DNA of 64,000 nucleotides, from positions 1 to 64,000 of the forward strand of contig NZ_VOHS01000026.1 in assembly GCF_007896845.1 (NCBI RefSeq), read 5' to 3'. Within the stretch, counting starts at the first letter, position 1. The number at the start of each line of letters is the position of its first letter. Under the pieces are notes generated by a model. That model ran no database searches and was not told the origin of the DNA. It saw only the letters and a list, made by a program, of their open reading frames with translations. Made by a program: the position numbers and the translations under genes. Of the stretch, positions 1 to 64,000 are shown in pieces. Source of the DNA: Chitinophaga pinensis. GTDB taxonomy: Bacteria > Bacteroidota > Bacteroidia > Chitinophagales > Chitinophagaceae.

Positions 1-89
1 TGCAACAAGATGTAATGAATAATAGGGATATACACCGGAAAGGGAGTTAGAAAACCCAATAGAAAGTGGCGATGGCATAGGGCTGTCAA

Positions 90-683
90 TTAGTTACGGC
101 TAGGGTATACTCCTTCCAGAGCGATGATATAGTTCATACCAAGATAAGGTGCATGTTGTTGTGTGGCTGGCTACCACCTGCGATGCCAACATTGACACTA
201 CCGGTAACATTACCTGGCGCCAGGGTCGTGGTGTTATCCTGTGCTACATACGCATTGATAGAAGTTAGCAGCAGGACCACTACCTATTCTAGGTATGGCA
301 GCAGGTACTAAACCCGGACCTGGGGTATTGGTGGTACCGGCAGCTGTTGAAGCTGATGGTGAAGCCACCATAGCACCAGCGGTTGCAACGTGGTTGTGCG
401 CAGGCATCTCAGTAATGATGAGGGTGTGTGACGGTTCACCGGCTATCTCACCCAGATTAACATTTGGTAATCCAGGACCCTGACCGGTACCCACTGGTAC
501 ACGACCTCTCAGATCTGGCAATGCAAAGGTGGTCTGACCGTTACCACCGAAAGTAGTACCGAGGAGAGAAAACAGAGCTGTGTTCTGTGCGATGGACAGG
601 ATCTGTCCCCAGCAGAGCGCCCAGCTTCTTGGCGCGAAATTGCCGCCAAACATTACGATCGCTGCGATAAATGGTTCGTACAT
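90..683 (-). pseudogene. phage tail collar domain protein, two frameshifts
   Basis: The protein starts at 683 with MYEPFIAAIVMFGGNFAPRS and carries the F-x-LPDLRGR-PVG-GQGPG-x-LG-x-G and H-T-L-x-x-x-EMPAHNH blocks of the phage tail collar / microcystin-dependent (MdpB-like) family. The first frame stops at 234-236. The family's usual ending is present but out of phase: NAYVAQDN through GGSQPHNNM lies in another frame at about 150-262, and PYLGMNYIIALEGVYPSRN returns to the original frame and ends at 90-92. Two compensating shifts, near 150-152 and near 262, would restore a protein of about 197 residues. Such proteins occur in many bacterial genomes outside prophages, often in tandem, and their function is not settled. 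No other phage gene is nearby. The family is clear; whether the breaks are real or assembly errors is not. Confidence 0.8.
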
Positions 684-705
684 CTGATGTGTATTTGTTT
701 GTTTA

Positions 706-1910
706 CTAATTAAAAATAGGTGGGTTTGTTAAATCAGGGAAGTTGACTACAGCGCCGTTTTTTTGAGCGGAGAGTGCGGCCAATGGGCCAATCATACTGT
801 TGGCAGCGGCGGCATACACAGGACGTTCCTGTACAGTTGGGCTGCTGACGATGTTTACGAACTCTTGTAGGGCCATAGCATATCCATTGTTGGCAGTTAC
901 TTTTCTGAAGCGTTGTAGGTCTGCCTGTTGTGTGTGTTGAACAAGATAAGGCTTACCGGCATCCCATGCGTTTGTGGCAGAATGCTGGTCTTTCAGATAA
1001 ATACTATTCGACAGATCTAACCAGGCTCCATCTGTCCCTTTAATACGGAAACCTGTGGCAATAGGCTGTTCCTTTGCTGCATCCATCTGAAGGGATAAAG
1101 TTTGTCCCTTTTCGGTGGTCAGACAAATCGTGCTGATTTCACCTGTTCTGAAAAACAGACGGGAATGCCCCTTTTTACGATCAGGATTGTTGACTACATA
1201 ATCCTGTTTTTGTTTGACTACCTGCAATGAAACGAAGCGGTTGTCCTTTGTTACCTCCAGTATTCTGGCCGCAGCAATTGCGGGGTACACCGGATAAGAA
1301 GACTGCTCTTTTTCGTTTGTCGCCGCCAGTACGTCGTGACGCGCACCGGCCTGGATAGACTCTAAAGTACCGAACAGACCTTCTTTCGCCATATTGGTAA
1401 CGGCCAGCAGGTCGCTGCGATAACTGTCTTCTTCCAGGGTAAAATACTGAAGCCCCGTTTTTTCGCTAAGACGAACAATGTCTCTGTGCTCTTCCAGGGT
1501 GGTGCCCATAATGGCGCCGCAGGCTACATGTTTACCTGCCAGCATCGCAGCTTTGGCTATCTCATAATGAAGCTGCCAGGGTGCTGCAATAACGACCGCA
1601 TCGATATCCTTGCGGGATAACAGGTCATTATAGCTTTCCTGATAGACTTCCGGACGGGAATATCCCATACCGCTGAATAATTGAAGGCCTGCTTTGATAG
1701 CTGCCGGATCAGTGTCACAGATCGCTCTGACATCAATATCTCTGTGCTGTAAAGCCTGAGAAAGATACTGCTGCCCCCAGGACCAAGACCAATAAAACCG
1801 GTGCGTAAGCGGGAACCTGTCCCAGCCTTCAGATAGGAAGGTAGAAACGTAAGTACAGGGGATAAAATGGCGGCATTTTTTAAAAAATGCCTTCTACTGG
1901 TTGTATGCAT
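706..1910 (-). pseudogene. Tat-exported Gfo/Idh/MocA family oxidoreductase, one frameshift
   Basis: Two overlapping reading frames (start at 1910, and 706-1668) join into one protein of about 400 residues. The N-terminus has a twin-arginine signal (S-R-R-H-F-L-K), then a Rossmann start G-L-G-P-G-G. The frame is lost in the run of five C at 1774-1778 on the plus strand. One added base restores GGQQYLSQALQHRDIDVRAI and reads into MGYSRPEVYQESYNDLL. The later part, with an AAPWQLHYEIAKAAMLAGKHV stretch and E-G-L-F-G-x-L, is typical of the NAD(P)-dependent Gfo/Idh/MocA fold and resembles the exported glycosidase-like (GH109-type) branch. The usual E-K-P or E-V-P after GKHV is replaced by C-G-A, so classic activity is doubtful. 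It is probably periplasmic and may act on a sugar; the substrate is unknown. Confidence 0.82.
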
Positions 1911-2064
1911 AAGGAACTATTCCTGTTTTAGGGTCTGGTGTAACAGTCCATTAGGTTCCAAATAATAGAAGAAAGCTCGTCTCTCGATAAATATAGCTGT
2001 CCCTAGAAACGTGAGGTTTTCAACAGAATAGGGTCAAAATCATGGATTACGAATAATGTGGTAA

Positions 2065-2097
2065 CAAAGATATATGTTCTTTTTTTTAGGAAGCAAA
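2065..2097 (-). promoter_or_regulatory. Bacteroidota-type promoter for the oxidoreductase gene
   Basis: Read on the minus strand, TTTG (2094-2097) is followed after 21 bases by TATCTTTG (2065-2072). This fits the Bacteroidota -33 TTTG / -7 TAnnTTTG consensus. It would give a leader of roughly 150 bases before the start at 1910. It was found by eye. Confidence 0.5.
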
Positions 2098-2335
2098 TAA
2101 TTTTTAAATGAGTATTTACCGGTATATGAATGAGATAGCAATGTTAGGGGCGCTAACTATCTGATCATCCAAATACCCTGAAGACTGGCACCAGTGTGGA
2201 TATTTCGGAGGATTATACCATTAAAACGTCTTTACTATCTTATCAGCACCACCTCTCTTCGTCCCGGGACGGACAGATAGGGGCATAATGCGCCTGAAGT
2301 GACGGTAATAAACAGGAATGGTCTCTTGCAGACAT

Positions 2336-2366
2336 AAAAAAGGCTGTGAACGCTCACAGCCTTTTA
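2336..2366 (-). terminator. intrinsic terminator after the beta-helix gene
   Basis: A perfect hairpin with 12-base arms (AAAAGGCTGTGA and its complement) encloses the loop ACGC. On the minus strand it is followed by a run of T. It lies 22 bases past the stop codon of the gene ending at 2388. Confidence 0.85.
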
Positions 2367-2387
2367 ATAAGATTAATAATGAATGAG

Positions 2388-3743
2388 TTATTGCTTTCTG
2401 TAACCGGCCGTGTTGACAGCGGAGCCCTCCACCGGTTTGTAGTAGTTAGCTGTGTTTAAGCCGGCAGCGGCTACGGTTGCAAACTTCTTGTTTTCCTCTC
2501 CGCCGGTTCCTTCTACGGCATCACCGCCTACTTCCACATATACATAATTACGGCTGCCGATATTCACCCCGCCATTGGGTGCTACAAATATATTGGCATT
2601 CACGATCTGTTTACCCTTCATACCGGTATATCCGTTGATACGTAAACTATTCCCTTTCGTACCTGCGATGGTATTATTAATGATCTTTACGATCGCATTT
2701 TCGGTACCCCGCATACTGATACCATCGCTCTGGTTATTAATGAAAAGGTTATTACTGATGACGTGTGTCGCATTATTTTCACCGGAACCATAGAACTGGC
2801 ACATTTCTCCCCAGCCATCATGTACATAGTTGTCGTGGGTATTGGTGTTCGTCGTTCTGCCACCGATCAGGATACCACCATTATGGGCGGCATTGTGCTG
2901 GGTACCCCAGTTGGTCACTTCATTATTATATATCTCCAGTCCGTCCACAGCGGCTGTCTGGATACCATCCAGTCCGCTGTTTCTCACCAGATTATTGTAA
3001 ATCTTCACATTACGCCATTTGATCGGCTGCACATAATCATGTCCGGGTGTAAATTTGGAAGGAGAGCTATAGTAAGGCTGATTCACGGTATGATCCCAAT
3101 AGGTAGCCGTATGACCGATGTACATCGCCTCATTTTTCGTATCCGTGATTGTCAGGTCATGAATGGACAGGTTCTTAATATAGCTATTCGGATAGGCGGT
3201 GCTGGCATCTCCTTTTATAGGGTCTGTTTTGGCAACGATCCCATTTCCACCGTTCCGGATGGTCAGGAAGCAGACTTCCATATTATCTGTCTTATTACCC
3301 ATGTGGAGATCATGGTAGGCTTCGCGGGCTGCCTGTACGGAGCCGTCAATAATCAGCTGGTTCCTGTCGGACATACTGCCGAAGCGGATGTAATGGCAGT
3401 TATTGAATTCGAAGGCGACCGACCACGCGCCACCGTTCCAGTAAGGTTCTCCGACTTTAACAACAGTATTACGGTAGTTGCGGACAATAATCGGTTTCTT
3501 ATCCGAACCACTCATATTCGTAATGAATACGGATTTGAAATTACCCTTGAGGTTCAGGATATCTCCCGGTCTGTAGGTATTATTTCTGTTGTCGATGACT
3601 AGTCTTCCATTTTTATCAGCAACCAGGGTATATTCTCTGGAAGCGGCTGATAACGTGTCGATAAGGGGCGTATAGTGTCTTGGCGTTAGTACTGTTTCTG
3701 AGGTGTAACTAAGGGCCAGAGCGAGAAAAGCTGCTACAATCAT
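2388..3743 (-). CDS. secreted right-handed parallel beta-helix protein
   Basis: The 451-residue protein has an N-terminal hydrophobic stretch consistent with a signal peptide. Much of the rest is repeated turns rich in N, G and I, such as YNNLVRNSGLDGIQTA, YNNEVTNWG, ISNNLFINNQSDGIS and IINNTIAGT, the pattern of pectate-lyase or polysaccharide-lyase-like beta-helices (NosD/PbH1 repeats). The early part has RPGDILNLKG, common at the start of such folds. No catalytic residues can be assigned from sequence alone. It is probably a secreted or surface carbohydrate-binding or carbohydrate-cleaving protein. It is monocistronic, with its own terminator, and diverges from the Nudix gene. Confidence 0.8.
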   Translation of the reverse strand: MIVAAFLALALSYTSETVLTPRHYTPLIDTLSAASREYTLVADKNGRLVIDNRNNTYRPGDILNLKGNFKSVFITNMSGSDKKPIIVRNYRNTVVKVGEPYWNGGAWSVAFEFNNCHYIRFGSMSDRNQLIIDGSVQAAREAYHDLHMGNKTDNMEVCFLTIRNGGNGIVAKTDPIKGDASTAYPNSYIKNLSIHDLTITDTKNEAMYIGHTATYWDHTVNQPYYSSPSKFTPGHDYVQPIKWRNVKIYNNLVRNSGLDGIQTAAVDGLEIYNNEVTNWGTQHNAAHNGGILIGGRTTNTNTHDNYVHDGWGEMCQFYGSGENNATHVISNNLFINNQSDGISMRGTENAIVKIINNTIAGTKGNSLRINGYTGMKGKQIVNANIFVAPNGGVNIGSRNYVYVEVGGDAVEGTGGEENKKFATVAAAGLNTANYYKPVEGSAVNTAGYRKQ

Positions 3744-3921
3744 GAGAATTCTAAGTTAGCGTAATTTTTTAATCTGATATACTGAGTCCTGTCGAAATGA
3801 TGCCGATTTCTCATGCAGTTGTTATTACCTGCTTCGTTATTAACAAGATACGTGCTGGTCATGCAAAGTTATTTTATTATTACTTACGACCGGAATCAGA
3901 ATTGCTATATTTATTCAGCAT

Positions 3922-4383
3922 ATGGCAAAACAAAGTGCAGGTATCTTATTATACCGCCGGAAGGCTAAAAAGCTGGAGGTCTTTCTCGGGCATCCCGGCG
4001 GACCATTCTGGGCCAAAAAGGATCTGGGCAGCTGGTCTGTGCCTAAAGGTGAATATCTGGACGGAGAAGAACCGTTACAGGCAGCCATCAGGGAGTTTGA
4101 AGAGGAAACAGGCTATCGGCCGGCGGGCGACTTTATCCAGCTGACCACCATCCGCCAGAAAGGGCATAAAACGGTACATTGCTGGGCGGTAGCCGGTGAT
4201 CTTGACCCGGAGAAGATTGTCAGTAATGATTTTGAGATGGAGTGGCCGCCCCGTTCCGGGAAGATGAAATCGTTTCCTGAAATAGACAGGGCCGCGTGGT
4301 TTTCTGTTGAAGAGGCCCGGGAAAAGATTCTCGAAAGACAGGCCGCCTTTATAGATGAGCTGGTACAAATGATTGATGAATAG
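3922..4383 (+). CDS. Nudix hydrolase
   Basis: The 153-residue protein contains a full Nudix box at residues 43-65: G43, E49, then R57-E58-F59-E60-E61-E62-T63-G64-Y65. This binds the metal and hydrolyses a nucleoside diphosphate linked to another group. The N-terminal S-A-G-I-L-L-Y-R-R and the S-V-P-K-G stretch before the box are typical of the NTP-pyrophosphohydrolase branch that also includes Ap4A hydrolases. The substrate cannot be told from the sequence. The protein is cytoplasmic, with no signal peptide. The ATG at 3922 is the natural start; a longer overlapping frame from 3797 is a shadow. Confidence 0.92.
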   Translation: MAKQSAGILLYRRKAKKLEVFLGHPGGPFWAKKDLGSWSVPKGEYLDGEEPLQAAIREFEEETGYRPAGDFIQLTTIRQKGHKTVHCWAVAGDLDPEKIVSNDFEMEWPPRSGKMKSFPEIDRAAWFSVEEAREKILERQAAFIDELVQMIDE

Positions 4384-4492
4384 TCTCTACAACATCTCCA
4401 CAGTGTTGGTATGAATGTAGCATGCATACCCCCCTTAAGCGTTATTTATACGCTATTTACAGCACCTGAATCTGGCTTGATTTTTTTGCTCC

Positions 4493-4963
4493 ATGGGTAT
4501 GGAAAACAATACAGAAAAAACCTTGAAGATTTCGAGCAGCGCCTTCGATCATGAAGGTGTGATCCCTTCAAAGTACACATGTGAAGGAGAAGAAGTTAAT
4601 CCACCGTTGCAGATCGACCAGATTCCACCGGAAACACAGTCACTGGCTATTATCATGGAAGATCCGGATGCCCCCAACGGGACTTTCGATCACTGGCTGG
4701 TATGGAATATTCCGCCTGCCACGAATATCATTGGCGGGGATAGTGTACCCGGTATTAGTGGAAAGAATGGCGGTGGTCAGACCGGTTATTATGGTCCTTG
4801 TCCTCCTTCCGGCGTACACCGCTATTATTTTTATGCGTATGCGCTGGACACAATGCTTGATCTGGATGGCGGGGCTGATAAGGCGGCATTAAAAGCTGCG
4901 ATAGCAGGACATGTGATTGCGGAAGGCGTGTTAATGGGGAGGTATGAGAAGAAGGGACTTTAA
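4493..4963 (+). CDS. YbhB/YbcL family Raf-kinase-inhibitor-like protein (PEBP fold)
   Basis: The 156-residue protein has the bacterial PEBP pattern: S-x-A-F-x-x-x-G-x-I-P-x-K-Y-T-C-E-G near residues 15-32, MEDPDAP near 56-62, F-D-H-W-L-V-W-N-I-P, and the anion-pocket motif G-P-C-P-P-x-G-x-H-R-Y-x-F near 100. The family binds phosphorylated or acidic small ligands. Its role in bacteria is poorly known. The protein is cytoplasmic, with no signal peptide. An ATG two codons downstream is an equally plausible start. The gene stands alone and ends 1 base before a large inverted repeat. Confidence 0.9.
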   Translation: MGMENNTEKTLKISSSAFDHEGVIPSKYTCEGEEVNPPLQIDQIPPETQSLAIIMEDPDAPNGTFDHWLVWNIPPATNIIGGDSVPGISGKNGGGQTGYYGPCPPSGVHRYYFYAYALDTMLDLDGGADKAALKAAIAGHVIAEGVLMGRYEKKGL

Positions 4964-4964
4964 T

Positions 4965-5049
4965 CAATTAACAATTAAGAACTAATAGTTAAGCATTGCG
5001 CTTTGAGTAAAGACTTAATGCTTAATTATTAGTTCTTAATTGTCAATTG
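4965..5049. repeat. long imperfect inverted repeat between convergent genes
   Basis: Two 33-base arms (4965-4997 and 5017-5049) are reverse complements with two mismatches and flank a 19-base loop. The arms are built from CAATTAACAATTAAGAACTAA-like sequence. The element fills the gap between the stop codons of two convergent genes and could end transcription from both sides. Its low GC and size also fit a small mobile repeat (MITE-like). Related fragments built on AATTCTTAATT occur near 50250 and 63820. Confidence 0.8.
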
Positions 5050-5055
5050 CTGCTA

Positions 5056-5586
5056 TTATACAGTTTCCTCACCGGCTTGTGCATTGATCTTACTTTCTGC
5101 AATGATGGTCAGTGTTGCATCAGTTTCCTTTTCTTCTGCCAGTACAGTCCTCAGCAGATCAGCTACATCTGTTTCTCCCAGTGTGGCTGCCAGTGTTACC
5201 AGACTACCATAACAGGCAATTTCATAGTGTTCTACCTTTTGAGCGGCAATAATCAGGGCCACGTCCCGCTGCGCGGATCCTTCATCGGTTTCGTCTATTA
5301 CCTGCCATCCTTCGTCAAAAAGTCCCTGTAAGCCCATACTCGGTTCTGCTTCTGCGGGCAATCCCAGTATTTCAAATACCCTTTCTACAATTTTCACATG
5401 TTCTTCCGTCTGCTGTCTGTGCTGGTCAAATGCCTGAATCAGTTCGTCATTGGTGGCTGCTCCCGTCATGGTAGAGAGCACATTGACCAGATGCTGCTCT
5501 GACCAGTAAACCTCCTGCAGCATGGTCACAAAGAATTGCTCCAGTTTTGAGTTAGTAAATGTGTTGGATTGTATCTGCATAACCAA
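5056..5586 (-). CDS. DUF892 ferritin-like protein (YciE/YciF type)
   Basis: The 176-residue, mostly helical protein shows the DUF892 pattern: L-E-Q-F-F-x-x-x-L-Q-E-V-Y-W-S-E-Q-H-L near the N-terminus, then Q-T-E-E-H-V-x-R-V-E-x-I-F and the later K-V-E-H-Y-E-I-A-C-Y-G. The E and H residues lie where the ferritin-like four-helix bundle binds two metals. Homologues are stress proteins in enteric bacteria. The exact reaction is unknown. Starts at 5586 or 5580 are both possible. Confidence 0.9.
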   Translation of the reverse strand: MVMQIQSNTFTNSKLEQFFVTMLQEVYWSEQHLVNVLSTMTGAATNDELIQAFDQHRQQTEEHVKIVERVFEILGLPAEAEPSMGLQGLFDEGWQVIDETDEGSAQRDVALIIAAQKVEHYEIACYGSLVTLAATLGETDVADLLRTVLAEEKETDATLTIIAESKINAQAGEETV

Positions 5587-5784
5587 ACGTTTTAGGTGTG
5601 ATGATTTTATTGAATAGTCACCTGTTTAAACAGCCAAATTCTATACCGCAGATAAGCTCCCAGAGTGATGGATGAAAGCAGCGTTTTTTTGTAGATAAAC
5701 GTGCAGCAAACAGGGGAAATATTCTACGGATACTATGCTCAGTACGCTTAAAAAATCGTATCTTATATTAAAATCGGAGGACCT

Positions 5785-7455
5785 ATGCGCAAGTGTGTTT
5801 TGTTAGCCATTATCTGCATATTGTTACTGCCCGTCATGACGAAAGCCCAGGAACCCGCAGTTACCCGTAGTGCAGCTTTTAATGATCCGGAGTATGGCTC
5901 CGGTCGTTTGTTGCTGGCCGGCAATGGGAACACACTTTATTTTCAGTTTACACGTAGGAAGGGGATAGCGGTGACTGTCTATGATGCACAGCGTCAGGCA
6001 GCACCGGTAGTGTATAATGCTGTCCGTTCATGGAACAACTGGCATATGGATGAAGCGTCATTGAAAGGGGTGTTTGAAATGAATGGTCAGGCAGTTGTTT
6101 TTATGGAAAAAGAAGTAAAGAGAGATTTGAACCTTTACCGGTTCATCTTTGATATCCATTCCGGTAAACTTATGCGGGAAGACCTTGTAGAAAGCGTACA
6201 TATGAAGGGGTTGATATTACTGCCTACAGGAGAATTTCTGTCGAAGTTTTATATCAGGAAAGATCCTGTGTCTGAATATTATGCTATTGCCATCTGCAAC
6301 GAGCGCAGAGGGCCGGAAGGGCAGAGGATAAAAGTGACGCATTATACCCCGGCACATCAGGTGATCAATACAGGAGAATACATCTCCACCGCAGATATCC
6401 ATCAGCATGTTGTATTTCTGGATATGTATGTCAATAGTAACCGCTTTGTGAGTCTGGCATCCTATCATTACCGGGAGAATGCGGTCAGTGTGAAGAATGC
6501 AGAGATCAGGTTGTCTTCGTTACTACAGGGTACACCTGTATTCAGGCATCAGGCATTGGATAGTACAGGTGACTACAGGGATGTGAGAGCTGCATTGAAA
6601 TATAACAGCGAGGAAGGAAACCTGTATCTGCTGACAGGCGTACATGCAAAAAGTGTCAGGGAAAATATCATTATGCAGCAAAGCCAGTTTGCTTTTGATT
6701 ATGCTTTACAGATGACCATTTTTGATCCCTTGTCCCTGCAGATAAGGCGGCAGTATTTTGTAAAGCATCCGCAGCTGAATGATTATGTGAAAGATCACCT
6801 GAAATATAAAAATCCTTATTACGGTCTTATTCAGGATTTCTATGTCAATCCGGATAAGAGTGTTCATCTGTTATTCGAAGAAATCTATATAACCCAGGAT
6901 GTAATGAGCTCCATTGATTCTTCACTGGCCGGTATTACGGGTAAAAAATATAGTACCCGTCTGGGAGAAATTGCTGTGGTGAAACTGGATTCCAGCGGAC
7001 AGGAGATCAACAGTTATGCTATCGCTAAAGCACAACAGGCCGGCGTGAAAATCGGTATGTATTATCAGAACCGAGGCGCTGTCGGTAAGCTCAATTTCCT
7101 TGACCGCAGACCATCTTACAGCAGGATACCCGGATTCTTTTCTTATCAGTACCTGCCGGCTAACGGAGCCATTATTTATAATGATTATGCTGTCAATACC
7201 GACAGCAGGGAAGAAGATTACCGCACAAAAAAAGACGTTTATTTTATAAGTGATGCCAACACCGTATTGGCGACATACGACGGTAAAGACATCCGGAAAA
7301 CATACCTGTTTGGAGCGCCTTCCGGTGATAAGGAAGCCCGTTTTACGGAATTGGGGATCAGTACCTATAGTGGGGATGGGAAACAATATGCGACAATGAT
7401 GGTAGAGCGGAAAGGCCGACATATGAATGCGTACATCGTGTGGATGAATCTATAA
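5785..7455 (+). CDS. exported protein of unknown function, 556 residues
   Basis: I do not recognise this family. The first 21 residues form a signal peptide ending in K-A-Q, so the protein is exported. The rest is rich in beta-strand-like segments with repeated aromatic and Asp/Asn turns (for example GNGNTLYFQFTRR, LLTGVHAKS, FDPLSLQIRRQYF). This would suit a beta-propeller or a large beta-sandwich, but that is only an impression. The start is supported by the signal peptide and by a GGAG four bases upstream. It stands alone, with a hairpin just after the stop codon. Confidence 0.75.
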   Translation: MRKCVLLAIICILLLPVMTKAQEPAVTRSAAFNDPEYGSGRLLLAGNGNTLYFQFTRRKGIAVTVYDAQRQAAPVVYNAVRSWNNWHMDEASLKGVFEMNGQAVVFMEKEVKRDLNLYRFIFDIHSGKLMREDLVESVHMKGLILLPTGEFLSKFYIRKDPVSEYYAIAICNERRGPEGQRIKVTHYTPAHQVINTGEYISTADIHQHVVFLDMYVNSNRFVSLASYHYRENAVSVKNAEIRLSSLLQGTPVFRHQALDSTGDYRDVRAALKYNSEEGNLYLLTGVHAKSVRENIIMQQSQFAFDYALQMTIFDPLSLQIRRQYFVKHPQLNDYVKDHLKYKNPYYGLIQDFYVNPDKSVHLLFEEIYITQDVMSSIDSSLAGITGKKYSTRLGEIAVVKLDSSGQEINSYAIAKAQQAGVKIGMYYQNRGAVGKLNFLDRRPSYSRIPGFFSYQYLPANGAIIYNDYAVNTDSREEDYRTKKDVYFISDANTVLATYDGKDIRKTYLFGAPSGDKEARFTELGISTYSGDGKQYATMMVERKGRHMNAYIVWMNL

Positions 7456-7462
7456 ACAAAGG

Positions 7463-7488
7463 GGCCTGCATAATTGCTTATGCAGGCC
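7463..7488 (+). terminator. hairpin after the 556-residue protein gene
   Basis: Arms GGCCTGCATA and TATGCAGGCC are perfectly complementary around a six-base loop, starting 7 bases after the stop. Only two T follow directly, so it is a weak intrinsic terminator at best. Confidence 0.55.
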
Positions 7489-7729
7489 TTCATATATCAG
7501 GAATCAGAATGGTCTGTTTTATTGTGGCGGCCCACCGGGAACAAAGCTATAATACCCGTCATCCGGAAAATTGTATATAATTAGCGTGCCGGAAGCGGCA
7601 GGGCGGTTCAATGTACATCTGAGTCAGTTCATCCCTGTTTTTGTCAGTCTTGCAGCAATTTTCAGAATTTTGGTCTCGTCTGCCTGTCTTATAGATGAAT
7701 ATCCATTATTACACCTTTAAAACAAGAAG

Positions 7730-8116
7730 ATGACAATGAAACAGATCCTTACTCTCTTAACAGCAGGTTTGCTACTTTTCTTAGTTTTGGTAGCCACGCC
7801 TTCTTTTGCACAGGACACTAAAAAGGACAAGGCGGCAAAGGCCCTGACAGATACTATGCGGACGCAGTTATCACTTGATGATACCCAGTATAGCAAAGTA
7901 TATGATATCAATGCTGATTTCATGGATAAACTGGCAGGTGTGAAAGGTGATGGTGACAGCAAGATGGCGAAGTTTAAAAAGTTGAAGGCGATTGATGAAG
8001 ATCGCGACAAGGCATTGAAAACGGTATTGTCAGCAGAGCAGTTCAAGTCGTTTCAGGAATTCAAAAAGCAAAACAGGCAGGAGATGAAAGCCCGTTTTAA
8101 AGCGCGTTCGAAATAG
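7730..8116 (+). CDS. small exported Lys-rich helical protein
   Basis: The 128-residue protein has a signal peptide ending in S-F-A-Q after about 27 residues. The mature part is predicted helical and very rich in K, D and Q. Segments such as L-S-L-D-D-T-Q-Y-S-K-V-Y-D-I-N and L-S-A-E-Q-F-K-S-F-Q-E-F recall the periplasmic Spy/CpxP-like (LTXXQ) chaperones of Bacteroidota, but there is no exact motif. It is probably periplasmic. The role is inferred only from that resemblance. Confidence 0.75.
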   Translation: MTMKQILTLLTAGLLLFLVLVATPSFAQDTKKDKAAKALTDTMRTQLSLDDTQYSKVYDINADFMDKLAGVKGDGDSKMAKFKKLKAIDEDRDKALKTVLSAEQFKSFQEFKKQNRQEMKARFKARSK

Positions 8117-8138
8117 GTTTTAATACCATGACGATACG

Positions 8139-8168
8139 GTAAGGAGTTCGTGTATACGGACTCCTTAC
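8139..8168 (+). terminator. hairpin after the small helical protein gene
   Basis: Two 13-base arms (8139-8151 and 8156-8168) pair with one mismatch around a four-base loop, 23 bases after the stop codon. No long T run follows, so termination here is only likely. Confidence 0.55.
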
Positions 8169-8345
8169 TGCATTTATAGGGGGGCAGGTGGAATCACGAA
8201 ATGACGTGAATTTCTGTGGATTGTCCATATATCGTGAGCTTTTCAGGATATGTCAGGTCTTAAGATATTGATGGACAATTGTTTAAGTGTTGGTATGGGA
8301 TTCGTTATCTCCATGTACACAGCGAACAAAAAAGGGATTTCCTCT

Positions 8346-10634
8346 ATGCGAAAGACACTGATGATCTTAATGTGCCTGCTGCTTTCTTATATGGTGCAGG
8401 CACAGGATGAATATACGAAGGCTATACCGCAACTTTTACAGCAACTGAAAAAAGCAAGGGCAGATACGGGCAGTGTAAGTCTGCTGTTGAAAATAGCGCA
8501 CTTTTATGTCTTTAAACCCGGCGAACAGGTAAAGGATCTGGACTCTGCTGTACTAATGGCCCGTCAGGCAGAAGCTTTAAGCGGGCGGCTGCATTATCCA
8601 AGAGGAACGGGACTGAGTTATCTTGTCATTTCACAGGCGTGGCGGGAGAAGGGAGATACGGCAAGGGGACGGCCTTTTGCTGATATGTCGATTGTAACAT
8701 TGAGTCGCTACGGTTCAAAACTGGAACAGGGAAATGCATGGAAAGAACGTTCTATGTACCCTGGCCATGTTGTTATTGACGAGCGTAGTCAGAAGATTTA
8801 TTATGAGGAAAAGGCCGTTCAGCTTTATAAAGAATCCGGAGATAGTCTGACGTATGCAAAAGAGCTGGTCTTTCTTTCAGAGATCACAGATAGTGGTGAG
8901 GACCTTGAGATGGCATTGGAGGCGCTGCGGATATTTAGAAATATCGGTTATAAAGATCTGCAGGGTGTACTTTATCTGATCGGTAGTCAGTATTCGGTCA
9001 GGAATAACCCGATCGAAGCGATCCGGTATTGTGAGATGGCTGTTGCTGTGGCAGAAGAAAGAGATAGTACGATGCAGTTATGTACTGTGTACAACAGGAT
9101 GGGGCTTGCTTATTATGAGATAGGGGAGCGGGAGAAGGCAAAGGAGTTTTTTCTTAAAGCGCTTGGTGTTGCGGAAAGGCACAGGGACATGGATGCGATA
9201 TGGACATTGGTGCCGAATGTAACTTCAGAGATTACTGACAAAAATGAGCGCGTACAATATCTGACGACTATGTTAAAGAAGTTTCCGTTGCCGGCGGATG
9301 ATTTCGAAACAAGAGTACGGATGAACAGTATATATGTCCATACTTACACAGAACTGGGGAGGACAACGCTGGCTAAATTTTATCTGAATGAATCGTTATC
9401 TATTATAGATAATCTAAGACTTACCTCATGGTATAGGATGCCTTTCTATCGTTCTGCTATTGTTTATTATATGCACATGCATGAGTATGATGCTGCTGCA
9501 AAATTGCTGAAGCTATATGAGGAGCAGGTATATCGGAGAGCCCGTACAGATCTGCTGGCGGAGAACCATCTGACATGGTCAGGAATAGATTCTGCGAGAG
9601 GGGATTTTGCAGCTGCGTTTGCGCATTACAAGGCCTACAAAACGTTGGAGGATTCTATTACGCTTGCCACGAAGACAAGAGAATTTGCGCGGGTGCAGGT
9701 GGAGTTTGAAACAATCAGAAAAGCAAAGGATCTGAAGTTGCGCGAACGTGATATTACGTTGTTACATCAGCAGGCGCAATTGCAGAAGGAGGAACTGAAA
9801 AGGGTGACGATTGTGCGTAATATGATCATTGTGGGAGCTGTTTTACTGCTTTTATTGTTGATATTGGGTTACAACAGGTATCGGCTGAAACAGCATACCA
9901 ACCGGGAGTTACAATCTAAGCAACATCAGATCAACCGGCAAAATATTTCTCTCAAAAAATTGATCCGGGAGAAGGACTGGCTGGTGAAGGAGATTCATCA
10001 CCGGGTAAAGAATAATTTGCAGATCGTTGTGAGTTTGCTGAATACGCAGGCAGCACATATGGAAGAAGGTTCGGCATTGGCGGCTATCCGCGACAGCCGT
10101 TTGCGCATGCAGGCGATTGCCTTATTGCACCAGAAGTTGTATCAGGTGGAGAATGCGGGTCTGATAGATGTGTCGTGTTATATTAATGAGTTGGTGGGCA
10201 ATCTTCGTCTGGGATGTGATTGTGTGGATGATATCCGTTTTCATGTGGAGATAGCGCCGGTATTACTGGATGTATCGCAGGCGACACCTGTGGGCCTGTT
10301 GCTGAATGAAGCCATTACAAATGCGATCAAGTATGCATTTCAGGGCAGGGGAAAGGGGAATATCAGTGTATTGTTTAAGCAGTTGCCTGAGAGGATGTAT
10401 CTGTTGAGCGTAGCAGATGACGGCGTTGGCTTACCCGCTGATTTCAAGACACAGCGTAAGCGGGGCACTTTTGGTATGAGTCTGATCGATACGCTGACAC
10501 AGCAGCTGGACGGTACACTGGAGCTGGTGAATAATGCCGGATTGACGTTAAATATCACATTCAGGGAGCAGTGGGAGGAACATTCTGTTTTGTATAATGA
10601 GGACGAAGATTTAGTGCCGGGTGAGTATGTTTAA
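8346..10634 (+). CDS. TPR-containing sensor histidine kinase, HisKA_2 type
   Basis: I place the start at 8346 because it gives a clear signal peptide (MRKTLMILMCLLLSYMVQAQ). The open frame continues upstream to 8250 without one. The periplasmic part, about residues 20-480, is a chain of helical TPR-like repeats (for example CTVYNRMGLAYYEIGEREKA). One membrane segment follows at about 492-514, then a short linker and the kinase core. The phosphorylated His lies in K-E-I-H-H-R-V-K-N-N-L-Q (His about 551), the HisKA_2 signature. The ATP-binding part has N-E-A-I-T-N-A-I-K-Y-A-F, D-D-G-V-G-L-P and a G-x-F-G-M-S-L motif. No receiver-domain gene lies next to it, so its partner is unknown. The signal sensed is also unknown. 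Confidence 0.9.
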   Translation: MRKTLMILMCLLLSYMVQAQDEYTKAIPQLLQQLKKARADTGSVSLLLKIAHFYVFKPGEQVKDLDSAVLMARQAEALSGRLHYPRGTGLSYLVISQAWREKGDTARGRPFADMSIVTLSRYGSKLEQGNAWKERSMYPGHVVIDERSQKIYYEEKAVQLYKESGDSLTYAKELVFLSEITDSGEDLEMALEALRIFRNIGYKDLQGVLYLIGSQYSVRNNPIEAIRYCEMAVAVAEERDSTMQLCTVYNRMGLAYYEIGEREKAKEFFLKALGVAERHRDMDAIWTLVPNVTSEITDKNERVQYLTTMLKKFPLPADDFETRVRMNSIYVHTYTELGRTTLAKFYLNESLSIIDNLRLTSWYRMPFYRSAIVYYMHMHEYDAAAKLLKLYEEQVYRRARTDLLAENHLTWSGIDSARGDFAAAFAHYKAYKTLEDSITLATKTREFARVQVEFETIRKAKDLKLRERDITLLHQQAQLQKEELKRVTIVRNMIIVGAVLLLLLLILGYNRYRLKQHTNRELQSKQHQINRQNISLKKLIREKDWLVKEIHHRVKNNLQIVVSLLNTQAAHMEEGSALAAIRDSRLRMQAIALLHQKLYQVENAGLIDVSCYINELVGNLRLGCDCVDDIRFHVEIAPVLLDVSQATPVGLLLNEAITNAIKYAFQGRGKGNISVLFKQLPERMYLLSVADDGVGLPADFKTQRKRGTFGMSLIDTLTQQLDGTLELVNNAGLTLNITFREQWEEHSVLYNEDEDLVPGEYV

Positions 10635-10637
10635 CAT

Positions 10638-10645
10638 TACATTTG
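10638..10645 (+). promoter_or_regulatory. -7 element of a Bacteroidota-type promoter before the GH19 gene
   Basis: TACATTTG matches TAnnTTTG and lies 22 bases before the GH19 start codon. It suggests that this gene has its own promoter after the kinase gene. I see no good TTTG at -33. Confidence 0.4.
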
Positions 10646-10667
10646 TAGTGTTAATCTCAGTATCCCC

Positions 10668-11336
10668 ATGAATATTACCAGCGAACAATTAAAGGCTGTT
10701 ATGCCTGCGGCTACGCCCGCCAATATCCAGCAATACCTGCCCTATTTGAATCAGGAAATGCCTGTATATCACATCAATACACCTGCAAGAGGCTGTGCAT
10801 TTCTGGCACATCTGGCCCATGAGAGTGGTCAGTTCAGCGTTGTGACTGAAAATCTGAATTACAAGGCCGAAAGACTTGTCAAGGTATTCCCTAAATACTT
10901 TCCTGATCTGGCAGCGACACAGGCGTATGCCGGTAAGCCGGAGAAGATTGCGAATAAGGTCTATGCCAGCCGCTTAGGGAATGGTCCCGAAGAAAGCGGA
11001 GATGGCTGGCGCTTTCGTGGCAGGGGACTGATACAGTTGACCGGCAGGAAGACTTATGGCGACTGTAGTAAGGCGCTGACCGGCGACAAAAAGACTTTTC
11101 AGGACAGTGCAGATCTGCTGGTGACCCCTCAGTATGCAGTTGCGTCTGCCTGTTGGTTCTGGACGGTTTACAAGGGCTTAAATGACGTTGCTGACCAGTC
11201 TGATAACTGGACGACCACCTTTAAGGGAAAGGTGTATAATAAATTCCAGTGGCTGACGATCAAAATCAATGGTGGCCTGAACGGTTATGACGACCGGCTG
11301 GAGTTTTGGGAGCGGGCGAAGGCCGCTATCCGGTAA
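10668..11336 (+). CDS. GH19 family chitinase/lysozyme-like enzyme
   Basis: The 222-residue protein is a compact GH19 catalytic domain, the type seen in phage endolysins and small bacterial GH19 enzymes. The two catalytic acids fit E52 (in A-H-E-S-G-Q-F) and E61 (in T-E-N-L-N-Y). R-F-R-G-R-G-L-I-Q-L-T-G-R is the family's conserved loop, and I-N-G-G-L-N-G is near the C-terminus. It would cleave beta-1,4 bonds in chitin or peptidoglycan. There is no signal peptide and no binding domain, which is more like an endolysin than a secreted chitinase. No holin or phage genes are adjacent, so how it leaves the cell is unclear. Confidence 0.9.
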   Translation: MNITSEQLKAVMPAATPANIQQYLPYLNQEMPVYHINTPARGCAFLAHLAHESGQFSVVTENLNYKAERLVKVFPKYFPDLAATQAYAGKPEKIANKVYASRLGNGPEESGDGWRFRGRGLIQLTGRKTYGDCSKALTGDKKTFQDSADLLVTPQYAVASACWFWTVYKGLNDVADQSDNWTTTFKGKVYNKFQWLTIKINGGLNGYDDRLEFWERAKAAIR

Positions 11337-11368
11337 AACGGCACTTTACAATTTGATTACAGAGCAGA

Positions 11369-11399
11369 TTGGGGTGGAATCCCAAAAAGTGTATATTTG
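11369..11399 (+). promoter_or_regulatory. Bacteroidota-type promoter for the 401-residue protein gene
   Basis: TTG (11369-11371) is followed after 20 bases by TATATTTG (11392-11399), a full TAnnTTTG match. Transcription would begin near 11406 and give a leader of about 180 bases before 11589. That leader contains a small open frame at 11461-11571. Confidence 0.5.
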
Positions 11400-11460
11400 C
11401 ATTCTTCCCATTAGAATCGCTATACTACTCCCATTGAATAACTTATTGTAAAACAAGCAA

Positions 11461-11571
11461 TTGTGTTCGCTACTGCAGCGTCTGCACTGCCTTAGGTATT
11501 GCTATGACCCTGATCTGGAAACGGACGGTGCGGTCTTTTGTCCGAAAGGGCTGGAAGGCATTATAAGTTAA
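11461..11571 (+). CDS. possible small leader ORF, Cys-containing, 36 residues
   Basis: A TTG-started frame encodes 36 residues, including L-H-C-L-R-Y-C-Y-D-P-D-L-E-T-D-G-A-V-F-C-P-K-G, and stops 17 bases before the next gene. Three Cys in a short span could suggest a metal knuckle. There is no ATG and I know no homologue. It may be chance. Confidence 0.2.
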   Translation: MCSLLQRLHCLRYCYDPDLETDGAVFCPKGLEGIIS

Positions 11572-11588
11572 TTTAATCAGATAAACAT

Positions 11589-12794
11589 ATGGATAAGCTT
11601 AAACTGAAATTACAGGAATATTATCAGCGCTGCCAACGGCAGGAAACGCGTAGTAAAACCAGCCGTGAACAGGCGGGTGGTGCAAGTGTGCTGGATATGG
11701 AGAATGATATTCTGCTGCAGTTCGGCTTGCCTGCTTCCAAGCGTTTTGTGCAGATATTGCATGACTTCGTCAGCCAGCGTGAAGTGAATGATCATTTACT
11801 TGATTATGTGAGTAAGAAATTGCGGACAGCGGCACGTAAGTATCTGCTGGCGCCCGTAATTTCTGATCTGGAACAGCTGGATCAGGCAAAGGAGCAGAAG
11901 AAATCACCATATGATCTGTTGCCTGAGCTGGGTTATCCGGTCAATGATTATGCTGTATTCCTGATAGGAGAGTTGTTATATCGCAGGAATATCATTGCTG
12001 CTGATGTGCTTGAGGAACTGAAGAAAGTGCAATATGCAGATGTCTGGGACGATGTGCTGTTACTCGGAAAGATCGCGAACTATAATACGCATGAACTGTA
12101 TCACCGTATGAAGGATCATGAGCTCCGTTTTGTAGATGATTACGCGCAGCAGTCACTGAAACAGCAAAATGCGAAGGCGGCCGGGAAAAAAGCCCTGCCA
12201 GCTTCTGAAGGGTATACGCCTAATCTGCGTATGGTCAGCAAACTGCAGGTTGAGGATATCCTGTTTGATGAGCAGCAGATGCCAAGTATTATTGGCAAGC
12301 TGAAGTCGGGCAGCCGTTATATCCGGGTGACGATGGTGATGGAGTTTTCTCAACTGAATCAGGTGTTACAATCGAGTGCGGAACTGGGTGCAGAGATCAG
12401 TGCTTTCATCAAAAAGAAACTGTCTGGTTCGCAGAAAGAAAAGCCTATTGCAATAGATGTAAGGGCAGAATTTGGTCAGGTGTTACAGCTGGATGATTGT
12501 CATCTGGAGGTGTATAAACCACAGCATCAGTCCAGAGGGAAATGGGTGGAGACGAAGGACAACTTGTACTTTGTTGATAAGATCCTTTCCAGAAAGGAGT
12601 ATGATAAGAAGAGTAAGGAAGCGGAGATCAGAGGAAAGATCGAAGAGTGTCTTGAATTGATCGGCGGTTCTTATGGTTATTATCAGCGGATGCGTAAGCT
12701 GGGTATTACAGATGAAGAGGCGAAGTTGCGGGCTGGTTTGCAGGATGAGTTGTTGTTTAAACTGTCTACTTTTCTGCATAAGCTGAGAGATTAG
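11589..12794 (+). CDS. protein of unknown function, 401 residues
   Basis: I do not recognise this protein. It has no signal peptide or membrane segment and is rich in charged and Gln residues (N-terminus KLKLQEYYQRCQRQETRSKT). It looks mostly helical up to about residue 190, then more mixed. Towards the C-terminus E-C-L-E-L-I-G-G-S-Y-G-Y-Y-Q-R-M-R-K-L-G may be a small conserved unit. It is preceded by its own promoter. It is followed by about 700 bases of repeat-rich non-coding DNA before the first terminator, so its mRNA may have a very long 3' end. Confidence 0.75.
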   Translation: MDKLKLKLQEYYQRCQRQETRSKTSREQAGGASVLDMENDILLQFGLPASKRFVQILHDFVSQREVNDHLLDYVSKKLRTAARKYLLAPVISDLEQLDQAKEQKKSPYDLLPELGYPVNDYAVFLIGELLYRRNIIAADVLEELKKVQYADVWDDVLLLGKIANYNTHELYHRMKDHELRFVDDYAQQSLKQQNAKAAGKKALPASEGYTPNLRMVSKLQVEDILFDEQQMPSIIGKLKSGSRYIRVTMVMEFSQLNQVLQSSAELGAEISAFIKKKLSGSQKEKPIAIDVRAEFGQVLQLDDCHLEVYKPQHQSRGKWVETKDNLYFVDKILSRKEYDKKSKEAEIRGKIEECLELIGGSYGYYQRMRKLGITDEEAKLRAGLQDELLFKLSTFLHKLRD

Positions 12795-12796
12795 CA

Positions 12797-13220
12797 GGAG
12801 AGGGAGTTAGTGTAAGCTTGTTTTTGGGGGGAAAGAGAAAGAGAACAGTAAGTATAGTGTATAGTAGAAGATCCGTTTAGGCGGATATTGGGAGGTCTGT
12901 CGGAGAGAAAGGGAGAGGGAATTAGTGTGAGCTTGTTTTTGGAGGGTGTGTGAAAGAGAAAGGAGCGGATAAGAGAACAGTAAGTATCGTGTATAGTACA
13001 AGATCCGTTTAGGCGGATATCAGGAGGCTTTTCGGAGAGAAAGGGAGAGGGAGTTAGTGTGAGCTTGTTTTCGCGGATGTGTGAAAGAGAAAGGAGCAGA
13101 TAAGAGAACAGTAAGTATGGTGTATAGTAAAAGATCTGTCTAGGTGGATATCAGGAGGCTTTTCGGAAAGAAAGGGAGAGGGAGTTACTGTAAGCTTGTT
13201 TTTGGGGAATGTGTGTAGGA
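12797..13220 (+). repeat. non-coding tandem repeat, units of 115-132 bases, about 3.4 copies
   Basis: Units begin with GGAGAGGGAGTTAGTGT or close variants at 12797, 12912, 13044 and 13175, giving lengths of 115, 132 and 131 and then a partial copy. Each full unit carries GAACAGTAAGTAT-N-GTGTATAGTA followed by a small hairpin: ATCCG-TTTAGG-CGGAT at 12871-12886 and 13003-13018, and ATCTG-TCTAGG-TGGAT at 13134-13149. The third copy has changed one base in each arm, C to T both times, and both changes keep G-U pairing. The plus strand is strongly purine-rich. Open frames on the minus strand here are low-complexity shadows. Confidence 0.85.
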
Positions 13221-13789
13221 AAAAAGATGCGGGAGACGATAAAAAAGGAACTGCAAGGAAGGAAATGTACGTGTTGGCGGGATGGGTGTGAGAGATGATA
13301 GAAAGCAGGAGAAAGGCACATATATTATTAAACAAGAGATCCGCGCTGATGCGGATGAACTGTCCGGTTATTTTCTGCTTATGAGTGCCAGCGAAACAGT
13401 GTAAGAGACGATGAGAAAGGACAGTGAGTCGGGAGCAGATAATTATTATTAAAAGCAATAACTGTTACATCGTTTGCTACATGTTTAGACAGCAAAAAGG
13501 TCTCGTGAAAACGAGACCTTTTTCGTTAGTTGGTTTTTGATTTGATTGACCACAGTGTGTATGCTGGTGGCCATGTAAAGTATATTAGTCTACAATATCC
13601 CCCTCTAATAGTTTGCAGGACATGTATATGTAATCTCTTTTTTGGAACCCCTTACCATCCAAGCTCCCATACCTGTGTATGAGAACCTGGTAGTAAAGGA
13701 CAACGTGCTTTTGCTTTTATCGATACAAACATACCTCGAAAAAAAAACTGAACTGTTAATTTCAGGTTAATCGGTTGGTTAACCTCATG
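13221..13789. other. non-coding stretch after the tandem repeat
   Basis: No gene is seen. The purine bias continues to about 13450. A diverged relative of the repeat hairpin, ATCCGC-GCTGAT-GCGGAT, sits at 13339-13356. A terminator follows at 13494-13523. Beyond it, 13646-13700 can fold into an imperfect hairpin of unknown meaning. Confidence 0.55.
13494..13523. terminator. strong bidirectional intrinsic terminator
   Basis: AAAAAGGTCTCGT, GAAA, ACGAGACCTTTTT: 13-base perfect arms around a GAAA tetraloop, with A and T runs on both sides. On the plus strand it is the first good terminator after the 401-residue gene and the repeat block. Confidence 0.88.
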
Positions 13790-14959
13790 TTAACGATCTG
13801 AGGCCTTTTCTGATATGCTGGATTGATAGATACTTTTTACCATTTCCCGGTAGGGGGCATACATGTGGTGAATGAAAATGTTCTTTCCATCGAAGACGTG
13901 TTTGCTGTCATATGCCGCGTCGGGATACAGGATGATGGGGGTACCCGCGGGGCTGTAGTTATGACTTTCTGTAAAGGGAGGAGGTACATAACCGGGCACC
14001 GATTTCTTTACCAGACGGGCCAGTCTTTTACCCAACATTTTCTGCATACGGCGGCTGGCTCTTTTGGTGCTACGATCCAGCTTATTGTACATAGACCCTA
14101 TGACCAGCCGGACGAAAATGTTTTGCTTTTTGAGTGCGCCTTTTACGTTCATGAAAGGGTTAGGTGTATTGAAATCGCGGGTGGTCTGAATAGAAAAGGG
14201 TGTCTCTGGTACCCAGTCTCTTACATTTACGATACGGAAGCCCCAGCCATTACCGGTGATGAAATCGAAGTCGTAGGCGTAATAGAGGTTGCCCGGTTTA
14301 GGAGCTGCGCTGCAATAGGTTTTGTAGGTAATATTCTTTGGAAAACCGGGTTCTTCGAGATATTGCAGGTAAGAACGGAGGAGGAAGCTGATAGCGCCTC
14401 CCTGACTGTGTCCTGAGATGAGAAAGTCACGGATGCCCTGCTGATAGCAAGTCTTGATATGTGCCACGATATCCGGGGCCATACTGGCTAATGCAAGCGT
14501 CCAGCCGGCATGTACGTAGGCTCTTTCATCCTTCGCCAGTTTATATTTAAAATTGGTGCTGTCATTGAGCTGTAATTGCCCGGTAGCGGGTATCATCCCA
14601 GCAAAGAAGTTTTCCATCCATGATTCTTTGTTCCCGACGGTACCTCTGATGATGATGACAGCTGTTTTATCGTCACGGATCCAGAGGTCCCAGCGATTGT
14701 ATAGACCGGTCTCCGGAGAGCGGTATACCAATTGTGCGTTTTCGGGGATGGAGATCTGTTTATTGGTCCACGGGGTATCTGCTGTCAGAAAGTCCATACT
14801 GAGCATATCGAGGTACTCCCGGGCATCAAATCCGGGTTTGAGTTGTTGGGCGGAGGCAGTTTGGGACAGCAGTATCGTCAGGCAGCCTGTAATGACTAAT
14901 AAAAGTAGACAATGGAGGGCCTGCCAGCCTTTTGGGTGAATGTTAACACGATTATTCAT
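13790..14959 (-). CDS. exported class 3 lipase family protein
   Basis: The 389-residue protein has a long signal peptide ending near residue 38 (T-A-S-A-Q). It is an alpha/beta hydrolase of the lipase class 3 type. The nucleophile elbow G-H-S-Q-G-G puts the catalytic Ser at 185. I-I-I-R-G-T-V-G-N near 102-110 fits the oxyanion strand. V-R-D-W-V-P-E-T-P offers the Asp, and the C-terminal H-H-M-Y the His. It would hydrolyse triacylglycerols or other esters outside the cytoplasm. A basic insertion (about 290-320, R and K rich) separates the Asp and His regions. It stands alone. Confidence 0.88.
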   Translation of the reverse strand: MNNRVNIHPKGWQALHCLLLLVITGCLTILLSQTASAQQLKPGFDAREYLDMLSMDFLTADTPWTNKQISIPENAQLVYRSPETGLYNRWDLWIRDDKTAVIIIRGTVGNKESWMENFFAGMIPATGQLQLNDSTNFKYKLAKDERAYVHAGWTLALASMAPDIVAHIKTCYQQGIRDFLISGHSQGGAISFLLRSYLQYLEEPGFPKNITYKTYCSAAPKPGNLYYAYDFDFITGNGWGFRIVNVRDWVPETPFSIQTTRDFNTPNPFMNVKGALKKQNIFVRLVIGSMYNKLDRSTKRASRRMQKMLGKRLARLVKKSVPGYVPPPFTESHNYSPAGTPIILYPDAAYDSKHVFDGKNIFIHHMYAPYREMVKSIYQSSISEKASDR

Positions 14960-14981
14960 ATTCCTGGCATATTGTATAAAT

Positions 14982-15019
14982 AAAAATAGTCCATAGTGAT
15001 GAACTATGGACTATTTTTT
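14982..15019 (-). terminator. terminator after the MG2/TonB-plug gene
   Basis: A 16-base perfect stem (AAAAATAGTCCATAGT and its complement) with a five-base loop is followed on the minus strand by a T-rich run. It lies 18 bases past the stop at 15038. Confidence 0.85.
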
Positions 15020-15037
15020 TGTCAGCCAGTATATAGC

Positions 15038-17524
15038 TTATTGTAACAGTTGTTCCGTGTGTCCTAATGATCCGTCTTCACCCATACCTTCTACTACTAT
15101 ACGGAAACGTCTTGTGAAGTCGTTGTTATAGAAGGAGACTTTAGCGGTATGTGTCAGTGAATCTGCAACCAGATTCGGGTTCCAGTAGAGCGTCAGTCGC
15201 TTATCCTGAAGGATGTGAATTTCTTTACGAACGGTATAATCCGGTGCGTAGAATTCTTTCACGATGTTATAACCACCTTTTTTGTATTTCTCAAAACCAC
15301 GTGTATCCACATCGTTTTTGCTGTCACCACCTTTTCTGGTATATACTGCGATAGCACCGGAGCTACCACCGAAACCACCTACGAAGGTTGGACGGAGTAC
15401 CTTGATGAATGCCACATCACCGATATTGATGTTACTCAGCATGTTGATATTGGTTGGCATTTCGTTCAGGAACAGTACGGGAGGACCGCCACGCCATTGT
15501 AATGAAGGACCGGTAGTCGGGTCAGACAGGTTTACTGTCAGACCTGGTACTTTGGATTGCAGGTATTGGAAGATACTCAGGCTACCCGCTTCGTCTCTTG
15601 TCAGGTCAAAGGCGTAACCATCACCTGCATGGAACATACCGGAAGCGTAACGTGCTTCAACACTCTCAGTTTTGTTGAGACGTTTTTCACGTACGTTGAT
15701 CTCTTTCAGGAAGATCGGTTTATTAGCCATGGATTTGGTAACGGCTGTGTTTTCAGCTACAGTGGACAGGTAAGAACTCAGTACTTTGTTCTCGATTTCC
15801 AATGTGTTTCTGAATGGATAAGGCAGTGTTACTGCGCTATTCGCTTCAAAGAAGTGTGGCTCAAATTTCACAGATACGTCTTTCCACGCTTTGTTAGGAT
15901 CGTTTGCACGGTAGAATACGTTGATGGTATCTACGAACTGCAGACGGTCTACTGCAAACTCACCTTTATCATTGGTAGTAACAGAAGAGAATGCGGTAGA
16001 AGTATCGATCGGCTGTTTCAGGATAAAGTCAACCTTACCATTAGACAGTGGGGCAACGCCTTTGTTGGTAGTAGCCACACCCTTCAGCAGTAAACCCTGC
16101 TCATAAGGGTATTTGATATCCGGCATGTAGTTATGCAGGATTTTTTCCCAGCTGAATCTTCTCCATCCATTGGTCATCATCACGAGATCCAGTCCTGCCA
16201 GTGTGGTAGGGTCAGCATCTTTGAAGTACTGTGCCGGATTAGAGATATAACCTTTCAGATCAGAAGTCATCAGCAGGTTGGATATAATGTTGTTCTCATC
16301 CTGATCTTTTACGATCTGGTCAGCATCTATGATGGATACTGACAAGCTGGTCAGCATTGTATCCGGGATTTTGATCTCCAGAGTATTCTTCTGTCTTGGC
16401 TGTGTATTGATGGCCAGGTTCTGCAGGCCCAGTGACAGTAAGTCGTTCTTTCTTACGAAAGCCAGTCTTTCGGCCAGAGGTAAACCGTCGCTGTTGAAAA
16501 CGGTCAGTTGCAGGATGCCGGAAGGTAATTCTTTGGTAGGAATGAAACCGCTCATCTGACCTTCTGCTGCATTCAGTTTTGCCTTGTACACGATGTGCTG
16601 CTGCATCTGCGCAACAATCATCAGATTGTTGTACATCGGATCGTCTTTTGTAGCAGGGGAGGTCTGGTAGAAGATACGGGTGCTCTTGTTGAAGACCTTC
16701 AGACCAACGCCTGAAGTTTTTACAACAGGCAGCAGAATGGTTTTCTGCAGGCCTTTGCTTGTCTGCATCAGGGCCTTGTAGGTTTCGCCGGCAGCAGGAG
16801 TCAGTTCAAACATACCCATACCATCACGGGTAGTTTTAACCTGTGCTACGGTTTCACCTTTCAGGTTTTGAATGATCCCGTTTGCTTCCTGTGGATAACC
16901 CTGCTGGTCGATTGCCTTGAAAGCAACGCGTCCGGGAACGCCCGCTATCAGACTACCGCCTTCCGGGAAGAAGTTCACAGCAAAGTCAGTCGTAGCCGGT
17001 TTTTGGCCAGGACCGATCTGCTTAGACGGGTCAAATATTTCAATGTTTTTGTAGAAGAGATATTCGGCGTCAAAGTTCAGCATCCATGCCGTATATGCAC
17101 GCAGCTGATATTGACCCGGTTTCTGATTGTCCGGGAGTTCGATTGCTCCGGCGCCGGTAGCGCCACCCACGGAGATCAGTTTTTTGTTAACCACGGTTCC
17201 TGCTTTATCCACCAGTTCAATGTACAGGTTGGTTGCAGAAAGGGATGGTTGGCCTTGTAGCAAAACATACGCTTTGAACCACATGGTTTCCCCAGCGGCA
17301 TAGTAATCTTTGTCCAGGTGCAGGTAAACCTTTTCCTGGGGGAAGCGTTTGCTGTACTGTTCTAAGGCTTGTGTGATTTTATCCTGCCATTCATCGGCGG
17401 GGTAAAATGCAAGTGCGCTCGAAACCCCCAGCAGACAGGCAGGGAGGAGCCACTTTAAGCGTTTTTTGTTTTTATAGAACACAGATTGCATGTGGAACAA
17501 CATTTTGCGACAATATAGTATCAA
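15038..17524 (-). CDS. MG2-domain surface protein with C-terminal TonB-plug domain
   Basis: The 828-residue protein has an N-terminal signal segment; starting at Met12 (17491) would give a cleaner one. Near residue 65 E-K-V-Y-L-H-L-D-K-D-Y-Y-A-A-G-E-T-M-W-F-K-A-Y matches the MG2 (alpha-2-macroglobulin-like) domains common in Bacteroidota surface proteins. The C-terminal 200 residues carry a TonB-dependent receptor plug: L-Q-S-K-V-P-G-L-T-V, P-V-L-F-L-N-E, then D-V-A-F-I-K-V-L-R-P and G-A-I-A-V-Y-T-R-K-G-G. No outer-membrane barrel follows, so it is not a transporter itself. It may dock on a TonB system or secretion machinery. The function is unknown. Confidence 0.85.
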   Translation of the reverse strand: MILYCRKMLFHMQSVFYKNKKRLKWLLPACLLGVSSALAFYPADEWQDKITQALEQYSKRFPQEKVYLHLDKDYYAAGETMWFKAYVLLQGQPSLSATNLYIELVDKAGTVVNKKLISVGGATGAGAIELPDNQKPGQYQLRAYTAWMLNFDAEYLFYKNIEIFDPSKQIGPGQKPATTDFAVNFFPEGGSLIAGVPGRVAFKAIDQQGYPQEANGIIQNLKGETVAQVKTTRDGMGMFELTPAAGETYKALMQTSKGLQKTILLPVVKTSGVGLKVFNKSTRIFYQTSPATKDDPMYNNLMIVAQMQQHIVYKAKLNAAEGQMSGFIPTKELPSGILQLTVFNSDGLPLAERLAFVRKNDLLSLGLQNLAINTQPRQKNTLEIKIPDTMLTSLSVSIIDADQIVKDQDENNIISNLLMTSDLKGYISNPAQYFKDADPTTLAGLDLVMMTNGWRRFSWEKILHNYMPDIKYPYEQGLLLKGVATTNKGVAPLSNGKVDFILKQPIDTSTAFSSVTTNDKGEFAVDRLQFVDTINVFYRANDPNKAWKDVSVKFEPHFFEANSAVTLPYPFRNTLEIENKVLSSYLSTVAENTAVTKSMANKPIFLKEINVREKRLNKTESVEARYASGMFHAGDGYAFDLTRDEAGSLSIFQYLQSKVPGLTVNLSDPTTGPSLQWRGGPPVLFLNEMPTNINMLSNINIGDVAFIKVLRPTFVGGFGGSSGAIAVYTRKGGDSKNDVDTRGFEKYKKGGYNIVKEFYAPDYTVRKEIHILQDKRLTLYWNPNLVADSLTHTAKVSFYNNDFTRRFRIVVEGMGEDGSLGHTEQLLQ

Positions 17525-17663
17525 AAAATATAATATGCAAAATAGACTGAAAATTTAATATATACAAATAATGTTATTGGTTCCTAATAATTTACAATCT
17601 CCCGGCTTTGGATTATTATTGCGGCCGGGAATGTGAAATTAGCATAACCGGTTTTATAAGATC

Positions 17664-18890
17664 ATGATAAACAATAGATTAGTAGTAATAGGTGGCGGAG
17701 CTGCCGGTTTTTTCTGTGCAGTAAATGCCGCAAGACTGCATAGTCAGCTGGAAGTCATTGTGATAGAAAAAAGCAATAAGCTTTTATCTAAAGTGAAAAT
17801 TTCGGGCGGCGGAAGGTGTAATGTGACCCATAATGCGCCGGACATATTATATATGTCGAAACGTTATCCGAGGGGTCAGCATTTCGTAAAGAAGACTTTT
17901 AACCACTTTTTTGTACCCGATACAATCAGCTGGTTTAAGGAGAGGGGTGTGGGACTGAAGGCGGAAGCGGACGGCCGTATGTTTCCGGTGACTGATAGCT
18001 CCCAGACGATCATAGATTGTTTACTGAAGGAGGCGGATCGTTATAATGTAAAAATCCGCCTGAATGCTGCTGTTACTGCTTTGGTAAAGACAGATACGGG
18101 TTGGGATGTGCAATTACAGGATGGTAGTTCGCTGAAGACAAATTATGTTTGTGTGGCAGCCGGCGGGTATGCGCAGGCGGACAAGTTTGCATGGTTAAAG
18201 GCTGTCGGGCACCAGATCGTGGCGCCTATGCCCTCATTGTTTACGTTTAATATGCCGGGTAATCCCATTACTTCGCTGATGGGTGTAAGTGTGGAAGAAG
18301 CGCATATCAAAATAGCTGGTACCAAACTGCAGGAGAAAGGTCCTTTAATGATCACCCACTGGGGCATGAGTGGTCCGTGTGTTTTACGTTTATCTGCGTG
18401 GGGCGCCCGTGAGCTGGGAGACATTCAATACCAGTTTACAGCTATTGTCAACTGGTTGCCTGCATTCAACGAAAACAGTCTGCGGGATGAGATGCAGGGC
18501 TTGCGGTTTACGCTTGGCGGGCAGAAAATGCATCACAAAAATCCTTTTGGTCTGCCGCAGAGGCTTTGGCAGTTTCTGTTACAGCAATCCGGTATCGGAG
18601 AAGATATAAGATGGGCAGACATGCCGGCGAAAGAACAGCATAAACTGGTCAAGAGTCTGACTGCGATGGAATGCGGTGTGAAAGGGAAAACGACCTTTAA
18701 GGAAGAATTTGTTACCTGTGGAGGTATACAGTTGTCAGAGATAGATCCTAATACGATGGAAAGCAAACTGGCACCGGGTTTGTTTTTCGCGGGAGAGGTG
18801 ATGGATGTGGATGGAATTACGGGGGGCTTTAATTTTCAGCATGCGTGGACGAGCGGTTGGATCGCTGCGGGTACCATTGCTACACGATAA
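17664..18890 (+). CDS. BaiN/HI0933-like NAD(P)/FAD-dependent oxidoreductase
   Basis: The 408-residue flavoprotein begins with a dinucleotide-binding motif (V-V-I-G-G-G-A-A-G) at residues 7-15, followed by E-K-S-N-K-L-L-S-K-V-K-I-S-G-G-G-R-C-N-V-T-H, the hallmark of the HI0933/BaiN family. A second family block is G-P-L-M-I-T-H-W-G-M-S-G-P. The end has L-F-F-A-G-E-V-M-D-V-D-G-I-T-G-G-F-N-F-Q-H-A, which closes the FAD site. It is cytoplasmic. The substrate of most members is unknown. Some reduce bile-acid intermediates, but that should not be assumed here. Confidence 0.92.
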   Translation: MINNRLVVIGGGAAGFFCAVNAARLHSQLEVIVIEKSNKLLSKVKISGGGRCNVTHNAPDILYMSKRYPRGQHFVKKTFNHFFVPDTISWFKERGVGLKAEADGRMFPVTDSSQTIIDCLLKEADRYNVKIRLNAAVTALVKTDTGWDVQLQDGSSLKTNYVCVAAGGYAQADKFAWLKAVGHQIVAPMPSLFTFNMPGNPITSLMGVSVEEAHIKIAGTKLQEKGPLMITHWGMSGPCVLRLSAWGARELGDIQYQFTAIVNWLPAFNENSLRDEMQGLRFTLGGQKMHHKNPFGLPQRLWQFLLQQSGIGEDIRWADMPAKEQHKLVKSLTAMECGVKGKTTFKEEFVTCGGIQLSEIDPNTMESKLAPGLFFAGEVMDVDGITGGFNFQHAWTSGWIAAGTIATR

Positions 18891-18899
18891 AAAACAAAA

Positions 18900-18923
18900 C
18901 TCCGGTAAGAGAACTTACCGGAG
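18900..18923. terminator. terminator shared by the flavoprotein and catalase genes
   Basis: CTCCGGTAAG and CTTACCGGAG form a perfect 10-base stem around AGAA. It lies between the two convergent stop codons. The flanking T and A runs are short. Confidence 0.75.
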
Positions 18924-18958
18924 CGTTTGTCTTAACATTATCTGTGATCACTGCTGCA

Positions 18959-20452
18959 TCAGGCAGGTTGCCCGTGTGCAGCCATTGCATCTACTGATAC
19001 GCCCAGTCCCTGTGCGATACCCATGCCTAATTGCAGGTCTGCACGGAACCAGTGGCATAACTGGCGGTTAATAATTTCCTCTCTTTTGTGTCCTTCAATA
19101 CCACTCATTGCGCCAACGATGTTACTGATTGTCTTTTTCTTTTCTTCGGATGTCATCAGACGGAACAGGTTACCCGGCTGTGTATAGTGATCGTTTTCAC
19201 CATCTGCGTTACGGTCATACCAGTCAGCAAACAGTGAATCCAATGGCATGCCCGGTTCTTTATATGCGGGATCAGGTGTGATATTGCCAAAGCTGTTAGG
19301 GAAATAATTTGGATGACTGCCACCATTACCATCTACGCGCATAGCGCCGTCACGGTGATAGTTGTTAACTGCAAACGGACATCTGTTCACTGGTATCTGT
19401 TCATAGTTTACACCGAGGCGGTAACGATGTGCGTCAGGGTAGGAGAGCAGGCGTCCCTGAAGCATTTTATCCGGAGAGTAACCGATACCATCTACCACGT
19501 GTGCAGGAGCAAAAGCGGCCTGTTCCACATGTGCGAAATAGTTATCCGGATTCTCATTCAGTTCCATCACACCTACATCCACCAATGGATAATCAGCATG
19601 TGGCCATACTTTAGTCAGATCAAAAGGATTCCAGATGTATGTTTTGGCTGCTGCTTCCGGCATGATCTGTACTTTCAGTTTCCATTTCGGGAAATCACCT
19701 TTATCGATTGATTCAACGAGGTCGCGTTGTGCATGATCCGGATCTTTACCCCGCATTTCTGCTGCTTCTTCATTAGTAAAGTTTTTTATTCCCTGTTCGG
19801 TAATAAAATGGAATTTCACATAGAAGCGTTCATTGTCTTTATTCAGGAAAGAGAAGGTATGACTGCCGAAACCGTGCATATGGCGATAGCTGACAGGGGT
19901 ACCTCTATCACTCATCAGGATCAGTACCTGATGCAGGCTTTCGGGGTTCAGGCTCCAGAAATCCCATACCATTGTGGCACTCTTTGTATTGGTGCGCGGA
20001 TCGCGTTTTTGTGTGTGAATGAAGTCGCTGAACTTCTTTGGATCTTTGATAAAAAAGATAGGGGTATTGTTACCTACCAGATCCCAGTTACCTTCTTCTG
20101 TGTAGAATTTTACTGCGAATCCACGAGGATCACGCTCGCTATCGGCCGATCCTTTTTCTCCACCTACAGTGGAGAAGCGAACGAAGACGCGGGTCTGTTT
20201 GCCGATGGTATCAAAAAGCTTTGCTTTTGTAAACGCGGTGATATCGTGGGTAACGGTAAATGTACCATAAGCTCCGCTTCCTTTTGCATGTACGACTCTT
20301 TCAGGGATACGCTCTCTGTTGAAATGCGCCATTTTCTCATGAAGTATGAAATCCTGCAGCAATATGGGGCCTCTGGCGCCTGCTGTCATAGAGTTTTCAT
20401 GCTCAAAGTAAGGAATGCCGGAGGCTGTGGTCAGCTTCTTCTGCTCAGACAT
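18959..20452 (-). CDS. katA: heme catalase, clade 3 size
   Basis: The 497-residue protein is a monofunctional heme catalase that converts hydrogen peroxide to water and oxygen. The essential residues are present: His55 in E-R-V-V-H-A-K-G, Asn128 in [10 protein letters not shown], and the heme-ligand Tyr338 in [13 protein letters not shown]. The length fits small-subunit catalases. There is no signal peptide, so it is cytoplasmic. It has its own promoter about 100 bases upstream. No OxyR or PerR site could be recognised with confidence. Confidence 0.97.
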
Positions 20453-20556
20453 AAAGTAAGTTTAAGGAATGAATAATGTGTGCGTACCTGATGTGTCTTT
20501 TAAACAGTCAACTTCTATAAAGTGGTGTCTTTCCTGTTTGTTTACCCGGTACACGA

Positions 20557-20587
20557 CAAAAGTAGCCTTCCCTTACTTATAGAGCAC
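20557..20587 (-). promoter_or_regulatory. Bacteroidota-type promoter for the catalase gene
   Basis: On the minus strand TGTG (20584-20587, one mismatch to TTTG) is followed after 19 bases by TACTTTTG (20557-20564). This predicts a leader of about 100 bases before the ATG at 20452. Confidence 0.5.
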
Positions 20588-20619
20588 AGCGATATTGTTT
20601 ATTATACGATAGAGAATCT

Positions 20620-21243
20620 TTATAGGTAATGGATGCCCGGCTCGTAATCCTTATCCAGAGCGGCTAATAGTTTTTCGAAGTCACCCGTATCTTTTACGAA
20701 ATCTATTTTCGTCATATCGAGCATGAGCACACGAACAGGATGTTGTCTGATATACTGCATGTACATATCATGTACATTGGTCAGGTATTGATCTTCTATC
20801 TGCTGTTCGTAGGAGCGGTTGCGGTGTTTTATATTTTGTTGCAGTTTGCTGACCGGTGCATTCAGGAAGATGAGCAGGTCAGGTTGTATCAGCTGGGGGT
20901 TGATGATATCAAAAAGTTTCTGATAAAGATTGTATTCCTCTTCTTTCAGATTGATCTTGGCAAACAGGAGGCTCTTGATAAAAAGATAGTCTGAAATAAC
21001 CAGATTGCTGAACATATCCTGCATCTGCAGCATATCTTTCAGCTGTTTGTAACGTTCCGCCATGAAGAACAGTTCGAGGGGGAAAGCGTATTGTTGTGGT
21101 TTTTCGTAGAATTTGGGCAGGAAGGGATTGTCTGCAAATTCTTCGAGGATGAGTTTTGCGCCGAAGTGCGCAGACAGTTTATTGGCGAGCGTCGTTTTAC
21201 CAGCGCCTATATTCCCTTCTATTGTAATGTATTTATATTGCAT
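20620..21243 (-). CDS. deoxynucleoside kinase
   Basis: The 207-residue protein is of the deoxyguanosine/deoxyadenosine kinase type. It phosphorylates a deoxynucleoside with ATP for nucleotide salvage. The P-loop is G10-N-I-G-A-G-K-T-T18. L-I-L-E-E-F at about 31-36 provides the substrate-binding Glu. Downstream helices carry P-L-E-L-F-F-M-A-E-R-Y and S-D-Y, and K-H-R-N-R-S-Y-E fits the LID region with its Arg residues. It lies 16 bases after folK on the same strand and is probably co-transcribed with it. Which nucleoside is preferred cannot be told. Confidence 0.92.
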   Translation of the reverse strand: MQYKYITIEGNIGAGKTTLANKLSAHFGAKLILEEFADNPFLPKFYEKPQQYAFPLELFFMAERYKQLKDMLQMQDMFSNLVISDYLFIKSLLFAKINLKEEEYNLYQKLFDIINPQLIQPDLLIFLNAPVSKLQQNIKHRNRSYEQQIEDQYLTNVHDMYMQYIRQHPVRVLMLDMTKIDFVKDTGDFEKLLAALDKDYEPGIHYL

Positions 21244-21259
21244 GAGCCGGTTAGATGGT

Positions 21260-21751
21260 TTAGGATATGCCAGTGTATTTGCTGGCAGGTAATTGATCAG
21301 TGCAGTTGTTCAGTAAGGTACTGACGGACTGGTGCAATACAGGATGTTCCCAGTCGGGAAGGATTTCCATGAGTGGTACCAGTACAAACTGTCTGAATTG
21401 CATTTGCGGATGAGGGATTTTAAGATCCGGTTCATTGATGACGGCATCATTAAAGAAAATGATGTCAATGTCGATTACCCTTGCGCCCCATTTCTGCCGG
21501 CGTATGCGACCTATTGTGTGTTCGATGGCCAGAACTGTGTGCAGCAGGGTTCGTGCGTCCATTTCAGTAGCCACCAAAAGGGCCTGATTCAGGTAATCTG
21601 GTTGTCCGGCTACGCCCCAGGCAGCCGTTTCATAAAGGGAAGACTGTTTTTCCACCCTTCCAACCTGTTTATCTATCTGCTCCACTGCTTCCCGGAGATG
21701 CCCTGTACGGTCTCCCAGATTGCCACCTATAAGTAATATTGCTTTATTCAT
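21260..21751 (-). CDS. folK: 2-amino-4-hydroxy-6-hydroxymethyldihydropteridine pyrophosphokinase
   Basis: The 163-residue protein is HPPK, which transfers pyrophosphate from ATP to hydroxymethyl-dihydropterin in folate synthesis. It begins with A-I-L-L-I-G-G-N-L-G-D-R and has the S-L-Y-E-T-A-A-W-G substrate loop. It also has the family signature G-A-R-V-I-D-I-D-I-I-F, in which the two Asp bind magnesium, followed by H-P-Q-M-Q-F-R-Q-F-V-L-V-P-L. The length is usual for the stand-alone enzyme. It leads a two-gene unit with the deoxynucleoside kinase and diverges from sppA. Confidence 0.96.
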   Translation of the reverse strand: MNKAILLIGGNLGDRTGHLREAVEQIDKQVGRVEKQSSLYETAAWGVAGQPDYLNQALLVATEMDARTLLHTVLAIEHTIGRIRRQKWGARVIDIDIIFFNDAVINEPDLKIPHPQMQFRQFVLVPLMEILPDWEHPVLHQSVSTLLNNCTDQLPASKYTGIS

Positions 21752-21766
21752 GTATCTTCAACGGCC

Positions 21767-21774
21767 CAAAAGTA
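21767..21774 (-). promoter_or_regulatory. -7 element before folK
   Basis: On the minus strand TACTTTTG fits TAnnTTTG, 15 bases before the folK start. No good -33 TTTG is visible, and the leader would be very short. Confidence 0.3.
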
Positions 21775-21842
21775 GACATATTCTTTATTTTTGGAAAAAG
21801 GAAGACGGAGCGTCTGTCCTTTAAAACTAAATCCTCTAATAA

Positions 21843-23606
21843 ATGCGTAGCTTTTTTAAAATTTTCTTTGCCACCCTTCTGGCCTTCATCGTGATCCTCA
21901 TTTTAGGGGTAATCCTGCTGATGGGGGTGATCGGCAGCGCTATCAGCCCCGAAGTTGTTACCCTGTCGCCTAACAGCGTGCTGGTCCTGGAAACCAGTCA
22001 GCAATACAACGAACAAAAAGTTTCTAATCCCGTAAATGCCATCCTCCGTCAGGAACCGAAATCGGTACCCGGCCTGAACGACATGATCCGTCTGATCAAA
22101 CATGCGGAAACTGATGATGATATTAAAGGTATTTATCTGAAAGCGGAAGGTAACGCTAACGGGTTCGCTACCAACGAAGAAGTGCGCAATGCGCTGCTGC
22201 GTTTCAAGCAATCCGGCAAGTTTGTCTTCGCTTATGGCGAAGTCATGGACCAGAAGAGCTATTATATGGCATCCCTTGCTGACCGGGTATATGTACACCC
22301 TAAAGGTGGTGTGGAATTCAGCGGTTTCTTTACCCAGCTGACCTTTTTGAAAGGGACCCTTGAGAAACTGGAGATCCAGCCACAGATCTTCTATGATGGT
22401 CGTTTCAAAAGTGCTACTGAACCTTTACGCGAAACGGAAATGACACTGGCGAACCGTATTCAGACCAACGCTTATCTGGGCGATCTGTATGCTAATTTCC
22501 TGAAGAACATTGGTGCATCCCGTAAAATAGATACTGCCTCCCTGCATCGTTATGCCAATGAAGGTCTGATACAGGAAGCGGCAGATGCATTGAAGTATAA
22601 ACTGGTAGACGGTCTGAAATATAATGATCAGGTGATGGATGAAATTAAATCCAGACTGGGTCTGAAAGGTGCTGATGATGTAAACTTCGTTTCTGTGTCT
22701 AAATATATGGATGCCGTTGATCTGACAGAAAACAAAGACGCTGACAATAAGGTAGCTATTATTTATGCAGAAGGAAGTATAGTAGGAGGAGACAGCGAGA
22801 AGGACGTTACCATCAGCAGCGGTCATTTTATCAAATTGATCCGTGAAGCAAGACAAGATAAGGATGTAAAGGCGATCGTTTTCCGTGTGAATTCACCGGG
22901 CGGTAGTGCCCTTGCTTCAGAGTCTATCTGGCGTGAGCTGGTACTGGCTAAAAAGAGCAAACCGGTAGTAGTATCCATGGGGGATTATGCGGCTTCCGGC
23001 GGTTATTATATCTCCTGTATGGCTGACTCTATCTTTGCACAGCCGAATACTCTGACCGGTTCTATCGGTGTATTTGCTGTTCTGCCTAACCTGCAGGGAT
23101 TCTTTAAGAATAAACTGGGTGTCACCTTTGACGGGGTGAAAACCGCGCAATATGCGGATCTGGGTAATACTTCCCGTCCGCTGACTGATATTGAGAAGAA
23201 ATTTATCCAGAATTCAGTAGACGGCATTTACGCCACCTTCAAAGGACGTGTGGTAGAAGGTCGTAAGCTGAGTGGTGCTGTGGTAGACAGCATTGCACAG
23301 GGACGTGTATGGAGTGGTATTCAGGCAAAACAACTGGGACTGGTAGACCGTATCGGTGGTATCAATGAGGCGATCGCCTGCGCAGCTAAACTGGCGAAGG
23401 TAAGTTCCTACCGTCTCCGTGAGTATCCTGAATCAGATGCTTCTCTTTCCCGTATGATGAAGAGCTTTGGTACCAGTGCTCATGTGGAGGCTGCTGTGAA
23501 GAGCGAACTTGGTGAGCAGTATGACATTTACCGACAGATCAAAGAGATGAAGGAAATGAGCGGAGAGATTCAGGCTAAACTGCCTTATGCGGTAGATATC
23601 CGGTAA
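21843..23606 (+). CDS. sppA: signal peptide peptidase SppA, 67K type
   Basis: The 587-residue protein has one N-terminal membrane anchor (about residues 5-29) and two related Clp-like halves, as in the long SppA form. The catalytic Ser lies in G-D-Y-A-A-S-G-G-Y-Y-I-S in the second half. The general-base Lys fits F-Y-D-G-R-F-K-S-A-T-E-P in the first half. F-R-V-N-S-P-G-G-S-A is the family's oxyanion region. It degrades signal peptides left in the inner membrane after export. It stands alone, with a strong terminator after it. Confidence 0.95.
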   Translation: MRSFFKIFFATLLAFIVILILGVILLMGVIGSAISPEVVTLSPNSVLVLETSQQYNEQKVSNPVNAILRQEPKSVPGLNDMIRLIKHAETDDDIKGIYLKAEGNANGFATNEEVRNALLRFKQSGKFVFAYGEVMDQKSYYMASLADRVYVHPKGGVEFSGFFTQLTFLKGTLEKLEIQPQIFYDGRFKSATEPLRETEMTLANRIQTNAYLGDLYANFLKNIGASRKIDTASLHRYANEGLIQEAADALKYKLVDGLKYNDQVMDEIKSRLGLKGADDVNFVSVSKYMDAVDLTENKDADNKVAIIYAEGSIVGGDSEKDVTISSGHFIKLIREARQDKDVKAIVFRVNSPGGSALASESIWRELVLAKKSKPVVVSMGDYAASGGYYISCMADSIFAQPNTLTGSIGVFAVLPNLQGFFKNKLGVTFDGVKTAQYADLGNTSRPLTDIEKKFIQNSVDGIYATFKGRVVEGRKLSGAVVDSIAQGRVWSGIQAKQLGLVDRIGGINEAIACAAKLAKVSSYRLREYPESDASLSRMMKSFGTSAHVEAAVKSELGEQYDIYRQIKEMKEMSGEIQAKLPYAVDIR

Positions 23607-23681
23607 TCCCGCTGTGATACAACAAGTTAGCAGTCGGTAGAGGGGTTTGAAACTATCCCGGCACTGACTTAAAAAAGTATT

Positions 23682-23708
23682 AAACCTGCCGCTTGCGGCA
23701 GGTTTTTT
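23682..23708 (+). terminator. intrinsic terminator after sppA
   Basis: AAACCTGCCG and CGGCAGGTTT form a perfect stem with loop CTTG, followed by further T residues. Confidence 0.9.
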
Positions 23709-23776
23709 TATGGAAATGGGTAAAACAATAGTAGTTTTAGGCGATTTTTCAAGAACAGATTCAGCGAAAGTTAAGT

Positions 23777-24880
23777 ATGGCGGTTAAATATAATCAATGG
23801 AAGGCGCTGTTAGCCATGTCCAGGGCAAGCCTGAAAGGAATATTAAGAAGCCCTTCAGCGGTTATTTTCAGTTTAGGGTTTCCTCTGGTATTCATTCTGG
23901 TATTCGGCTTTATCGGCGATAATGGCGTATCGGTAAAAGTAGGGGTGGACGCTGCGACAGATACCACCAGTTACCTGTACAGGCAACTGGCGAAAGAAAA
24001 GAGCCTGAAGTTGCAGACGGGTCAGCCGGCTGCAGAAATGGAAGAAGACCTGAAAAAGGGACATATTACTGCGATTATCCGTATTACATCTCAGTCAGTG
24101 GATACCAATGCGCCTGCCTGTAGTGTGAAGGTGCGTACCTCCAAAGCGGCGGTTGACAAGATTTCCCTGTTCAATTCGATCCTGACAGGTGTCATATATA
24201 AGGCGGATGACAATTATTATCCAAGGCAGTCCATTGCAAAACTGGAACCAGTGGAAGTACTGCCCGGCCGTCGTTACCGTACTATTGACTTTATCTTACC
24301 CGGTCTGCTGAGTTTCTCTTTATTAAGCGCTGCGGTATTCAGTACGGCTTTTCTGTTTTTTAACCTGCGCCAGACACTGGTGTTAAAACGTTTCTTCGCG
24401 ACGCCTATCCGTCGTCTTTATATTGTGTTGGGTGAGGCGTTGGCCCGTCTGGTGTTTCAGGTAGCCGGTGCTATACTGATCATTGCGATCGGTTATTTTG
24501 CTTTTGGGTTTACGTTGGTGCATGGATGGAGTACCTTTTTTGAAATGTTGTTCCTGACCGCTTTCGGGGTGGTCGTATTTATGGGTTTTGGTTTCGTGGT
24601 GAGCGGTATTGCTAACAGCGAAAGCACCATCCCTCCTATTGCGAATGTGATCACTTTGCCACAGTTCCTGCTGGCAGGTACTTTTGTATCGGTGGATTCC
24701 TTTCCATCATGGTTACAGCCTATTTGCCGTATTATGCCGCTGACTTACCTGAATGACGCTTTTCGTAAAGTGGCCTTTGAAGGACTGCACCTCTGGAATG
24801 TAGGGCTGGAGCTCGGGGTGATCACTGCCTGGGGTATTGTGGTGTATATTGTGGCAGTAAAAGTATTCCGCTGGGAGTAG
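23777..24880 (+). CDS. ABC-2 type transporter permease
   Basis: The 367-residue protein has the layout of an ABC-2 (drug or polysaccharide exporter) permease. One membrane segment lies near residues 26-46, then a soluble extracytoplasmic part to about 165, then five hydrophobic segments to the C-terminus. The R-Q-T-L-V-L-K-R-F-F-A-T-P-I-R-R loop between membrane segments is typical. The ATPase that should drive it is not next to it, so the partner is encoded elsewhere. The SRPBCC gene starts 53 bases later on the same strand. Confidence 0.88.
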   Translation: MAVKYNQWKALLAMSRASLKGILRSPSAVIFSLGFPLVFILVFGFIGDNGVSVKVGVDAATDTTSYLYRQLAKEKSLKLQTGQPAAEMEEDLKKGHITAIIRITSQSVDTNAPACSVKVRTSKAAVDKISLFNSILTGVIYKADDNYYPRQSIAKLEPVEVLPGRRYRTIDFILPGLLSFSLLSAAVFSTAFLFFNLRQTLVLKRFFATPIRRLYIVLGEALARLVFQVAGAILIIAIGYFAFGFTLVHGWSTFFEMLFLTAFGVVVFMGFGFVVSGIANSESTIPPIANVITLPQFLLAGTFVSVDSFPSWLQPICRIMPLTYLNDAFRKVAFEGLHLWNVGLELGVITAWGIVVYIVAVKVFRWE

Positions 24881-24933
24881 ACCGGTAGAAGGAGATTTTG
24901 AAAGCCGGTCTGTTGCCGGAGAAATCAATAGAT

Positions 24934-25476
24934 ATGCGTTTTATTAAATTATTATTGTTAAGTGGCATTGTTTTCGGGACATTGATATTCCTGATATCCC
25001 TTTTATTTCCTTCAACTGCTATTGTTGAGCGTTCCGGTGTGATCGATGCGCCTATGTCAACTGTATATTCCCATATTAATGATCTTTCCACCTGGCCTTC
25101 CTGGAATCCCTGGGCGGCACCGGATGTGGCGCAAAAGATCGAATTTTCCAGTCCTGCTGTTGGAAAAGGGGCCTATTATATCTGGTCAGGCGTGCATAAC
25201 GAGCATCCTGTTTCCGGTAAGGTAACTATCAGCAAAAGTGAGGATGGTAAGGAGCTGGTATACAATCTTGATTTCAGCAGTATGAAACCGATGACCGGTA
25301 CTTTTGAGATCAAGCCATCAGCTGATGGAAATGCGACCGCTATTCAATGGAGGGTGGAGACAAAACTGGGGATGTTGCCGTGGTGGAAACTGAGAGGATT
25401 TCTGGCAGATAAACTGACCGGGCCTCAGCTGGAAACTGGTCTGACAAAGCTTAAGAATATTTGCGAGAAGAAATAG
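24934..25476 (+). CDS. membrane-anchored SRPBCC (polyketide-cyclase-like) protein
   Basis: I take the ATG at 24934, which begins with a hydrophobic anchor (MRFIKLLLLSGIVFGTLIFL); the frame extends upstream to a TTG at 24898. The rest is an SRPBCC/START-like domain. V-E-R-S-G-V-I-D-A-P-x-x-x-V-Y-x-x-I-N-D-L-S-T-W-P-S-W-N-P-W is the typical first strand and helix. These folds bind hydrophobic ligands in a deep pocket. The protein probably sits in the inner membrane facing the periplasm. The ligand is unknown. Confidence 0.85.
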   Translation: MRFIKLLLLSGIVFGTLIFLISLLFPSTAIVERSGVIDAPMSTVYSHINDLSTWPSWNPWAAPDVAQKIEFSSPAVGKGAYYIWSGVHNEHPVSGKVTISKSEDGKELVYNLDFSSMKPMTGTFEIKPSADGNATAIQWRVETKLGMLPWWKLRGFLADKLTGPQLETGLTKLKNICEKK

Positions 25477-25581
25477 ACAGGACGCTTACTGCCGGGTTCC
25501 CTAATTGTTATGGGCGGTAGTGTTGTTTGACCGAAAGGATGTACTTTCATAGAATTCTGAACAGTAAAATAACACATTACT

Positions 25582-26082
25582 ATGAAACACGTTCTCTTAT
25601 TCTTTGCATTGCTGGCGGGCACCAGCAGCTTTGTTTCCGCACAGGAAAAGAAAGCGCCGCAAAGTCCACGCGTGACTGCTGAAGGAAAAAATGTTACAGT
25701 AGCCTACGGACAACCATCTAAAAAAGGCAGAGTTATCTTTGGTGAGCTGGTACCCTATGGTAAAGTATGGCGTTTGGGCGCTAATGAAGCCACTGAGATT
25801 ACTTTTGCGAAAGACGGTAGCTTTGGCGGTAAACCCGTAAAAGCAGGTACTTACACTTTATTCACTATTCCGGAAGCAAACGAATGGACATTCATTCTGA
25901 ACAGCGAGCTGAAACAGTGGGGTGCTTACAAATACGATGAGATCAAAGGCAAGAATGTACTGGAAGTAAAGGCGAAAGCTACTAAAACCAGCGCACCTGT
26001 AGAAAAGCTTACAATCACTGTACCTGCTAATAAACTGGTAGTAGAGTGGGATGAAGCGCATGTTGAAGTGCCTGTAAAATAA
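25582..26082 (+). CDS. DUF2911 domain exported protein
   Basis: The 166-residue protein has a signal peptide (to S-A-Q, about residue 21). The rest matches DUF2911: S-P-R-V-T-A-E-G-K-N-V-T-V-A-Y-G-Q-P-S-K-K-G-R-x-I-F-G-E-L-V-P-Y-G-K-V-W-R-L-G-A-N-E-A-T. The family is common and abundant in Bacteroidota and is secreted, but its function is unknown. It stands alone. Confidence 0.92.
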   Translation: MKHVLLFFALLAGTSSFVSAQEKKAPQSPRVTAEGKNVTVAYGQPSKKGRVIFGELVPYGKVWRLGANEATEITFAKDGSFGGKPVKAGTYTLFTIPEANEWTFILNSELKQWGAYKYDEIKGKNVLEVKAKATKTSAPVEKLTITVPANKLVVEWDEAHVEVPVK

Positions 26083-26109
26083 GATAGAACAGATTCCATC
26101 TTAAAATAG

Positions 26110-26140
26110 AAAGCGCCTGCCTTGCGGCAGACGCTTTTTT
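26110..26140. terminator. terminator between the DUF2911 gene and the PUL operon
   Basis: AAAGCG-C-CTGCC and GGCAG-A-CGCTTT pair around a short loop with one internal mismatch and are followed by T7 on the plus strand. It serves the DUF2911 gene and could also stop the convergent operon ending at 26167. Confidence 0.8.
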
Positions 26141-26166
26141 TATAAAAAAACGAAACAACAAACTGA

Positions 26167-27105
26167 TTAATAGGTGATGTTCGGGAAGTCTTTGCGAGCC
26201 TGTTCGAACTGCACTGTCCAGTCCTGTCCTTTCTCATCATTAGTACCGAAAGCATCCAGAGCCAGTTGTTTCAGATTGGCATGAGCGGCGCCGCTCCAGA
26301 AGTGTACAAATTCACCCATATTCAGGTCTCTTGTATATTCTTTACCAAGGGAAATTGTTCTGGTAGGGAACTGCTGTGATAATAAGGTAAAGAAGCCATT
26401 CAGCACATTTTTACCACCGTGATCGCGGTAAATAGGATAGAACCAGTTTTTAAACCATTGTGTACCCGCTTTCGGATAGTTGTCAACTGCATTCATTTTG
26501 TCATTGTACCAACGTTCTGCTTCTTTATCCCATCCCAGATTCTTGTATACATCATACTGGTAGATCTCCATCCATTTACTGTCATGCCAGATGGCCATAG
26601 CAGGGGAGTTGTGCGTGCCTTTGGACGCTCCTTCCACGATATGACCTACTTCATGCGCTACAATGTCGAGGTTCCATCCCGTACTATCTATCCATGGATT
26701 GTTGGATCCTACATCGATCATATTGCGGTAGTCATGGCTGGCATCAAAGAAGGTTGATGGGTGGCCACCGCCATATTTGTTGAAGTGAAGGATTACGGAA
26801 AGGCGTTTGTCCTTGTCCTGTCCGAAGGCACCATAAGTCGCTTTGGTATACACCCAGATGGCGGTCATGGTACGTTGTGGCCAGGTAATGTCTTTAGGAA
26901 CATCGTCATCGTAATATACTCCTACTTCACTATTGTAGGATACTAATTTCACCAGCTGATTATGTTCAAACCAATGCTCCTTCCATGTGGAAGAAGGAGC
27001 ATTGGGATCAGCCTGATTGCCTGTGAGTTTTATTACTTCCTTTTCGGCTTTGCCGCAGGAAGTTAAAAGTCCCAGAAGCGTTAGACTAAAAAATAGCATT
27101 CTCAT
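26167..27105 (-). CDS. HExxH zincin-like lipoprotein, last gene of the SusC/D operon
   Basis: The 312-residue protein has a lipoprotein signal with lipobox L-L-T-S-C at Cys17. It carries the zinc-protease motif H151-E-V-G-H155 in a W-N-L-D-I-V-A-H-E-V-G-H-I-V-E-G context. The third ligand may be an acid in the later W-H-D-S-K-W-M-E-I-Y-Q-Y-D segment. Among zincins it recalls the basic secretory protein type, but I cannot assign a family. It follows SusD by 9 bases, so it is probably made with the uptake system and may trim glycoprotein or peptide ligands at the cell surface. Confidence 0.75.
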   Translation of the reverse strand: MRMLFFSLTLLGLLTSCGKAEKEVIKLTGNQADPNAPSSTWKEHWFEHNQLVKLVSYNSEVGVYYDDDVPKDITWPQRTMTAIWVYTKATYGAFGQDKDKRLSVILHFNKYGGGHPSTFFDASHDYRNMIDVGSNNPWIDSTGWNLDIVAHEVGHIVEGASKGTHNSPAMAIWHDSKWMEIYQYDVYKNLGWDKEAERWYNDKMNAVDNYPKAGTQWFKNWFYPIYRDHGGKNVLNGFFTLLSQQFPTRTISLGKEYTRDLNMGEFVHFWSGAAHANLKQLALDAFGTNDEKGQDWTVQFEQARKDFPNITY

Positions 27106-27114
27106 AGGGTTTGC

Positions 27115-28929
27115 TTATTTCCAGCCTGGGTTCTGAACCAGGTTAGGATTGATCAGGATTTGTTTATTTGGTATAGGGAACAGATAGTCTTTATCAGTAA
27201 AGATGCGGTTTTCGATCTGTGTTTTCTGATAGAAAGCAGTACCATCACCGTTCATGTTCATACCATAGATCGGGCCGTTGTTGGTAGTTTTAGCAATTTT
27301 CCAGCGACGGGTATCGAAGTAACGTACGCTTTCGAATGCCAGTTCTACTCTTCTTTCAGCACGAATGGCTTCACGCATTGCATCCTGAGAAGCAGGAGCA
27401 GGAAGCATACCTTCACCGCTACCATATTGTGGGATACCAGCGCGTTCACGGATCAGGTTCACATATTTCAGGATGTCTGCATTAGCAGGAGAAGATTCGT
27501 TCAGTGCTTCTGCATAGTCCAGGAAAATGTTTGCTAATCTAAGCATCAATGCACCACGAGGGCCATTTTCATTCGGCATTACATCTTTTCTAACGATATA
27601 ACCTGTAGGAGATACGTCGGAAGTACTTTGTTTTCTGCCGGAGTTACCACTGAACTCCATGTTGGTGATGATTGTGCTGGAACCAGTCTGATACAACCAG
27701 TAACTATTGTTGTAAGTAATACCAACATAGAAACGAGGTTCTCTATTTACCCATTGATTGTAGGTATTTCTTGCAGCGTTGTCAAAAGGTGCTTTGTAGT
27801 TGGAGAAGCCACTGGCTACGTAACCGGATGCAGCGTCTGAGATCGGACGGCCGTTAGCCATAAAGTAAGCATCTACCATTGCCTGAGTAGCACCGTTTGC
27901 ACCTGCACCATGTTGTTCCGCAGGGAAGCCTGCATGGAATGGTGTTCTGTCGTAGCGCATGAAGCTACCAGAGTTGGAGCGTGCGTAGATCCATTCCTGA
28001 TTCCATTCGGTCGTCATTACCTGGCTGCAGGAATTGTAGGCTGCAGTGAAGGCATCCGGACCGGTGGCTGTGAACAGGCTATATTGGCTCGGAACGTATG
28101 TATCAAGGAATTCTTTGGCGGCAGTGGCAGCTCTTGTCCATTTAGCCGCATCAAAGGTTGTATTTACGAGTGCCGTACCATCCGCATTTTTGAAGTTAGC
28201 ATAGTCAGCATTACCATTCCACAGTGGGCTGGCAGCCAGCATGAGTGCTTCTACTTTGTATGCTTTCGCAACACCGCTGGTGATCCTTCCATATTCTGTA
28301 CCTCCCGGAATTTTTTCTCCCAGATCAGCAGCAGCTTTGTCCAGTTCATTTACGATGTAGTTGATACAGGTGTCCATGTGAGCACGCTTAAGCTGTAGTT
28401 GGTCAGCTGGCGTATTGATATCAATCGGATCTTCACCCAGAAGGATTACCGGACCGTAGATCTTCACCATGAAGAAATAAAACATAGCGCGCAGGGCACG
28501 TGCTTCTGCTTTATATTGCTTTTTAAGACCGTCATTTACTTCTACCGGATTGGCGTTGTCGATATTCTGTATAAAGTAGGAAGCATTACGGATCGCTTTA
28601 TAATAGTTCGTCCAGTAGGTTTCTACTTCACCATCAGTACTGGACCATGCACCGGTATTCATATTATTGGTATAATTGAATGACCATGTATACTTGGATT
28701 CGTCTGATCCTGCATACCACGCGCCTGAGTTCTGGTTACCTGTAAAACGCTGTTGCAGTTCGTTTGGCAGGGAGAAATAGATATTCGCGAGGAAGTTATC
28801 CGTATTGGTTTTTGACTTGAAGATGTCGTCAATGGTGAGGATATCATCAGGCACCTGATCAAGATATTTGTTACAGGCGGTGATACCCAGCGCTATTACG
28901 GCAGAAAATATTAGAAAGACTTTTTTCAT
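27115..28929 (-). CDS. SusD/RagB family nutrient-binding lipoprotein
   Basis: The 604-residue protein has a lipobox (G-I-T-A-C at about 15-19) and the usual SusD opening N-K-Y-L-D-Q-V-P-D-D-I-L-T-I-D-D-I-F. TPR-like helices follow (Y-Y-K-A-I-R-N-A-S-Y-F, A-E-A-R-A-L-R-A-M-F-Y-F-F-M-V), and the C-terminus has the family's R-x-E-R-R-V-E-L-A-F-E and L-F-P-I-P. It sits on the cell surface and captures ligand for the SusC pore encoded just before it (63-base gap). The ligand cannot be inferred from the sequence. Confidence 0.95.
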   Translation of the reverse strand: MKKVFLIFSAVIALGITACNKYLDQVPDDILTIDDIFKSKTNTDNFLANIYFSLPNELQQRFTGNQNSGAWYAGSDESKYTWSFNYTNNMNTGAWSSTDGEVETYWTNYYKAIRNASYFIQNIDNANPVEVNDGLKKQYKAEARALRAMFYFFMVKIYGPVILLGEDPIDINTPADQLQLKRAHMDTCINYIVNELDKAAADLGEKIPGGTEYGRITSGVAKAYKVEALMLAASPLWNGNADYANFKNADGTALVNTTFDAAKWTRAATAAKEFLDTYVPSQYSLFTATGPDAFTAAYNSCSQVMTTEWNQEWIYARSNSGSFMRYDRTPFHAGFPAEQHGAGANGATQAMVDAYFMANGRPISDAASGYVASGFSNYKAPFDNAARNTYNQWVNREPRFYVGITYNNSYWLYQTGSSTIITNMEFSGNSGRKQSTSDVSPTGYIVRKDVMPNENGPRGALMLRLANIFLDYAEALNESSPANADILKYVNLIRERAGIPQYGSGEGMLPAPASQDAMREAIRAERRVELAFESVRYFDTRRWKIAKTTNNGPIYGMNMNGDGTAFYQKTQIENRIFTDKDYLFPIPNKQILINPNLVQNPGWK

Positions 28930-28992
28930 GTACGAGTGTTTGACTTGGTCACATATCCCGCTATATGCATAACGGGCGATTCAAAACCTGTT

Positions 28993-31900
28993 TTAGAAGT
29001 TAGCCTGCAGACCGAAGTTTACAGATCTGGTGTTTGGATAGTTGGTACCATTGCTCGTGTTCAGCTCAGGATCCCACAGCTTGAATTTGCTCCAGTAGAA
29101 CAGGTTCAGACCCTGCACATACAGGCGGGCATTTTTAATATGTGCTTTTTTCATCAGACCCTTTGGCAGGTTATATCCGAAATCTGCAGTTTTAAGACGC
29201 AGGAAGCTGATATCTTTTACCCACCAGCTGGATTCCTGTGAATTATTCTTGTTGGCAGCGTTACCGTATGCCAGACGAGGATAGAAAGCGTTCGGATTAG
29301 GATTATCTTCTGTCCATCTGTCTTCTGCTATTGCGAACAGGTTACTTCTTTCAGGACCGGTGCTGTTGTTGAATGGAATAATACCATCGCCCCCCAGCAG
29401 TCTGTCTGCGCCGGCAACACCCTGGAAGAATGCACCGATGTAGAAGTTTTTCCATGTCAGGTTCAGGCCGAAACCATATACAGTAGTAGGAACGTCACCG
29501 TTACCGATGCGTTTTCTGTCATTTGCTGTGATCACACCATCACCGTTCAGGTCAGCATATTTGATATCACCAGGATGCACCGTACCGAATAAAGACTGGT
29601 TAGCATGTTTGTCGATATCTGCCTGATCAGCGAACAGTCCTTCTGCTACATAACCAAAAGTGGCGTTGTAGTTGGTACCGCGTGTTTCCATATAATCATA
29701 TGGTTGCTTTGGCTGATCGTTTTCGATCACTCTATCTCTATTATATGTGAAGGTAGCGCGACCATCCAGTGTCATATTTTTTGCGATTTTCACAGGAGAC
29801 ATTTCGATGGTTGCATCGATACCCTTGTTCTGGATGATACCGAGGTTACCCCATGGACGGGAGTTCAGACCTACGAAAGAAGACAGTGATTCTCGCTGCA
29901 GGAATACGCCGGAACGTCTTTCTTTAAATACGTCTGCAGTAACGGAGATATGTTCGTTCAGTGTTTTGAATTCAATACCAAGGTCCTGTTTGTGAGAAGT
30001 AGCCCAGGTTACGTTGGAACCGTAGTCGGTGATTACAATACTTCTTCTGCCAACCGGGTTACTGTTTTTACCGAAATCCAGACCAAGGTCCTGTGGGTTA
30101 CCGTTCGCATCCAAAGGATCCTGTGCAACCAGTGTCAGGTAACCGAAACGACGGCCACCGTTACCACCATCACCCACTTTACCATCGGAGTAACGAATCT
30201 TCAGGAACTGTATGCTGCTTTTTACACCTTCAAAGAAGTCTTCATTAGACACTACCCAACCCACACCAAAAGATGGGAAGAAACCGAATCTTTTGGATGG
30301 TGCGAAGTTCTCAGAACCATTGTAACCAAAGTTTGCCTCAACGAAGTATTTCTCATCGTAAGAGTAGGTACCTCTACCTGCTATACCAAGGCTACGGTAT
30401 GGAATGGATCCGGTCAGGTCGTTAGCGAATGCCTCTGTACGCTCACGCTGGTTGTAGAGCATCATTGCAGTCAGGTGACCTTTCTTACCAATATTCTTGT
30501 CATAGTTTACAGCACCTTCCAGATAGAACTGGCGTCTGCCTCCATTGGAACGGTCATATTGCAGTTCGTCGCTACCATTGGAGATCAGGTTCAGGTTGAT
30601 ACTGCCATCAGCATTGTAAGGACGTACTTTATTGATCAGGTATCCGCTTCTGTTACGGAAACGGCTGATCTGGTGGTTATTGAATACGTCAAATGAGAAC
30701 AGGGCGTAAGCGGATAAACCTGGCGTGATTTCACTCAGATCCTGGGAAATACGCGCATTTGAATATACCTGGTTGTTGAAGGTATTTTTGAAACCTGTCT
30801 GGGTAACCTGTGCATACGGGTTAGGTTGTGCACCCTGTGAGTTCACACTTGGTACCAGATTACCCGGGTACATGATTGGATACAACACCGGATTAGTCTG
30901 CATTACGTTTCTGAATGCGTCTTCAGGGTTGACATTCGGCGTATTTACAGAACTGATATATCCCTGGATACCAAGATCGAATTTGGTTGTCTTAGTCCAG
31001 TTCATATTCGTGTTGGAAGTAAAGTTGTAACGTTTGAAACGGGTAGATGCATCGTAGGTCTGTGATTTGTCGGTTCTCAGCAAACTTGACTCATCGTAGT
31101 AGCCCAGCGACACATAATACGTTGCATTATCAGAACCGCCACGTGCACTGAAGTTAGCGCGTCTGTTGGTACTTACGTCTTTGAAGAGTGCATCCATCCA
31201 GTCTACATCCGGATATAAATTCGGATCCTGTTTCAGAATAGTTGCATTGATTGTATTATTGGAGTATTCCGGATTCAGGCCGGTATTGCGCTGTGCTTCA
31301 TTACGCAGCATCATGTACATCACACCATCAGTCAGCTCAGGTCTTTTAGTGAAAGAAGTGATCCCCTGATTGTAGTTGGCCATCAGGGTAGATTTACCTG
31401 AAGTACCTTTTTTGGTTGTGATGATGATAACACCGTTCGCACCTGCCACACCATATACAGCAGTAGCAGCAGCGTCTTTCAGTACGGTGAAGGATGCGAT
31501 GTCTTCCGGATCGAAGGCGTTGATATCACGTCCCTGTACACCATCCACTACGATGAGCGGTGAAGCACTGTTACCGGAACCATTGAAGGTAGCGATACCG
31601 CGGATCCACAGGTCAGCACCATTAGAACCTGGCAGACCGGAACGCTGAACACCTACCACACCGGCAAGGCGACCAGCGAGGGCAGCACTCAGATTCGCCA
31701 CGGGTTGTTTCAGGTCTTCCATTTTTACGGTAGACTGTGCACCCACGAGGCTGATCTTTTTCTGCTGACCGAAACCAACTACTACTACCTCATTGAGGGA
31801 GCTATTGGTGGCCTTCATCGTAATATCAAAATCAATCGTCTTGTTGATTACAAATTGAAATGGTTCATATCCCACGAGGCGGGCTACGAGCGTATCACCT

Positions 31901-32124
31901 CTTTTGGCCGCGATAGAGAAATGACCTTTATCATCAGTAGGTACACCCGACTTTGAAGTCTGGTTGATGATCATCACACCTGGCATCGCAGCTCTCAGTT
32001 CATCCTTTACATTACCGGTGATGGTGATTTTTTCGGCTTGCTGTGCGACAACCGCCGTAGTGACAAATATACCCGACAGGCATAGGCTACCCATCGCAAT
32101 AGATTTTCTAAAATTCACAAGCAT
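28993..32124 (-). CDS. SusC/RagA family TonB-linked outer membrane receptor
   Basis: The 1043-residue protein has a signal peptide, an N-terminal carboxypeptidase-like domain (I-T-I-T-G-N-V-K-D-E-L to V-V-V-G-F-G-Q-Q-K-K), and a plug domain with R-L-A-G-V-V-G-V-Q-R-S-G and D-G-V-Q-G-R-D-I-N-A-F-D-P-E-D-I. The SusC signature L-K-D-A-A-A-T-A-V-Y-G-V-A-G-A-N-G-V-I-I-I-T-T-K-K-G follows, then a long beta-barrel ending in Phe. It imports large ligands through the outer membrane using TonB energy. It forms a pair with the downstream SusD. There is no N-terminal STN domain, and no anti-sigma/ECF pair is adjacent. Confidence 0.95.
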   Translation of the reverse strand: MLVNFRKSIAMGSLCLSGIFVTTAVVAQQAEKITITGNVKDELRAAMPGVMIINQTSKSGVPTDDKGHFSIAAKRGDTLVARLVGYEPFQFVINKTIDFDITMKATNSSLNEVVVVGFGQQKKISLVGAQSTVKMEDLKQPVANLSAALAGRLAGVVGVQRSGLPGSNGADLWIRGIATFNGSGNSASPLIVVDGVQGRDINAFDPEDIASFTVLKDAAATAVYGVAGANGVIIITTKKGTSGKSTLMANYNQGITSFTKRPELTDGVMYMMLRNEAQRNTGLNPEYSNNTINATILKQDPNLYPDVDWMDALFKDVSTNRRANFSARGGSDNATYYVSLGYYDESSLLRTDKSQTYDASTRFKRYNFTSNTNMNWTKTTKFDLGIQGYISSVNTPNVNPEDAFRNVMQTNPVLYPIMYPGNLVPSVNSQGAQPNPYAQVTQTGFKNTFNNQVYSNARISQDLSEITPGLSAYALFSFDVFNNHQISRFRNRSGYLINKVRPYNADGSINLNLISNGSDELQYDRSNGGRRQFYLEGAVNYDKNIGKKGHLTAMMLYNQRERTEAFANDLTGSIPYRSLGIAGRGTYSYDEKYFVEANFGYNGSENFAPSKRFGFFPSFGVGWVVSNEDFFEGVKSSIQFLKIRYSDGKVGDGGNGGRRFGYLTLVAQDPLDANGNPQDLGLDFGKNSNPVGRRSIVITDYGSNVTWATSHKQDLGIEFKTLNEHISVTADVFKERRSGVFLQRESLSSFVGLNSRPWGNLGIIQNKGIDATIEMSPVKIAKNMTLDGRATFTYNRDRVIENDQPKQPYDYMETRGTNYNATFGYVAEGLFADQADIDKHANQSLFGTVHPGDIKYADLNGDGVITANDRKRIGNGDVPTTVYGFGLNLTWKNFYIGAFFQGVAGADRLLGGDGIIPFNNSTGPERSNLFAIAEDRWTEDNPNPNAFYPRLAYGNAANKNNSQESSWWVKDISFLRLKTADFGYNLPKGLMKKAHIKNARLYVQGLNLFYWSKFKLWDPELNTSNGTNYPNTRSVNFGLQANF

Positions 32125-32212
32125 AGTTGCTTTGTTTGGTTGATTATGGAAAATATTATCATTTACAGAGCGTAAAACGTGTCAGATAGATCCGCACGTC
32201 AAAACAACCTGA

Positions 32213-32794
32213 TTACTGTTTTGGTCTTTTGATCAGACGCCATTCTGCCATCTGGAAAAGGCCACTTGTACCACCTTTCAGCTCGGTAATCGCCAGACGA
32301 TAGTACTTATAGGACTCGGCATTGGTATACTCGAAGCGAACAGTTTGTTTTCTTTCTGTGAACATATGATCGGTTCTGGTATCCAGTTCTTTCCATGTGT
32401 TCAGATCATTTGACGCCAGTATTTTCCAGTTTTTAGGATCTCTTCCATCAGCGTCGTTGGCAGAAGTGAAAGTGTATGCATCTACTCTTTCAGGATCCTG
32501 AAACTCCAGCTGGATGTAAAAAGTAGGATCGAATGTGAAGATGAGGAATTTAGATCCGAGGTCATTGTCAATCAATCTCCTTGAACCTTCACCTGCATTC
32601 GGACCGCCAGTGTTTTCGATGCTTACTGTCATAGCGATGTTAGCTTCCGTCACATCCATCTCAACTTCCGGATCAGGAGGGAGTAATTCATAGACGCGTT
32701 CTTTCTTTTTGTCGCATCCTGCGAGAACCGCCATTATCAGCGCAAGAAAGACCAGTGCTTTAATGTTGGTTAGTTTGTAAATCTTCATGTTCAT
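32213..32794 (-). CDS. discoidin (F5/8 type C)-like lipoprotein, first gene of the operon
   Basis: The open frame runs to 32836, but a start at 32794 or 32788 gives a proper lipoprotein signal with lipobox V-L-A-G-C. The mature part resembles a discoidin / F5/8 type C carbohydrate-binding domain: G-S-R-R-L-I-D-N-D-L-G-S-K-F near its start, then I-Q-L-E-F-Q-D-P, D-P-K-N-W-K-I-L-A-S-N-D-L-N-T-W-K-E-L-D-T-R and Y-Y-R-L-A-I-T-E. It is probably a surface glycan-binding protein. Being first, ahead of SusC, is unusual; such proteins normally follow SusD. Confidence 0.8.
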   Translation of the reverse strand: MNMKIYKLTNIKALVFLALIMAVLAGCDKKKERVYELLPPDPEVEMDVTEANIAMTVSIENTGGPNAGEGSRRLIDNDLGSKFLIFTFDPTFYIQLEFQDPERVDAYTFTSANDADGRDPKNWKILASNDLNTWKELDTRTDHMFTERKQTVRFEYTNAESYKYYRLAITELKGGTSGLFQMAEWRLIKRPKQ

Positions 32795-32836
32795 ATCGAT
32801 TTTGGCTTGAAGTGCATTGTTGTATTGCTCGTTCAC

Positions 32837-33410
32837 TATGGCGTATAAAAATCCCTTTCCGTTCCCATCGCTTTGTGTAAAACGACAGGGCAGACGATAG
32901 CCGGTCTCTTTTTTATCAGAGACGATTACAAGAAAAAATAATTAAGCATTACTGCCTGGTTCCCTTAAAAGTATAAGATGACAATTTACTTCCCCCATTT
33001 TGTGGCTGATTATTATTTTTTATAACGACGAACTAGCTATTCCTTAGGGATAGAATCAGTTATACGGCATAGGGCTTATAACTGCTATCTGCTTACATAC
33101 ATTGATTTTGGTCTCTCCTTTAACTCTCTCTCACAACTTAGAATTCTCTCAGCCATAGTACGAGGGATCATTTTTATGATCTGCATTACTTAGTATCAAC
33201 GTTTTCGGTAATGTTAATCAGCGTATTTTCCCGACCCTATAAAAATAGTAGGATTTGTTTTCCAAACCTGTTAACAGATTTTAACAGAATGTTAACGGAG
33301 TTTTAATTGAAATATAAAAATGTTGTTTATCAGTTAGTTACGTATTAGTTGAGCCCTTCTTTTTGTTAAAAAAAATTAAAATGGAATTGGAAATGAGCAC
33401 TTATACAATA
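32837..33410. other. intergenic region upstream of the SusC/D operon
   Basis: About 570 bases of AT-rich DNA with no gene that I can see. It must hold the operon promoter, but I found no clear minus-strand TAnnTTTG. GTTAAC-like sequence (TGTTAACAGATTTTAACAGAATGTTAAC) recurs near 33268-33297. Confidence 0.5.
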
Positions 33411-33458
33411 AAAAAGCCGGTACTTTAATATAACCTTAGCGGTTATATAAGTACCGGC
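33411..33458 (-). terminator. long hairpin terminator after the AarF kinase gene
   Basis: A stem of about 18 pairs (GCCGGTACTT and its complement, extended by a second block with a two-base bulge) is followed on the minus strand by T5. It lies 32 bases past the stop codon at 33490. Confidence 0.85.
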
Positions 33459-33489
33459 AATAGCATCACTTAATATAGTAGTAGTCCTT

Positions 33490-34812
33490 TTATACAGGGC
33501 GTAACATGCTTTGTATACGGGCTTCACTGGTGAAGATCTTCGCTTTCAGATCACTGAGAATGGAGTATAGACCAAAATAGGTCCGGTTCACATATAAAGA
33601 ATGTCGTGATCCTCTCGCGACCTTGGAATCTCTTACTTCTTTAAGATTGTACAGGTAGTCCATGTAGGCGTAGATCTCCGCAAAATAAGTTTCGTCTCCG
33701 AAATCAAATTCTTCCTGAGTAAAGGGAAGTGTCAGCATATCGATCATCTTCTGGAAAAGTCCTGAGAAGAATACGATTTCTTTTTCTGTGTCATTCGGAT
33801 GTATCATCTCGAGGTTCAGATAGATTTCTTTCCGTCTGGCTTCATCTTTCAGTACTTCCTTGTCAACCAGCAGGAAGTAATTGGCATAAAAGTCCTCCGG
33901 AATTTCCTTGATACATCCAAAGTCAAACACGCCGACAGTACCATCTTCCCGCATCAGGAAATTGCCCGGATGAGGGTCTGCGTGTACTTTCTTCAGTGCG
34001 TGTACCTGGAACTGGTAGAAATCCCAGAGTGCCTGTCCGATCTGGTTTCTTGCTTCCTGCGAAGGATTGCGCTCCAGAAATTCTTTCAGGTGGAATCCTT
34101 TGAGCCAGTCCATCGTAATGATCCTGTCGCTGGATAGTTCAGGGTAATACACCGGAAAGACCAGATTCGGGATATGCGCACACTGGGCTGATACTTCCAT
34201 TGAGCGGCGCAGTTCCAGTTTGTAATCTGTCTCTTCCAGCAATTTGCCTTCGATCTCCTCAAAATATTTGTCCATATCCACTTCATTCATGCCCACAATA
34301 CGGATGGCGAAAGGCTTTACTATACGGAGATCTGATTTTACACTGTTAGCCACACCGGGATACTGAATTTTTACGGCCAGATCTTTTTCCCATTTCACGG
34401 CTTTGTGTACTTGTCCGATAGAGGCGGCATTGGATGCCTGCATTTCGAACTTGTCATATAATTGTGTAGGGGTTTTACCCAGTGTTTTAACGAATGTATT
34501 GATCACCAAAGGGCCTGAAAGGGGTGGTGCGCTGTATTGCGACATAGCAAAACGCTCGGTATAGGCTTTTGGAAGCATTCCCTTGTCCATACTGAGCATC
34601 TGTGCTACTTTTAGTGCACTTCCTTTAAGATTGCTGAGTGTATCGTAAATGTCCTCCGCGTTGTCGGCATGCAGTTCTTCTCTGCTGGTGGAGGGATCTA
34701 TGAGTTTTTTTGTATAGTGTTTGAGGTAATTGGTACCTACTTTTAATCCAGTTGTAACAAATTTGCTGGCACGTTCAACTTTTCCGGTAGGGATGTTAGT
34801 CTGTTCTTTCAT
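33490..34812 (-). CDS. AarF/ABC1/UbiB-family atypical kinase
   Basis: I place the start at 34812 (M-K-E-Q-T-N), 7 bases after the stop of the TetR gene. The frame extends to 34866 but would then overlap that gene. The protein is of the ABC1/UbiB type: K-G-S-A-L-K-V-A-Q-M-L-S-M-D (the family's Q-containing N-motif), A-A-S-I-G-Q-V-H, the ATP Lys in L-A-V-K-I-Q-Y-P-G-V, catalytic H-A-D-P-H-P-G-N-F, and D-F-G-C-I-K. Such proteins act in ubiquinone or lipid metabolism. Here co-transcription with a TetR regulator suggests inducible expression. The substrate is unknown. Confidence 0.92.
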   Translation of the reverse strand: MKEQTNIPTGKVERASKFVTTGLKVGTNYLKHYTKKLIDPSTSREELHADNAEDIYDTLSNLKGSALKVAQMLSMDKGMLPKAYTERFAMSQYSAPPLSGPLVINTFVKTLGKTPTQLYDKFEMQASNAASIGQVHKAVKWEKDLAVKIQYPGVANSVKSDLRIVKPFAIRIVGMNEVDMDKYFEEIEGKLLEETDYKLELRRSMEVSAQCAHIPNLVFPVYYPELSSDRIITMDWLKGFHLKEFLERNPSQEARNQIGQALWDFYQFQVHALKKVHADPHPGNFLMREDGTVGVFDFGCIKEIPEDFYANYFLLVDKEVLKDEARRKEIYLNLEMIHPNDTEKEIVFFSGLFQKMIDMLTLPFTQEEFDFGDETYFAEIYAYMDYLYNLKEVRDSKVARGSRHSLYVNRTYFGLYSILSDLKAKIFTSEARIQSMLRPV

Positions 34813-34819
34813 CACATTG

Positions 34820-35446
34820 TTATTTCCTTGCAAACATGAATTTTCCGAAGTCGAGGATGCTGTCAAGTGTATTAGAGCTGATCAGCTGGAAGCTGAGGTT
34901 AACGGCTTTTTCTATGGCGGCATCTGTCATTTCGAAGCGTTCACTGTCATCTTTTGTCCAGTAGCGGAGTACAAACAGGGCCTGTACCCAGAAGCCATGT
35001 ACATACTGATCTGAAATATACTTGCGTTCCTTGATTTCACCGGTCTGATAACCTTCTTTGATCAGTTCGCGGATATAATCGTAAAACGCGATACGGAAGG
35101 ATTCCAGTTTTTCCAGATGCAGACCGGGCATCAGGTATTGTTCTTTTTGCTGGAGAATGTAGCTTCTGTTTTCACGTAGTTGCTGTACCCACAGGAAGTA
35201 AAAGGTCAGGAGCTTTTCCCGGGCGGAATAGTTCCGGTAGATTTCATCTTCTTTCAGCTTGTCCAATGTTTCCTCAAAGAAAGAGCGCCAGATGTCTTTT
35301 TCCAGAGAATCGAACGAGGAATAGCCGTCGTAAAAGGTGATTTCCGAGATATCCAGCTGTTGGCAGAAGGCATATACAGAAACGGGTCTTTTACCATTTT
35401 CCAGCCAATATGTTTTATAAGCGTCGCGTATGAGTTTTTTATCCAT
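34820..35446 (-). CDS. TetR-family transcriptional regulator
   Basis: I take the start at 35446 (M-D-K-K-L-I-R-D), which gives 208 residues; the frame opens at 35506. The N-terminal helix-turn-helix is A-Y-K-T-Y-W-L-E-N-G-K-R-P-V-S-V-Y-A-F-C-Q-Q-L-D-I-S-E-I-T-F-Y, with F-Y-D in place of the usual F-Y-x-H-F. The C-terminal part is helical and would bind the inducer. It is co-directional with the AarF kinase gene, 7 bases apart. A palindrome at 35485-35507, between promoter and start, is a likely autoregulatory site. Confidence 0.88.
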   Translation of the reverse strand: MDKKLIRDAYKTYWLENGKRPVSVYAFCQQLDISEITFYDGYSSFDSLEKDIWRSFFEETLDKLKEDEIYRNYSAREKLLTFYFLWVQQLRENRSYILQQKEQYLMPGLHLEKLESFRIAFYDYIRELIKEGYQTGEIKERKYISDQYVHGFWVQALFVLRYWTKDDSERFEMTDAAIEKAVNLSFQLISSNTLDSILDFGKFMFARK

Positions 35447-35484
35447 GATCCATGGTTTGGCGTGTAAGAAAAAACATGACAACA

Positions 35485-35507
35485 GGTGACGCGGGTTAAA
35501 CGTCACC
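35485..35507. promoter_or_regulatory. candidate TetR operator (GGTGACG-N9-CGTCACC)
   Basis: Perfect 7-base arms separated by 9 bases lie 39 bases upstream of the TetR gene start and just downstream of the proposed -7 element at 35516-35523. This is the expected place for an autorepression site. Confidence 0.55.
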
Positions 35508-35515
35508 AGCTATTA

Positions 35516-35523
35516 CAAATTTA
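35516..35523 (-). promoter_or_regulatory. -7 element for the TetR-AarF unit
   Basis: On the minus strand TAAATTTG fits TAnnTTTG. A weak -33 (ATTG at 35547-35550) lies 23 bases upstream. Confidence 0.4.
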
Positions 35524-35586
35524 CGCCACAAACGCCGGATTAAGATCAATCTCCCGCCGTGGACTGTTAATAAAACCCTAAATTGA

Positions 35587-35955
35587 TCAGGCAGGACGAT
35601 CACCGGTTTCGGCCACTGTAACTCTGCCTTTATCATCTACCAGCACAACCGTTCCGGCATCGCCCGTAGGCAGGATAAATCTGACCTGAGATGCCGTTTT
35701 TAGCTCCCTGATTTTTTTTGTGGAAAATTCATATACCTGAGCACCAGAAGGTTCGGTTGCCATGACCAGCAGGGATTCTGACAACAGTAGCCACGGTAAT
35801 GTATTCGGCCCGGGATTAAAATGGTTTGTTATCTGGAATCCCTGACTGTCTTCTCTTACTAAAAAACAACCCTTTTTCGTCGATACCACGAGTGTCGTAC
35901 TAAGGGAATGCTGGAAAATGGTCATATTGTCGATATCGGTCTCCATTTTCAGCAC
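35587..35955 (-). CDS. fragment 4: C-terminal propeller-like piece of the split ternary-system protein
   Basis: This 122-residue frame is not an independent gene. Its first in-frame Met is internal: upstream, in the same frame, G-E-R-L-Y-R-I-E-S-L-G-S-T-A-V-L-K continues the previous fragment. It holds repeated short strands (T-L-V-V-S-T-K-K-G-C-F-L-V-R, L-L-V-M-A-T-E-P-S-G-A-Q-V-Y-E-F, G-T-V-V-L-V-D-D-K-G-R-V-T-V), the look of beta-propeller blades. Confidence 0.6.
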   Translation of the reverse strand: MLKMETDIDNMTIFQHSLSTTLVVSTKKGCFLVREDSQGFQITNHFNPGPNTLPWLLLSESLLVMATEPSGAQVYEFSTKKIRELKTASQVRFILPTGDAGTVVLVDDKGRVTVAETGDRPA

Positions 35956-35975
35956 AGCAGTACTGCCGAGGCTCT

Positions 35976-36752
35976 CTATTCTGTATAAACGTTCCCCTGA
36001 AAGAGGTAAAAAGGGTCATTACCATAGATCTGGTAAGGTGCTGATCCTCTCAGGAGTATGACGGGTTCGTTATTTGTTTCATTGAAGCATCTGGTGAGCA
36101 CTTTTTCGCCTTCCATATTATCATCCTGAAGATAGAGTTCCCCGGTGTTTTTATCAGCAATGAACAATACCGGTTGACTATCCAGATCGTTTGTTACGCC
36201 CAGCAGTTCTTGTCCGGCAGAAAAGTCAGTGGTATCCAGCTTTATATGGCTATGAAAAGGGCTGACATGTGGCAGGTCGGGGACACCGATATCAATAACC
36301 CCCCGGTTTGTTTTCAGGAACATCGTCAGCTTGCTGTGCCGCATATTTCCGCTGATGGGGAAGTAAGGCTGAAGGGTGACTTCTCTTTTACGTCTGACCT
36401 GTTCTGCCAGATGCCGGCTTTCCCACGAATAGTATTTCTGATGGCCTTGCAGGGTCATGCGTAGCACAAAGACACGGGCGGACAGTTTACCTACGAACAG
36501 AAGCTGCTGCATCGATGCCGTTGCGCCATACCATTCGATATCTTCCCTAAGCCGGAATCCCTGTGTTGTTTTAATATTTGCTTCCGGGTATTTCTGGCGG
36601 TCGTGATAGCGTTGAATATCGTGCTGAACCTGTTTATCTTCCGGCAGGATCCTTTTCAGGAGGTTCAGTTTGTTGGTGTCGCCCTGTTCTATCTGAGGAC
36701 TGATCACCTCATAAGTTATTTGTGTGGTGACATTGCCGGCTTGTTCGTCCAT
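35976..36752 (-). CDS. fragment 3: middle propeller-like piece of the split ternary-system protein
   Basis: The 258-residue frame begins inside a conserved stretch, since P-V-H-L-L-D-F-R-E-Q reads in frame just before its first Met. It ends in a shifted tail at Y-L-F-Q-G-N-V-Y-T-E. Strands such as L-L-F-V-G-K-L-S-A-R-V-F-V-L-R-M and P-V-L-F-I-A-D-K-N-T-G-E-L-Y-L suggest propeller blades. Confidence 0.6.
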   Translation of the reverse strand: MDEQAGNVTTQITYEVISPQIEQGDTNKLNLLKRILPEDKQVQHDIQRYHDRQKYPEANIKTTQGFRLREDIEWYGATASMQQLLFVGKLSARVFVLRMTLQGHQKYYSWESRHLAEQVRRKREVTLQPYFPISGNMRHSKLTMFLKTNRGVIDIGVPDLPHVSPFHSHIKLDTTDFSAGQELLGVTNDLDSQPVLFIADKNTGELYLQDDNMEGEKVLTRCFNETNNEPVILLRGSAPYQIYGNDPFYLFQGNVYTE

Positions 36753-37486
36753 TTGTTCACGGAAGTCGAGTAAATGGACAGGAACTGGTCATATCGCTCC
36801 TGCGGGGTCTTTTCGCTATATATGCTGCTGATCTTTGCTGCCAGTCCGGTTTTATCCTGCTGGTTATTGATCTCAAGATATCTGATCAGGCAATTTCTGC
36901 CATTATAGTCATTTTGCCAGCCATTTGCGAGTATATTGGTAGCGGCGGTTGTATCTGCTGTTTTTTCATGCAGGATACGCGCTGCCGCCAGATAGTCCCG
37001 TGTACCCAGATATTGTTCTACTGCCAGCTGATAGTATTCGAGTGCGCTTTCCCGTCGGGAAAGTTGCATCAGCAGATCCCCTGTTTTCTCAAATTTCTTT
37101 TGTTCTTTATAGATTTTGATGGCTTCCAGCAAGAGTCCGCCCTGTTCATAACACCTTGCTGCTTCCAAAGGCTGGTTGAGATGACTTTGGTAGAGGATGG
37201 CTGCTTCGTGATAGAACTTTCCCTTTTCCAATAGTCTTGCCGCCTGCCACAGATCACCCAGCAGGTGTGCATAGATATAGGCTGCCTGCCGGAAATCACC
37301 TTCTTCAATCGCTTTCCGTGCCTGTTCCTGATATTTTTGTCTCAGCCGTTCTCCCTGATTTTCACTGGCATGCCATCCGTCTACGCTGTGGGCGCTGAAC
37401 AGACCACTCAGGCTGAAGTTGGTGTTGCGTACACTCAGGCGGTCAGATGGCGGTGCTGTGCCTCTACCCGCTGCATTATCTGACAA
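36716..37486 (-). CDS. fragment 2: TPR-like solenoid piece of the split ternary-system protein
   Basis: This 256-residue frame has only a TTG to start from. Upstream in the same frame R-E-L-E-R-L-L-K-L-F-E-T-N-P-G-E-A-L-K-Y is clearly coding. Its helices repeat about every 20 residues with A-A-x-I-Y/L-Y patterns (A-A-Y-I-Y-A-H-L-L-G-D, A-A-I-L-Y-Q-S-H-L-N-Q-P-L-E-A-A-R-C-Y, A-I-K-I-Y-K-E-Q-K-K), as in TPR-like solenoids. It may be a protein-interaction arm. Confidence 0.65.
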   Translation of the reverse strand: MSDNAAGRGTAPPSDRLSVRNTNFSLSGLFSAHSVDGWHASENQGERLRQKYQEQARKAIEEGDFRQAAYIYAHLLGDLWQAARLLEKGKFYHEAAILYQSHLNQPLEAARCYEQGGLLLEAIKIYKEQKKFEKTGDLLMQLSRRESALEYYQLAVEQYLGTRDYLAAARILHEKTADTTAATNILANGWQNDYNGRNCLIRYLEINNQQDKTGLAAKISSIYSEKTPQERYDQFLSIYSTSVNKWTNKPAMSPHK

Positions 37487-37545
37487 GGGAATAGCGTATT
37501 TCAGTGCCTCTCCGGGGTTTGTTTCAAATAATTTAAGCAGGCGTT

Positions 37546-38382
37546 CTAATTCACGGTCTCTTTAGCCTGCAGGTCCTGCATCATTTTTTCAAGGCCACGT
37601 TGTACATATGAGCTACCAGATCCACCAGATCCGCCAGCACCTCCGCGAACGGATCTGCCACCACTTCTTTCTGATGATGCAGTACGGCCACCGAAAGAGA
37701 ATAATTTTAAAGCGGAAAGGAATTTACCAATTATACTTTCACGGAAAAATGATGCCTGCTGACCGGAAGTATCCGGGTTTTCGTCAGGTGGAAGACCAGA
37801 CAGGATAGTACCATCCTCCTGCGGTAAGTCATATAATGGTCTGGGGGCATCTCCGTTTCCCAGTAATTCACTGATATTGGCGGTTGTGGCAACCTGCGTA
37901 ATGCCGATATTGGTTAATCTGGCTATAGGCGGCATACCGGGATGCGCATGATCCCAGGAACGCGTTAGTTGTTTTCCGGCATTTACCAATACTGACAGGC
38001 TGATTTCATCCCGTATCTCGAAACCAACAAAACCTATTGCAGGATGTAATATCTGGCGGTGCCAGATCAGGAGGTCTTTCATTTCTGCCGGAGAGATGGC
38101 TGGTGTGATACGCGCATTGACAGGAATAAAGCAATTCCCGTTAATGACAGTATAGGGATGACGTATTTTTTCGGGTGATGGGAGCTGATTTTTGAAAACA
38201 ACCAGCAGACCACCCGCTTCTTCTGTGTTTTTGTGTTCCGGTAATAGAAAGCCGGAGAGCCCTGTCAGAGGGATCTGCCATTCATTCATTTCACGGAACC
38301 ATTCCTCCGGTGTATTGCCGCGGAGGAAAGCAGCGCCTGTGTTGTGCAGGATCTGTGCATCATATTGCAGCTGCAGTAACAT
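37546..38382 (-). CDS. fragment 1: N-terminal bpX-like domain of the split ternary-system protein
   Basis: The 278-residue frame has a genuine ATG at 38382, overlapping the end of the vWA gene by 23 bases. Residues 1-175 resemble a bpX domain of MoxR-vWA-propeller ternary systems (G-N-C-F-I-P-V-N-A-R-I-T-P-A, H-P-A-I-G-F-V-G-F-E). A linker at about 230-255 is mostly Gly, Ser and Arg. The last four residues, after Q-A-K, are probably a shifted tail. Confidence 0.7.
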   Translation of the reverse strand: MLLQLQYDAQILHNTGAAFLRGNTPEEWFREMNEWQIPLTGLSGFLLPEHKNTEEAGGLLVVFKNQLPSPEKIRHPYTVINGNCFIPVNARITPAISPAEMKDLLIWHRQILHPAIGFVGFEIRDEISLSVLVNAGKQLTRSWDHAHPGMPPIARLTNIGITQVATTANISELLGNGDAPRPLYDLPQEDGTILSGLPPDENPDTSGQQASFFRESIIGKFLSALKLFSFGGRTASSERSGGRSVRGGAGGSGGSGSSYVQRGLEKMMQDLQAKETVN

Positions 38383-40858
38383 ATTTCTGGATTATGTGTA
38401 TAAATGGACGAATATATTTCTGATGGAAGGCCATTATTTCTACCACTTTAGCGTCTTCCGGTCTTAAATATGGGTGTCCGCAGGTATCCCCATTGGAAGC
38501 CCAGCAGGAAATGCCGATGTTCACCATTACAGGGAGCGCTATTTCAGGTAATGCCTTATTAGAGCTACGGAGGTAGAGCATATGGCGTACTGCATCAAAC
38601 CATGCCTCACTACCATCCGGCCAGTGGTATCGCAATAATGGTTGTCGCAGGTCTTTTACTTTCAGCTTTTGCATCGTGCTGATGATGTTATGCTCCGGTG
38701 CAGGGCCGTTAACAGGAATGAATTCAACTTTATTCTGGCTGAAGATCAGTTCATGCCTGTTGACTTCAAAGTTTCCATTGTCATTGATGGCGATATGTTT
38801 GATCTTACTCACCATATCATATGCCGCTGAGCTGTTGCTGTAAACGTTGGTTGACATCAATGTCATTGAACGGATATTGTCGAGCTGTGTTCGCTGCAGG
38901 CCAGGAGGTGCAGCTGTCAGTTCTCTACTGTACACATTCAGTGAATAGATGCCGTTGGCCGTTTCAAAAAGGAATGACTTATCATTAATACTGAATTCAG
39001 TTCTGAATATTTTACCGATGCTTGTTTCCTGTATCAACTTAATCGTGACCGGATGGCTTGACAACTGTCGTGTCTTTTTATCCAGGTGGCAGATGATGAA
39101 GGCTTTGGTATGCCTGTCCCGGAACTGGATGAAGAAATTGTTTTCATCATGTCCGTAGTTATAGACTGACATATACGCTTCGGGGAACAGGGACATCATT
39201 TCCAGAGCTCCTTTATGTTGATTCTGCCAGTATACCAGTTGTCGCTGGTCTGTTATGCAGATACCACTATGGTCCTTTGAGGCAATACCGTTGTAGCCAT
39301 AATTGCGTCTTGCCGGTAATAACAAAGGAAAGGGCACGTGTTCGAGGAACAGGGGAATATCCAGCATTGTGGGAGTACCTCTGAAGCTATGTGTGAGCGG
39401 CTGTTTTTTAGCACGTGGAGGAGGCGGTTCCAGATTGATACGGGCAGTGCTGAGTAGCTTTCTGTGTCCGGAGAGATACCTGTACAAGTGAACTGTCGCA
39501 TCCCGTTCTATTGTTACCAGAAATCCATTGTGCGGACGCAAGGAGGCAAACGCATGTTGAAAGTCTGTTTCATGGAACAGCTCTTCGCTGGTGATCAGGA
39601 AAAATTCGTGGTCATTGCTGAGTGTATGCAATTCATTAAATGCCAATAAAGCATTGGCGCTGCGCAATGCCGGCGAAAGTACGTGCATGGACTTTACCAC
39701 ATCTTTTTTATTGGTAAGGTCAATGGTTTTGCATTGGTCTCCTGCGAGGGCATAGCTTGTGATAGTGGCCTGCTGTTTCTTATCCACGATGGAGGCCAGA
39801 GTAGTGGATACGGCCAGCATATGCGGCGTTCCCCACATTTTTATACTCTTGTCAATCAGTATAAAACGGTGTGTATGCAGTTTGTCGGGGATTTCTTCCC
39901 GGCGAAGGTATAAGGCTTCATTGTTGGCCAGTCTTGCCATCAGCACATCATCTTCATTGGCCAGTTCACTGAGCAGCAGTTTATCAATAGTGCCTTTATT
40001 GGTAATATCAGACACACCACCGATCGTTCTGTCTCCCGCCCGATTCGTATGCATGGGCAGATGAATGGCTGCCATCAGGCGTTGGGTCAGTAATGCAATA
40101 TATGCGGTGTTGTCATCTTCTGCCAGTTCTTCCAGCAGGTCTTTTTCTCCTGCCTGTGGCGGCAAGGGTAATGCTTCCGGCATCTCTACAGGTGCCAGTG
40201 GGGGAGGAGGTGTAGCTGGTGTTTTGATCCGTGTTTCCAGTTCCTGTTCCAGCACATCTGTATAAGGATATTTATGCAGGATACGGGACATGATACGGAG
40301 GTCCGTGTTTGCCTGTGTATTCGACCAGTTATTATCGTCTATTCGTGGTGCACAATAATCTTCGGCTGGCAGTTTTTGAAATATAGCGATCATTTCCTTT
40401 CCGGAACCATTCGCCAGTGCCAGTGGAATCTGTTCAAAAAGGCAGTTGAAGAGTATGGTACGTTTATCCTCGTGCCAGTATTGGCGGGACAGCGGATATA
40501 ACAGGTCAACAAATGAGCTTAACAGGTTGGAATCATCCGTCAGATCTTCAGGATTGGAGCGGTATAACCAGCTTTCGGGATTTATCATGGCACGCCATAA
40601 TTCCTGCTTTAATACGTCCGGGGTAATACCTTCCCGTGGCCGTTGTGTATCCACTTTACCGATCATTAAAATGATCAGCAAAACAGATAAGGGAGGTGTT
40701 GTCGCATATTCCTGCGACAGGAGACCGATCAATTCTTCTTTGAAACAGATTGTGTTTCCTTTGGCAAATTCTATGACAGTGCCGTCTTCTGTCCAGTGCC
40801 AGAAATAGTCTTTGGGTGCACTGAAATAAGCGATGGTTCTATCGTGCAGATTTTCCAT
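38360..40858 (-). CDS. vWA plus beta-propeller-like protein of the ternary system
   Basis: The 832-residue cytoplasmic protein has three parts. Residues 1-270 are a helical N-terminus of unknown type. Residues about 280-490 are a diverged von Willebrand A domain: G-G-V-S-D-I-T-N-K-G-T-I-D-K-L-L-L-S-E-L leads in, and the metal-site-like motif is D336-K-S338 in L-I-D-K-S-I-K-M-W-G-T-P. Residues 520-832 are propeller-like strands ending in W-P-D-G-S-E-A-W-F-D, L-Y-L-R-S-S-N and C-W-A-S-N-G-D-T-C-G-H-P-Y. This matches the vWA component of MoxR-vWA-beta-propeller systems, in which the vWA protein works with the MoxR ATPase. The gene begins directly (0 bases) after its upstream neighbour and overlaps the next gene, so the proteins are probably made in set ratios. 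Confidence 0.82.
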   Translation of the reverse strand: MENLHDRTIAYFSAPKDYFWHWTEDGTVIEFAKGNTICFKEELIGLLSQEYATTPPLSVLLIILMIGKVDTQRPREGITPDVLKQELWRAMINPESWLYRSNPEDLTDDSNLLSSFVDLLYPLSRQYWHEDKRTILFNCLFEQIPLALANGSGKEMIAIFQKLPAEDYCAPRIDDNNWSNTQANTDLRIMSRILHKYPYTDVLEQELETRIKTPATPPPPLAPVEMPEALPLPPQAGEKDLLEELAEDDNTAYIALLTQRLMAAIHLPMHTNRAGDRTIGGVSDITNKGTIDKLLLSELANEDDVLMARLANNEALYLRREEIPDKLHTHRFILIDKSIKMWGTPHMLAVSTTLASIVDKKQQATITSYALAGDQCKTIDLTNKKDVVKSMHVLSPALRSANALLAFNELHTLSNDHEFFLITSEELFHETDFQHAFASLRPHNGFLVTIERDATVHLYRYLSGHRKLLSTARINLEPPPPRAKKQPLTHSFRGTPTMLDIPLFLEHVPFPLLLPARRNYGYNGIASKDHSGICITDQRQLVYWQNQHKGALEMMSLFPEAYMSVYNYGHDENNFFIQFRDRHTKAFIICHLDKKTRQLSSHPVTIKLIQETSIGKIFRTEFSINDKSFLFETANGIYSLNVYSRELTAAPPGLQRTQLDNIRSMTLMSTNVYSNSSAAYDMVSKIKHIAINDNGNFEVNRHELIFSQNKVEFIPVNGPAPEHNIISTMQKLKVKDLRQPLLRYHWPDGSEAWFDAVRHMLYLRSSNKALPEIALPVMVNIGISCWASNGDTCGHPYLRPEDAKVVEIMAFHQKYIRPFIHIIQKYVTAAAI

Positions 40859-41563
40859 TTAAAGTACATTGGTGAGGCGGATGGCGCTTCTGGTTGCCAT
40901 TACAAAACAATTCATGGGAATACGTTCCCATTGTCCGTCCGGATGAAACAATATCATGGCGTCTTTATCTGCGGCAAACTGCTCTATGATAAATGCGCCA
41001 GCCATTGACGGATCGAAATCATAGCCGGCTGGCAACAGCAGATTGTTTCTGACCACATAAGCCTTTCCCGGCAGGGAGGGTACAGGAGCGCCGATTACCA
41101 ATACTTCTTCCGATTCGCATACTGCAAAACTGAGTTGCTGTAATCTGATCAAAGGGGCATTGTCAGCGTATGCTTTCCAGTGTGCCAGATTGGTGATAAC
41201 AGCTGCTGGTTCTGTAGTCTGTGGTGCAGGGGTGAGTTGTATCGTGAATGTCTGCCGGGTTTTTCCCGGTAAGGCAGAAACAGGCAATTCTACTGTAAGA
41301 AAAGACGTCAGGGCTTCCCATGTCATTCTTTTAAGTGTATCGTGCGGTGTTTGCCGGCCGGGCAGGAATAAGCGTCCTTCGAAATCCGCGAGGTAAGTAT
41401 GTTTTACAGGCAACTTACGCAGCCGTATATCTGTACTTTCCGCCGGGATGCCTCTTACCCAGATGTCATCTCCTGAGAGAGCTACCTGCAGATCCGGCCA
41501 GGTGCGTATGTTTCCCAGTGTTTCCAGTTGTGTCAGGGGAAGCACGATGATCATTTCTTTCAT
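40859..41563 (-). CDS. bpX-like accessory protein of the ternary system
   Basis: I place the start at 41563 (M-K-E-M-I-I-V-L-P-L-T), which overlaps the MoxR stop in an ATGA and so suggests coupled translation; the frame extends to 41641. The 234-residue protein has W-V-R-G-I-P near residue 40, L-R-K-L-P, G-R-L-F-L-P-G-R-Q-T-P and later V-L-V-I-G-A-P-V-P-S-L-P-G. These elements recur in the small bpX proteins of MoxR-vWA-propeller systems. The exact bpX class is not assigned. No catalytic motif is visible; it may recruit or recognise a target. Confidence 0.72.
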   Translation of the reverse strand: MKEMIIVLPLTQLETLGNIRTWPDLQVALSGDDIWVRGIPAESTDIRLRKLPVKHTYLADFEGRLFLPGRQTPHDTLKRMTWEALTSFLTVELPVSALPGKTRQTFTIQLTPAPQTTEPAAVITNLAHWKAYADNAPLIRLQQLSFAVCESEEVLVIGAPVPSLPGKAYVVRNNLLLPAGYDFDPSMAGAFIIEQFAADKDAMILFHPDGQWERIPMNCFVMATRSAIRLTNVL

Positions 41564-42711
41564 GCTGATTGCATTATCTTCTTCCAGAGTGCGTCGATAG
41601 GAGTCAGTACATAGCTGCGTTGTGTGTTGTTGCTGATCCACTCACAGCGGCTATTGATGCTGCGTAGTCTGTCTTTGATCTGTGCACGGGTGGCTGCAGG
41701 TGTATCCGGATTGTCCCATTGCTGCTGCAATTGTTCCACTTCCCGGTACAGGGCTTCGGCATCTGGTGTGCCGCTGTTGTTGGCGCGTGGGTGTTCCTGT
41801 GGATGCTGTTCACCTTTCGCAATTATGGCATTTACGATACCTGCGATGATCTCAATCTGTTCTTCCGTATCCCAGATATAGCGCAGTATCCACAGATCAG
41901 AGAGAATAGCTTTATCTCTTCTGCAAAGCAGGGCACTGGCGGCTATCAATCGTTGCAGTTTTACAGCGCGTCTGTCAGATATCTGTATACCTGCATTTCT
42001 GAGTTGCTGTATCAGGGAGATATATTCGGTCCTTATACTACTGAGATCTATGGTGGTATTCAGCTGCTGTAATGCACGAAGTTCTTCAGCGGCTATTCCT
42101 TCACGTTTATTATCTGTTTGCTGTTCCAGTCCCCATCCGGCCTGCAGTACACTATCCAGCATCACCGGATCAACGTTACTACAGCGTACTCTTATCAGGA
42201 ACCTGTCGAACAGTGCCTGCAGTGCCTCATCTTCCGGGAGGTGGTTGCTTGCACCGATGAAGGTCAGGGCAGGTAGCTGACGGGTTTCTTTTCCTCTACG
42301 GAATATTTTTTCATTCAACGCCATGAGCAGGCTGTTTAGAATGGCGCTGTTGGCATTTAGTAATTCATCCAGAAATACCAATGAAGCTTCCGGCAGCATA
42401 CCGTCTGTATTGGTGACAAGGTCGCCGTCACGCAATTTACGGATGTCGAATGGTCCGAATAGTTCATTGGGCTCGGTAAAGCGGGTCAGCAGGTATTCAA
42501 ATGTTTTCAGGTCCAGCTGGCGTGCGAGTTCGCGTACCAGAGCACTTTTGGCGGTACCCGGGGGACCGAACAGAAAAAGGTTTTCTCTTCCTGCCAGACA
42601 AATTCCCATCAGGTCAATAATGTCATCTTTTCCTACGAATGTGTCTTTCATGCGTTGAAGTACATCATTCAGCTTGTCTATCAGTGGTGATTCAACGGTT
42701 AATGGTTCCAT
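41560..42711 (-). CDS. MoxR-family AAA+ ATPase of the ternary system
   Basis: I take the start at 42711 (M-E-P-L-T-V), 7 bases after the stop of the preceding gene; the frame opens at 42738. The 383-residue protein has Walker A G-P-P-G-T-A-K-S at 49-56, a MoxR-type F-T-E-P-N-E-L-F-G-P block, Walker B L-V-F-L-D-E-L at 111-117, sensor 1 in F-I-G-A-S-N-H-L-P, and Arg residues in L-F-D-R-F-L-I-R. The C-terminal lid is followed by a predicted coiled coil. MoxR ATPases act as chaperones with vWA partners, here the protein at 38360-40858. The surrounding bpX genes place it in a conflict-type system rather than in the classical MoxR metabolic role. Confidence 0.92.
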   Translation of the reverse strand: MEPLTVESPLIDKLNDVLQRMKDTFVGKDDIIDLMGICLAGRENLFLFGPPGTAKSALVRELARQLDLKTFEYLLTRFTEPNELFGPFDIRKLRDGDLVTNTDGMLPEASLVFLDELLNANSAILNSLLMALNEKIFRRGKETRQLPALTFIGASNHLPEDEALQALFDRFLIRVRCSNVDPVMLDSVLQAGWGLEQQTDNKREGIAAEELRALQQLNTTIDLSSIRTEYISLIQQLRNAGIQISDRRAVKLQRLIAASALLCRRDKAILSDLWILRYIWDTEEQIEIIAGIVNAIIAKGEQHPQEHPRANNSGTPDAEALYREVEQLQQQWDNPDTPAATRAQIKDRLRSINSRCEWISNNTQRSYVLTPIDALWKKIMQSA

Positions 42712-42718
42712 ATTGTTG

Positions 42719-43522
42719 TTATGAAGCAGTAAGATCAATTTTAAATTGTGGCCAGAATTGTACGGCGTACATACCGAGGGCTTCTTCTACCATTGGGAGG
42801 CATGCCGGATGCCGGCATTTCTCATAGTCTTTTGCCAGGATGATCCGGTCGATGTAGGTGCGTTTCAGAGAGGGATGTTCCAATATGGGAGACAATCCTT
42901 CTGCCGGGACTTCCGGAATGGCGGCGGCCGATAAAGGCCATTGTGCGGCCAGTGCGGTAAGTGTTGTTACCAGAGGATCTTCCGGAGAAATACCTTTTGC
43001 CAGCAAGAATATGTCCGGGAGGTATCGCAGACAAAGATCTGCGGAATAGCTTGCCGCAGGAGTCTGTTGGTCATCGAAAGGGGGCAGGTAACGCGTTAAC
43101 GCTGTTGCTTCCAGATGTCGTAGCAGCAGGAACTGGATGGTCCGGTACAGATAAGCTGCCGCCCAGAGTGCTGCTTTTTCATCATATGGGGGCGCCTGTC
43201 CCGGCATTTCGTTGATATCGTCGGTATAGTATTGCTGCAGGTGTACCTTTGCCAGACGTATTTCTTCCTCGTCAAAATCCTGCAGTGCATGAGCAACCCT
43301 TACTTCTCCCTTATTAATCAGTGATGATATAAATTCACTTAGTGTCATGGTATTAATGTGTTGGCGCAGACGTACCCGCCATGGTGTTAGCCATTGCTGA
43401 AAACCGGTAATAGTCCTGGGATGATGTAAATGCGCAGGAGGCGGTCCTCCAGATGCCAACCTGTCCCCGGGGTGGTCAACAAGAACAATAATTCTCTCAC
43501 ATACGATTAACTGCAAGTCCAA
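42719..43522 (-). CDS. first protein of the ternary system, unknown family, uncertain start
   Basis: The frame gives 267 residues from a TTG at 43522. The first ATG, at 43348, gives 209 residues and begins M-T-L-S-E-F-I-S-S-L-I-N-K-G-E-V-R-V. It is an all-helical-looking soluble protein with L-Q-D-F-D-E-E-E-I-R-L-A and A-A-L-W-A-A-A-Y-L-Y-R-T-I-Q-F-L-L-L-R. I do not recognise the family. Its position as first gene, 7 bases before MoxR, matches the small helical bpX-type proteins that open many such operons. The 58 residues before Met59 have a plausible composition, and the proposed -7 element at 43548 fits the longer form, so the start is open. Confidence 0.65.
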   Translation of the reverse strand: MDLQLIVCERIIVLVDHPGDRLASGGPPPAHLHHPRTITGFQQWLTPWRVRLRQHINTMTLSEFISSLINKGEVRVAHALQDFDEEEIRLAKVHLQQYYTDDINEMPGQAPPYDEKAALWAAAYLYRTIQFLLLRHLEATALTRYLPPFDDQQTPAASYSADLCLRYLPDIFLLAKGISPEDPLVTTLTALAAQWPLSAAAIPEVPAEGLSPILEHPSLKRTYIDRIILAKDYEKCRHPACLPMVEEALGMYAVQFWPQFKIDLTAS

Positions 43523-43547
43523 GATACGACTTATAGAATTATATACA

Positions 43548-43555
43548 AATATATT
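43548..43555 (-). promoter_or_regulatory. -7 element of the ternary-system operon
   Basis: On the minus strand TATATTTG matches TAnnTTTG, 26 bases before the TTG at 43522. No good -33 TTTG is seen. No other promoter candidate was noticed between here and 35587, which fits a single transcript. Confidence 0.4.
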
Positions 43556-43678
43556 GATATATGGATGGTTTATAGTGAGGGGCCAACGACAATCTTCCTG
43601 AAAAAAGACTTAAAAATGATGACTGGATTGTTATTTGTGATATCTATTTTTAATTTAGGGAATTAAATTAAAGAGATC

Positions 43679-44446
43679 ATGTACAAGAAAACGTTAACAA
43701 CGGCAGCTGCTGTTGTGCTCTCAGCCACGTTATTTGCGCAGTCAAAGCCTGAAGACACGGAAGTATGGGAACCGGTTCCAACAGTTGTTACACCCGGTAA
43801 AACAGCCGCAGATGCGCCATCAGATGCGATCGTATTATTTGACGGTAAGAGTCTGGACCAGTGGGTATCTGTAAGTAACCCGGAGCAGCCTGCGAAGTGG
43901 AAAGTAGCAGGAGGCATCTTCACTGTAGATAAAACGACTGGTAACATCCAGACAAAAAGATCCTTCACTAACTATCAGTTACATGTTGAATGGCGTGTAC
44001 CTAAAAATATAACCGGTACCGGGCAGGGCAGGGGTAACAGCGGTCTGTTCCTCGCGTCTACAGGTGCAGGTGATGATGGTTATGAATTACAGATCCTTGA
44101 CAACTTCAACAACAAAACATATGTAAATGGTCAGGCGGGTAGTATTTATAAGCAAACCGCTCCGCTGGTGAATCCTAACCGCAAGCCAGGCGAGTGGCAG
44201 ACGTATGATATTATCTGGACGGCTCCCCGTTTCAACAGCGATGGTTCATTGCAGTCACCTGCCCGTGTAACCATATTCTTTAACGGTGTGCTGGTACAGA
44301 ACAATACCGAGCTGCACGGACCAACCAAATACATCGGTAAAGCTTCTTATGACAAGGCACATGGCGCCTGCCCGATCAAATTGCAGTCCCATGGCGATAA
44401 GAGTGAGCCGTTGAGCTTCAGAAATATCTGGATCAGAGAATTATAG
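43679..44446 (+). CDS. DUF1080 (3-keto-disaccharide hydrolase-like) exported protein
   Basis: The 255-residue protein has a signal peptide (to F-A-Q, residue 21). The rest is a single DUF1080 domain, a concanavalin-like beta sandwich: A-I-V-L-F-D-G-K-S-L-D-Q-W at about 50, Y-Q-L-H-V-E-W-R-V-P, G-N-S-G-L-F-L, Y-E-L-Q-I-L-D, and C-P-I-K-L-Q-S-H-G near the end. Some members hydrolyse 3-keto-glycosides or bind glycans. It diverges from the ternary system and has a strong terminator. Confidence 0.93.
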   Translation: MYKKTLTTAAAVVLSATLFAQSKPEDTEVWEPVPTVVTPGKTAADAPSDAIVLFDGKSLDQWVSVSNPEQPAKWKVAGGIFTVDKTTGNIQTKRSFTNYQLHVEWRVPKNITGTGQGRGNSGLFLASTGAGDDGYELQILDNFNNKTYVNGQAGSIYKQTAPLVNPNRKPGEWQTYDIIWTAPRFNSDGSLQSPARVTIFFNGVLVQNNTELHGPTKYIGKASYDKAHGACPIKLQSHGDKSEPLSFRNIWIREL

Positions 44447-44482
44447 TCTGTTACAGACAGCCGCGATCGATATTGCAGCAGT

Positions 44483-44517
44483 AAATCGCTTTCGCCTGCC
44501 GGCGGAAGCGATTTTTT
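44483..44517 (+). terminator. intrinsic terminator after the DUF1080 gene
   Basis: Fourteen-base arms (44483-44496 and 44501-44514) pair with one G-T wobble around TGCC, followed by more T. Confidence 0.88.
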
Positions 44518-44591
44518 ATTTCACCCCTCTCTTTTACAGCTTCCCCCTTATTTTTTTATACATTTAGCGCAGGTGTTGTTCATTTGCATCT

Positions 44592-45617
44592 ATGACTGAG
44601 CCAATGGGAAGAATGTTATATATCTATAGCTCCCTGTTTATTGCCATCGCACTGAATATTGCCCGTCTGCTTGCGCTGAAGGAAGACAGTGTAATGGCGA
44701 GATACATGCATTTCAACATGGGGGAATGGTTATTTCAGACCGGCGTGAGCTTCCTGTTTTGTCTGTTGGTATTCCTGCTGGCGCAACATCATTTTCAGGG
44801 TCCCTTCCGCAGGTGGAAATGGATCCGGGAAGGGCGGACCGCTTTATTACTCCTGCTGTTATTTTTCTTTTTTACGACGGTCAGTATTGGTGTACAGCGC
44901 CGTTTCTTTGGACAGGGGTTACTGCCGGGGAATGGTATCGGCATAAAGTTTATGCTCATACTTATACTGGCAGGCATTGAATTGAAAATTGTGAATATTC
45001 TGCGTATGGCGAGGTCCAGTGAACTGGAAAATGTGCGTCTGCGTAATGCGCATCTCAAAACAGCACTTGAACTGCTGAAGGGACAGTTGCAGCCGCATTT
45101 CTTTTTTAATGCGCTGAGTAGTCTGTCTGGTGTTGTCAGGGAAGATCCGACAAAGGCACAATATTACATCAACCAGCTATCCAAAGTATTCCGTTATTCG
45201 TTGCAGCGTGAAGATAATCATCTGGTGTCTTTGAAAGAAGAGCTGGAGGCTGTACGTGCTTATGCGGCCTTGTTGAAAATGCGTCATGAAGCGGGCTTTG
45301 AATTGCTTATTGATATACCGGAGGCACTGTTGACAGAGAAGCTCCCACACATGTCTCTTCAACCCCTGATGGAAAATGCGCTGAAGCACAATGTTGTTAC
45401 GGTGTCCAGCCCTTTACTTGTCAGTGTTACTGCTGAAAGGAATGGGGATAGATGGTGTCTGTTAGTCCGGAATAATCTACAGCCTTTATCATTTTATCCG
45501 CCGGGTACTGGTATCGGATTATCTAATCTGAATGAGCGTTATCGCATATTGCTGGAGCAGGAGATCAGTATCAGCAAAACAGCAGCAGATTTTATTGTAA
45601 AACTACCATTGAAATAA
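44592..45617 (+). CDS. LytS/YehU-type sensor histidine kinase
   Basis: The 341-residue protein has four N-terminal hydrophobic segments (to about residue 135) and a cytoplasmic His_kinase domain. The phospho-acceptor is His169 in L-Q-P-H-F-F-F-N-A-L, followed by L-S-K-V-F-R-Y-S-L and L-K-E-E-L-E-A-V-R-A-Y. The ATP site has L-Q-P-L-M-E-N-A-L-K-H-N and G-I-G-L-S-N-L-N-E-R-Y. One base separates it from the response regulator, with which it forms a two-component pair. The signal is unknown. Confidence 0.93.
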   Translation: MTEPMGRMLYIYSSLFIAIALNIARLLALKEDSVMARYMHFNMGEWLFQTGVSFLFCLLVFLLAQHHFQGPFRRWKWIREGRTALLLLLLFFFFTTVSIGVQRRFFGQGLLPGNGIGIKFMLILILAGIELKIVNILRMARSSELENVRLRNAHLKTALELLKGQLQPHFFFNALSSLSGVVREDPTKAQYYINQLSKVFRYSLQREDNHLVSLKEELEAVRAYAALLKMRHEAGFELLIDIPEALLTEKLPHMSLQPLMENALKHNVVTVSSPLLVSVTAERNGDRWCLLVRNNLQPLSFYPPGTGIGLSNLNERYRILLEQEISISKTAADFIVKLPLK

Positions 45618-45618
45618 T

Positions 45619-46395
45619 ATGTCTTTACGTGTCGCGATCATAGAAGATGAACCAGCCACCGCCCGTAACCTGCGCTATATGATACAGGATGTGGCGCCTG
45701 ACAGTGAGGTACTGGCAATACTGAGTGGTGTGGGAGAAGCGGTAAACTGGCTGCAGCAACATATGCAGCGATGTGACCTGTTGTTTATGGATATCCGTCT
45801 TGGAGATGGACTTTCTTTTGATATTTTCACGAAGATAGATGTCTCTTTGCCGGTGATCTTTATTACGGCATATGATGATTATGCACTGCAGGCATTTAAG
45901 GCCAATGGTATTGATTATATTCTGAAACCGGTGGATGAGGAGGATCTGAAGAACGCTATTGCGAAATTCAAACGTTTACATCAACCGTTTGCAGATACTG
46001 CGGGATACGAGGCGCTGCTGAAGATGGCAGCGGGTATGAGAGAGGGGCCTGTTAGTTACAAACAATCTTTTCTCGTGCATAGCCGTGATAAACTACTGCC
46101 CTTATCTGCCGGCAATATTGCATGGTTTTATACCGCCAATGAACTGGTGTATGCGGGGACAGTTGATAAGCGGGAATTTATCATTGATTTTACGCTTGAA
46201 CAGTTGCAACAACAGTTGGATCCTGCGATCTTCTTCCGGGCTAACAGACAGTTTATAGTACAGCGATCAGCCATACAGGAAGTAGATTTTTATTTTAATG
46301 GGCGTTTGTTATTGAAGGTGAATCCACCTGCAAGAGAGCAGATACTGATCAGTAAAGCGAGGGGAGGAGAGTTTAAGCATTGGATGAATGTGTAA
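45619..46395 (+). CDS. LytTR-family response regulator
   Basis: The 258-residue protein has a receiver domain with acidic pair E9-D10-E11, phosphorylated Asp58 in L-L-F-M-D-I-R-L, T/S switch in F-I-T-A-Y-D-D and Lys103 in I-L-K-P-V. A LytTR DNA-binding domain follows from about residue 150: F-L-V-H-S-R-D-K-L-L-P-L, then F-F-R-A-N-R-Q-F-I-V-Q-R-S-A-I. Its targets are unknown; no obvious direct-repeat LytTR site was found next to the pair. Confidence 0.95.
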   Translation: MSLRVAIIEDEPATARNLRYMIQDVAPDSEVLAILSGVGEAVNWLQQHMQRCDLLFMDIRLGDGLSFDIFTKIDVSLPVIFITAYDDYALQAFKANGIDYILKPVDEEDLKNAIAKFKRLHQPFADTAGYEALLKMAAGMREGPVSYKQSFLVHSRDKLLPLSAGNIAWFYTANELVYAGTVDKREFIIDFTLEQLQQQLDPAIFFRANRQFIVQRSAIQEVDFYFNGRLLLKVNPPAREQILISKARGGEFKHWMNV

Positions 46396-46580
46396 GAGAG
46401 CGTCCGGGGATTCTAAATGAATTTTGAATTGAGTGATAACCGGACTGTAAGAGAAGCGTATTTTTTTGTCAGATTTCTCTTTCTGCATTGATTATCAGGA
46501 GAAAGTTTTATCACAATTGTCATGAGAACAATAGAATTGTAAAATCTCCGTTTATATTATGATTTAAAATTATATTATTA

Positions 46581-46588
46581 TAGATTTG
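46581..46588 (+). promoter_or_regulatory. -7 element before the 259-residue lipoprotein gene
   Basis: TAGATTTG fits TAnnTTTG, in a very AT-rich stretch 84 bases before the gene. The -33 region has TTTA rather than TTTG. Confidence 0.4.
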
Positions 46589-46671
46589 TGAGACAAGGAA
46601 ACTGTACTTAGCCTACGTGTGAATGTAAAGAAGCATCAATCATTAATATATCATCAACATTAAATTCCAAA

Positions 46672-47451
46672 ATGTCGCAATCTATGAAAAGACAAAACCT
46701 CTCTTTCGCAAAGGGAAGATCTACACTGTTGTTCCTGTTGGTAGCTGCCGGTATTGCTGTTGGCGTAACTTCCTGTTCTAAAAAGGACGATGACAAAAAC
46801 ACTCCGGGCGTAACCAGCGAAAATGCGGCTGTAATGGTAACTCAGTCTGTGACTGCACAGGGTGGTCTGACCGATCAGATCTCTTCTGCAACCATGGCTG
46901 TGGCTAATCTCGAAGCAAGAAAAGCATCTGGTGGTAAACTGAGCGACTTTTGTGGTAAGTCTGAAAAAGATTCTCTTAAACTTGCTGGTGATGGCCAGAA
47001 CTTCAGCTTTGACTATGCACTGTACTGGACATATGGCCTGACTTGTCAGCAGACTATCCCTTCACAGTTTGACTTCTCTTACTCCGGCCGTGTTGCACTG
47101 GCAATGGAAAAATTTGCTACATCCAGCAAATTCTCTTCAGTATATACACTGAGAGGTCTGGGTGCAAACAGCGCAAACTGGGAGATCAGCCAGAAATATG
47201 ACGCTACAGGCGACCTGACTTCTAAAACTGCTGAAATTCCTTCTTACTCCAGCGAAATTCACTACGAATCAACTAACATTAAAGTGAATAAAACAACACA
47301 GGAAATCGTTTCCGGTAGTGCTGCTGTAAAGATCACAGGTAAGGACAGCAAAGGTAATGCGTTCAGCTATCAGGGTATTATCACTTTCAAAGGTGGAAGA
47401 AAAGGTACATTCGTTGTGAACGGCGGTGGTACTTTCGACCTGCAATGGTAA
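46672..47451 (+). CDS. lipoprotein of unknown function, 259 residues
   Basis: A lipobox G-V-T-S-C at about residue 35 follows a hydrophobic stretch, and S-K-K-D-D-D-K comes after the Cys, a common surface-export pattern in Bacteroidota. The mature part is Ser/Thr/Gly rich and beta-like (F-D-F-S-Y-S-G-R-V, A-V-K-I-T-G-K-D-S-K-G, Y-Q-G-I-I-T-F-K-G-G-R-K-G-T-F-V-V-N-G). Two Cys in the middle could form a disulphide. I do not recognise a family. A start at 46684 is equally possible. Confidence 0.8.
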   Translation: MSQSMKRQNLSFAKGRSTLLFLLVAAGIAVGVTSCSKKDDDKNTPGVTSENAAVMVTQSVTAQGGLTDQISSATMAVANLEARKASGGKLSDFCGKSEKDSLKLAGDGQNFSFDYALYWTYGLTCQQTIPSQFDFSYSGRVALAMEKFATSSKFSSVYTLRGLGANSANWEISQKYDATGDLTSKTAEIPSYSSEIHYESTNIKVNKTTQEIVSGSAAVKITGKDSKGNAFSYQGIITFKGGRKGTFVVNGGGTFDLQW

Positions 47452-47476
47452 TTATCTGAAAAGATATAAAAAGAAA

Positions 47477-47508
47477 AAACCCGGTTGCTATGGCAACCGG
47501 GTTTTTTT
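47477..47508. terminator. intrinsic terminator shared by two lipoprotein genes
   Basis: AAACCCGGTTGC and GCAACCGGGTTT form a perfect stem around TATG with A and T runs on both sides, between convergent genes. Confidence 0.9.
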
Positions 47509-47534
47509 ATGCAGGTGTGTATGATCCTGATGTA

Positions 47535-48239
47535 CTAGTTATTAGCCATTACATTTAATGCAAATGGTTGTTCCAGTACTGGTGTTGGCGTCAGTAATCC
47601 CTGTGCAACAACTGTATAAATTTTACCAGCTTCCAATACAATACCTGTGCGGCTGATGGCAGTCTCTCCGCTGCTTGCATTATTAAGTTTCAGTGTGTAG
47701 GTTCCTGCTGCCATTTCTTTGAATTCGGTAGCCGTTTTGTAGCCTGTACCGGTGAACAGCAGGCTGTCATTTACGAGAAAGTTAACGGGAGGTGCATCGC
47801 TGCCTGCGTGTACAAAACGAATTTTCGCTTTACCACTTGCAGGTGCCCCGAGATTGTCTTCTGCAAGGATACCTACAGTAGCATTACCATCTGTTTCACC
47901 AGTAGCAAACAATGAATAACTACCACCTTTAAACTTAACAGGTGCAGACAATACCGTGTTGCCGGTAGCGGTAGATTTAAAATCAAAGGTTGCATCGCCA
48001 TCCTTTACATTCAGATAACCGGTAGATTCGCCATAGCCGATAGCGGAAGCAGTGATCTTGCTGGATCCGTTGTATACATCTACAGATCCTGCATCAGGTA
48101 AAACGTTTACAATTTTGACAGTTGCATCCGGGTCAACAGTGGAATCATCATCGTCTTTGCTGCATGATGAGAAAGCAATTAATCCTGTCAGGGCTAACAT
48201 GGTTAACAGACCCTTGCTGGCATAATTCAGAGGTGTCAT
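47535..48239 (-). CDS. DUF4397 domain lipoprotein
   Basis: The 234-residue protein has a lipobox F-S-S-C at Cys26 followed by S-K-D-D-D-D. The rest matches DUF4397: V-K-I-V-N-V-L-P-D-A-G-S-V-D-V-Y near its start and K-I-R-F-V-H-A-G-S-D-A-P-P-V-N-F-L-V-N at about 140, two repeats of the same V-N-x-x-P/S-D-A unit. These are surface or periplasmic proteins of unknown role that are common in this phylum. Confidence 0.9.
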   Translation of the reverse strand: MTPLNYASKGLLTMLALTGLIAFSSCSKDDDDSTVDPDATVKIVNVLPDAGSVDVYNGSSKITASAIGYGESTGYLNVKDGDATFDFKSTATGNTVLSAPVKFKGGSYSLFATGETDGNATVGILAEDNLGAPASGKAKIRFVHAGSDAPPVNFLVNDSLLFTGTGYKTATEFKEMAAGTYTLKLNNASSGETAISRTGIVLEAGKIYTVVAQGLLTPTPVLEQPFALNVMANN

Positions 48240-48477
48240 AATTTTGGAGCTTTTAAAAAATGAACAATGATTTTACTCCTCTAAAAACATAAACTGTGCC
48301 ATCGGAGTTACAAGTGTGCTGTTTTACTGATATAGTCCGCTGTTTAGTGGCAATTTTACACATCTTGTCCTGTCGTGTATGCTTTTATTCCTCAGATCAT
48401 GTAAGTCTGTTTAACCACATAATTTGCGTATTTTAGCTGAAGTGTAAGCTATCCCTGTTTCTAATATTCCATATCGT

Positions 48478-49290
48478 ATGAGCAGCACAGCAAGTGTAAC
48501 ACAGAAGAATAATATACACATCTGCGGTAACCGGAACGCAGCGCAAACAATCATCTTCGGCCATGGCTTTGGATCTGACCAGACGGCGTTTGATCCTCTG
48601 GTAAAAGCTTTTGAACAGGACTATAAGATTGTTTTGTTTGATAATGTCGGTGGTGGGAAGGCTGATATCGAAGCCTTTCATCCGTCCCGTTACAGTAATA
48701 TGCAGGGATATGTGACAGACCTTTCGGATATCATTAAATCTTTGCAGCTCTCTCATATTATATACGTGGGCCATTCTGTGAATGGTATGATCGGGCTGCT
48801 GACTGCGATTAAATACCCTGATTGTTTTGATAAACTGATTCTGCTGGGCAGTAGTCCGAGATATTTGAACGATCCTGCAAGTGGCTACACCGGTGGGTTT
48901 GACATGGAAGCACTCAATGGTTTATACAATGCAATGAGTACAAATTATTATGCATGGGCCAGCGGATTTTCTGCGCTAGTGATGAGGAATGCTGACCGGC
49001 CTCACCTGGCTGAAGCATTTGCAGCATCCTTATCGGTGATACGTCCGGATATTGCATTGTCAGTAGCAAAGGCTATCTTCGAGATGGATCACCGCGAAGA
49101 TCTTGCAAAGTGTAGCGTACCTTCCCTGATTGTACAGACCACGGATGATGTAGCTGTACCGCTGGTAGTAGGTGATTATCTTGCACAACATATACCCGGC
49201 AGCAAAAAAGTAAATGTATCCGCAACGGGACATTTCCCCCATGTGGTAGCGCCGCTGGAAGTGATCAGCGCTATCCGTAATTTTATATGA
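48478..49290 (+). CDS. RsbQ-like alpha/beta hydrolase
   Basis: The 270-residue protein closely follows the RsbQ pattern: F-G-H-G-F-G-S-D-Q-T-A-F at 27-38, D-N-V-G-G-G, nucleophile Ser100 in V-G-H-S-V-N-G, Asp in T-T-D-D-V-A-V-P and His in T-G-H-F-P-H. In Bacillus, RsbQ supplies a hydrophobic small-molecule signal to the PAS domain of the phosphatase RsbP. Related proteins include karrikin/strigolactone receptors. Here the stop overlaps the ATG of the next gene, a GAF/PAS-like protein, which suggests a linked sensor pair without a phosphatase domain. Confidence 0.9.
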   Translation: MSSTASVTQKNNIHICGNRNAAQTIIFGHGFGSDQTAFDPLVKAFEQDYKIVLFDNVGGGKADIEAFHPSRYSNMQGYVTDLSDIIKSLQLSHIIYVGHSVNGMIGLLTAIKYPDCFDKLILLGSSPRYLNDPASGYTGGFDMEALNGLYNAMSTNYYAWASGFSALVMRNADRPHLAEAFAASLSVIRPDIALSVAKAIFEMDHREDLAKCSVPSLIVQTTDDVAVPLVVGDYLAQHIPGSKKVNVSATGHFPHVVAPLEVISAIRNFI

Positions 49291-49312
49291 CTACAACCAA
49301 ACATCACACATT

Positions 49313-50143
49313 TTGGCAAGCTGGGAACGAAAAGCATTGACCTTTATCAGTCAGACTAGTGAATGGGACAGACGGAGAGACATCCGTACTTTTTTATCAT
49401 TTGGTATCTCGTTATTACGTGAGCTGACCGGGGCTTATATGTCCCTGCAGCTGGACTTTGAGGATAGTTACACGGCCAGAGTAAAAGGCGCAACGCCTGT
49501 TTACCTTGATGAGCTTATTTTCAATCCCGGGCCGATACATCAGCTATTGGAAAAAGCAGGCCATCGTCCTATCTACTGGACGCAGATTCCTGAAAAAAAC
49601 GCATTTGAAGACCTTTTTGAGGCACTTTCCTCGGCTGTCATTATACCAGTCCGTGCGGGCGAAGTAAACGCCTTAATCGTGCTGGGATGGAGTGATATTC
49701 AGGCTTGTGACCCCTCCTTCCGTGAATTTATGGATACAGTACGTACCCGGATGGAGGAAGTGTGTCGTCAGGCACAGATCGAACATACTTCAGATAAGGC
49801 AATTACCCGTTATACCTCCATTCTTAATACACTCTCAGAGGCGCTTGTCTTTATCGGCGGAGATGGTTATTCCGGTTGGGTGAACATCGCAGCTGCGCAG
49901 ATATTACAACTGGAGGGGCCCGGGGAATATGCCCCTGCGGTCCTGTCAGGTGCGATGGCTGTCCTGATCCAACAGGCGCTGAATAAAAGTGAGATTGCAG
50001 GACTGGCAATGCAGGCATTTGCGTCACCGGCCAGCAGGGTGGAGAATATGATCTGGAAGATGGTGGACAGAACGCTGGAGGCAAGTTGTCTGCCGGTAGA
50101 AGGGAAGGGGAAGTTATGGAGGATAGTGTCGGTTAAGCAATAG
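49313..50143 (+). CDS. GAF/PAS-like sensory protein, start obscured by a likely frameshift
   Basis: The 276-residue frame can start only at TTG 49313. An ATG at 49287 overlaps the RsbQ-like stop and reads M-T-T-T-K-H-H-T-F-W-Q-A, then goes out of frame near 49320. One added base would join it to W-E-R-K-A-L-T-F-I-S-Q-T. Residues 1-160 look like a GAF domain, and about 165-270 like a PAS-like domain (T-S-I-L-N-T-L-S-E-A-L-V-F-I-G-G-D-G-Y-S-G-W-V-N-I-A-A-A-Q-I-L). No output domain follows. It is likely to receive a ligand made by the hydrolase, by analogy with RsbQ-RsbP. Confidence 0.75.
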   Translation: MASWERKALTFISQTSEWDRRRDIRTFLSFGISLLRELTGAYMSLQLDFEDSYTARVKGATPVYLDELIFNPGPIHQLLEKAGHRPIYWTQIPEKNAFEDLFEALSSAVIIPVRAGEVNALIVLGWSDIQACDPSFREFMDTVRTRMEEVCRQAQIEHTSDKAITRYTSILNTLSEALVFIGGDGYSGWVNIAAAQILQLEGPGEYAPAVLSGAMAVLIQQALNKSEIAGLAMQAFASPASRVENMIWKMVDRTLEASCLPVEGKGKLWRIVSVKQ

Positions 50144-50194
50144 TGAATCAGCAATTAAAGTGTTGTGGAAATTGGTGTAAAATGATATTGAAAT

Positions 50195-50233
50195 AAAAAA
50201 GGGATGCATCTGATGTAGACGCATCCCTTTTTT
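50195..50233. terminator. bidirectional terminator between the sensory and esterase genes
   Basis: A 13-base stem (AAAAAAGGGATGC and its complement) with a 13-base loop and A and T runs on both sides lies between convergent genes. Confidence 0.85.
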
Positions 50234-50249
50234 ATTTCTCAGGTTATTC

Positions 50250-52700
50250 TTAATTCTTAATCTGTTCTTTCTCGTCCATTTTCCATGTGTTATCATAGAA
50301 TCCTGCTGTCTTTACTGCCTGTGTATTGCCTTTCAGCAATTCTACATCAAAGATCATATAGTCAGGGAATCCACTGCCACCTGCGAAGTATTGGTTTGCA
50401 TCTGCAGCACGCATACCGGCTAATCCGGTGCCTGCTACTACTGCAACAGAAGCTGTTTTACTATCAGCTCTCGGCCACATGAAATAAGCGGCAAATCCTT
50501 CACCGTTATATTCCTGTTTGCCTACGGTTACTTTACCGCGTGTTATCTGTACAGGCGATTGTGACAGGAGTTGTTTCCATGCTTTGTTGGTGCTTGCGTT
50601 ACCATAGATAATGATGCCACGGTCAGGATAGCTGGCCGCATTGAAGTCTTTATCAGCTACGATATCAATCGCACCATTGCCTCTATAATACCAGGTTTCT
50701 GCATCATAACGGGCTTTGTTAAGTGACCATTCATTTTCAGCTGGCTGACCTGCCGTGCTGTATACAAATACCATACGGTGGTTGAAGGCTTCTTTGAAGG
50801 TACCGTTACGTACAGAGCCTTTATCCGTAGCCGATGGCGCTTTACTGATTGCCCATTGTGCATCCTGTTGGAGGTACAGCAGACTGTCGCCATTCCGGCG
50901 GGTATAGCTGATAGCAGGATTGCCATCGAGGGTGATGCTGAGTGCCTGACCAACTGGTACGTCTTTCAGGTCGATCGCCAGTGTGCGGATATTGGTGGTT
51001 GTACCCGTTACTGCGTTGCGTGCATGATTCCTGCTGAGCTGTATACGGCTGTATTCCAGTGCGTGTTGCTGTTGCAGGATACGTACCCAGTGGTGTACTG
51101 CGGATATAGCAGGATTGGCAGTCGTGAAGTCGATTTCATTTACGCTGGTATCAGCAGGAATCGTATGCCATTTGAAGTATTGGAATAAAGGACCCCAGTC
51201 TACACAGGTATCGCCATACCAGTGTTCGCCACCCGGATATTCGTAATAGCTGAAGTCTTTATGGAAGTCGGCCAGGATCTTCTTCATCTGTCTTGCATAA
51301 TCGACAGAAACTACCTTATCGCTGTCGCCATGCAGGATATATACACCACCAGCTTTGTAGTTGGTGGCCAGTTTGAAGGTGTTGCTGGGATTACTTGCTC
51401 TCAGCAGGATCTGTTCGGTGCTGTTGCGCGGAGAATCTGGTATCAGACCATCTGCTGAACCATAGCCCATCAGGGTAGGATAACCCGAACAAGGAGCGAT
51501 AGCGGCCCATTTGCCTGCATAGGTAGCGCCGAGGTACCATGTACCATGTCCACCCATAGAGTGACCTGTCAGGTATATTCTTTCAGGATCCGGATGGAAG
51601 GTATTCAGACCGATATTCAATACTTCCAGTGCATCGAGACGTCCCCAGTCTTCCCAGTTGAAACCACGCGGACGACGGTTGGTAGGAGCTACCAGTACAC
51701 CCCAGTCTTTGTATTTGTACGCGCTGGCCTGATTGATCGCCTGTACTTCTGCGCCATGTACTGACAGGAAGAAGGCAGGAGCTTTGCCATCCGGATTCGC
51801 CTGTGGAGAAACGGCATAATATTGTACACTGCCATCGATATCGCTGATGAATGTATTGCTGTAGTGATCTTTGTTGGTTACAGCTTTCAGTGCAAAGGTC
51901 TTCGTATCTGCTATCTGTTTACCACTCAGGGTCAGTTCACAGTTATAGCTACCATCTGCCGCTGTTGCAGAAGCGTCAAATTTAAAGCCCACTTTACGTG
52001 TGCTGAGGGCGGCTATTTCCGGGATGGCAGTGGTCACTGTTTTACCGTTTACTTTTGCGCTGATGGACAGTCCTTTCAGGGGTTGTGCAGAGGTGTTGAC
52101 AACAACCACTGCTCCCAAGAGATCACTGTTATTATTGCCTGCTACTACAAAAGGCATGGTAGAATCAGCGATGCTGATATATACCGGTTTTTCGGGGAAG
52201 AGCAGTTTAGCTTTGATACCTGCGCGACCCCAGCTACGGCCGGTACGGATATAAAATTCGTTGTTTCCCTGACGGAGTTGCACGGGAATGTACATCCAGC
52301 CATAACGATACATGTCTCCGGCGTGTGGTGTACCGTTGACATACACCATCTGGTGACCGGAAATGTTCAGTATCGCAGTTTGTGCTTTTGGCGCATTATA
52401 GGAGACATATAGGTAGCCGTTGTTGATTCTACGACCGGTGAAGGAGCCGTCGGTACCGGCTGTAATTGTCTCCCATTGTTGTGCAGCACCTTTTTCGTCC
52501 GGAAAGGAAGCAGCACCTTTCGCGGGTGTTTTCAGTTGTCCGTTGCAAAGTTCATAGGCCAGCTGATCTGTGAACAGGGCTGTTCTGCCGTATTGGTGGC
52601 AGGGGCCGCTGATCAATCCATCTTTAAACTCGTAAGTCTGTTGAGCAATAACGCCATAACCTGACAGTAGAATTGCCAGGAGCAGTAGTATCTTCCGCAT
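50250..52700 (-). CDS. large exported esterase/peptidase with alpha/beta-hydrolase domain
   Basis: I take the start at 52700, which gives a clean signal peptide ending in I-A-Q; the frame extends to 52748. The 816-residue protein has a beta-rich N-terminal half (to about 290), then a hydrolase domain with F-L-S-V-H-G-A-E, nucleophile Ser381 in G-H-S-M-G-G-H-G-T-W, Asp in H-G-D-S-D-K-V-V and His in P-G-G-E-H-W-Y-G-D. This is the prolyl-oligopeptidase/feruloyl-esterase type seen in Bacteroidota secreted enzymes. A further beta domain of about 270 residues follows. The substrate is not known; plant-polymer ester bonds are plausible. Confidence 0.87.
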   Translation of the reverse strand: MRKILLLLAILLSGYGVIAQQTYEFKDGLISGPCHQYGRTALFTDQLAYELCNGQLKTPAKGAASFPDEKGAAQQWETITAGTDGSFTGRRINNGYLYVSYNAPKAQTAILNISGHQMVYVNGTPHAGDMYRYGWMYIPVQLRQGNNEFYIRTGRSWGRAGIKAKLLFPEKPVYISIADSTMPFVVAGNNNSDLLGAVVVVNTSAQPLKGLSISAKVNGKTVTTAIPEIAALSTRKVGFKFDASATAADGSYNCELTLSGKQIADTKTFALKAVTNKDHYSNTFISDIDGSVQYYAVSPQANPDGKAPAFFLSVHGAEVQAINQASAYKYKDWGVLVAPTNRRPRGFNWEDWGRLDALEVLNIGLNTFHPDPERIYLTGHSMGGHGTWYLGATYAGKWAAIAPCSGYPTLMGYGSADGLIPDSPRNSTEQILLRASNPSNTFKLATNYKAGGVYILHGDSDKVVSVDYARQMKKILADFHKDFSYYEYPGGEHWYGDTCVDWGPLFQYFKWHTIPADTSVNEIDFTTANPAISAVHHWVRILQQQHALEYSRIQLSRNHARNAVTGTTTNIRTLAIDLKDVPVGQALSITLDGNPAISYTRRNGDSLLYLQQDAQWAISKAPSATDKGSVRNGTFKEAFNHRMVFVYSTAGQPAENEWSLNKARYDAETWYYRGNGAIDIVADKDFNAASYPDRGIIIYGNASTNKAWKQLLSQSPVQITRGKVTVGKQEYNGEGFAAYFMWPRADSKTASVAVVAGTGLAGMRAADANQYFAGGSGFPDYMIFDVELLKGNTQAVKTAGFYDNTWKMDEKEQIKN

Positions 52701-52854
52701 ATAAATTATTTGTATACAAAATAGAAAGCAGAATACAATTGCCGGCAATATATTGACGGATGGAGAGTAGCCCGGAAGAACGGTATACGCGTCCGGAGAG
52801 CTGTGTCAACATTGTATTTCAGCTGATAGTTTCCACTTAATAGCTGATATGATC

Positions 52855-53781
52855 TTAGCTGTCTGCCGAAGGCGGGGGAGCAGGTACGATTACTTTAAGT
52901 GCTTTGGGGAGGATTGAGGCTGTTACTTCGTTTATTTTACCCCTGTATTCGCCATCTATCTGAAAATGAGCTTTTTTACGGGTATAAATGGTCACCTGAC
53001 TGGCCTGCAGTATTTCTGTCTTGGCCGGATCAAAGGGGCGGTGTCTGAACAGCATTTTCAGGAGTTCCGGAATGGACAATCTCCGCAGGATCACTACTTC
53101 GAATAAACCATCGGTCAGGTCTCCGTCCGGATTGATGCAGGCACCGGTGCCGTACATACGGGCATTGGCCAGTACGATCATGTGGGCTTGTCGGGTCAGT
53201 TGGAGGTCTTTATTTTCAATACGAACAGCGAGGCGTTTATTTTGCCATAATGTTTTGAAGGAAGAGAGGGCATATCCGAGCTTTCCGCGAATGCCGCGTT
53301 GTTCGAAATTCTTTACCAGTAAGGCGTTTAATCCGACGTCACTCAGGTGTATACAGACATCTTTTTTATTGACCCTGATCAGATCAATATGTTTCTCTTC
53401 CGCTGGTGTTTCATTGCAAATCAGGTGTAATACCTGTTCCCAGTCGGCCGGTACACACAATTCCGTAGCCATACCATTCGCGGATCCTGTGGGTAGAATA
53501 CCGAGGGGAATGTCTTTTCCCAGCAGTTCTTCTGCTACCATCTTTACTGTACCGTCTCCGCCGACAGCAATAACTCTGTCGGGTGCTATTTTTTTTATAA
53601 CCGCTGTAAGTGACTGCTGTGGCCCGTCCAGCATGAAAAAGTGGACTTCTTCCGCGCGTTCGCGGAAATAATTTTTGATGAATGTTTCAGGATCGGCCTT
53701 CTTTTTGCCGCCTGAAACAGGATTTATCACAAAAAGGAGCCTGAGCCGCATAGGTGTTGTTTGCGCCATGTGCTTACTCAT
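52855..53781 (-). CDS. YegS/diacylglycerol-kinase family lipid kinase
   Basis: The 308-residue protein has the family's N-P-V-S-G-G-K-K-K at about 20-28, the nucleotide motif V-G-G-D-G-T-V, G-I-L-P-T-G-S-A-N-G-M-A-T-E-L, and the C-terminal D-G-L-F-E-V-V-I-L and F-Q-I-D-G-E. It transfers phosphate from ATP to a lipid such as diacylglycerol, giving phosphatidic acid. It is a peripheral membrane protein. It diverges from a predicted phosphatidate phosphatase, with a 38-base gap. Met11 is an alternative start. Confidence 0.92.
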   Translation of the reverse strand: MSKHMAQTTPMRLRLLFVINPVSGGKKKADPETFIKNYFRERAEEVHFFMLDGPQQSLTAVIKKIAPDRVIAVGGDGTVKMVAEELLGKDIPLGILPTGSANGMATELCVPADWEQVLHLICNETPAEEKHIDLIRVNKKDVCIHLSDVGLNALLVKNFEQRGIRGKLGYALSSFKTLWQNKRLAVRIENKDLQLTRQAHMIVLANARMYGTGACINPDGDLTDGLFEVVILRRLSIPELLKMLFRHRPFDPAKTEILQASQVTIYTRKKAHFQIDGEYRGKINEVTASILPKALKVIVPAPPPSADS

Positions 53782-53819
53782 AAATTATACTTTTTGTTCA
53801 TTGCAAAATAAGCGCCTGA

Positions 53820-54830
53820 ATGTCTTTATGGAATAAAATTCTACATCGGCTGGGTTTGGAAGCGCGGACGCACATTAAAATTTATCATGGTGTAGGCGGC
53901 GCGGAACAAATGGAAATATTTGGTCATGTACTGGATCGTGGCCCTTTGCCACGTACGCATTACAGCCGGTTTTTCCTCGTGAATACACTCGCATTGATAC
54001 GTTTGTTTATGGTGAAGCCCCGGAATGGCGCAACAGTGGAGCTTATATGGGAGGGAAGGGCCATACGTGCTGTTACGGAGAAAGACGGTTTTTTTCATTT
54101 ACAGTGGAAGCCGGAAGTGATGCCTGAAGCGGGTGATCATACAGTGGAGGTTACGATCACGGATGTGGAGCAAAGTCCGGTAACGCGTGCGGTAGGTGTA
54201 GTGATAATTCCACATCGTAGTCAGTTTGGATGCATTTCAGATATTGATGATACTTTTCTCGTGTCGCATTCTGCATCACTTTTCAAAAGACTGCATGTGT
54301 TATTTACCCGCAATGCGCGTACACGTAAACCATTTGAAGGAGTCGTGAATCATTATCGCCTGTTAAGCGATGCAGATAATAAAGGCAGATTGCCGCGTCC
54401 ATTTTTTTATGTGTCCAGTAGTGAATGGAACCTGTATAATTACATCCGTGAATTCTGTCGTATGCATGGTTTGCCGGAAGGCGTATTCCTGCTAAGTCAG
54501 CTGAAGCCTTTGCTGTTATTGCTGAAAAGCGGTCAGCAGAAACATGCTACAAAGTTCACGAGGATCAGTCGTATACTGAAGCATTATCCACATATGCGCT
54601 TTATTTTGCTGGGTGATGATACGCAGGAAGATCCGAACATTTACGAGGCTATCACGAAACACTTTCCTTCCCAGATCCTTGCTGTATACCTGCGTCATGT
54701 GCGCAACAGCCGTTATGCGGCCACTCAGGAGGTTGCCGATGTGATCATGAGCAGAGGTATTCCCTGCTGTTATTTTAAACATAGCAGTGAAGCCATTGCT
54801 CATTCTCAAAAGATAGGACTGATTACGTGA
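53820..54830 (+). CDS. App1-like phosphatidate phosphatase (DUF2183)
   Basis: The 336-residue protein has an N-terminal beta domain and a HAD-like catalytic domain with D141-I-D143-D144-T145 in F-G-C-I-S-D-I-D-D-T, the D-x-D-x-T motif of App1. F-Y-V-S-S-S-E-W-N-L-Y and I-L-L-G-D-D-T-Q-E-D-P-N-I-Y provide the later HAD motifs. It removes phosphate from phosphatidic acid to give diacylglycerol. Facing the lipid kinase, it forms a gene pair able to run the reaction both ways. The DUF481 gene follows by 23 bases. Confidence 0.92.
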   Translation: MSLWNKILHRLGLEARTHIKIYHGVGGAEQMEIFGHVLDRGPLPRTHYSRFFLVNTLALIRLFMVKPRNGATVELIWEGRAIRAVTEKDGFFHLQWKPEVMPEAGDHTVEVTITDVEQSPVTRAVGVVIIPHRSQFGCISDIDDTFLVSHSASLFKRLHVLFTRNARTRKPFEGVVNHYRLLSDADNKGRLPRPFFYVSSSEWNLYNYIREFCRMHGLPEGVFLLSQLKPLLLLLKSGQQKHATKFTRISRILKHYPHMRFILLGDDTQEDPNIYEAITKHFPSQILAVYLRHVRNSRYAATQEVADVIMSRGIPCCYFKHSSEAIAHSQKIGLIT

Positions 54831-54853
54831 TTTTAAAAAGAATGCACTGATTT

Positions 54854-55585
54854 ATGAAGTATGTTTTTTCTCTCTTGCTGACACTGACTTTTTTCACCAC
54901 AGCTTCTGCACAATTCAGCGATTCCGTGCACTATTACGGCAAATTTGCTTCTATGGGTTCTATTAACACCACACAGGATGGCAGGGCGTATTTGCTCAAC
55001 AATAGCTTCAAGGTGGGTGTCAGTAAAAAGAAAATCTCCCTGAATGGCAGTGGCGGATGGATCTATGGGCAGCAGGATGGAACGCTGACCAATAATGACT
55101 TTGCATCTGCACTTGATTTTAGTTTGTTCCGGTCTGTCCGTCAGATTTATTACTGGGGACTGGCCACTTACGATAAAAGTTATTCCCTGAAAATCAATGA
55201 CCGCTTCCAGGGAGGCGCTGGTATTGCTTATAACCTTCTGGATTCAAAAAAGGCGTATCTGTCGTTAAGCGACGGCATATTATTCGAAACCAGCAACCTC
55301 TTTCTGGAAGACACCATTCCCGATATTTATCACACTTTCCGTAATTCTTTTCGCTTACTTTACAAGTTTGTGATCCATGATATCGTGGTCATTGACGGGG
55401 CGCATTTTCTGCAAAATTCCCTGTCGTTGGGACGGGATATCAATATCAAGTCCACCTCAAGTCTGTCTATTCTCCTCAATAAATGGCTGAGCATCACTTC
55501 TACACTTACTTACAATAAGCTCAACCGGACGGGGAGAGAGAACCTGTTATTTAACTATGGCCTGACGATAGAAAAGTATTTCTGA
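54854..55585 (+). CDS. DUF481-like outer membrane beta-barrel protein
   Basis: The 243-residue protein has a signal peptide ending in S-A-Q (residue 19). It is made of alternating strands (Y-Y-G-K-F-A-S-M-G, A-Y-L-L-N-N-S-F-K-V-G-V, L-N-G-S-G-G-W-I-Y-G) and ends in K-Y-F, as DUF481 barrels do. It is probably an outer membrane protein. It follows the phosphatase gene closely, and co-expression could link it to envelope lipid handling, but that is inference. Confidence 0.82.
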   Translation: MKYVFSLLLTLTFFTTASAQFSDSVHYYGKFASMGSINTTQDGRAYLLNNSFKVGVSKKKISLNGSGGWIYGQQDGTLTNNDFASALDFSLFRSVRQIYYWGLATYDKSYSLKINDRFQGGAGIAYNLLDSKKAYLSLSDGILFETSNLFLEDTIPDIYHTFRNSFRLLYKFVIHDIVVIDGAHFLQNSLSLGRDINIKSTSSLSILLNKWLSITSTLTYNKLNRTGRENLLFNYGLTIEKYF

Positions 55586-55590
55586 CGCGG

Positions 55591-56154
55591 TCAGGCTTTA
55601 TTCCATTCTTCTATGGTGCGTACTTCTGCCTGACGAGGGAATATCTTCGTCATCAGAAACTCGTGTACGTCTGCTTCCCGGTCTGCACAGCCGTCGGATA
55701 ATACGGTGATGCGAAAGTCTTTATCAGCTGCTTCTCTCAATGTAGAAAGGACAACACCGCTGGTAACAATACCTGTCAATACGAGGTGGTCAACACGTAA
55801 GCCTCTCAGCAGTACTTCCAGATCGCTGCCTGTAAAAGCGCTGAAGCGGCGTTTTACTACCACCGGCTCATGTGCTTGTGGGGCGAGATCGGGGTGTATG
55901 GCGGTGAAATCGGTAAAGTTTACATTGGAAAACCGTGCTTTATTTTCTATGAATACTTTGTTGTTGGCACTGATTTCGGGTGCGCCTTGTCTGAAGCCTA
56001 CGACTACATAGATCACAGGTATTCCTTTGCTACGGGCGTTTGCTATTGCTTTGGCCACATTGGCTGTTACTGCTGCGCCTTCGGAGAATGTAGATAACAT
56101 TGCGTTCTGCATGTCCATCACCAGTAAGGCGGTGTTGTTTGTGTTGTTACTCAT
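55591..56154 (-). CDS. isochorismatase-like cysteine hydrolase family protein, Cys missing
   Basis: I take the start at 56154 (M-S-N-N-T-N-N-T-A-L-L-V-M-D-M-Q), 31 bases after the MFS gene; the frame opens far upstream at 56280. The 187-residue protein has the family's catalytic Asp in L-V-M-D-M-Q and Lys in P-V-V-V-K-R-R-F-S-A-F. The expected Cys in the T-x-x-C-V motif is Val here (G-I-V-T-S-G-V-V-L-S-T). A subfamily with S-G-V-V exists, so this may be normal for it, but classic hydrolysis by a Cys is not expected. It is the third gene of a TetR-MFS unit. Confidence 0.88.
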   Translation of the reverse strand: MSNNTNNTALLVMDMQNAMLSTFSEGAAVTANVAKAIANARSKGIPVIYVVVGFRQGAPEISANNKVFIENKARFSNVNFTDFTAIHPDLAPQAHEPVVVKRRFSAFTGSDLEVLLRGLRVDHLVLTGIVTSGVVLSTLREAADKDFRITVLSDGCADREADVHEFLMTKIFPRQAEVRTIEEWNKA

Positions 56155-56185
56155 TGCATACGTTTTATAGTGTGTAATTTGAATC

Positions 56186-57466
56186 TTATACTTTATCGGT
56201 GACGCTATTTTCGGCTTCCTGCAGATTTTGCAGGTCCTTTTTATGGATGTGTTCCGGTCTGAGATAGCGGTAGAATACAAGCATTATAATGATTGAGATG
56301 ATTCCCTGCAGGAGCATCGTCCATGGTGCTGATAGCTGTTGTGAGGCGGCGCCGGCCAGCAGGCTGCCCAAAGGCAACATGCCAAAGTAGGCCATAGCGA
56401 CATAACTCATTACCCGGCCGCGCATGTTGGTTGCTGCTTCTATCTGAATAATGGTAATACTGACTGTGGCGGGAGTCAGCGATGCGATGCCAATGATCAC
56501 AGCGAAGGGGATGGCCCCGAAAAAGGAGGTGCATTGCGAGAATCCTATTAATCCTGCTCCCAGTACACCTATGCTGATCAACAGAATGTTGGTGAGGTTG
56601 GCATTCTTTTTCAAAGAGGCGAGAAAGAAGCTGCCGGTGATGGCGCCAAACCCCACGGCGCTGGCGATATAGCCAAATGTGCGGGCGTCACCATTGAAGA
56701 TGGTTTTTGCAAAGACAGGTGTGAGGGTATCGTATGGGAATACGAAGAACGCCATACACATCATCAGTATGATGATGGTGCCTATACGCGGTGTTTGTCT
56801 CAAATACAGGAAACCTTCGGATAAGTCTGTTACCACGTGTTTTTTGTTGGTGGGTGCTATGAACGGAGGCAACTTTAACAGTAATAGTGATGCCAGTACG
56901 GCCAGAAAGCTTACTGCGTTTAAGATAAAACAGGTATGTGCGCCGAAGGATTGCAATACAATACCTGAGAGGGCAGGACCGACAAGCCGGGCGATATTTA
57001 CCATGGCGGAGTTAAGCGCCAGTGCGTTGGTAATATCTTCCTTGTTACTGACCAGTTCGTGTACCATGGGTTGTCTGGCGGGTGTGTCAAACGCATTTAC
57101 GATCCCGAGGATGACGCTCAATACCATTATTTCCCAGATCATGTAGTGATTGGTGAAGGTGAGTATTGCCAGTAAAACGGATTGTATCAGCGAAGCTGTT
57201 TGTGTGATCAGTAATATTTTGCGGCGGTCATAGCGGTCAGAAGCGATTCCTCCCAGCAATGAAAACAGGAAGGAGGGAAATTGTTGTGCAAACACAGCCA
57301 GTCCGAGCATGGAGGCAGAGTGGGTAATGGAATAAATCACCCAGCTGACGGCGGTGCGTTGCATCCATGTGCCGATCTGTGAGGTGGATTGTCCGGCAAA
57401 GAACAATGCGTAGTTTCTATTACGGAATGCCCGGAAGGCATTGGATTTTTCAGCTTGTGTCGTCAT
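56186..57466 (-). CDS. MFS transporter, EntS-like (MFS_3)
   Basis: The 426-residue protein has about twelve membrane segments. Its start R-A-F-R-N-R-N-Y-A-L-F-F-A-G-Q-S-T-S-Q-I-G-T-W-M-Q and loop G-G-I-A-S-D-R-Y-D-R-R-K-I-L belong to the EntS-like exporter group. It probably pumps out a small toxic compound. A palindromic operator lies just upstream (57492-57521), the same as before the TetR gene, so it should be controlled by that repressor. Confidence 0.92.
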   Translation of the reverse strand: MTTQAEKSNAFRAFRNRNYALFFAGQSTSQIGTWMQRTAVSWVIYSITHSASMLGLAVFAQQFPSFLFSLLGGIASDRYDRRKILLITQTASLIQSVLLAILTFTNHYMIWEIMVLSVILGIVNAFDTPARQPMVHELVSNKEDITNALALNSAMVNIARLVGPALSGIVLQSFGAHTCFILNAVSFLAVLASLLLLKLPPFIAPTNKKHVVTDLSEGFLYLRQTPRIGTIIILMMCMAFFVFPYDTLTPVFAKTIFNGDARTFGYIASAVGFGAITGSFFLASLKKNANLTNILLISIGVLGAGLIGFSQCTSFFGAIPFAVIIGIASLTPATVSITIIQIEAATNMRGRVMSYVAMAYFGMLPLGSLLAGAASQQLSAPWTMLLQGIISIIIMLVFYRYLRPEHIHKKDLQNLQEAENSVTDKV

Positions 57467-57491
57467 ATATACAGTCTGTTCCTTTCTTTAC

Positions 57492-57521
57492 TTTTCGACA
57501 TAATTTGGTAAATTGTCGAAA
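57492..57521. promoter_or_regulatory. TetR operator upstream of the MFS gene
   Basis: TTTCGACA and TGTCGAAA (57493-57500 and 57514-57521) are perfect complements separated by 13 bases. They lie 26 bases before the MFS start and 16 bases past the TetR stop. The same palindrome with the same spacing recurs at 58191-58221. Confidence 0.8.
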
Positions 57522-57537
57522 GTGGGACAAAAAAATA

Positions 57538-58155
57538 TCAGTCTTTAATTGTCAGCATGGTCATGCGTACGAGCATATCAATAGCGGGTTCCATACGGGC
57601 GTAGCTGTTTTCCAGATACATCTCGCGTTTCAGTCCGCGGAGACTGCTCATAAATACATAAATGATGGTTTCCTGTGTTTTAGGGTCCAGAGCGGCGATT
57701 TCACCATTTTGAATACCCTGATTCAGGATGTGATGTAGTAAGATTGCTTCTTCCTTCCTGATCTTCTTTTGAATGACCTGTTTCTTTTGTACGTACCGGG
57801 ATATTTCATCGGCATTCATACCGGTTTCCAGAGCGTCGAAGAAGGCTTTGCGTTTGCGGGATATTTTCGTTTTGGTAATACCAAAAGCGCGTAATTGTTG
57901 TTCGACAGTTGTTGCCTGTCTTACCATGCGGTTGATCTCTGTAAAGATCTCGTTGATCTCGGTCGTGATAACAGCATCGAACACCTCATCTTTATTCTTG
58001 TAATAGTAGTATAGCGAACTTCTTCCTTTGCCGATCGCTTTGGCTACATCGTCCATGCTTACCTTCTGATAACCATGTTTTTGAAATAGCTGCTGGGCGG
58101 CCTGCAGGATCTGTTGTTGAATAATATCGTCTTTCTGTGCGCTATTCGCTGCCAT
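57538..58155 (-). CDS. TetR-family repressor of the adjacent exporter
   Basis: The 205-residue protein has a classical TetR DNA-binding domain: I-L-Q-A-A-Q-Q-L-F-Q-K-H-G-Y-Q-K-V-S-M-D-D-V-A-K-A-I-G-K-G-R-S-S-L-Y-Y-Y-Y-K-N-K-D-E-V at 16-59. The C-terminal helices form the ligand pocket. Identical palindromes before this gene and before the MFS gene predict that it represses both. A promoter overlapped by the operator (58177-58209) supports autorepression. The inducer is probably the compound the pump exports. Confidence 0.93.
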   Translation of the reverse strand: MAANSAQKDDIIQQQILQAAQQLFQKHGYQKVSMDDVAKAIGKGRSSLYYYYKNKDEVFDAVITTEINEIFTEINRMVRQATTVEQQLRAFGITKTKISRKRKAFFDALETGMNADEISRYVQKKQVIQKKIRKEEAILLHHILNQGIQNGEIAALDPKTQETIIYVFMSSLRGLKREMYLENSYARMEPAIDMLVRMTMLTIKD

Positions 58156-58176
58156 GAGATGATGAGTAATGTGCTA

Positions 58177-58221
58177 CAAAGGTAATGGTGTTTTCGACAA
58201 AAAAACAAATAATGTCGAAAA
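58177..58221 (-). promoter_or_regulatory. TetR gene promoter with overlapping operator
   Basis: On the minus strand TTTG (58206-58209) and, after 21 bases, TACCTTTG (58177-58184) form a promoter. The operator TTTTCGACA-N13-TGTCGAAAA (58191-58221) covers the spacer and the -33 element. Confidence 0.75.
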
Positions 58222-58235
58222 CGAAGACGGTGGTT

Positions 58236-58266
58236 TTTGAAAATATGGCTTAGTGCTATACATTTG
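58236..58266 (+). promoter_or_regulatory. Bacteroidota-type promoter for the 239-residue protein gene
   Basis: TTTG (58236-58239), 19 bases, then TACATTTG (58259-58266): a full match at ideal spacing, 29 bases before the ATG at 58296. The operator of the divergent TetR gene ends 14 bases upstream. Confidence 0.65.
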
Positions 58267-58295
58267 GCAACAATAAAAATAGCTGAAAATATCCC

Positions 58296-59015
58296 ATGAT
58301 ACCGAATGATCTACATGTTTGCCTTGAGTTCTTCTCTTTATTTGTGGATCCATGCAAAATGGAATTTTGTTGGGACAATGGTAGCTGGTTGTTCACGGTG
58401 ACCCTTGAAGATTCTGCCGGAAACGATAAGCGGAGCTGGACAGTGAGAACTGCTGATACCCAATCTGTGCATGAGCTGATTGAACTTTGCAGAACGGTGG
58501 TAACAGCAGCAAGAAAAGATGACAGAATTATATTAGATGGTATAGGACTAACATGTTCTATTATGGAAAATAGCGTTCAGAAAGTCCATGATTATTGCTG
58601 CCCCGAGGAGGGTCATCCGGAATGGCGCTTCGCAGAAGCATTCGTCGTTCAGGTACAAAAACTGATCAGGGATCAGGAGCTGGCAAATTACATCGAATTA
58701 CTCGGAGGTGTTTTTGGCAGATTTCCGGCTAAAATTTTTGATGAAACGCCGCGGAGACTTAGAATTTATGGTATGTTGACTATTGCGTGCTATGAAGAAT
58801 TGTCAGCGTTGATAGAAAAGGTTGCCGGAGAGCAGGCGCTTGTTCTTGATTTAACGAATCTTCAGGGGATGGGTACTGTTCTTTATGAGCAATTCGAGCC
58901 GTTAAAATTAATCAGGGACTTAAAGATAATGGTCAGTGCTGATAACAAATATGCTTTACAGCAGGTGAAGGAGATTGGATTTAACGCTGAACAGGTAATG
59001 GTGGTAGGAAGATGA
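58296..59015 (+). CDS. protein of unknown function, 239 residues, possible STAS-like C-terminus
   Basis: I do not recognise the N-terminal 150 residues. They have no signal peptide and alternate strands and helices (S-W-L-F-T-V-T-L-E-D, S-V-H-E-L-I-E-L-C-R-T-V-V). The last 90 residues (R-R-L-R-I-Y-G-M-L-T-I-A-C-Y-E-E-L, then Q-A-L-V-L-D-L-T-N-L-Q-G-M-G-T, then D-L-K-I-M-V-S) have the strand-helix order of a STAS domain, where D-L-T/S sits at the usual switch position. That is inference. It diverges from the TetR gene and has a good promoter. Confidence 0.7.
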   Translation: MIPNDLHVCLEFFSLFVDPCKMEFCWDNGSWLFTVTLEDSAGNDKRSWTVRTADTQSVHELIELCRTVVTAARKDDRIILDGIGLTCSIMENSVQKVHDYCCPEEGHPEWRFAEAFVVQVQKLIRDQELANYIELLGGVFGRFPAKIFDETPRRLRIYGMLTIACYEELSALIEKVAGEQALVLDLTNLQGMGTVLYEQFEPLKLIRDLKIMVSADNKYALQQVKEIGFNAEQVMVVGR

Positions 59016-59040
59016 AGAAAGTCAGATATAGCATAAAACA

Positions 59041-59086
59041 TAAATGACAAGGGGTACCTCAATTGTGAGGTACCCCTTGTCATTTA
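59041..59086. terminator. perfect 21-base-arm hairpin between convergent genes
   Basis: Arms of 21 bases each, fully complementary, enclose ATTG. They contain A-rich and T-rich outer ends and a GGGGTACC core. It sits between the stops of the 239-residue protein and helicase genes and should terminate both. Confidence 0.88.
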
Positions 59087-59122
59087 TCTTCAGTGAAACT
59101 AATTTTAGTTTCTGCTGTTTTA

Positions 59123-60523
59123 TCAGTAATTCTTCATTCCCTGCGGTCTTTCTCTTCTTACACCGTTTCCGTTACCATCTTTCGGTTTGCCACTTTGTGG
59201 TCTGCCGTTATTTGGTTTGCCACCATTGGGCTTTCCGGAGCCAGCGCCTGGTCTTGCTTCTCTTGACTGTACTACACCCTGTCTGTTTTTTGAGAAACCA
59301 CCTTTTTTATCTCTTGGATGTTGTTGTTTTGGTTTCTGTTGCGGAGCGGGTTTGGGAGCAGGTAATGCCATACTATCACCATTATGGAATGGGTGTTCGG
59401 TCACTACCGGGATCTCGCGGGAGATCAGTTTCAGGATATCTTTCAGGAAGGCTTTTTCTTCCGGTTCGCAGAAAGAGATGGCGATACCATCAGCGCCTGC
59501 GCGGCCGGTACGACCGATACGGTGTACGTATGTTTCGGGTACGTTTGGCAGTTCGTAGTTAACTACGTGTGTCAGTTCGTCGATATCGATACCTCTTGCG
59601 GCGATATCAGTAGCTACGAGTACGCGGGTCTGCTGTGATTTGAAATTATTCAGTGCACGCTGACGGGCATTCTGTGATTTGTTACCATGGATAGCCTCTG
59701 CGGTAATTTCTGCTTTATGCAGGTCTTTTACCACTCTGTCTGCACCATGTTTGGTCCGGGTAAATACCAGCAATGTTTTGATGGATTTATCCTTTAGTAT
59801 ATGCAGCAGGAGGTTACGTTTATCATTTTTGCCGACGAAGTAGATGGATTGTGTGATCGTTTCGGCAGTAGAGGATACCGGTGTTACTTCCACTTTAGCC
59901 GGATTATTACGCAGAATAGCTTTCGCCAGTGTCTGTATTTCCGGTGGCATGGTAGCGGAGAAGAAGAGTGACTGACGCTGTTCGGGCAGTTTTACGATCA
60001 CGCGTTGTACGTCGTGTACGAAGCCCATGTCGAGCATTCTGTCTGCTTCATCCAGCACAAAGTATCTGATATCTCTCAGAGTGATATAGTTCTGACTGAT
60101 AAGGTCCAGCAGACGGCCGGGCGTTGCGATCAGGATATCTACCCCTCTTCTTAATGCTTCTGTCTGCGGATGTTGTGATACACCGCCAAAGATCACGAGG
60201 CTTTTCAGGTCGAGGAATTTACCGTATGCGATAAAACTTTCCTGTATCTGTATGGCCAGTTCACGGGTAGGTGTAAGAATAAGTGCTTTGATATTTCGGA
60301 GGCCTTTACGTTGCTGGGCCTGTTGGTCCTGATGCATTAATTGAAGCATGGGAATGGCAAACGCAGCTGTTTTACCGGTACCGGTCTGGGCGCAACCCAG
60401 CAGATCCCTCTTATCAAGTACATGGGGAATGGCTTGCTGCTGAATAGGCGTGGGAGCGGTATAACCCTCATTCTCCAGGGCCTTAAGCAGAGGCTCGATG
60501 AGCCCTAACTGTTCAAATGACAA
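59123..60523 (-). CDS. DEAD-box ATP-dependent RNA helicase (RhlE-like)
   Basis: The family sequence begins at [13 protein letters not shown], so I take the TTG at 60523 as start. An ATG-led frame extends to 60682 but adds unconserved residues. The motifs are in order: Q motif [30 protein letters not shown], and H-R-I-G-R-T-G-R. The C-terminal tail of about 90 residues is basic and rich in Gly, Pro, Gln and Asn, typical of RhlE tails that bind RNA. It unwinds RNA in ribosome assembly or mRNA decay. The tail is low-complexity. Confidence 0.93.
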
Positions 60524-60746
60524 AATGTTAAATTTTTTATGATCAATAGTGGTAAGGCTGTCAGCCGGAACAAGTCCATATTGTGCATGATGCTGACACA
60601 TTACCCGCCTTACTCGCAAGCCTGCACATTGTTTTGAAGCTAACTGCAAAAGCAGGTGAGGAAGAGAATAAAAGTGATGCAAAGGTATACTAAATAAATG
60701 ATATGCGGTGGGATGTTTTACTTATAAGTGACTATCTTGCATTATT

Positions 60747-61856
60747 ATGAGCAACGGACCAACAGTATTGATAGAACAAGCGAATAGCCGCTATACTATG
60801 TATGCGGTAGTAGAGCAGGACGAACGGACAGCTTATTTTTACCTGTATCCTGCTGAATTGCAGAGCAAAAAATACCGGATGCGTGCCTGCTGGCTGCGCA
60901 ATATTCAACCGGGGCCTGCTAAACGTGACAGTGCAGCGATGGCTAACGGAGATGCGCCGATGCTGGAAGCACACTTTAGTAATCACCCGGAAGGGAAAGA
61001 GCCTTTAAAAGCGGAATTGGTATCCATCGTGTGGATGCCTGAGGATGATGGCGCCGCTGTATTGTATGATGGAAAAACGTTGGGTGTTATTCCCGGATGG
61101 AGTCTTTATTCAGATGATCCTGCGGCATATGCGGCAGATTGTATAGAAGCGGATGGTAATGCCATTGTATTCCCATTGGGTGAGCTGGGTAAGAACGAAC
61201 AGCATGCGCGTGTAGCAGAAGCTATCAGTTTCCGCGAATCATGGGATGATACTGAAAACCCGCAATGGCCGGTGATCCAGCAGCAGTTTATTTCTACTTA
61301 TGAATCACATTTCGGAGAGATAAAGCAATATTTCGCGATTGATAATAACCAATGGCCACCGATGGCGCTGGGTAAGTTTGAAAAAGATAACATCGTTTAT
61401 TTCCTCACTATGGGAGTAAGCATTCGTCCTATGCCATGGGTATCTTACCTGTACAATGACAATGCGTCTGCTTACAGAAGGATGGAACTGGCGATGGCTG
61501 TCAGCAAGGACGATTTTACCGAGGAAGAAATTATGAAGATGGCGGAGGGATTGTCCAGCATGGCTGACATTCCATGGAGACATATCAGTTGGTTAGGCGA
61601 GGGGCATACGATTGCATCCAGCAAACTACCGGCTCCTTTTGAAAGTATTGTGTTGTCGGCTGCATTGTATAACGGCGAAAGCATTGCGCTGCCGGAGATG
61701 TATGGTGATAAGGTGAATCTGTTCTGGCTGAGTCCTGTCACGCTTTCTGAAAGAGAATATGCACATGAGAAAGCGAATGGCGGTTATGAGTTACTGGAAA
61801 AAATGATACAGGAAGATATCACACATATTGTGACAAAGAGAGCAGCGATCGTGTAA
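60747..61856 (+). CDS. SUFU (suppressor of fused) domain protein
   Basis: The 369-residue protein has no signal peptide. Residues 1-165 are of unknown type. From about 175 it matches the SUFU fold: L-G-K-F-E-K-D-N-I-V-Y-F-L-T-M-G-V-S-I-R-P-M, R-R-M-E-L-A-M-A-V-S, W-L-G-E-G-H-T-I and V-N-L-F-W-L-S-P-V-T-L-S-E-R-E-Y-A-H-E-K. Bacterial SUFU proteins are often immunity partners of polymorphic toxins, but no toxin gene is adjacent here. The function is therefore open. It stands alone. Confidence 0.85.
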   Translation: MSNGPTVLIEQANSRYTMYAVVEQDERTAYFYLYPAELQSKKYRMRACWLRNIQPGPAKRDSAAMANGDAPMLEAHFSNHPEGKEPLKAELVSIVWMPEDDGAAVLYDGKTLGVIPGWSLYSDDPAAYAADCIEADGNAIVFPLGELGKNEQHARVAEAISFRESWDDTENPQWPVIQQQFISTYESHFGEIKQYFAIDNNQWPPMALGKFEKDNIVYFLTMGVSIRPMPWVSYLYNDNASAYRRMELAMAVSKDDFTEEEIMKMAEGLSSMADIPWRHISWLGEGHTIASSKLPAPFESIVLSAALYNGESIALPEMYGDKVNLFWLSPVTLSEREYAHEKANGGYELLEKMIQEDITHIVTKRAAIV

Positions 61857-61879
61857 GTAATTAAGTATTAAAAATTAAA

Positions 61880-61921
61880 CATCAGGAACGAAAACAAAAT
61901 TCTTCGTGTTCGTTCCTGATG
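61880..61921 (+). terminator. hairpin after the SUFU gene
   Basis: CATCAGGAACGAA and TTCGTTCCTGATG are perfect complements around a 16-base loop, 23 bases after the stop. No T run follows, so it may also be a processed RNA structure. Confidence 0.5.
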
Positions 61922-61966
61922 CAGCTGTAGCAGGCATCCTTTATATATGACTACCCGCGGGCATGT

Positions 61967-61990
61967 GTTTCTTCCGGTACCGGAAGAAAC
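61967..61990. promoter_or_regulatory. 24-base perfect palindrome upstream of the porin gene
   Basis: GTTTCTTCCGG-TA-CCGGAAGAAAC reads the same on both strands. It lies 43 bases before the porin start. Its size and position fit an operator for a dimeric regulator; the regulator is unknown. Confidence 0.5.
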
Positions 61991-62033
61991 GAACTCTATA
62001 TACACTCGTATCAGATAAACAAGCTCAAAGGAA

Positions 62034-63362
62034 ATGTACATCCAAAAACTTACGAAACTGGCAGCATGTGCGCTGCTGATGATTGGAAGCACCATGAGTG
62101 CCTATTCTCAGGGATTTAAAGACGGTAAGATCTGGCTCAATGAAGATGGCAGTAATTACTTTAAGTTCACCCTTGTATCCCAGGTCTGGCTCAGGAACAC
62201 CGATCTGAACCCGGGTTCCACCATCAACGGATTTGAGAAAAACAACTTTACGGATATTGGTATCAGAAGAGCCAGGATCCAGGCTTTCGGACAGGTAGCA
62301 GATCGCGTGTTTATCTACTCTCAGTTCGGTATGAATAACTTTAACTATTCTTCTGACAGAAAAGCCGGCTTTTTTATCCACGACATCATGGGGGAATATG
62401 AAGTAGTGAGAAAACACCTGTCATTGGGTGCTGGTCTGTCCGCATGGAATGGTCTGACGCGTTTCTCCGCACCTTCTGTTGGTACGATCATGGGGGTGGA
62501 TGCTCCGTTGTTTGAACAAAGTACCAATGACGTGACGGATCAGTTTCTTCGTAAGCTGAGCATATATGCGAAAGGTAAGCTGGGTAAACTGGATTATCGG
62601 TTGGTGATGAGTAGTCCGATGTCTCCGCTGAAGGCTGCAGGTTATTCTCCTTTATTGACCAGCAATGCTTCTTTCTCAGCCAAACCGGCGAAAATGCAGG
62701 TACATGGTTATTTCCAGTGGCAGTTCCTCGATCAGGAAGCGAATACGACTGCTTATACAACCGGTACTTATCTGGGTACCAAAAAAGTGTTCAATATCGG
62801 TGCTGGTTTCCAGTATCAGCCTGACGCGATGTGGCGTGCCGGTAACAATGGCGATACTATTGAATCCAATCTACAACATTTTGCTGTAGATGCTTACTAT
62901 GATGCGCCGATCAATGCGGCTACAGGCAGTGCTATCAATGCATATGTTTCCTATATCAACTTTAATTGGGGTAAAGGATATCTCCGTAATCAGGCTACTA
63001 TGAATCCTGCGACCGGTACTACAAAGCCAGAGATCCTGAATGGCAGTGGCAATGGTTATCCTTCTTTCGGAACCGGCAACCTGCTTTACGGACAGGTAGG
63101 TTATAAATTCAAAAATGAACTGATTGGCAAAACCACTTTGATGCCGTATGCTTCGCTGCAATATGCGCATTACGAAAGATTGAATGATAATATGGCTTTC
63201 TGGGATGGAGGTGTCAACTGGTTGCTGAAAGGGCATACTTCCAAGCTGACTTTTGCCTATCAGAGTCGCCCGGTGTATCAGTTCGATGCTGTGAGTGGGG
63301 GCGCTAATAAAATTGACCGGAAGGGAAGCTTTCTGGTACAGTATCAGGTATTCCTGAATTGA
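62034..63362 (+). CDS. outer membrane porin, phosphate-selective porin O/P-like
   Basis: The 442-residue protein has a signal peptide (to Y-S-Q, residue 26). It is a chain of membrane-crossing strands with aromatic girdles (Y-F-K-F-T-L-V-S-Q-V-W-L-R, I-G-I-R-R-A-R-I-Q-A-F-G-Q, R-V-F-I-Y-S-Q-F-G), as in the porin O/P family, and ends V-Q-Y-Q-V-F-L-N. It is likely a general or anion-selective pore. The start is the ATG 5 bases after a purine-rich AAAGGAAA. Confidence 0.88.
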   Translation: MYIQKLTKLAACALLMIGSTMSAYSQGFKDGKIWLNEDGSNYFKFTLVSQVWLRNTDLNPGSTINGFEKNNFTDIGIRRARIQAFGQVADRVFIYSQFGMNNFNYSSDRKAGFFIHDIMGEYEVVRKHLSLGAGLSAWNGLTRFSAPSVGTIMGVDAPLFEQSTNDVTDQFLRKLSIYAKGKLGKLDYRLVMSSPMSPLKAAGYSPLLTSNASFSAKPAKMQVHGYFQWQFLDQEANTTAYTTGTYLGTKKVFNIGAGFQYQPDAMWRAGNNGDTIESNLQHFAVDAYYDAPINAATGSAINAYVSYINFNWGKGYLRNQATMNPATGTTKPEILNGSGNGYPSFGTGNLLYGQVGYKFKNELIGKTTLMPYASLQYAHYERLNDNMAFWDGGVNWLLKGHTSKLTFAYQSRPVYQFDAVSGGANKIDRKGSFLVQYQVFLN

Positions 63363-63384
63363 TTGAATTTTGCAATGTTATATT

Positions 63385-63415
63385 ATAGCCCGGTGTTAGC
63401 GCCGGGCTATTTTTT
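63385..63415 (+). terminator. intrinsic terminator after the porin gene
   Basis: ATAGCCCGG and CCGGGCTAT pair around a short loop and are followed by T6, 22 bases after the stop. Confidence 0.88.
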
Positions 63416-63452
63416 ATCCTTCACCAGCTGTATCCATACTATATACCAGCTT

Positions 63453-63474
63453 TATACCGGGAGTATACCGGGAG
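63453..63474. repeat. 11-base tandem duplication
   Basis: TATACCGGGAG occurs twice in direct tandem, followed by a further TATC. It could be chance slippage or half-sites for a protein. Confidence 0.6.
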
Positions 63475-63663
63475 TATCTCCTATCGGTAACAACCGGATT
63501 GCTATTTTTATGCATAGTGTATAGTGTTGATTTTCAGTTTTAAATAGAATGGGATGATTAATATTCTTTGTGAATAGCTGTCTGAGCCCGGTTGTCTTAC
63601 CCAATGGTAATGCTTGTCTGTTCCGGAATAGTGTTGTTTGGATTTTGTAAGGTCTTTATTCAC

Positions 63664-63725
63664 TAATAGTCATCCTTCGTTGATCCTTCGTTCATGAACG
63701 AAGGATCAACGAAGGATGACTATTA
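63664..63725. repeat. 62-base perfect palindrome without spacer
   Basis: The sequence is its own reverse complement over 31 + 31 bases, centred on TTCATGAA. Each arm contains CATCCTTCGTT and GATCCTTCGTT in tandem, so CCTTCGTT or its complement occurs four times. A 62-base gapless palindrome would extrude readily and is usually unstable. There is no T run after it. Confidence 0.9.
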
Positions 63726-63863
63726 TATATTCCTGAATAAAGCAGTTATTCATGTCTGTTTGTAATAACTGTCAGATAATGAGTTGGTTGTGAAAGATGG
63801 TTCTCTGCCAGCTCCTAATTCTTAATTGCCGTACCTTTGCATCTTCAAATAAAAAAAGCCACT

Positions 63864-64000
63864 TTGGTAAAGATTGACAATATTGTGCTGCCTGATTTTC
63901 CCCTGCTGCTGGCGCCTATGGAAGACGTGAGTGATCCGCCTTTCAGGGTAGTCTGCCGTGAAAACGGGGCTGACCTGTTATATACCGAATTTATTTCCAG
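63864..64000 (+). CDS. tRNA-dihydrouridine synthase, N-terminal part, cut by the window end
   Basis: From a TTG at 63864 the frame reads V-K-I-D-N-I-V-L-P-D-F-P-L-L-L-A-P-M-E-D-V-S-D-P-P-F-R-V-V-C, then G-A-D-L-L-Y-T-E-F-I-S. This is the start of a Dus flavoenzyme, which reduces uridine in tRNA. A-P-M-x-x-V-x-D-x-P-F-R is the FMN-binding opening of the family. The catalytic Cys lies beyond the window. The start codon is uncertain; an in-frame codon further upstream is possible. Confidence 0.88.
   Translation, partial: MVKIDNIVLPDFPLLLAPMEDVSDPPFRVVCRENGADLLYTEFIS

Follow-up and report, generated by a model that had tools for sequence, protein, structure and literature searches.

The window analysed here, a 64,000-nucleotide stretch of a Chitinophaga pinensis contig, contains on its minus strand, at 35587–43348, a real, well-delimited and damaged member of the beta-propeller MoxR-vWA ternary systems, belonging to subsystem 4 as set out in the portions of Kaur et al. 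2020 (PMC7159879) that we consulted. The operon comprises genes for bpX4, MoxR, bpX2 and a vWA protein, followed by the remains of a fifth, bpX3-TPR-propeller gene, that of the third component. A preliminary description of this DNA had noted tight packing of the genes, as is borne out here, and had considered the system complete-looking, a claim that falls because the fifth gene is broken. That we are dealing with a recently damaged copy whose intact form works by the mechanism proposed below stands, in our judgement, at roughly even. The features are:

42719–43348, minus strand: bpX4 gene, first of the operon (Pfam PF19920 bpX4, E 9.4e-64)
41560–42711, minus strand: MoxR AAA+ ATPase, bpMoxR, 383 aa (Pfam PF20030, E 1.1e-100)
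40859–41563, minus strand: bpX2 gene (Pfam PF19918, E 1.2e-65)
38360–40858, minus strand: vWA protein, 832 aa, with bpX0 helical N-terminus, vWA domain, propeller and bpX1 (Pfam PF19915, PF19917)
39872–40048, minus strand: vWA residues 271–329, candidate MoxR-docking finger (conservation, predicted structure and alignment to NorD)
37546–38382, minus strand: third component, piece 1, bpX3 and Gly-rich linker, 278-aa ORF (Pfam PF19919, E 3.2e-41; tblastn with intact relatives)
36716–37561, minus strand: third component, piece 2, TPR solenoid in another frame (tblastn 37561–36773, 78% to L085)
35976–36773, minus strand: third component, piece 3, end of the solenoid and first part of the propeller in a third frame (tblastn 36773–36003, 78% to L085)
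35587–36015, minus strand: third component, piece 4, end of the propeller (tblastn 36015–35593, 66% to L085)
35585–43596, no strand: presence/absence unit, a stretch missing at the same site in genome G072 (L113) and also absent in G075 (L114) (blastn)

Matches of bpX4, bpMoxR, bpX2 and bpX3 lie far above the Pfam cut-offs, and those of bpX1 (E 1.8e-14, 54 bits against a cut-off of 27) and bpX0 (E 3.2e-7, 31 bits against 27) lie above them as well, in accord with the MoxR, bpX and vWA family calls made previously, for which HMM searches had been proposed as a check. The first product, described at that time only as helical, is bpX4; the gene is present as claimed, and its start, judged by relatives, is at 43348 rather than 43522. 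The junctions reported earlier follow from the coordinates: a 4-base overlap of MoxR and bpX2, a 0-base junction between bpX2 and the vWA gene, and a 23-base overlap of the vWA gene with that of the third component. Besides its PF20030 match the ATPase has the P-loop GPPGTAKS, of the GXXXTAKS form that bpMoxR proteins are published as often having and conserved in 10 of 10 aligned MoxR proteins, together with the Walker B motif FLDE. By sequence, RavA is the solved chain nearest to the MoxR core (E 7e-50), although the match spans residues 32–297 of 383 only and the partner proteins of RavA-ViaA are different.

The components, the GXXXTAKS P-loop, the propeller after the vWA domain and the layout of the third protein (globular N-terminus, linker, TPR and propeller) are the same as in the description of subsystem 4 in the consulted portions of Kaur et al. 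2020 (PMC7159879), and a third gene with a globular N-terminus, TPR and propeller does lie beside the vWA gene, at 35587–38382, but as pieces only, the broken state being the difference. In the best 80 of at least 528 confirmed related loci five genes recur and not the three of that account, with bpX2 present in all 80, bpX4 in 77 and all five components in the same order in 74; the nearest named relatives of the locus, among the matches listed, are Chitinophaga. Profile comparison found no homology among bpX2, bpX3 and bpX4. The same portions of Kaur et al. 2020 (PMC7159879) treat these systems as enigmatic, without conventional effector modules and with a conflict role that is inferred; a DGR paper (PMC10907252), in the part consulted, concerns the VMAP type, and our search of the open-licence literature found no experiment on the beta-propeller MoxR-vWA class.

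The fifth gene had been taken to encode a whole bpX-TPR-propeller protein. Using tblastn with intact relatives (L024, L085) it resolves instead into four pieces spread over three frames, the gene being broken near 37561, 36773 and 35991–36015; the longest ORF is the 278-aa bpX3 piece, and the sole start in the ORF list for the TPR piece is an inner TTG. In two close relatives, Chitinophaga sp. YR627 (L085) and G071, the protein is whole, with 932 and 928 aa, respectively. Because we require of a working system that the third component occupy a single reading frame, a requirement outside the published family definition, the locus is filed as a damaged copy and not as a complete system. As a frame check, a 100 kb stretch of G071 was searched for ORFs of 150 aa or longer and these were compared with the window; 60 of the 91 were matched at 60% identity or better, from base 2391 on, this number including some antisense shadows and a few partial matches (different start or window end). 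Just one of the 60 changes frame, and it is the fifth gene, carrying all three breaks. Its pieces have dN/dS values of 0.11–0.24 against two relatives, with 0.10–0.17 for the same blocks between those relatives; the other four operon genes, at 0.05–0.17 in pairs involving the window and 0.06–0.19 between the two relatives, are whole and under purifying selection.

Since the pieces keep a low dN/dS, either the break is recent or an error has struck one gene three times. If the latter, the three breaks are assembly errors and the operon is truly complete, which would fit a host genome (7.1 Mb) that is a draft assembly in 96 contigs, and which the closeness of the dN/dS values of the broken pieces to those between intact relatives would also allow; with 59 of the 60 matched ORFs free of frame changes, all three breaks in one gene and the rest of the operon whole, we consider this unlikely. 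Alternatively, the fifth gene might still be alive, having given up its propeller and now producing bpX3 and TPR as separate domains. Third proteins without a propeller are indeed common among relatives, the propeller having been lost repeatedly in a comparison that left out eight contig-cut or unclear rows (its dispensability in some lineages is a further difference from the consulted text of Kaur et al. 2020, PMC7159879), and among the 25 loci that make up the propeller-less clade six, including all 3 from Chryseobacterium, have a third component of two ORFs split between bpX3 and TPR, near which junction the first break in the window falls. One of these six loci, L086, is, however, a MAG with a gap between the ORFs and may itself be broken, initiation at the inner TTG of the TPR piece would drop residues to ~294 that are conserved in relatives, and two further breaks lie downstream, so that we regard separately made domains as quite improbable. 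Under the reading that we prefer, a recently damaged copy, the output/recognition protein is broken here, and the system in this genome is therefore probably silent.

Relatives provide further variants. In Chryseobacterium locus L093 (14212–16907) the third component is two genes with a 4-base overlap, the first of which (560 aa) has several membrane-like segments added after bpX3. The vWA proteins of C. oryziterrae and G035 (602 and 597 aa; L036:11863–13668 and L018:10235–12028) are without the bpX0 N-terminus. A Thermoanaerobaculia MAG, L057, carries a bpX system on a contig binned as Acidobacteriota, reflecting transfer or mis-binning; bpX4 was not found there, and a gap of ~3.6 kb separates bpX2 from the vWA gene. 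As to a membrane-spanning segment in the third protein, a feature looked for as part of the family anatomy, hydropathy reaches 1.6 or more after residue 150 in 38 of 77 loci, the maximum for piece 1 of the window being 1.25, inside bpX3. The earlier remark that the effector is unknown stands, as a Pfam scan of 10 third-component proteins returned no effector domain. Among solved structures the third protein has a weak match in its TPR region (window 36716–37561 plus relatives), whose profile hits the IFT-A protein WDR19 best (E 1e-4); sub-cut-off Pfam matches include eukaryotic coat-like solenoids, and these likenesses may reflect a shared repeat type only.

The distribution of the system is patchy. 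Within the genus, bpX3 occurs in 12 of 36 genomes, host included, and bpMoxR scores above 320 bits in 22 of 60, the next score being 58; of 395 genomes sampled across the phylum, 10 have a bpX4 match above cut-off. The operon is flanked by DUF1080 and AarF-like genes, neighbors that are housekeeping-like, in 14 of the 22 genomes with a strong bpMoxR, and in the remaining 8 it is elsewhere. Two more genomes, G072 and G075, have the same neighbors side by side with the operon absent: homology between G072 and the window ends at 43597 and restarts at 35584 (blastn), and tblastn of all components, the third queried as whole proteins from L024 and L085, gave chance-level matches only in both. A mobile-element origin was considered and rejected, there being no shared 10-mer in 400–450 bases around both boundaries and no tRNA in the window. 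A scan of viral contigs found no relative of the system. The single plasmid record with both this MoxR class and bpX4, and the only one matching bpX4, is NZ_CP115397.1, a 245 kb Hymenobacter yonginensis plasmid (relatives of bpX4 and MoxR at 117336–119111). Promoter-like sites are not above shuffled sequence, and terminator-like sites are mildly so (17 vs 9.1, sd 3.5). At 8250–10634 the window has a single 794-aa ORF, which we take to be a TPR histidine kinase, with two ORFs in its place in G071.

Defence islands around homologues, a check proposed at the outset, were not seen. In the window PADLOC gave weak AAA matches only, and the flanks of related loci (150 of 512 proteins, 62 loci) show no clear excess of defence genes over control regions (150 of 212 proteins), the controls coming from the window's genus only and the flanks from many genera. 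The numbers of PADLOC families matched, 64 in the flank sample vs 32 in the control, cannot be taken at face value as the former count is raised by two reverse transcriptases with matches to numerous models, and the comparison rests on the 25 commonest families of each set. Those of the flanks are mostly models to which these two proteins gave the match, plus two SWIM_XIII and three DEDDh proteins, with a PDC-S02/Mrr protein as first member; control matches include mad, DrmMII, ZorB and one SWIM_XIII. By gene family, too, nothing stands out among the 25 commonest of 121 in the flanks (at most 4 of 150 proteins). A PDC-S02/Mrr-type nuclease lies ~0.7 kb downstream of one bpX operon (L082:16779–17846).

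Divergence differs greatly between parts of the operon. Over 14 other Chitinophaga copies at the site (window excluded; G080 omitted, its genome being that of C. filiformis DSM 527) mean identities are 0.88 for each neighbor, 0.79 for MoxR, 0.63 for bpX4 and 0.55 for bpX2 and, within the vWA protein, 0.60 for the core with its preceding segment, 0.50 for bpX1, 0.40 for bpX0 (missing in two rows) and 0.29 for the propeller. For the third protein (12 copies, ZLX-1 and C. tropicalis being omitted for this component only) the values are 0.55 for bpX3, 0.55 for TPR, 0.33 for the propeller and 0.30 for the linker. The least conserved parts at this site are thus the propellers and linker and not bpX3, unlike in the consulted portions of Kaur et al. 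2020 (PMC7159879).

It is against this background that an alternative role must be weighed, that of a housekeeping chaperone inherited vertically and comparable to RavA-ViaA or NorQD, which would assist the maturation of a membrane or envelope complex and have no part in conflict. The one site shared by 14 of 22 genomes speaks for such a chaperone, as do a MoxR tree in which Hymenobacter (11 rows), Pedobacter (3) and Niastella (3) each cluster by genus, with C. pinensis and two Flavobacterium rows the exceptions, placed apart from their genus, the lack of a defence island and the nearness of RavA. It sits less well with the 38 of 60 genus genomes that have no strong bpMoxR, the two clean empty sites, propellers that diverge far faster than the neighbors, their repeated loss and flanks in which no gene family stands out, and we view it as possible, though rather doubtful. 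For a conflict role, patchy presence, the empty sites, the very fast divergence of propellers and linker and a third protein that has been damaged or trimmed more than once count in favor, and the housekeeping-like neighbors, weak PADLOC matches, flanks without clear enrichment and a scan of viral contigs that found no relative count against; judged from sequence, we would put it at about one half, with a role in defence plausible.

Some indication of how the subunits may associate comes from co-divergence, calculated after removal of general divergence. Over 43 loci the top three of 45 pairs are bpX2-bpX3 (0.55), bpX4-bpX2 (0.54) and bpX4-bpX3 (0.43), with 0.36 for MoxR and the vWA core, an expected contact. 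Without Chitinophaga (30 loci) these become 0.37, 0.51, 0.41 and 0.48, respectively, and the trio no longer heads the list as a block. In simulations (150 at each of two noise levels) the bpX2-bpX3 and bpX4-bpX2 values were never reached and that of bpX4-bpX3 was reached 1 and 2 times, but the maximum over all 45 pairs has a 95% bound of 0.53–0.57 in the simulations. The pattern suggests a putative bpX2-bpX3-bpX4 subcomplex. Pairing of the vWA and third-protein propellers, as proposed in the part of Kaur et al. 2020 (PMC7159879) consulted, finds no clear support, with residual values of 0.19 (43 loci) and -0.01 (30 loci without Chitinophaga) that were reached in 26 and 32 of 150 simulations; the uncorrected value of 0.64 was discarded, as saturation makes parts that evolve at like rates correlate.

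The D-x-S motif noted previously in the vWA protein is present, with D336 invariant among 70 aligned proteins and position 338 being S or T in 68 of them, yet the MIDAS site looks degenerate since position 340 is K or R in 66 of 70. Just before the vWA domain, residues 271–329 hold the three most conserved 10-residue blocks of the protein, yet these are unstructured in the predicted model (m7af6dd3eecb5; block pLDDT 34–48, 83.4 for the protein), and when the model is aligned to NorD they occupy the place of the NorD finger. In NorQD, a MoxR ATPase with a vWA partner, this finger inserts into the pore of NorQ (Kahle et al. 2026, PMC13036017), and by likeness the conserved segment is a candidate finger. 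The systems differ in that no nitric oxide reductase gene was noticed beside the window operon and in that the vWA C-terminus is a propeller and bpX1 and not the NorD tail (PMC13036017). A vWA profile compared with solved structures gave nothing useful (best E 0.34), and the results of fold searches were filled by propeller and vWA parts.

From these observations we infer that the intact form is a membrane-linked remodelling machine with fast-evolving recognition surfaces. A MoxR hexamer would grip the vWA protein by the finger-like segment, as NorQ grips NorD, and would spend ATP on twisting or pulling; this motion may then pass from the vWA protein to a membrane-linked partner, bpX3 (with bpX2 and bpX4) together with the TPR solenoid. 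The two fast-evolving propellers would recognise a variable target, most probably a protein of foreign origin, and the output would be the bpX3-membrane part once remodelled. More tentatively, and with the balance of probability against it, the beta-propeller ternary systems of Bacteroidota in general might be five-subunit machines, with MoxR driving the vWA protein through a NorD-like pore finger, a conserved membrane-side output subcomplex of bpX2, bpX3 and bpX4 from three different proteins, and two propellers as fast-evolving recognition faces. One of these propellers would then have been lost repeatedly, precisely at the edge of the domain, and the host of the window would be a natural knock-out of the recognition/output protein.

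With the claim of completeness gone, the value of the locus lies in comparative anatomy. A family proposed from sequence becomes, through comparison, a testable object, with handles that include a candidate docking segment, a predicted three-protein subcomplex, fast-evolving propellers, natural variants in intact and in trimmed form, and relatives with and without the operon at one site.
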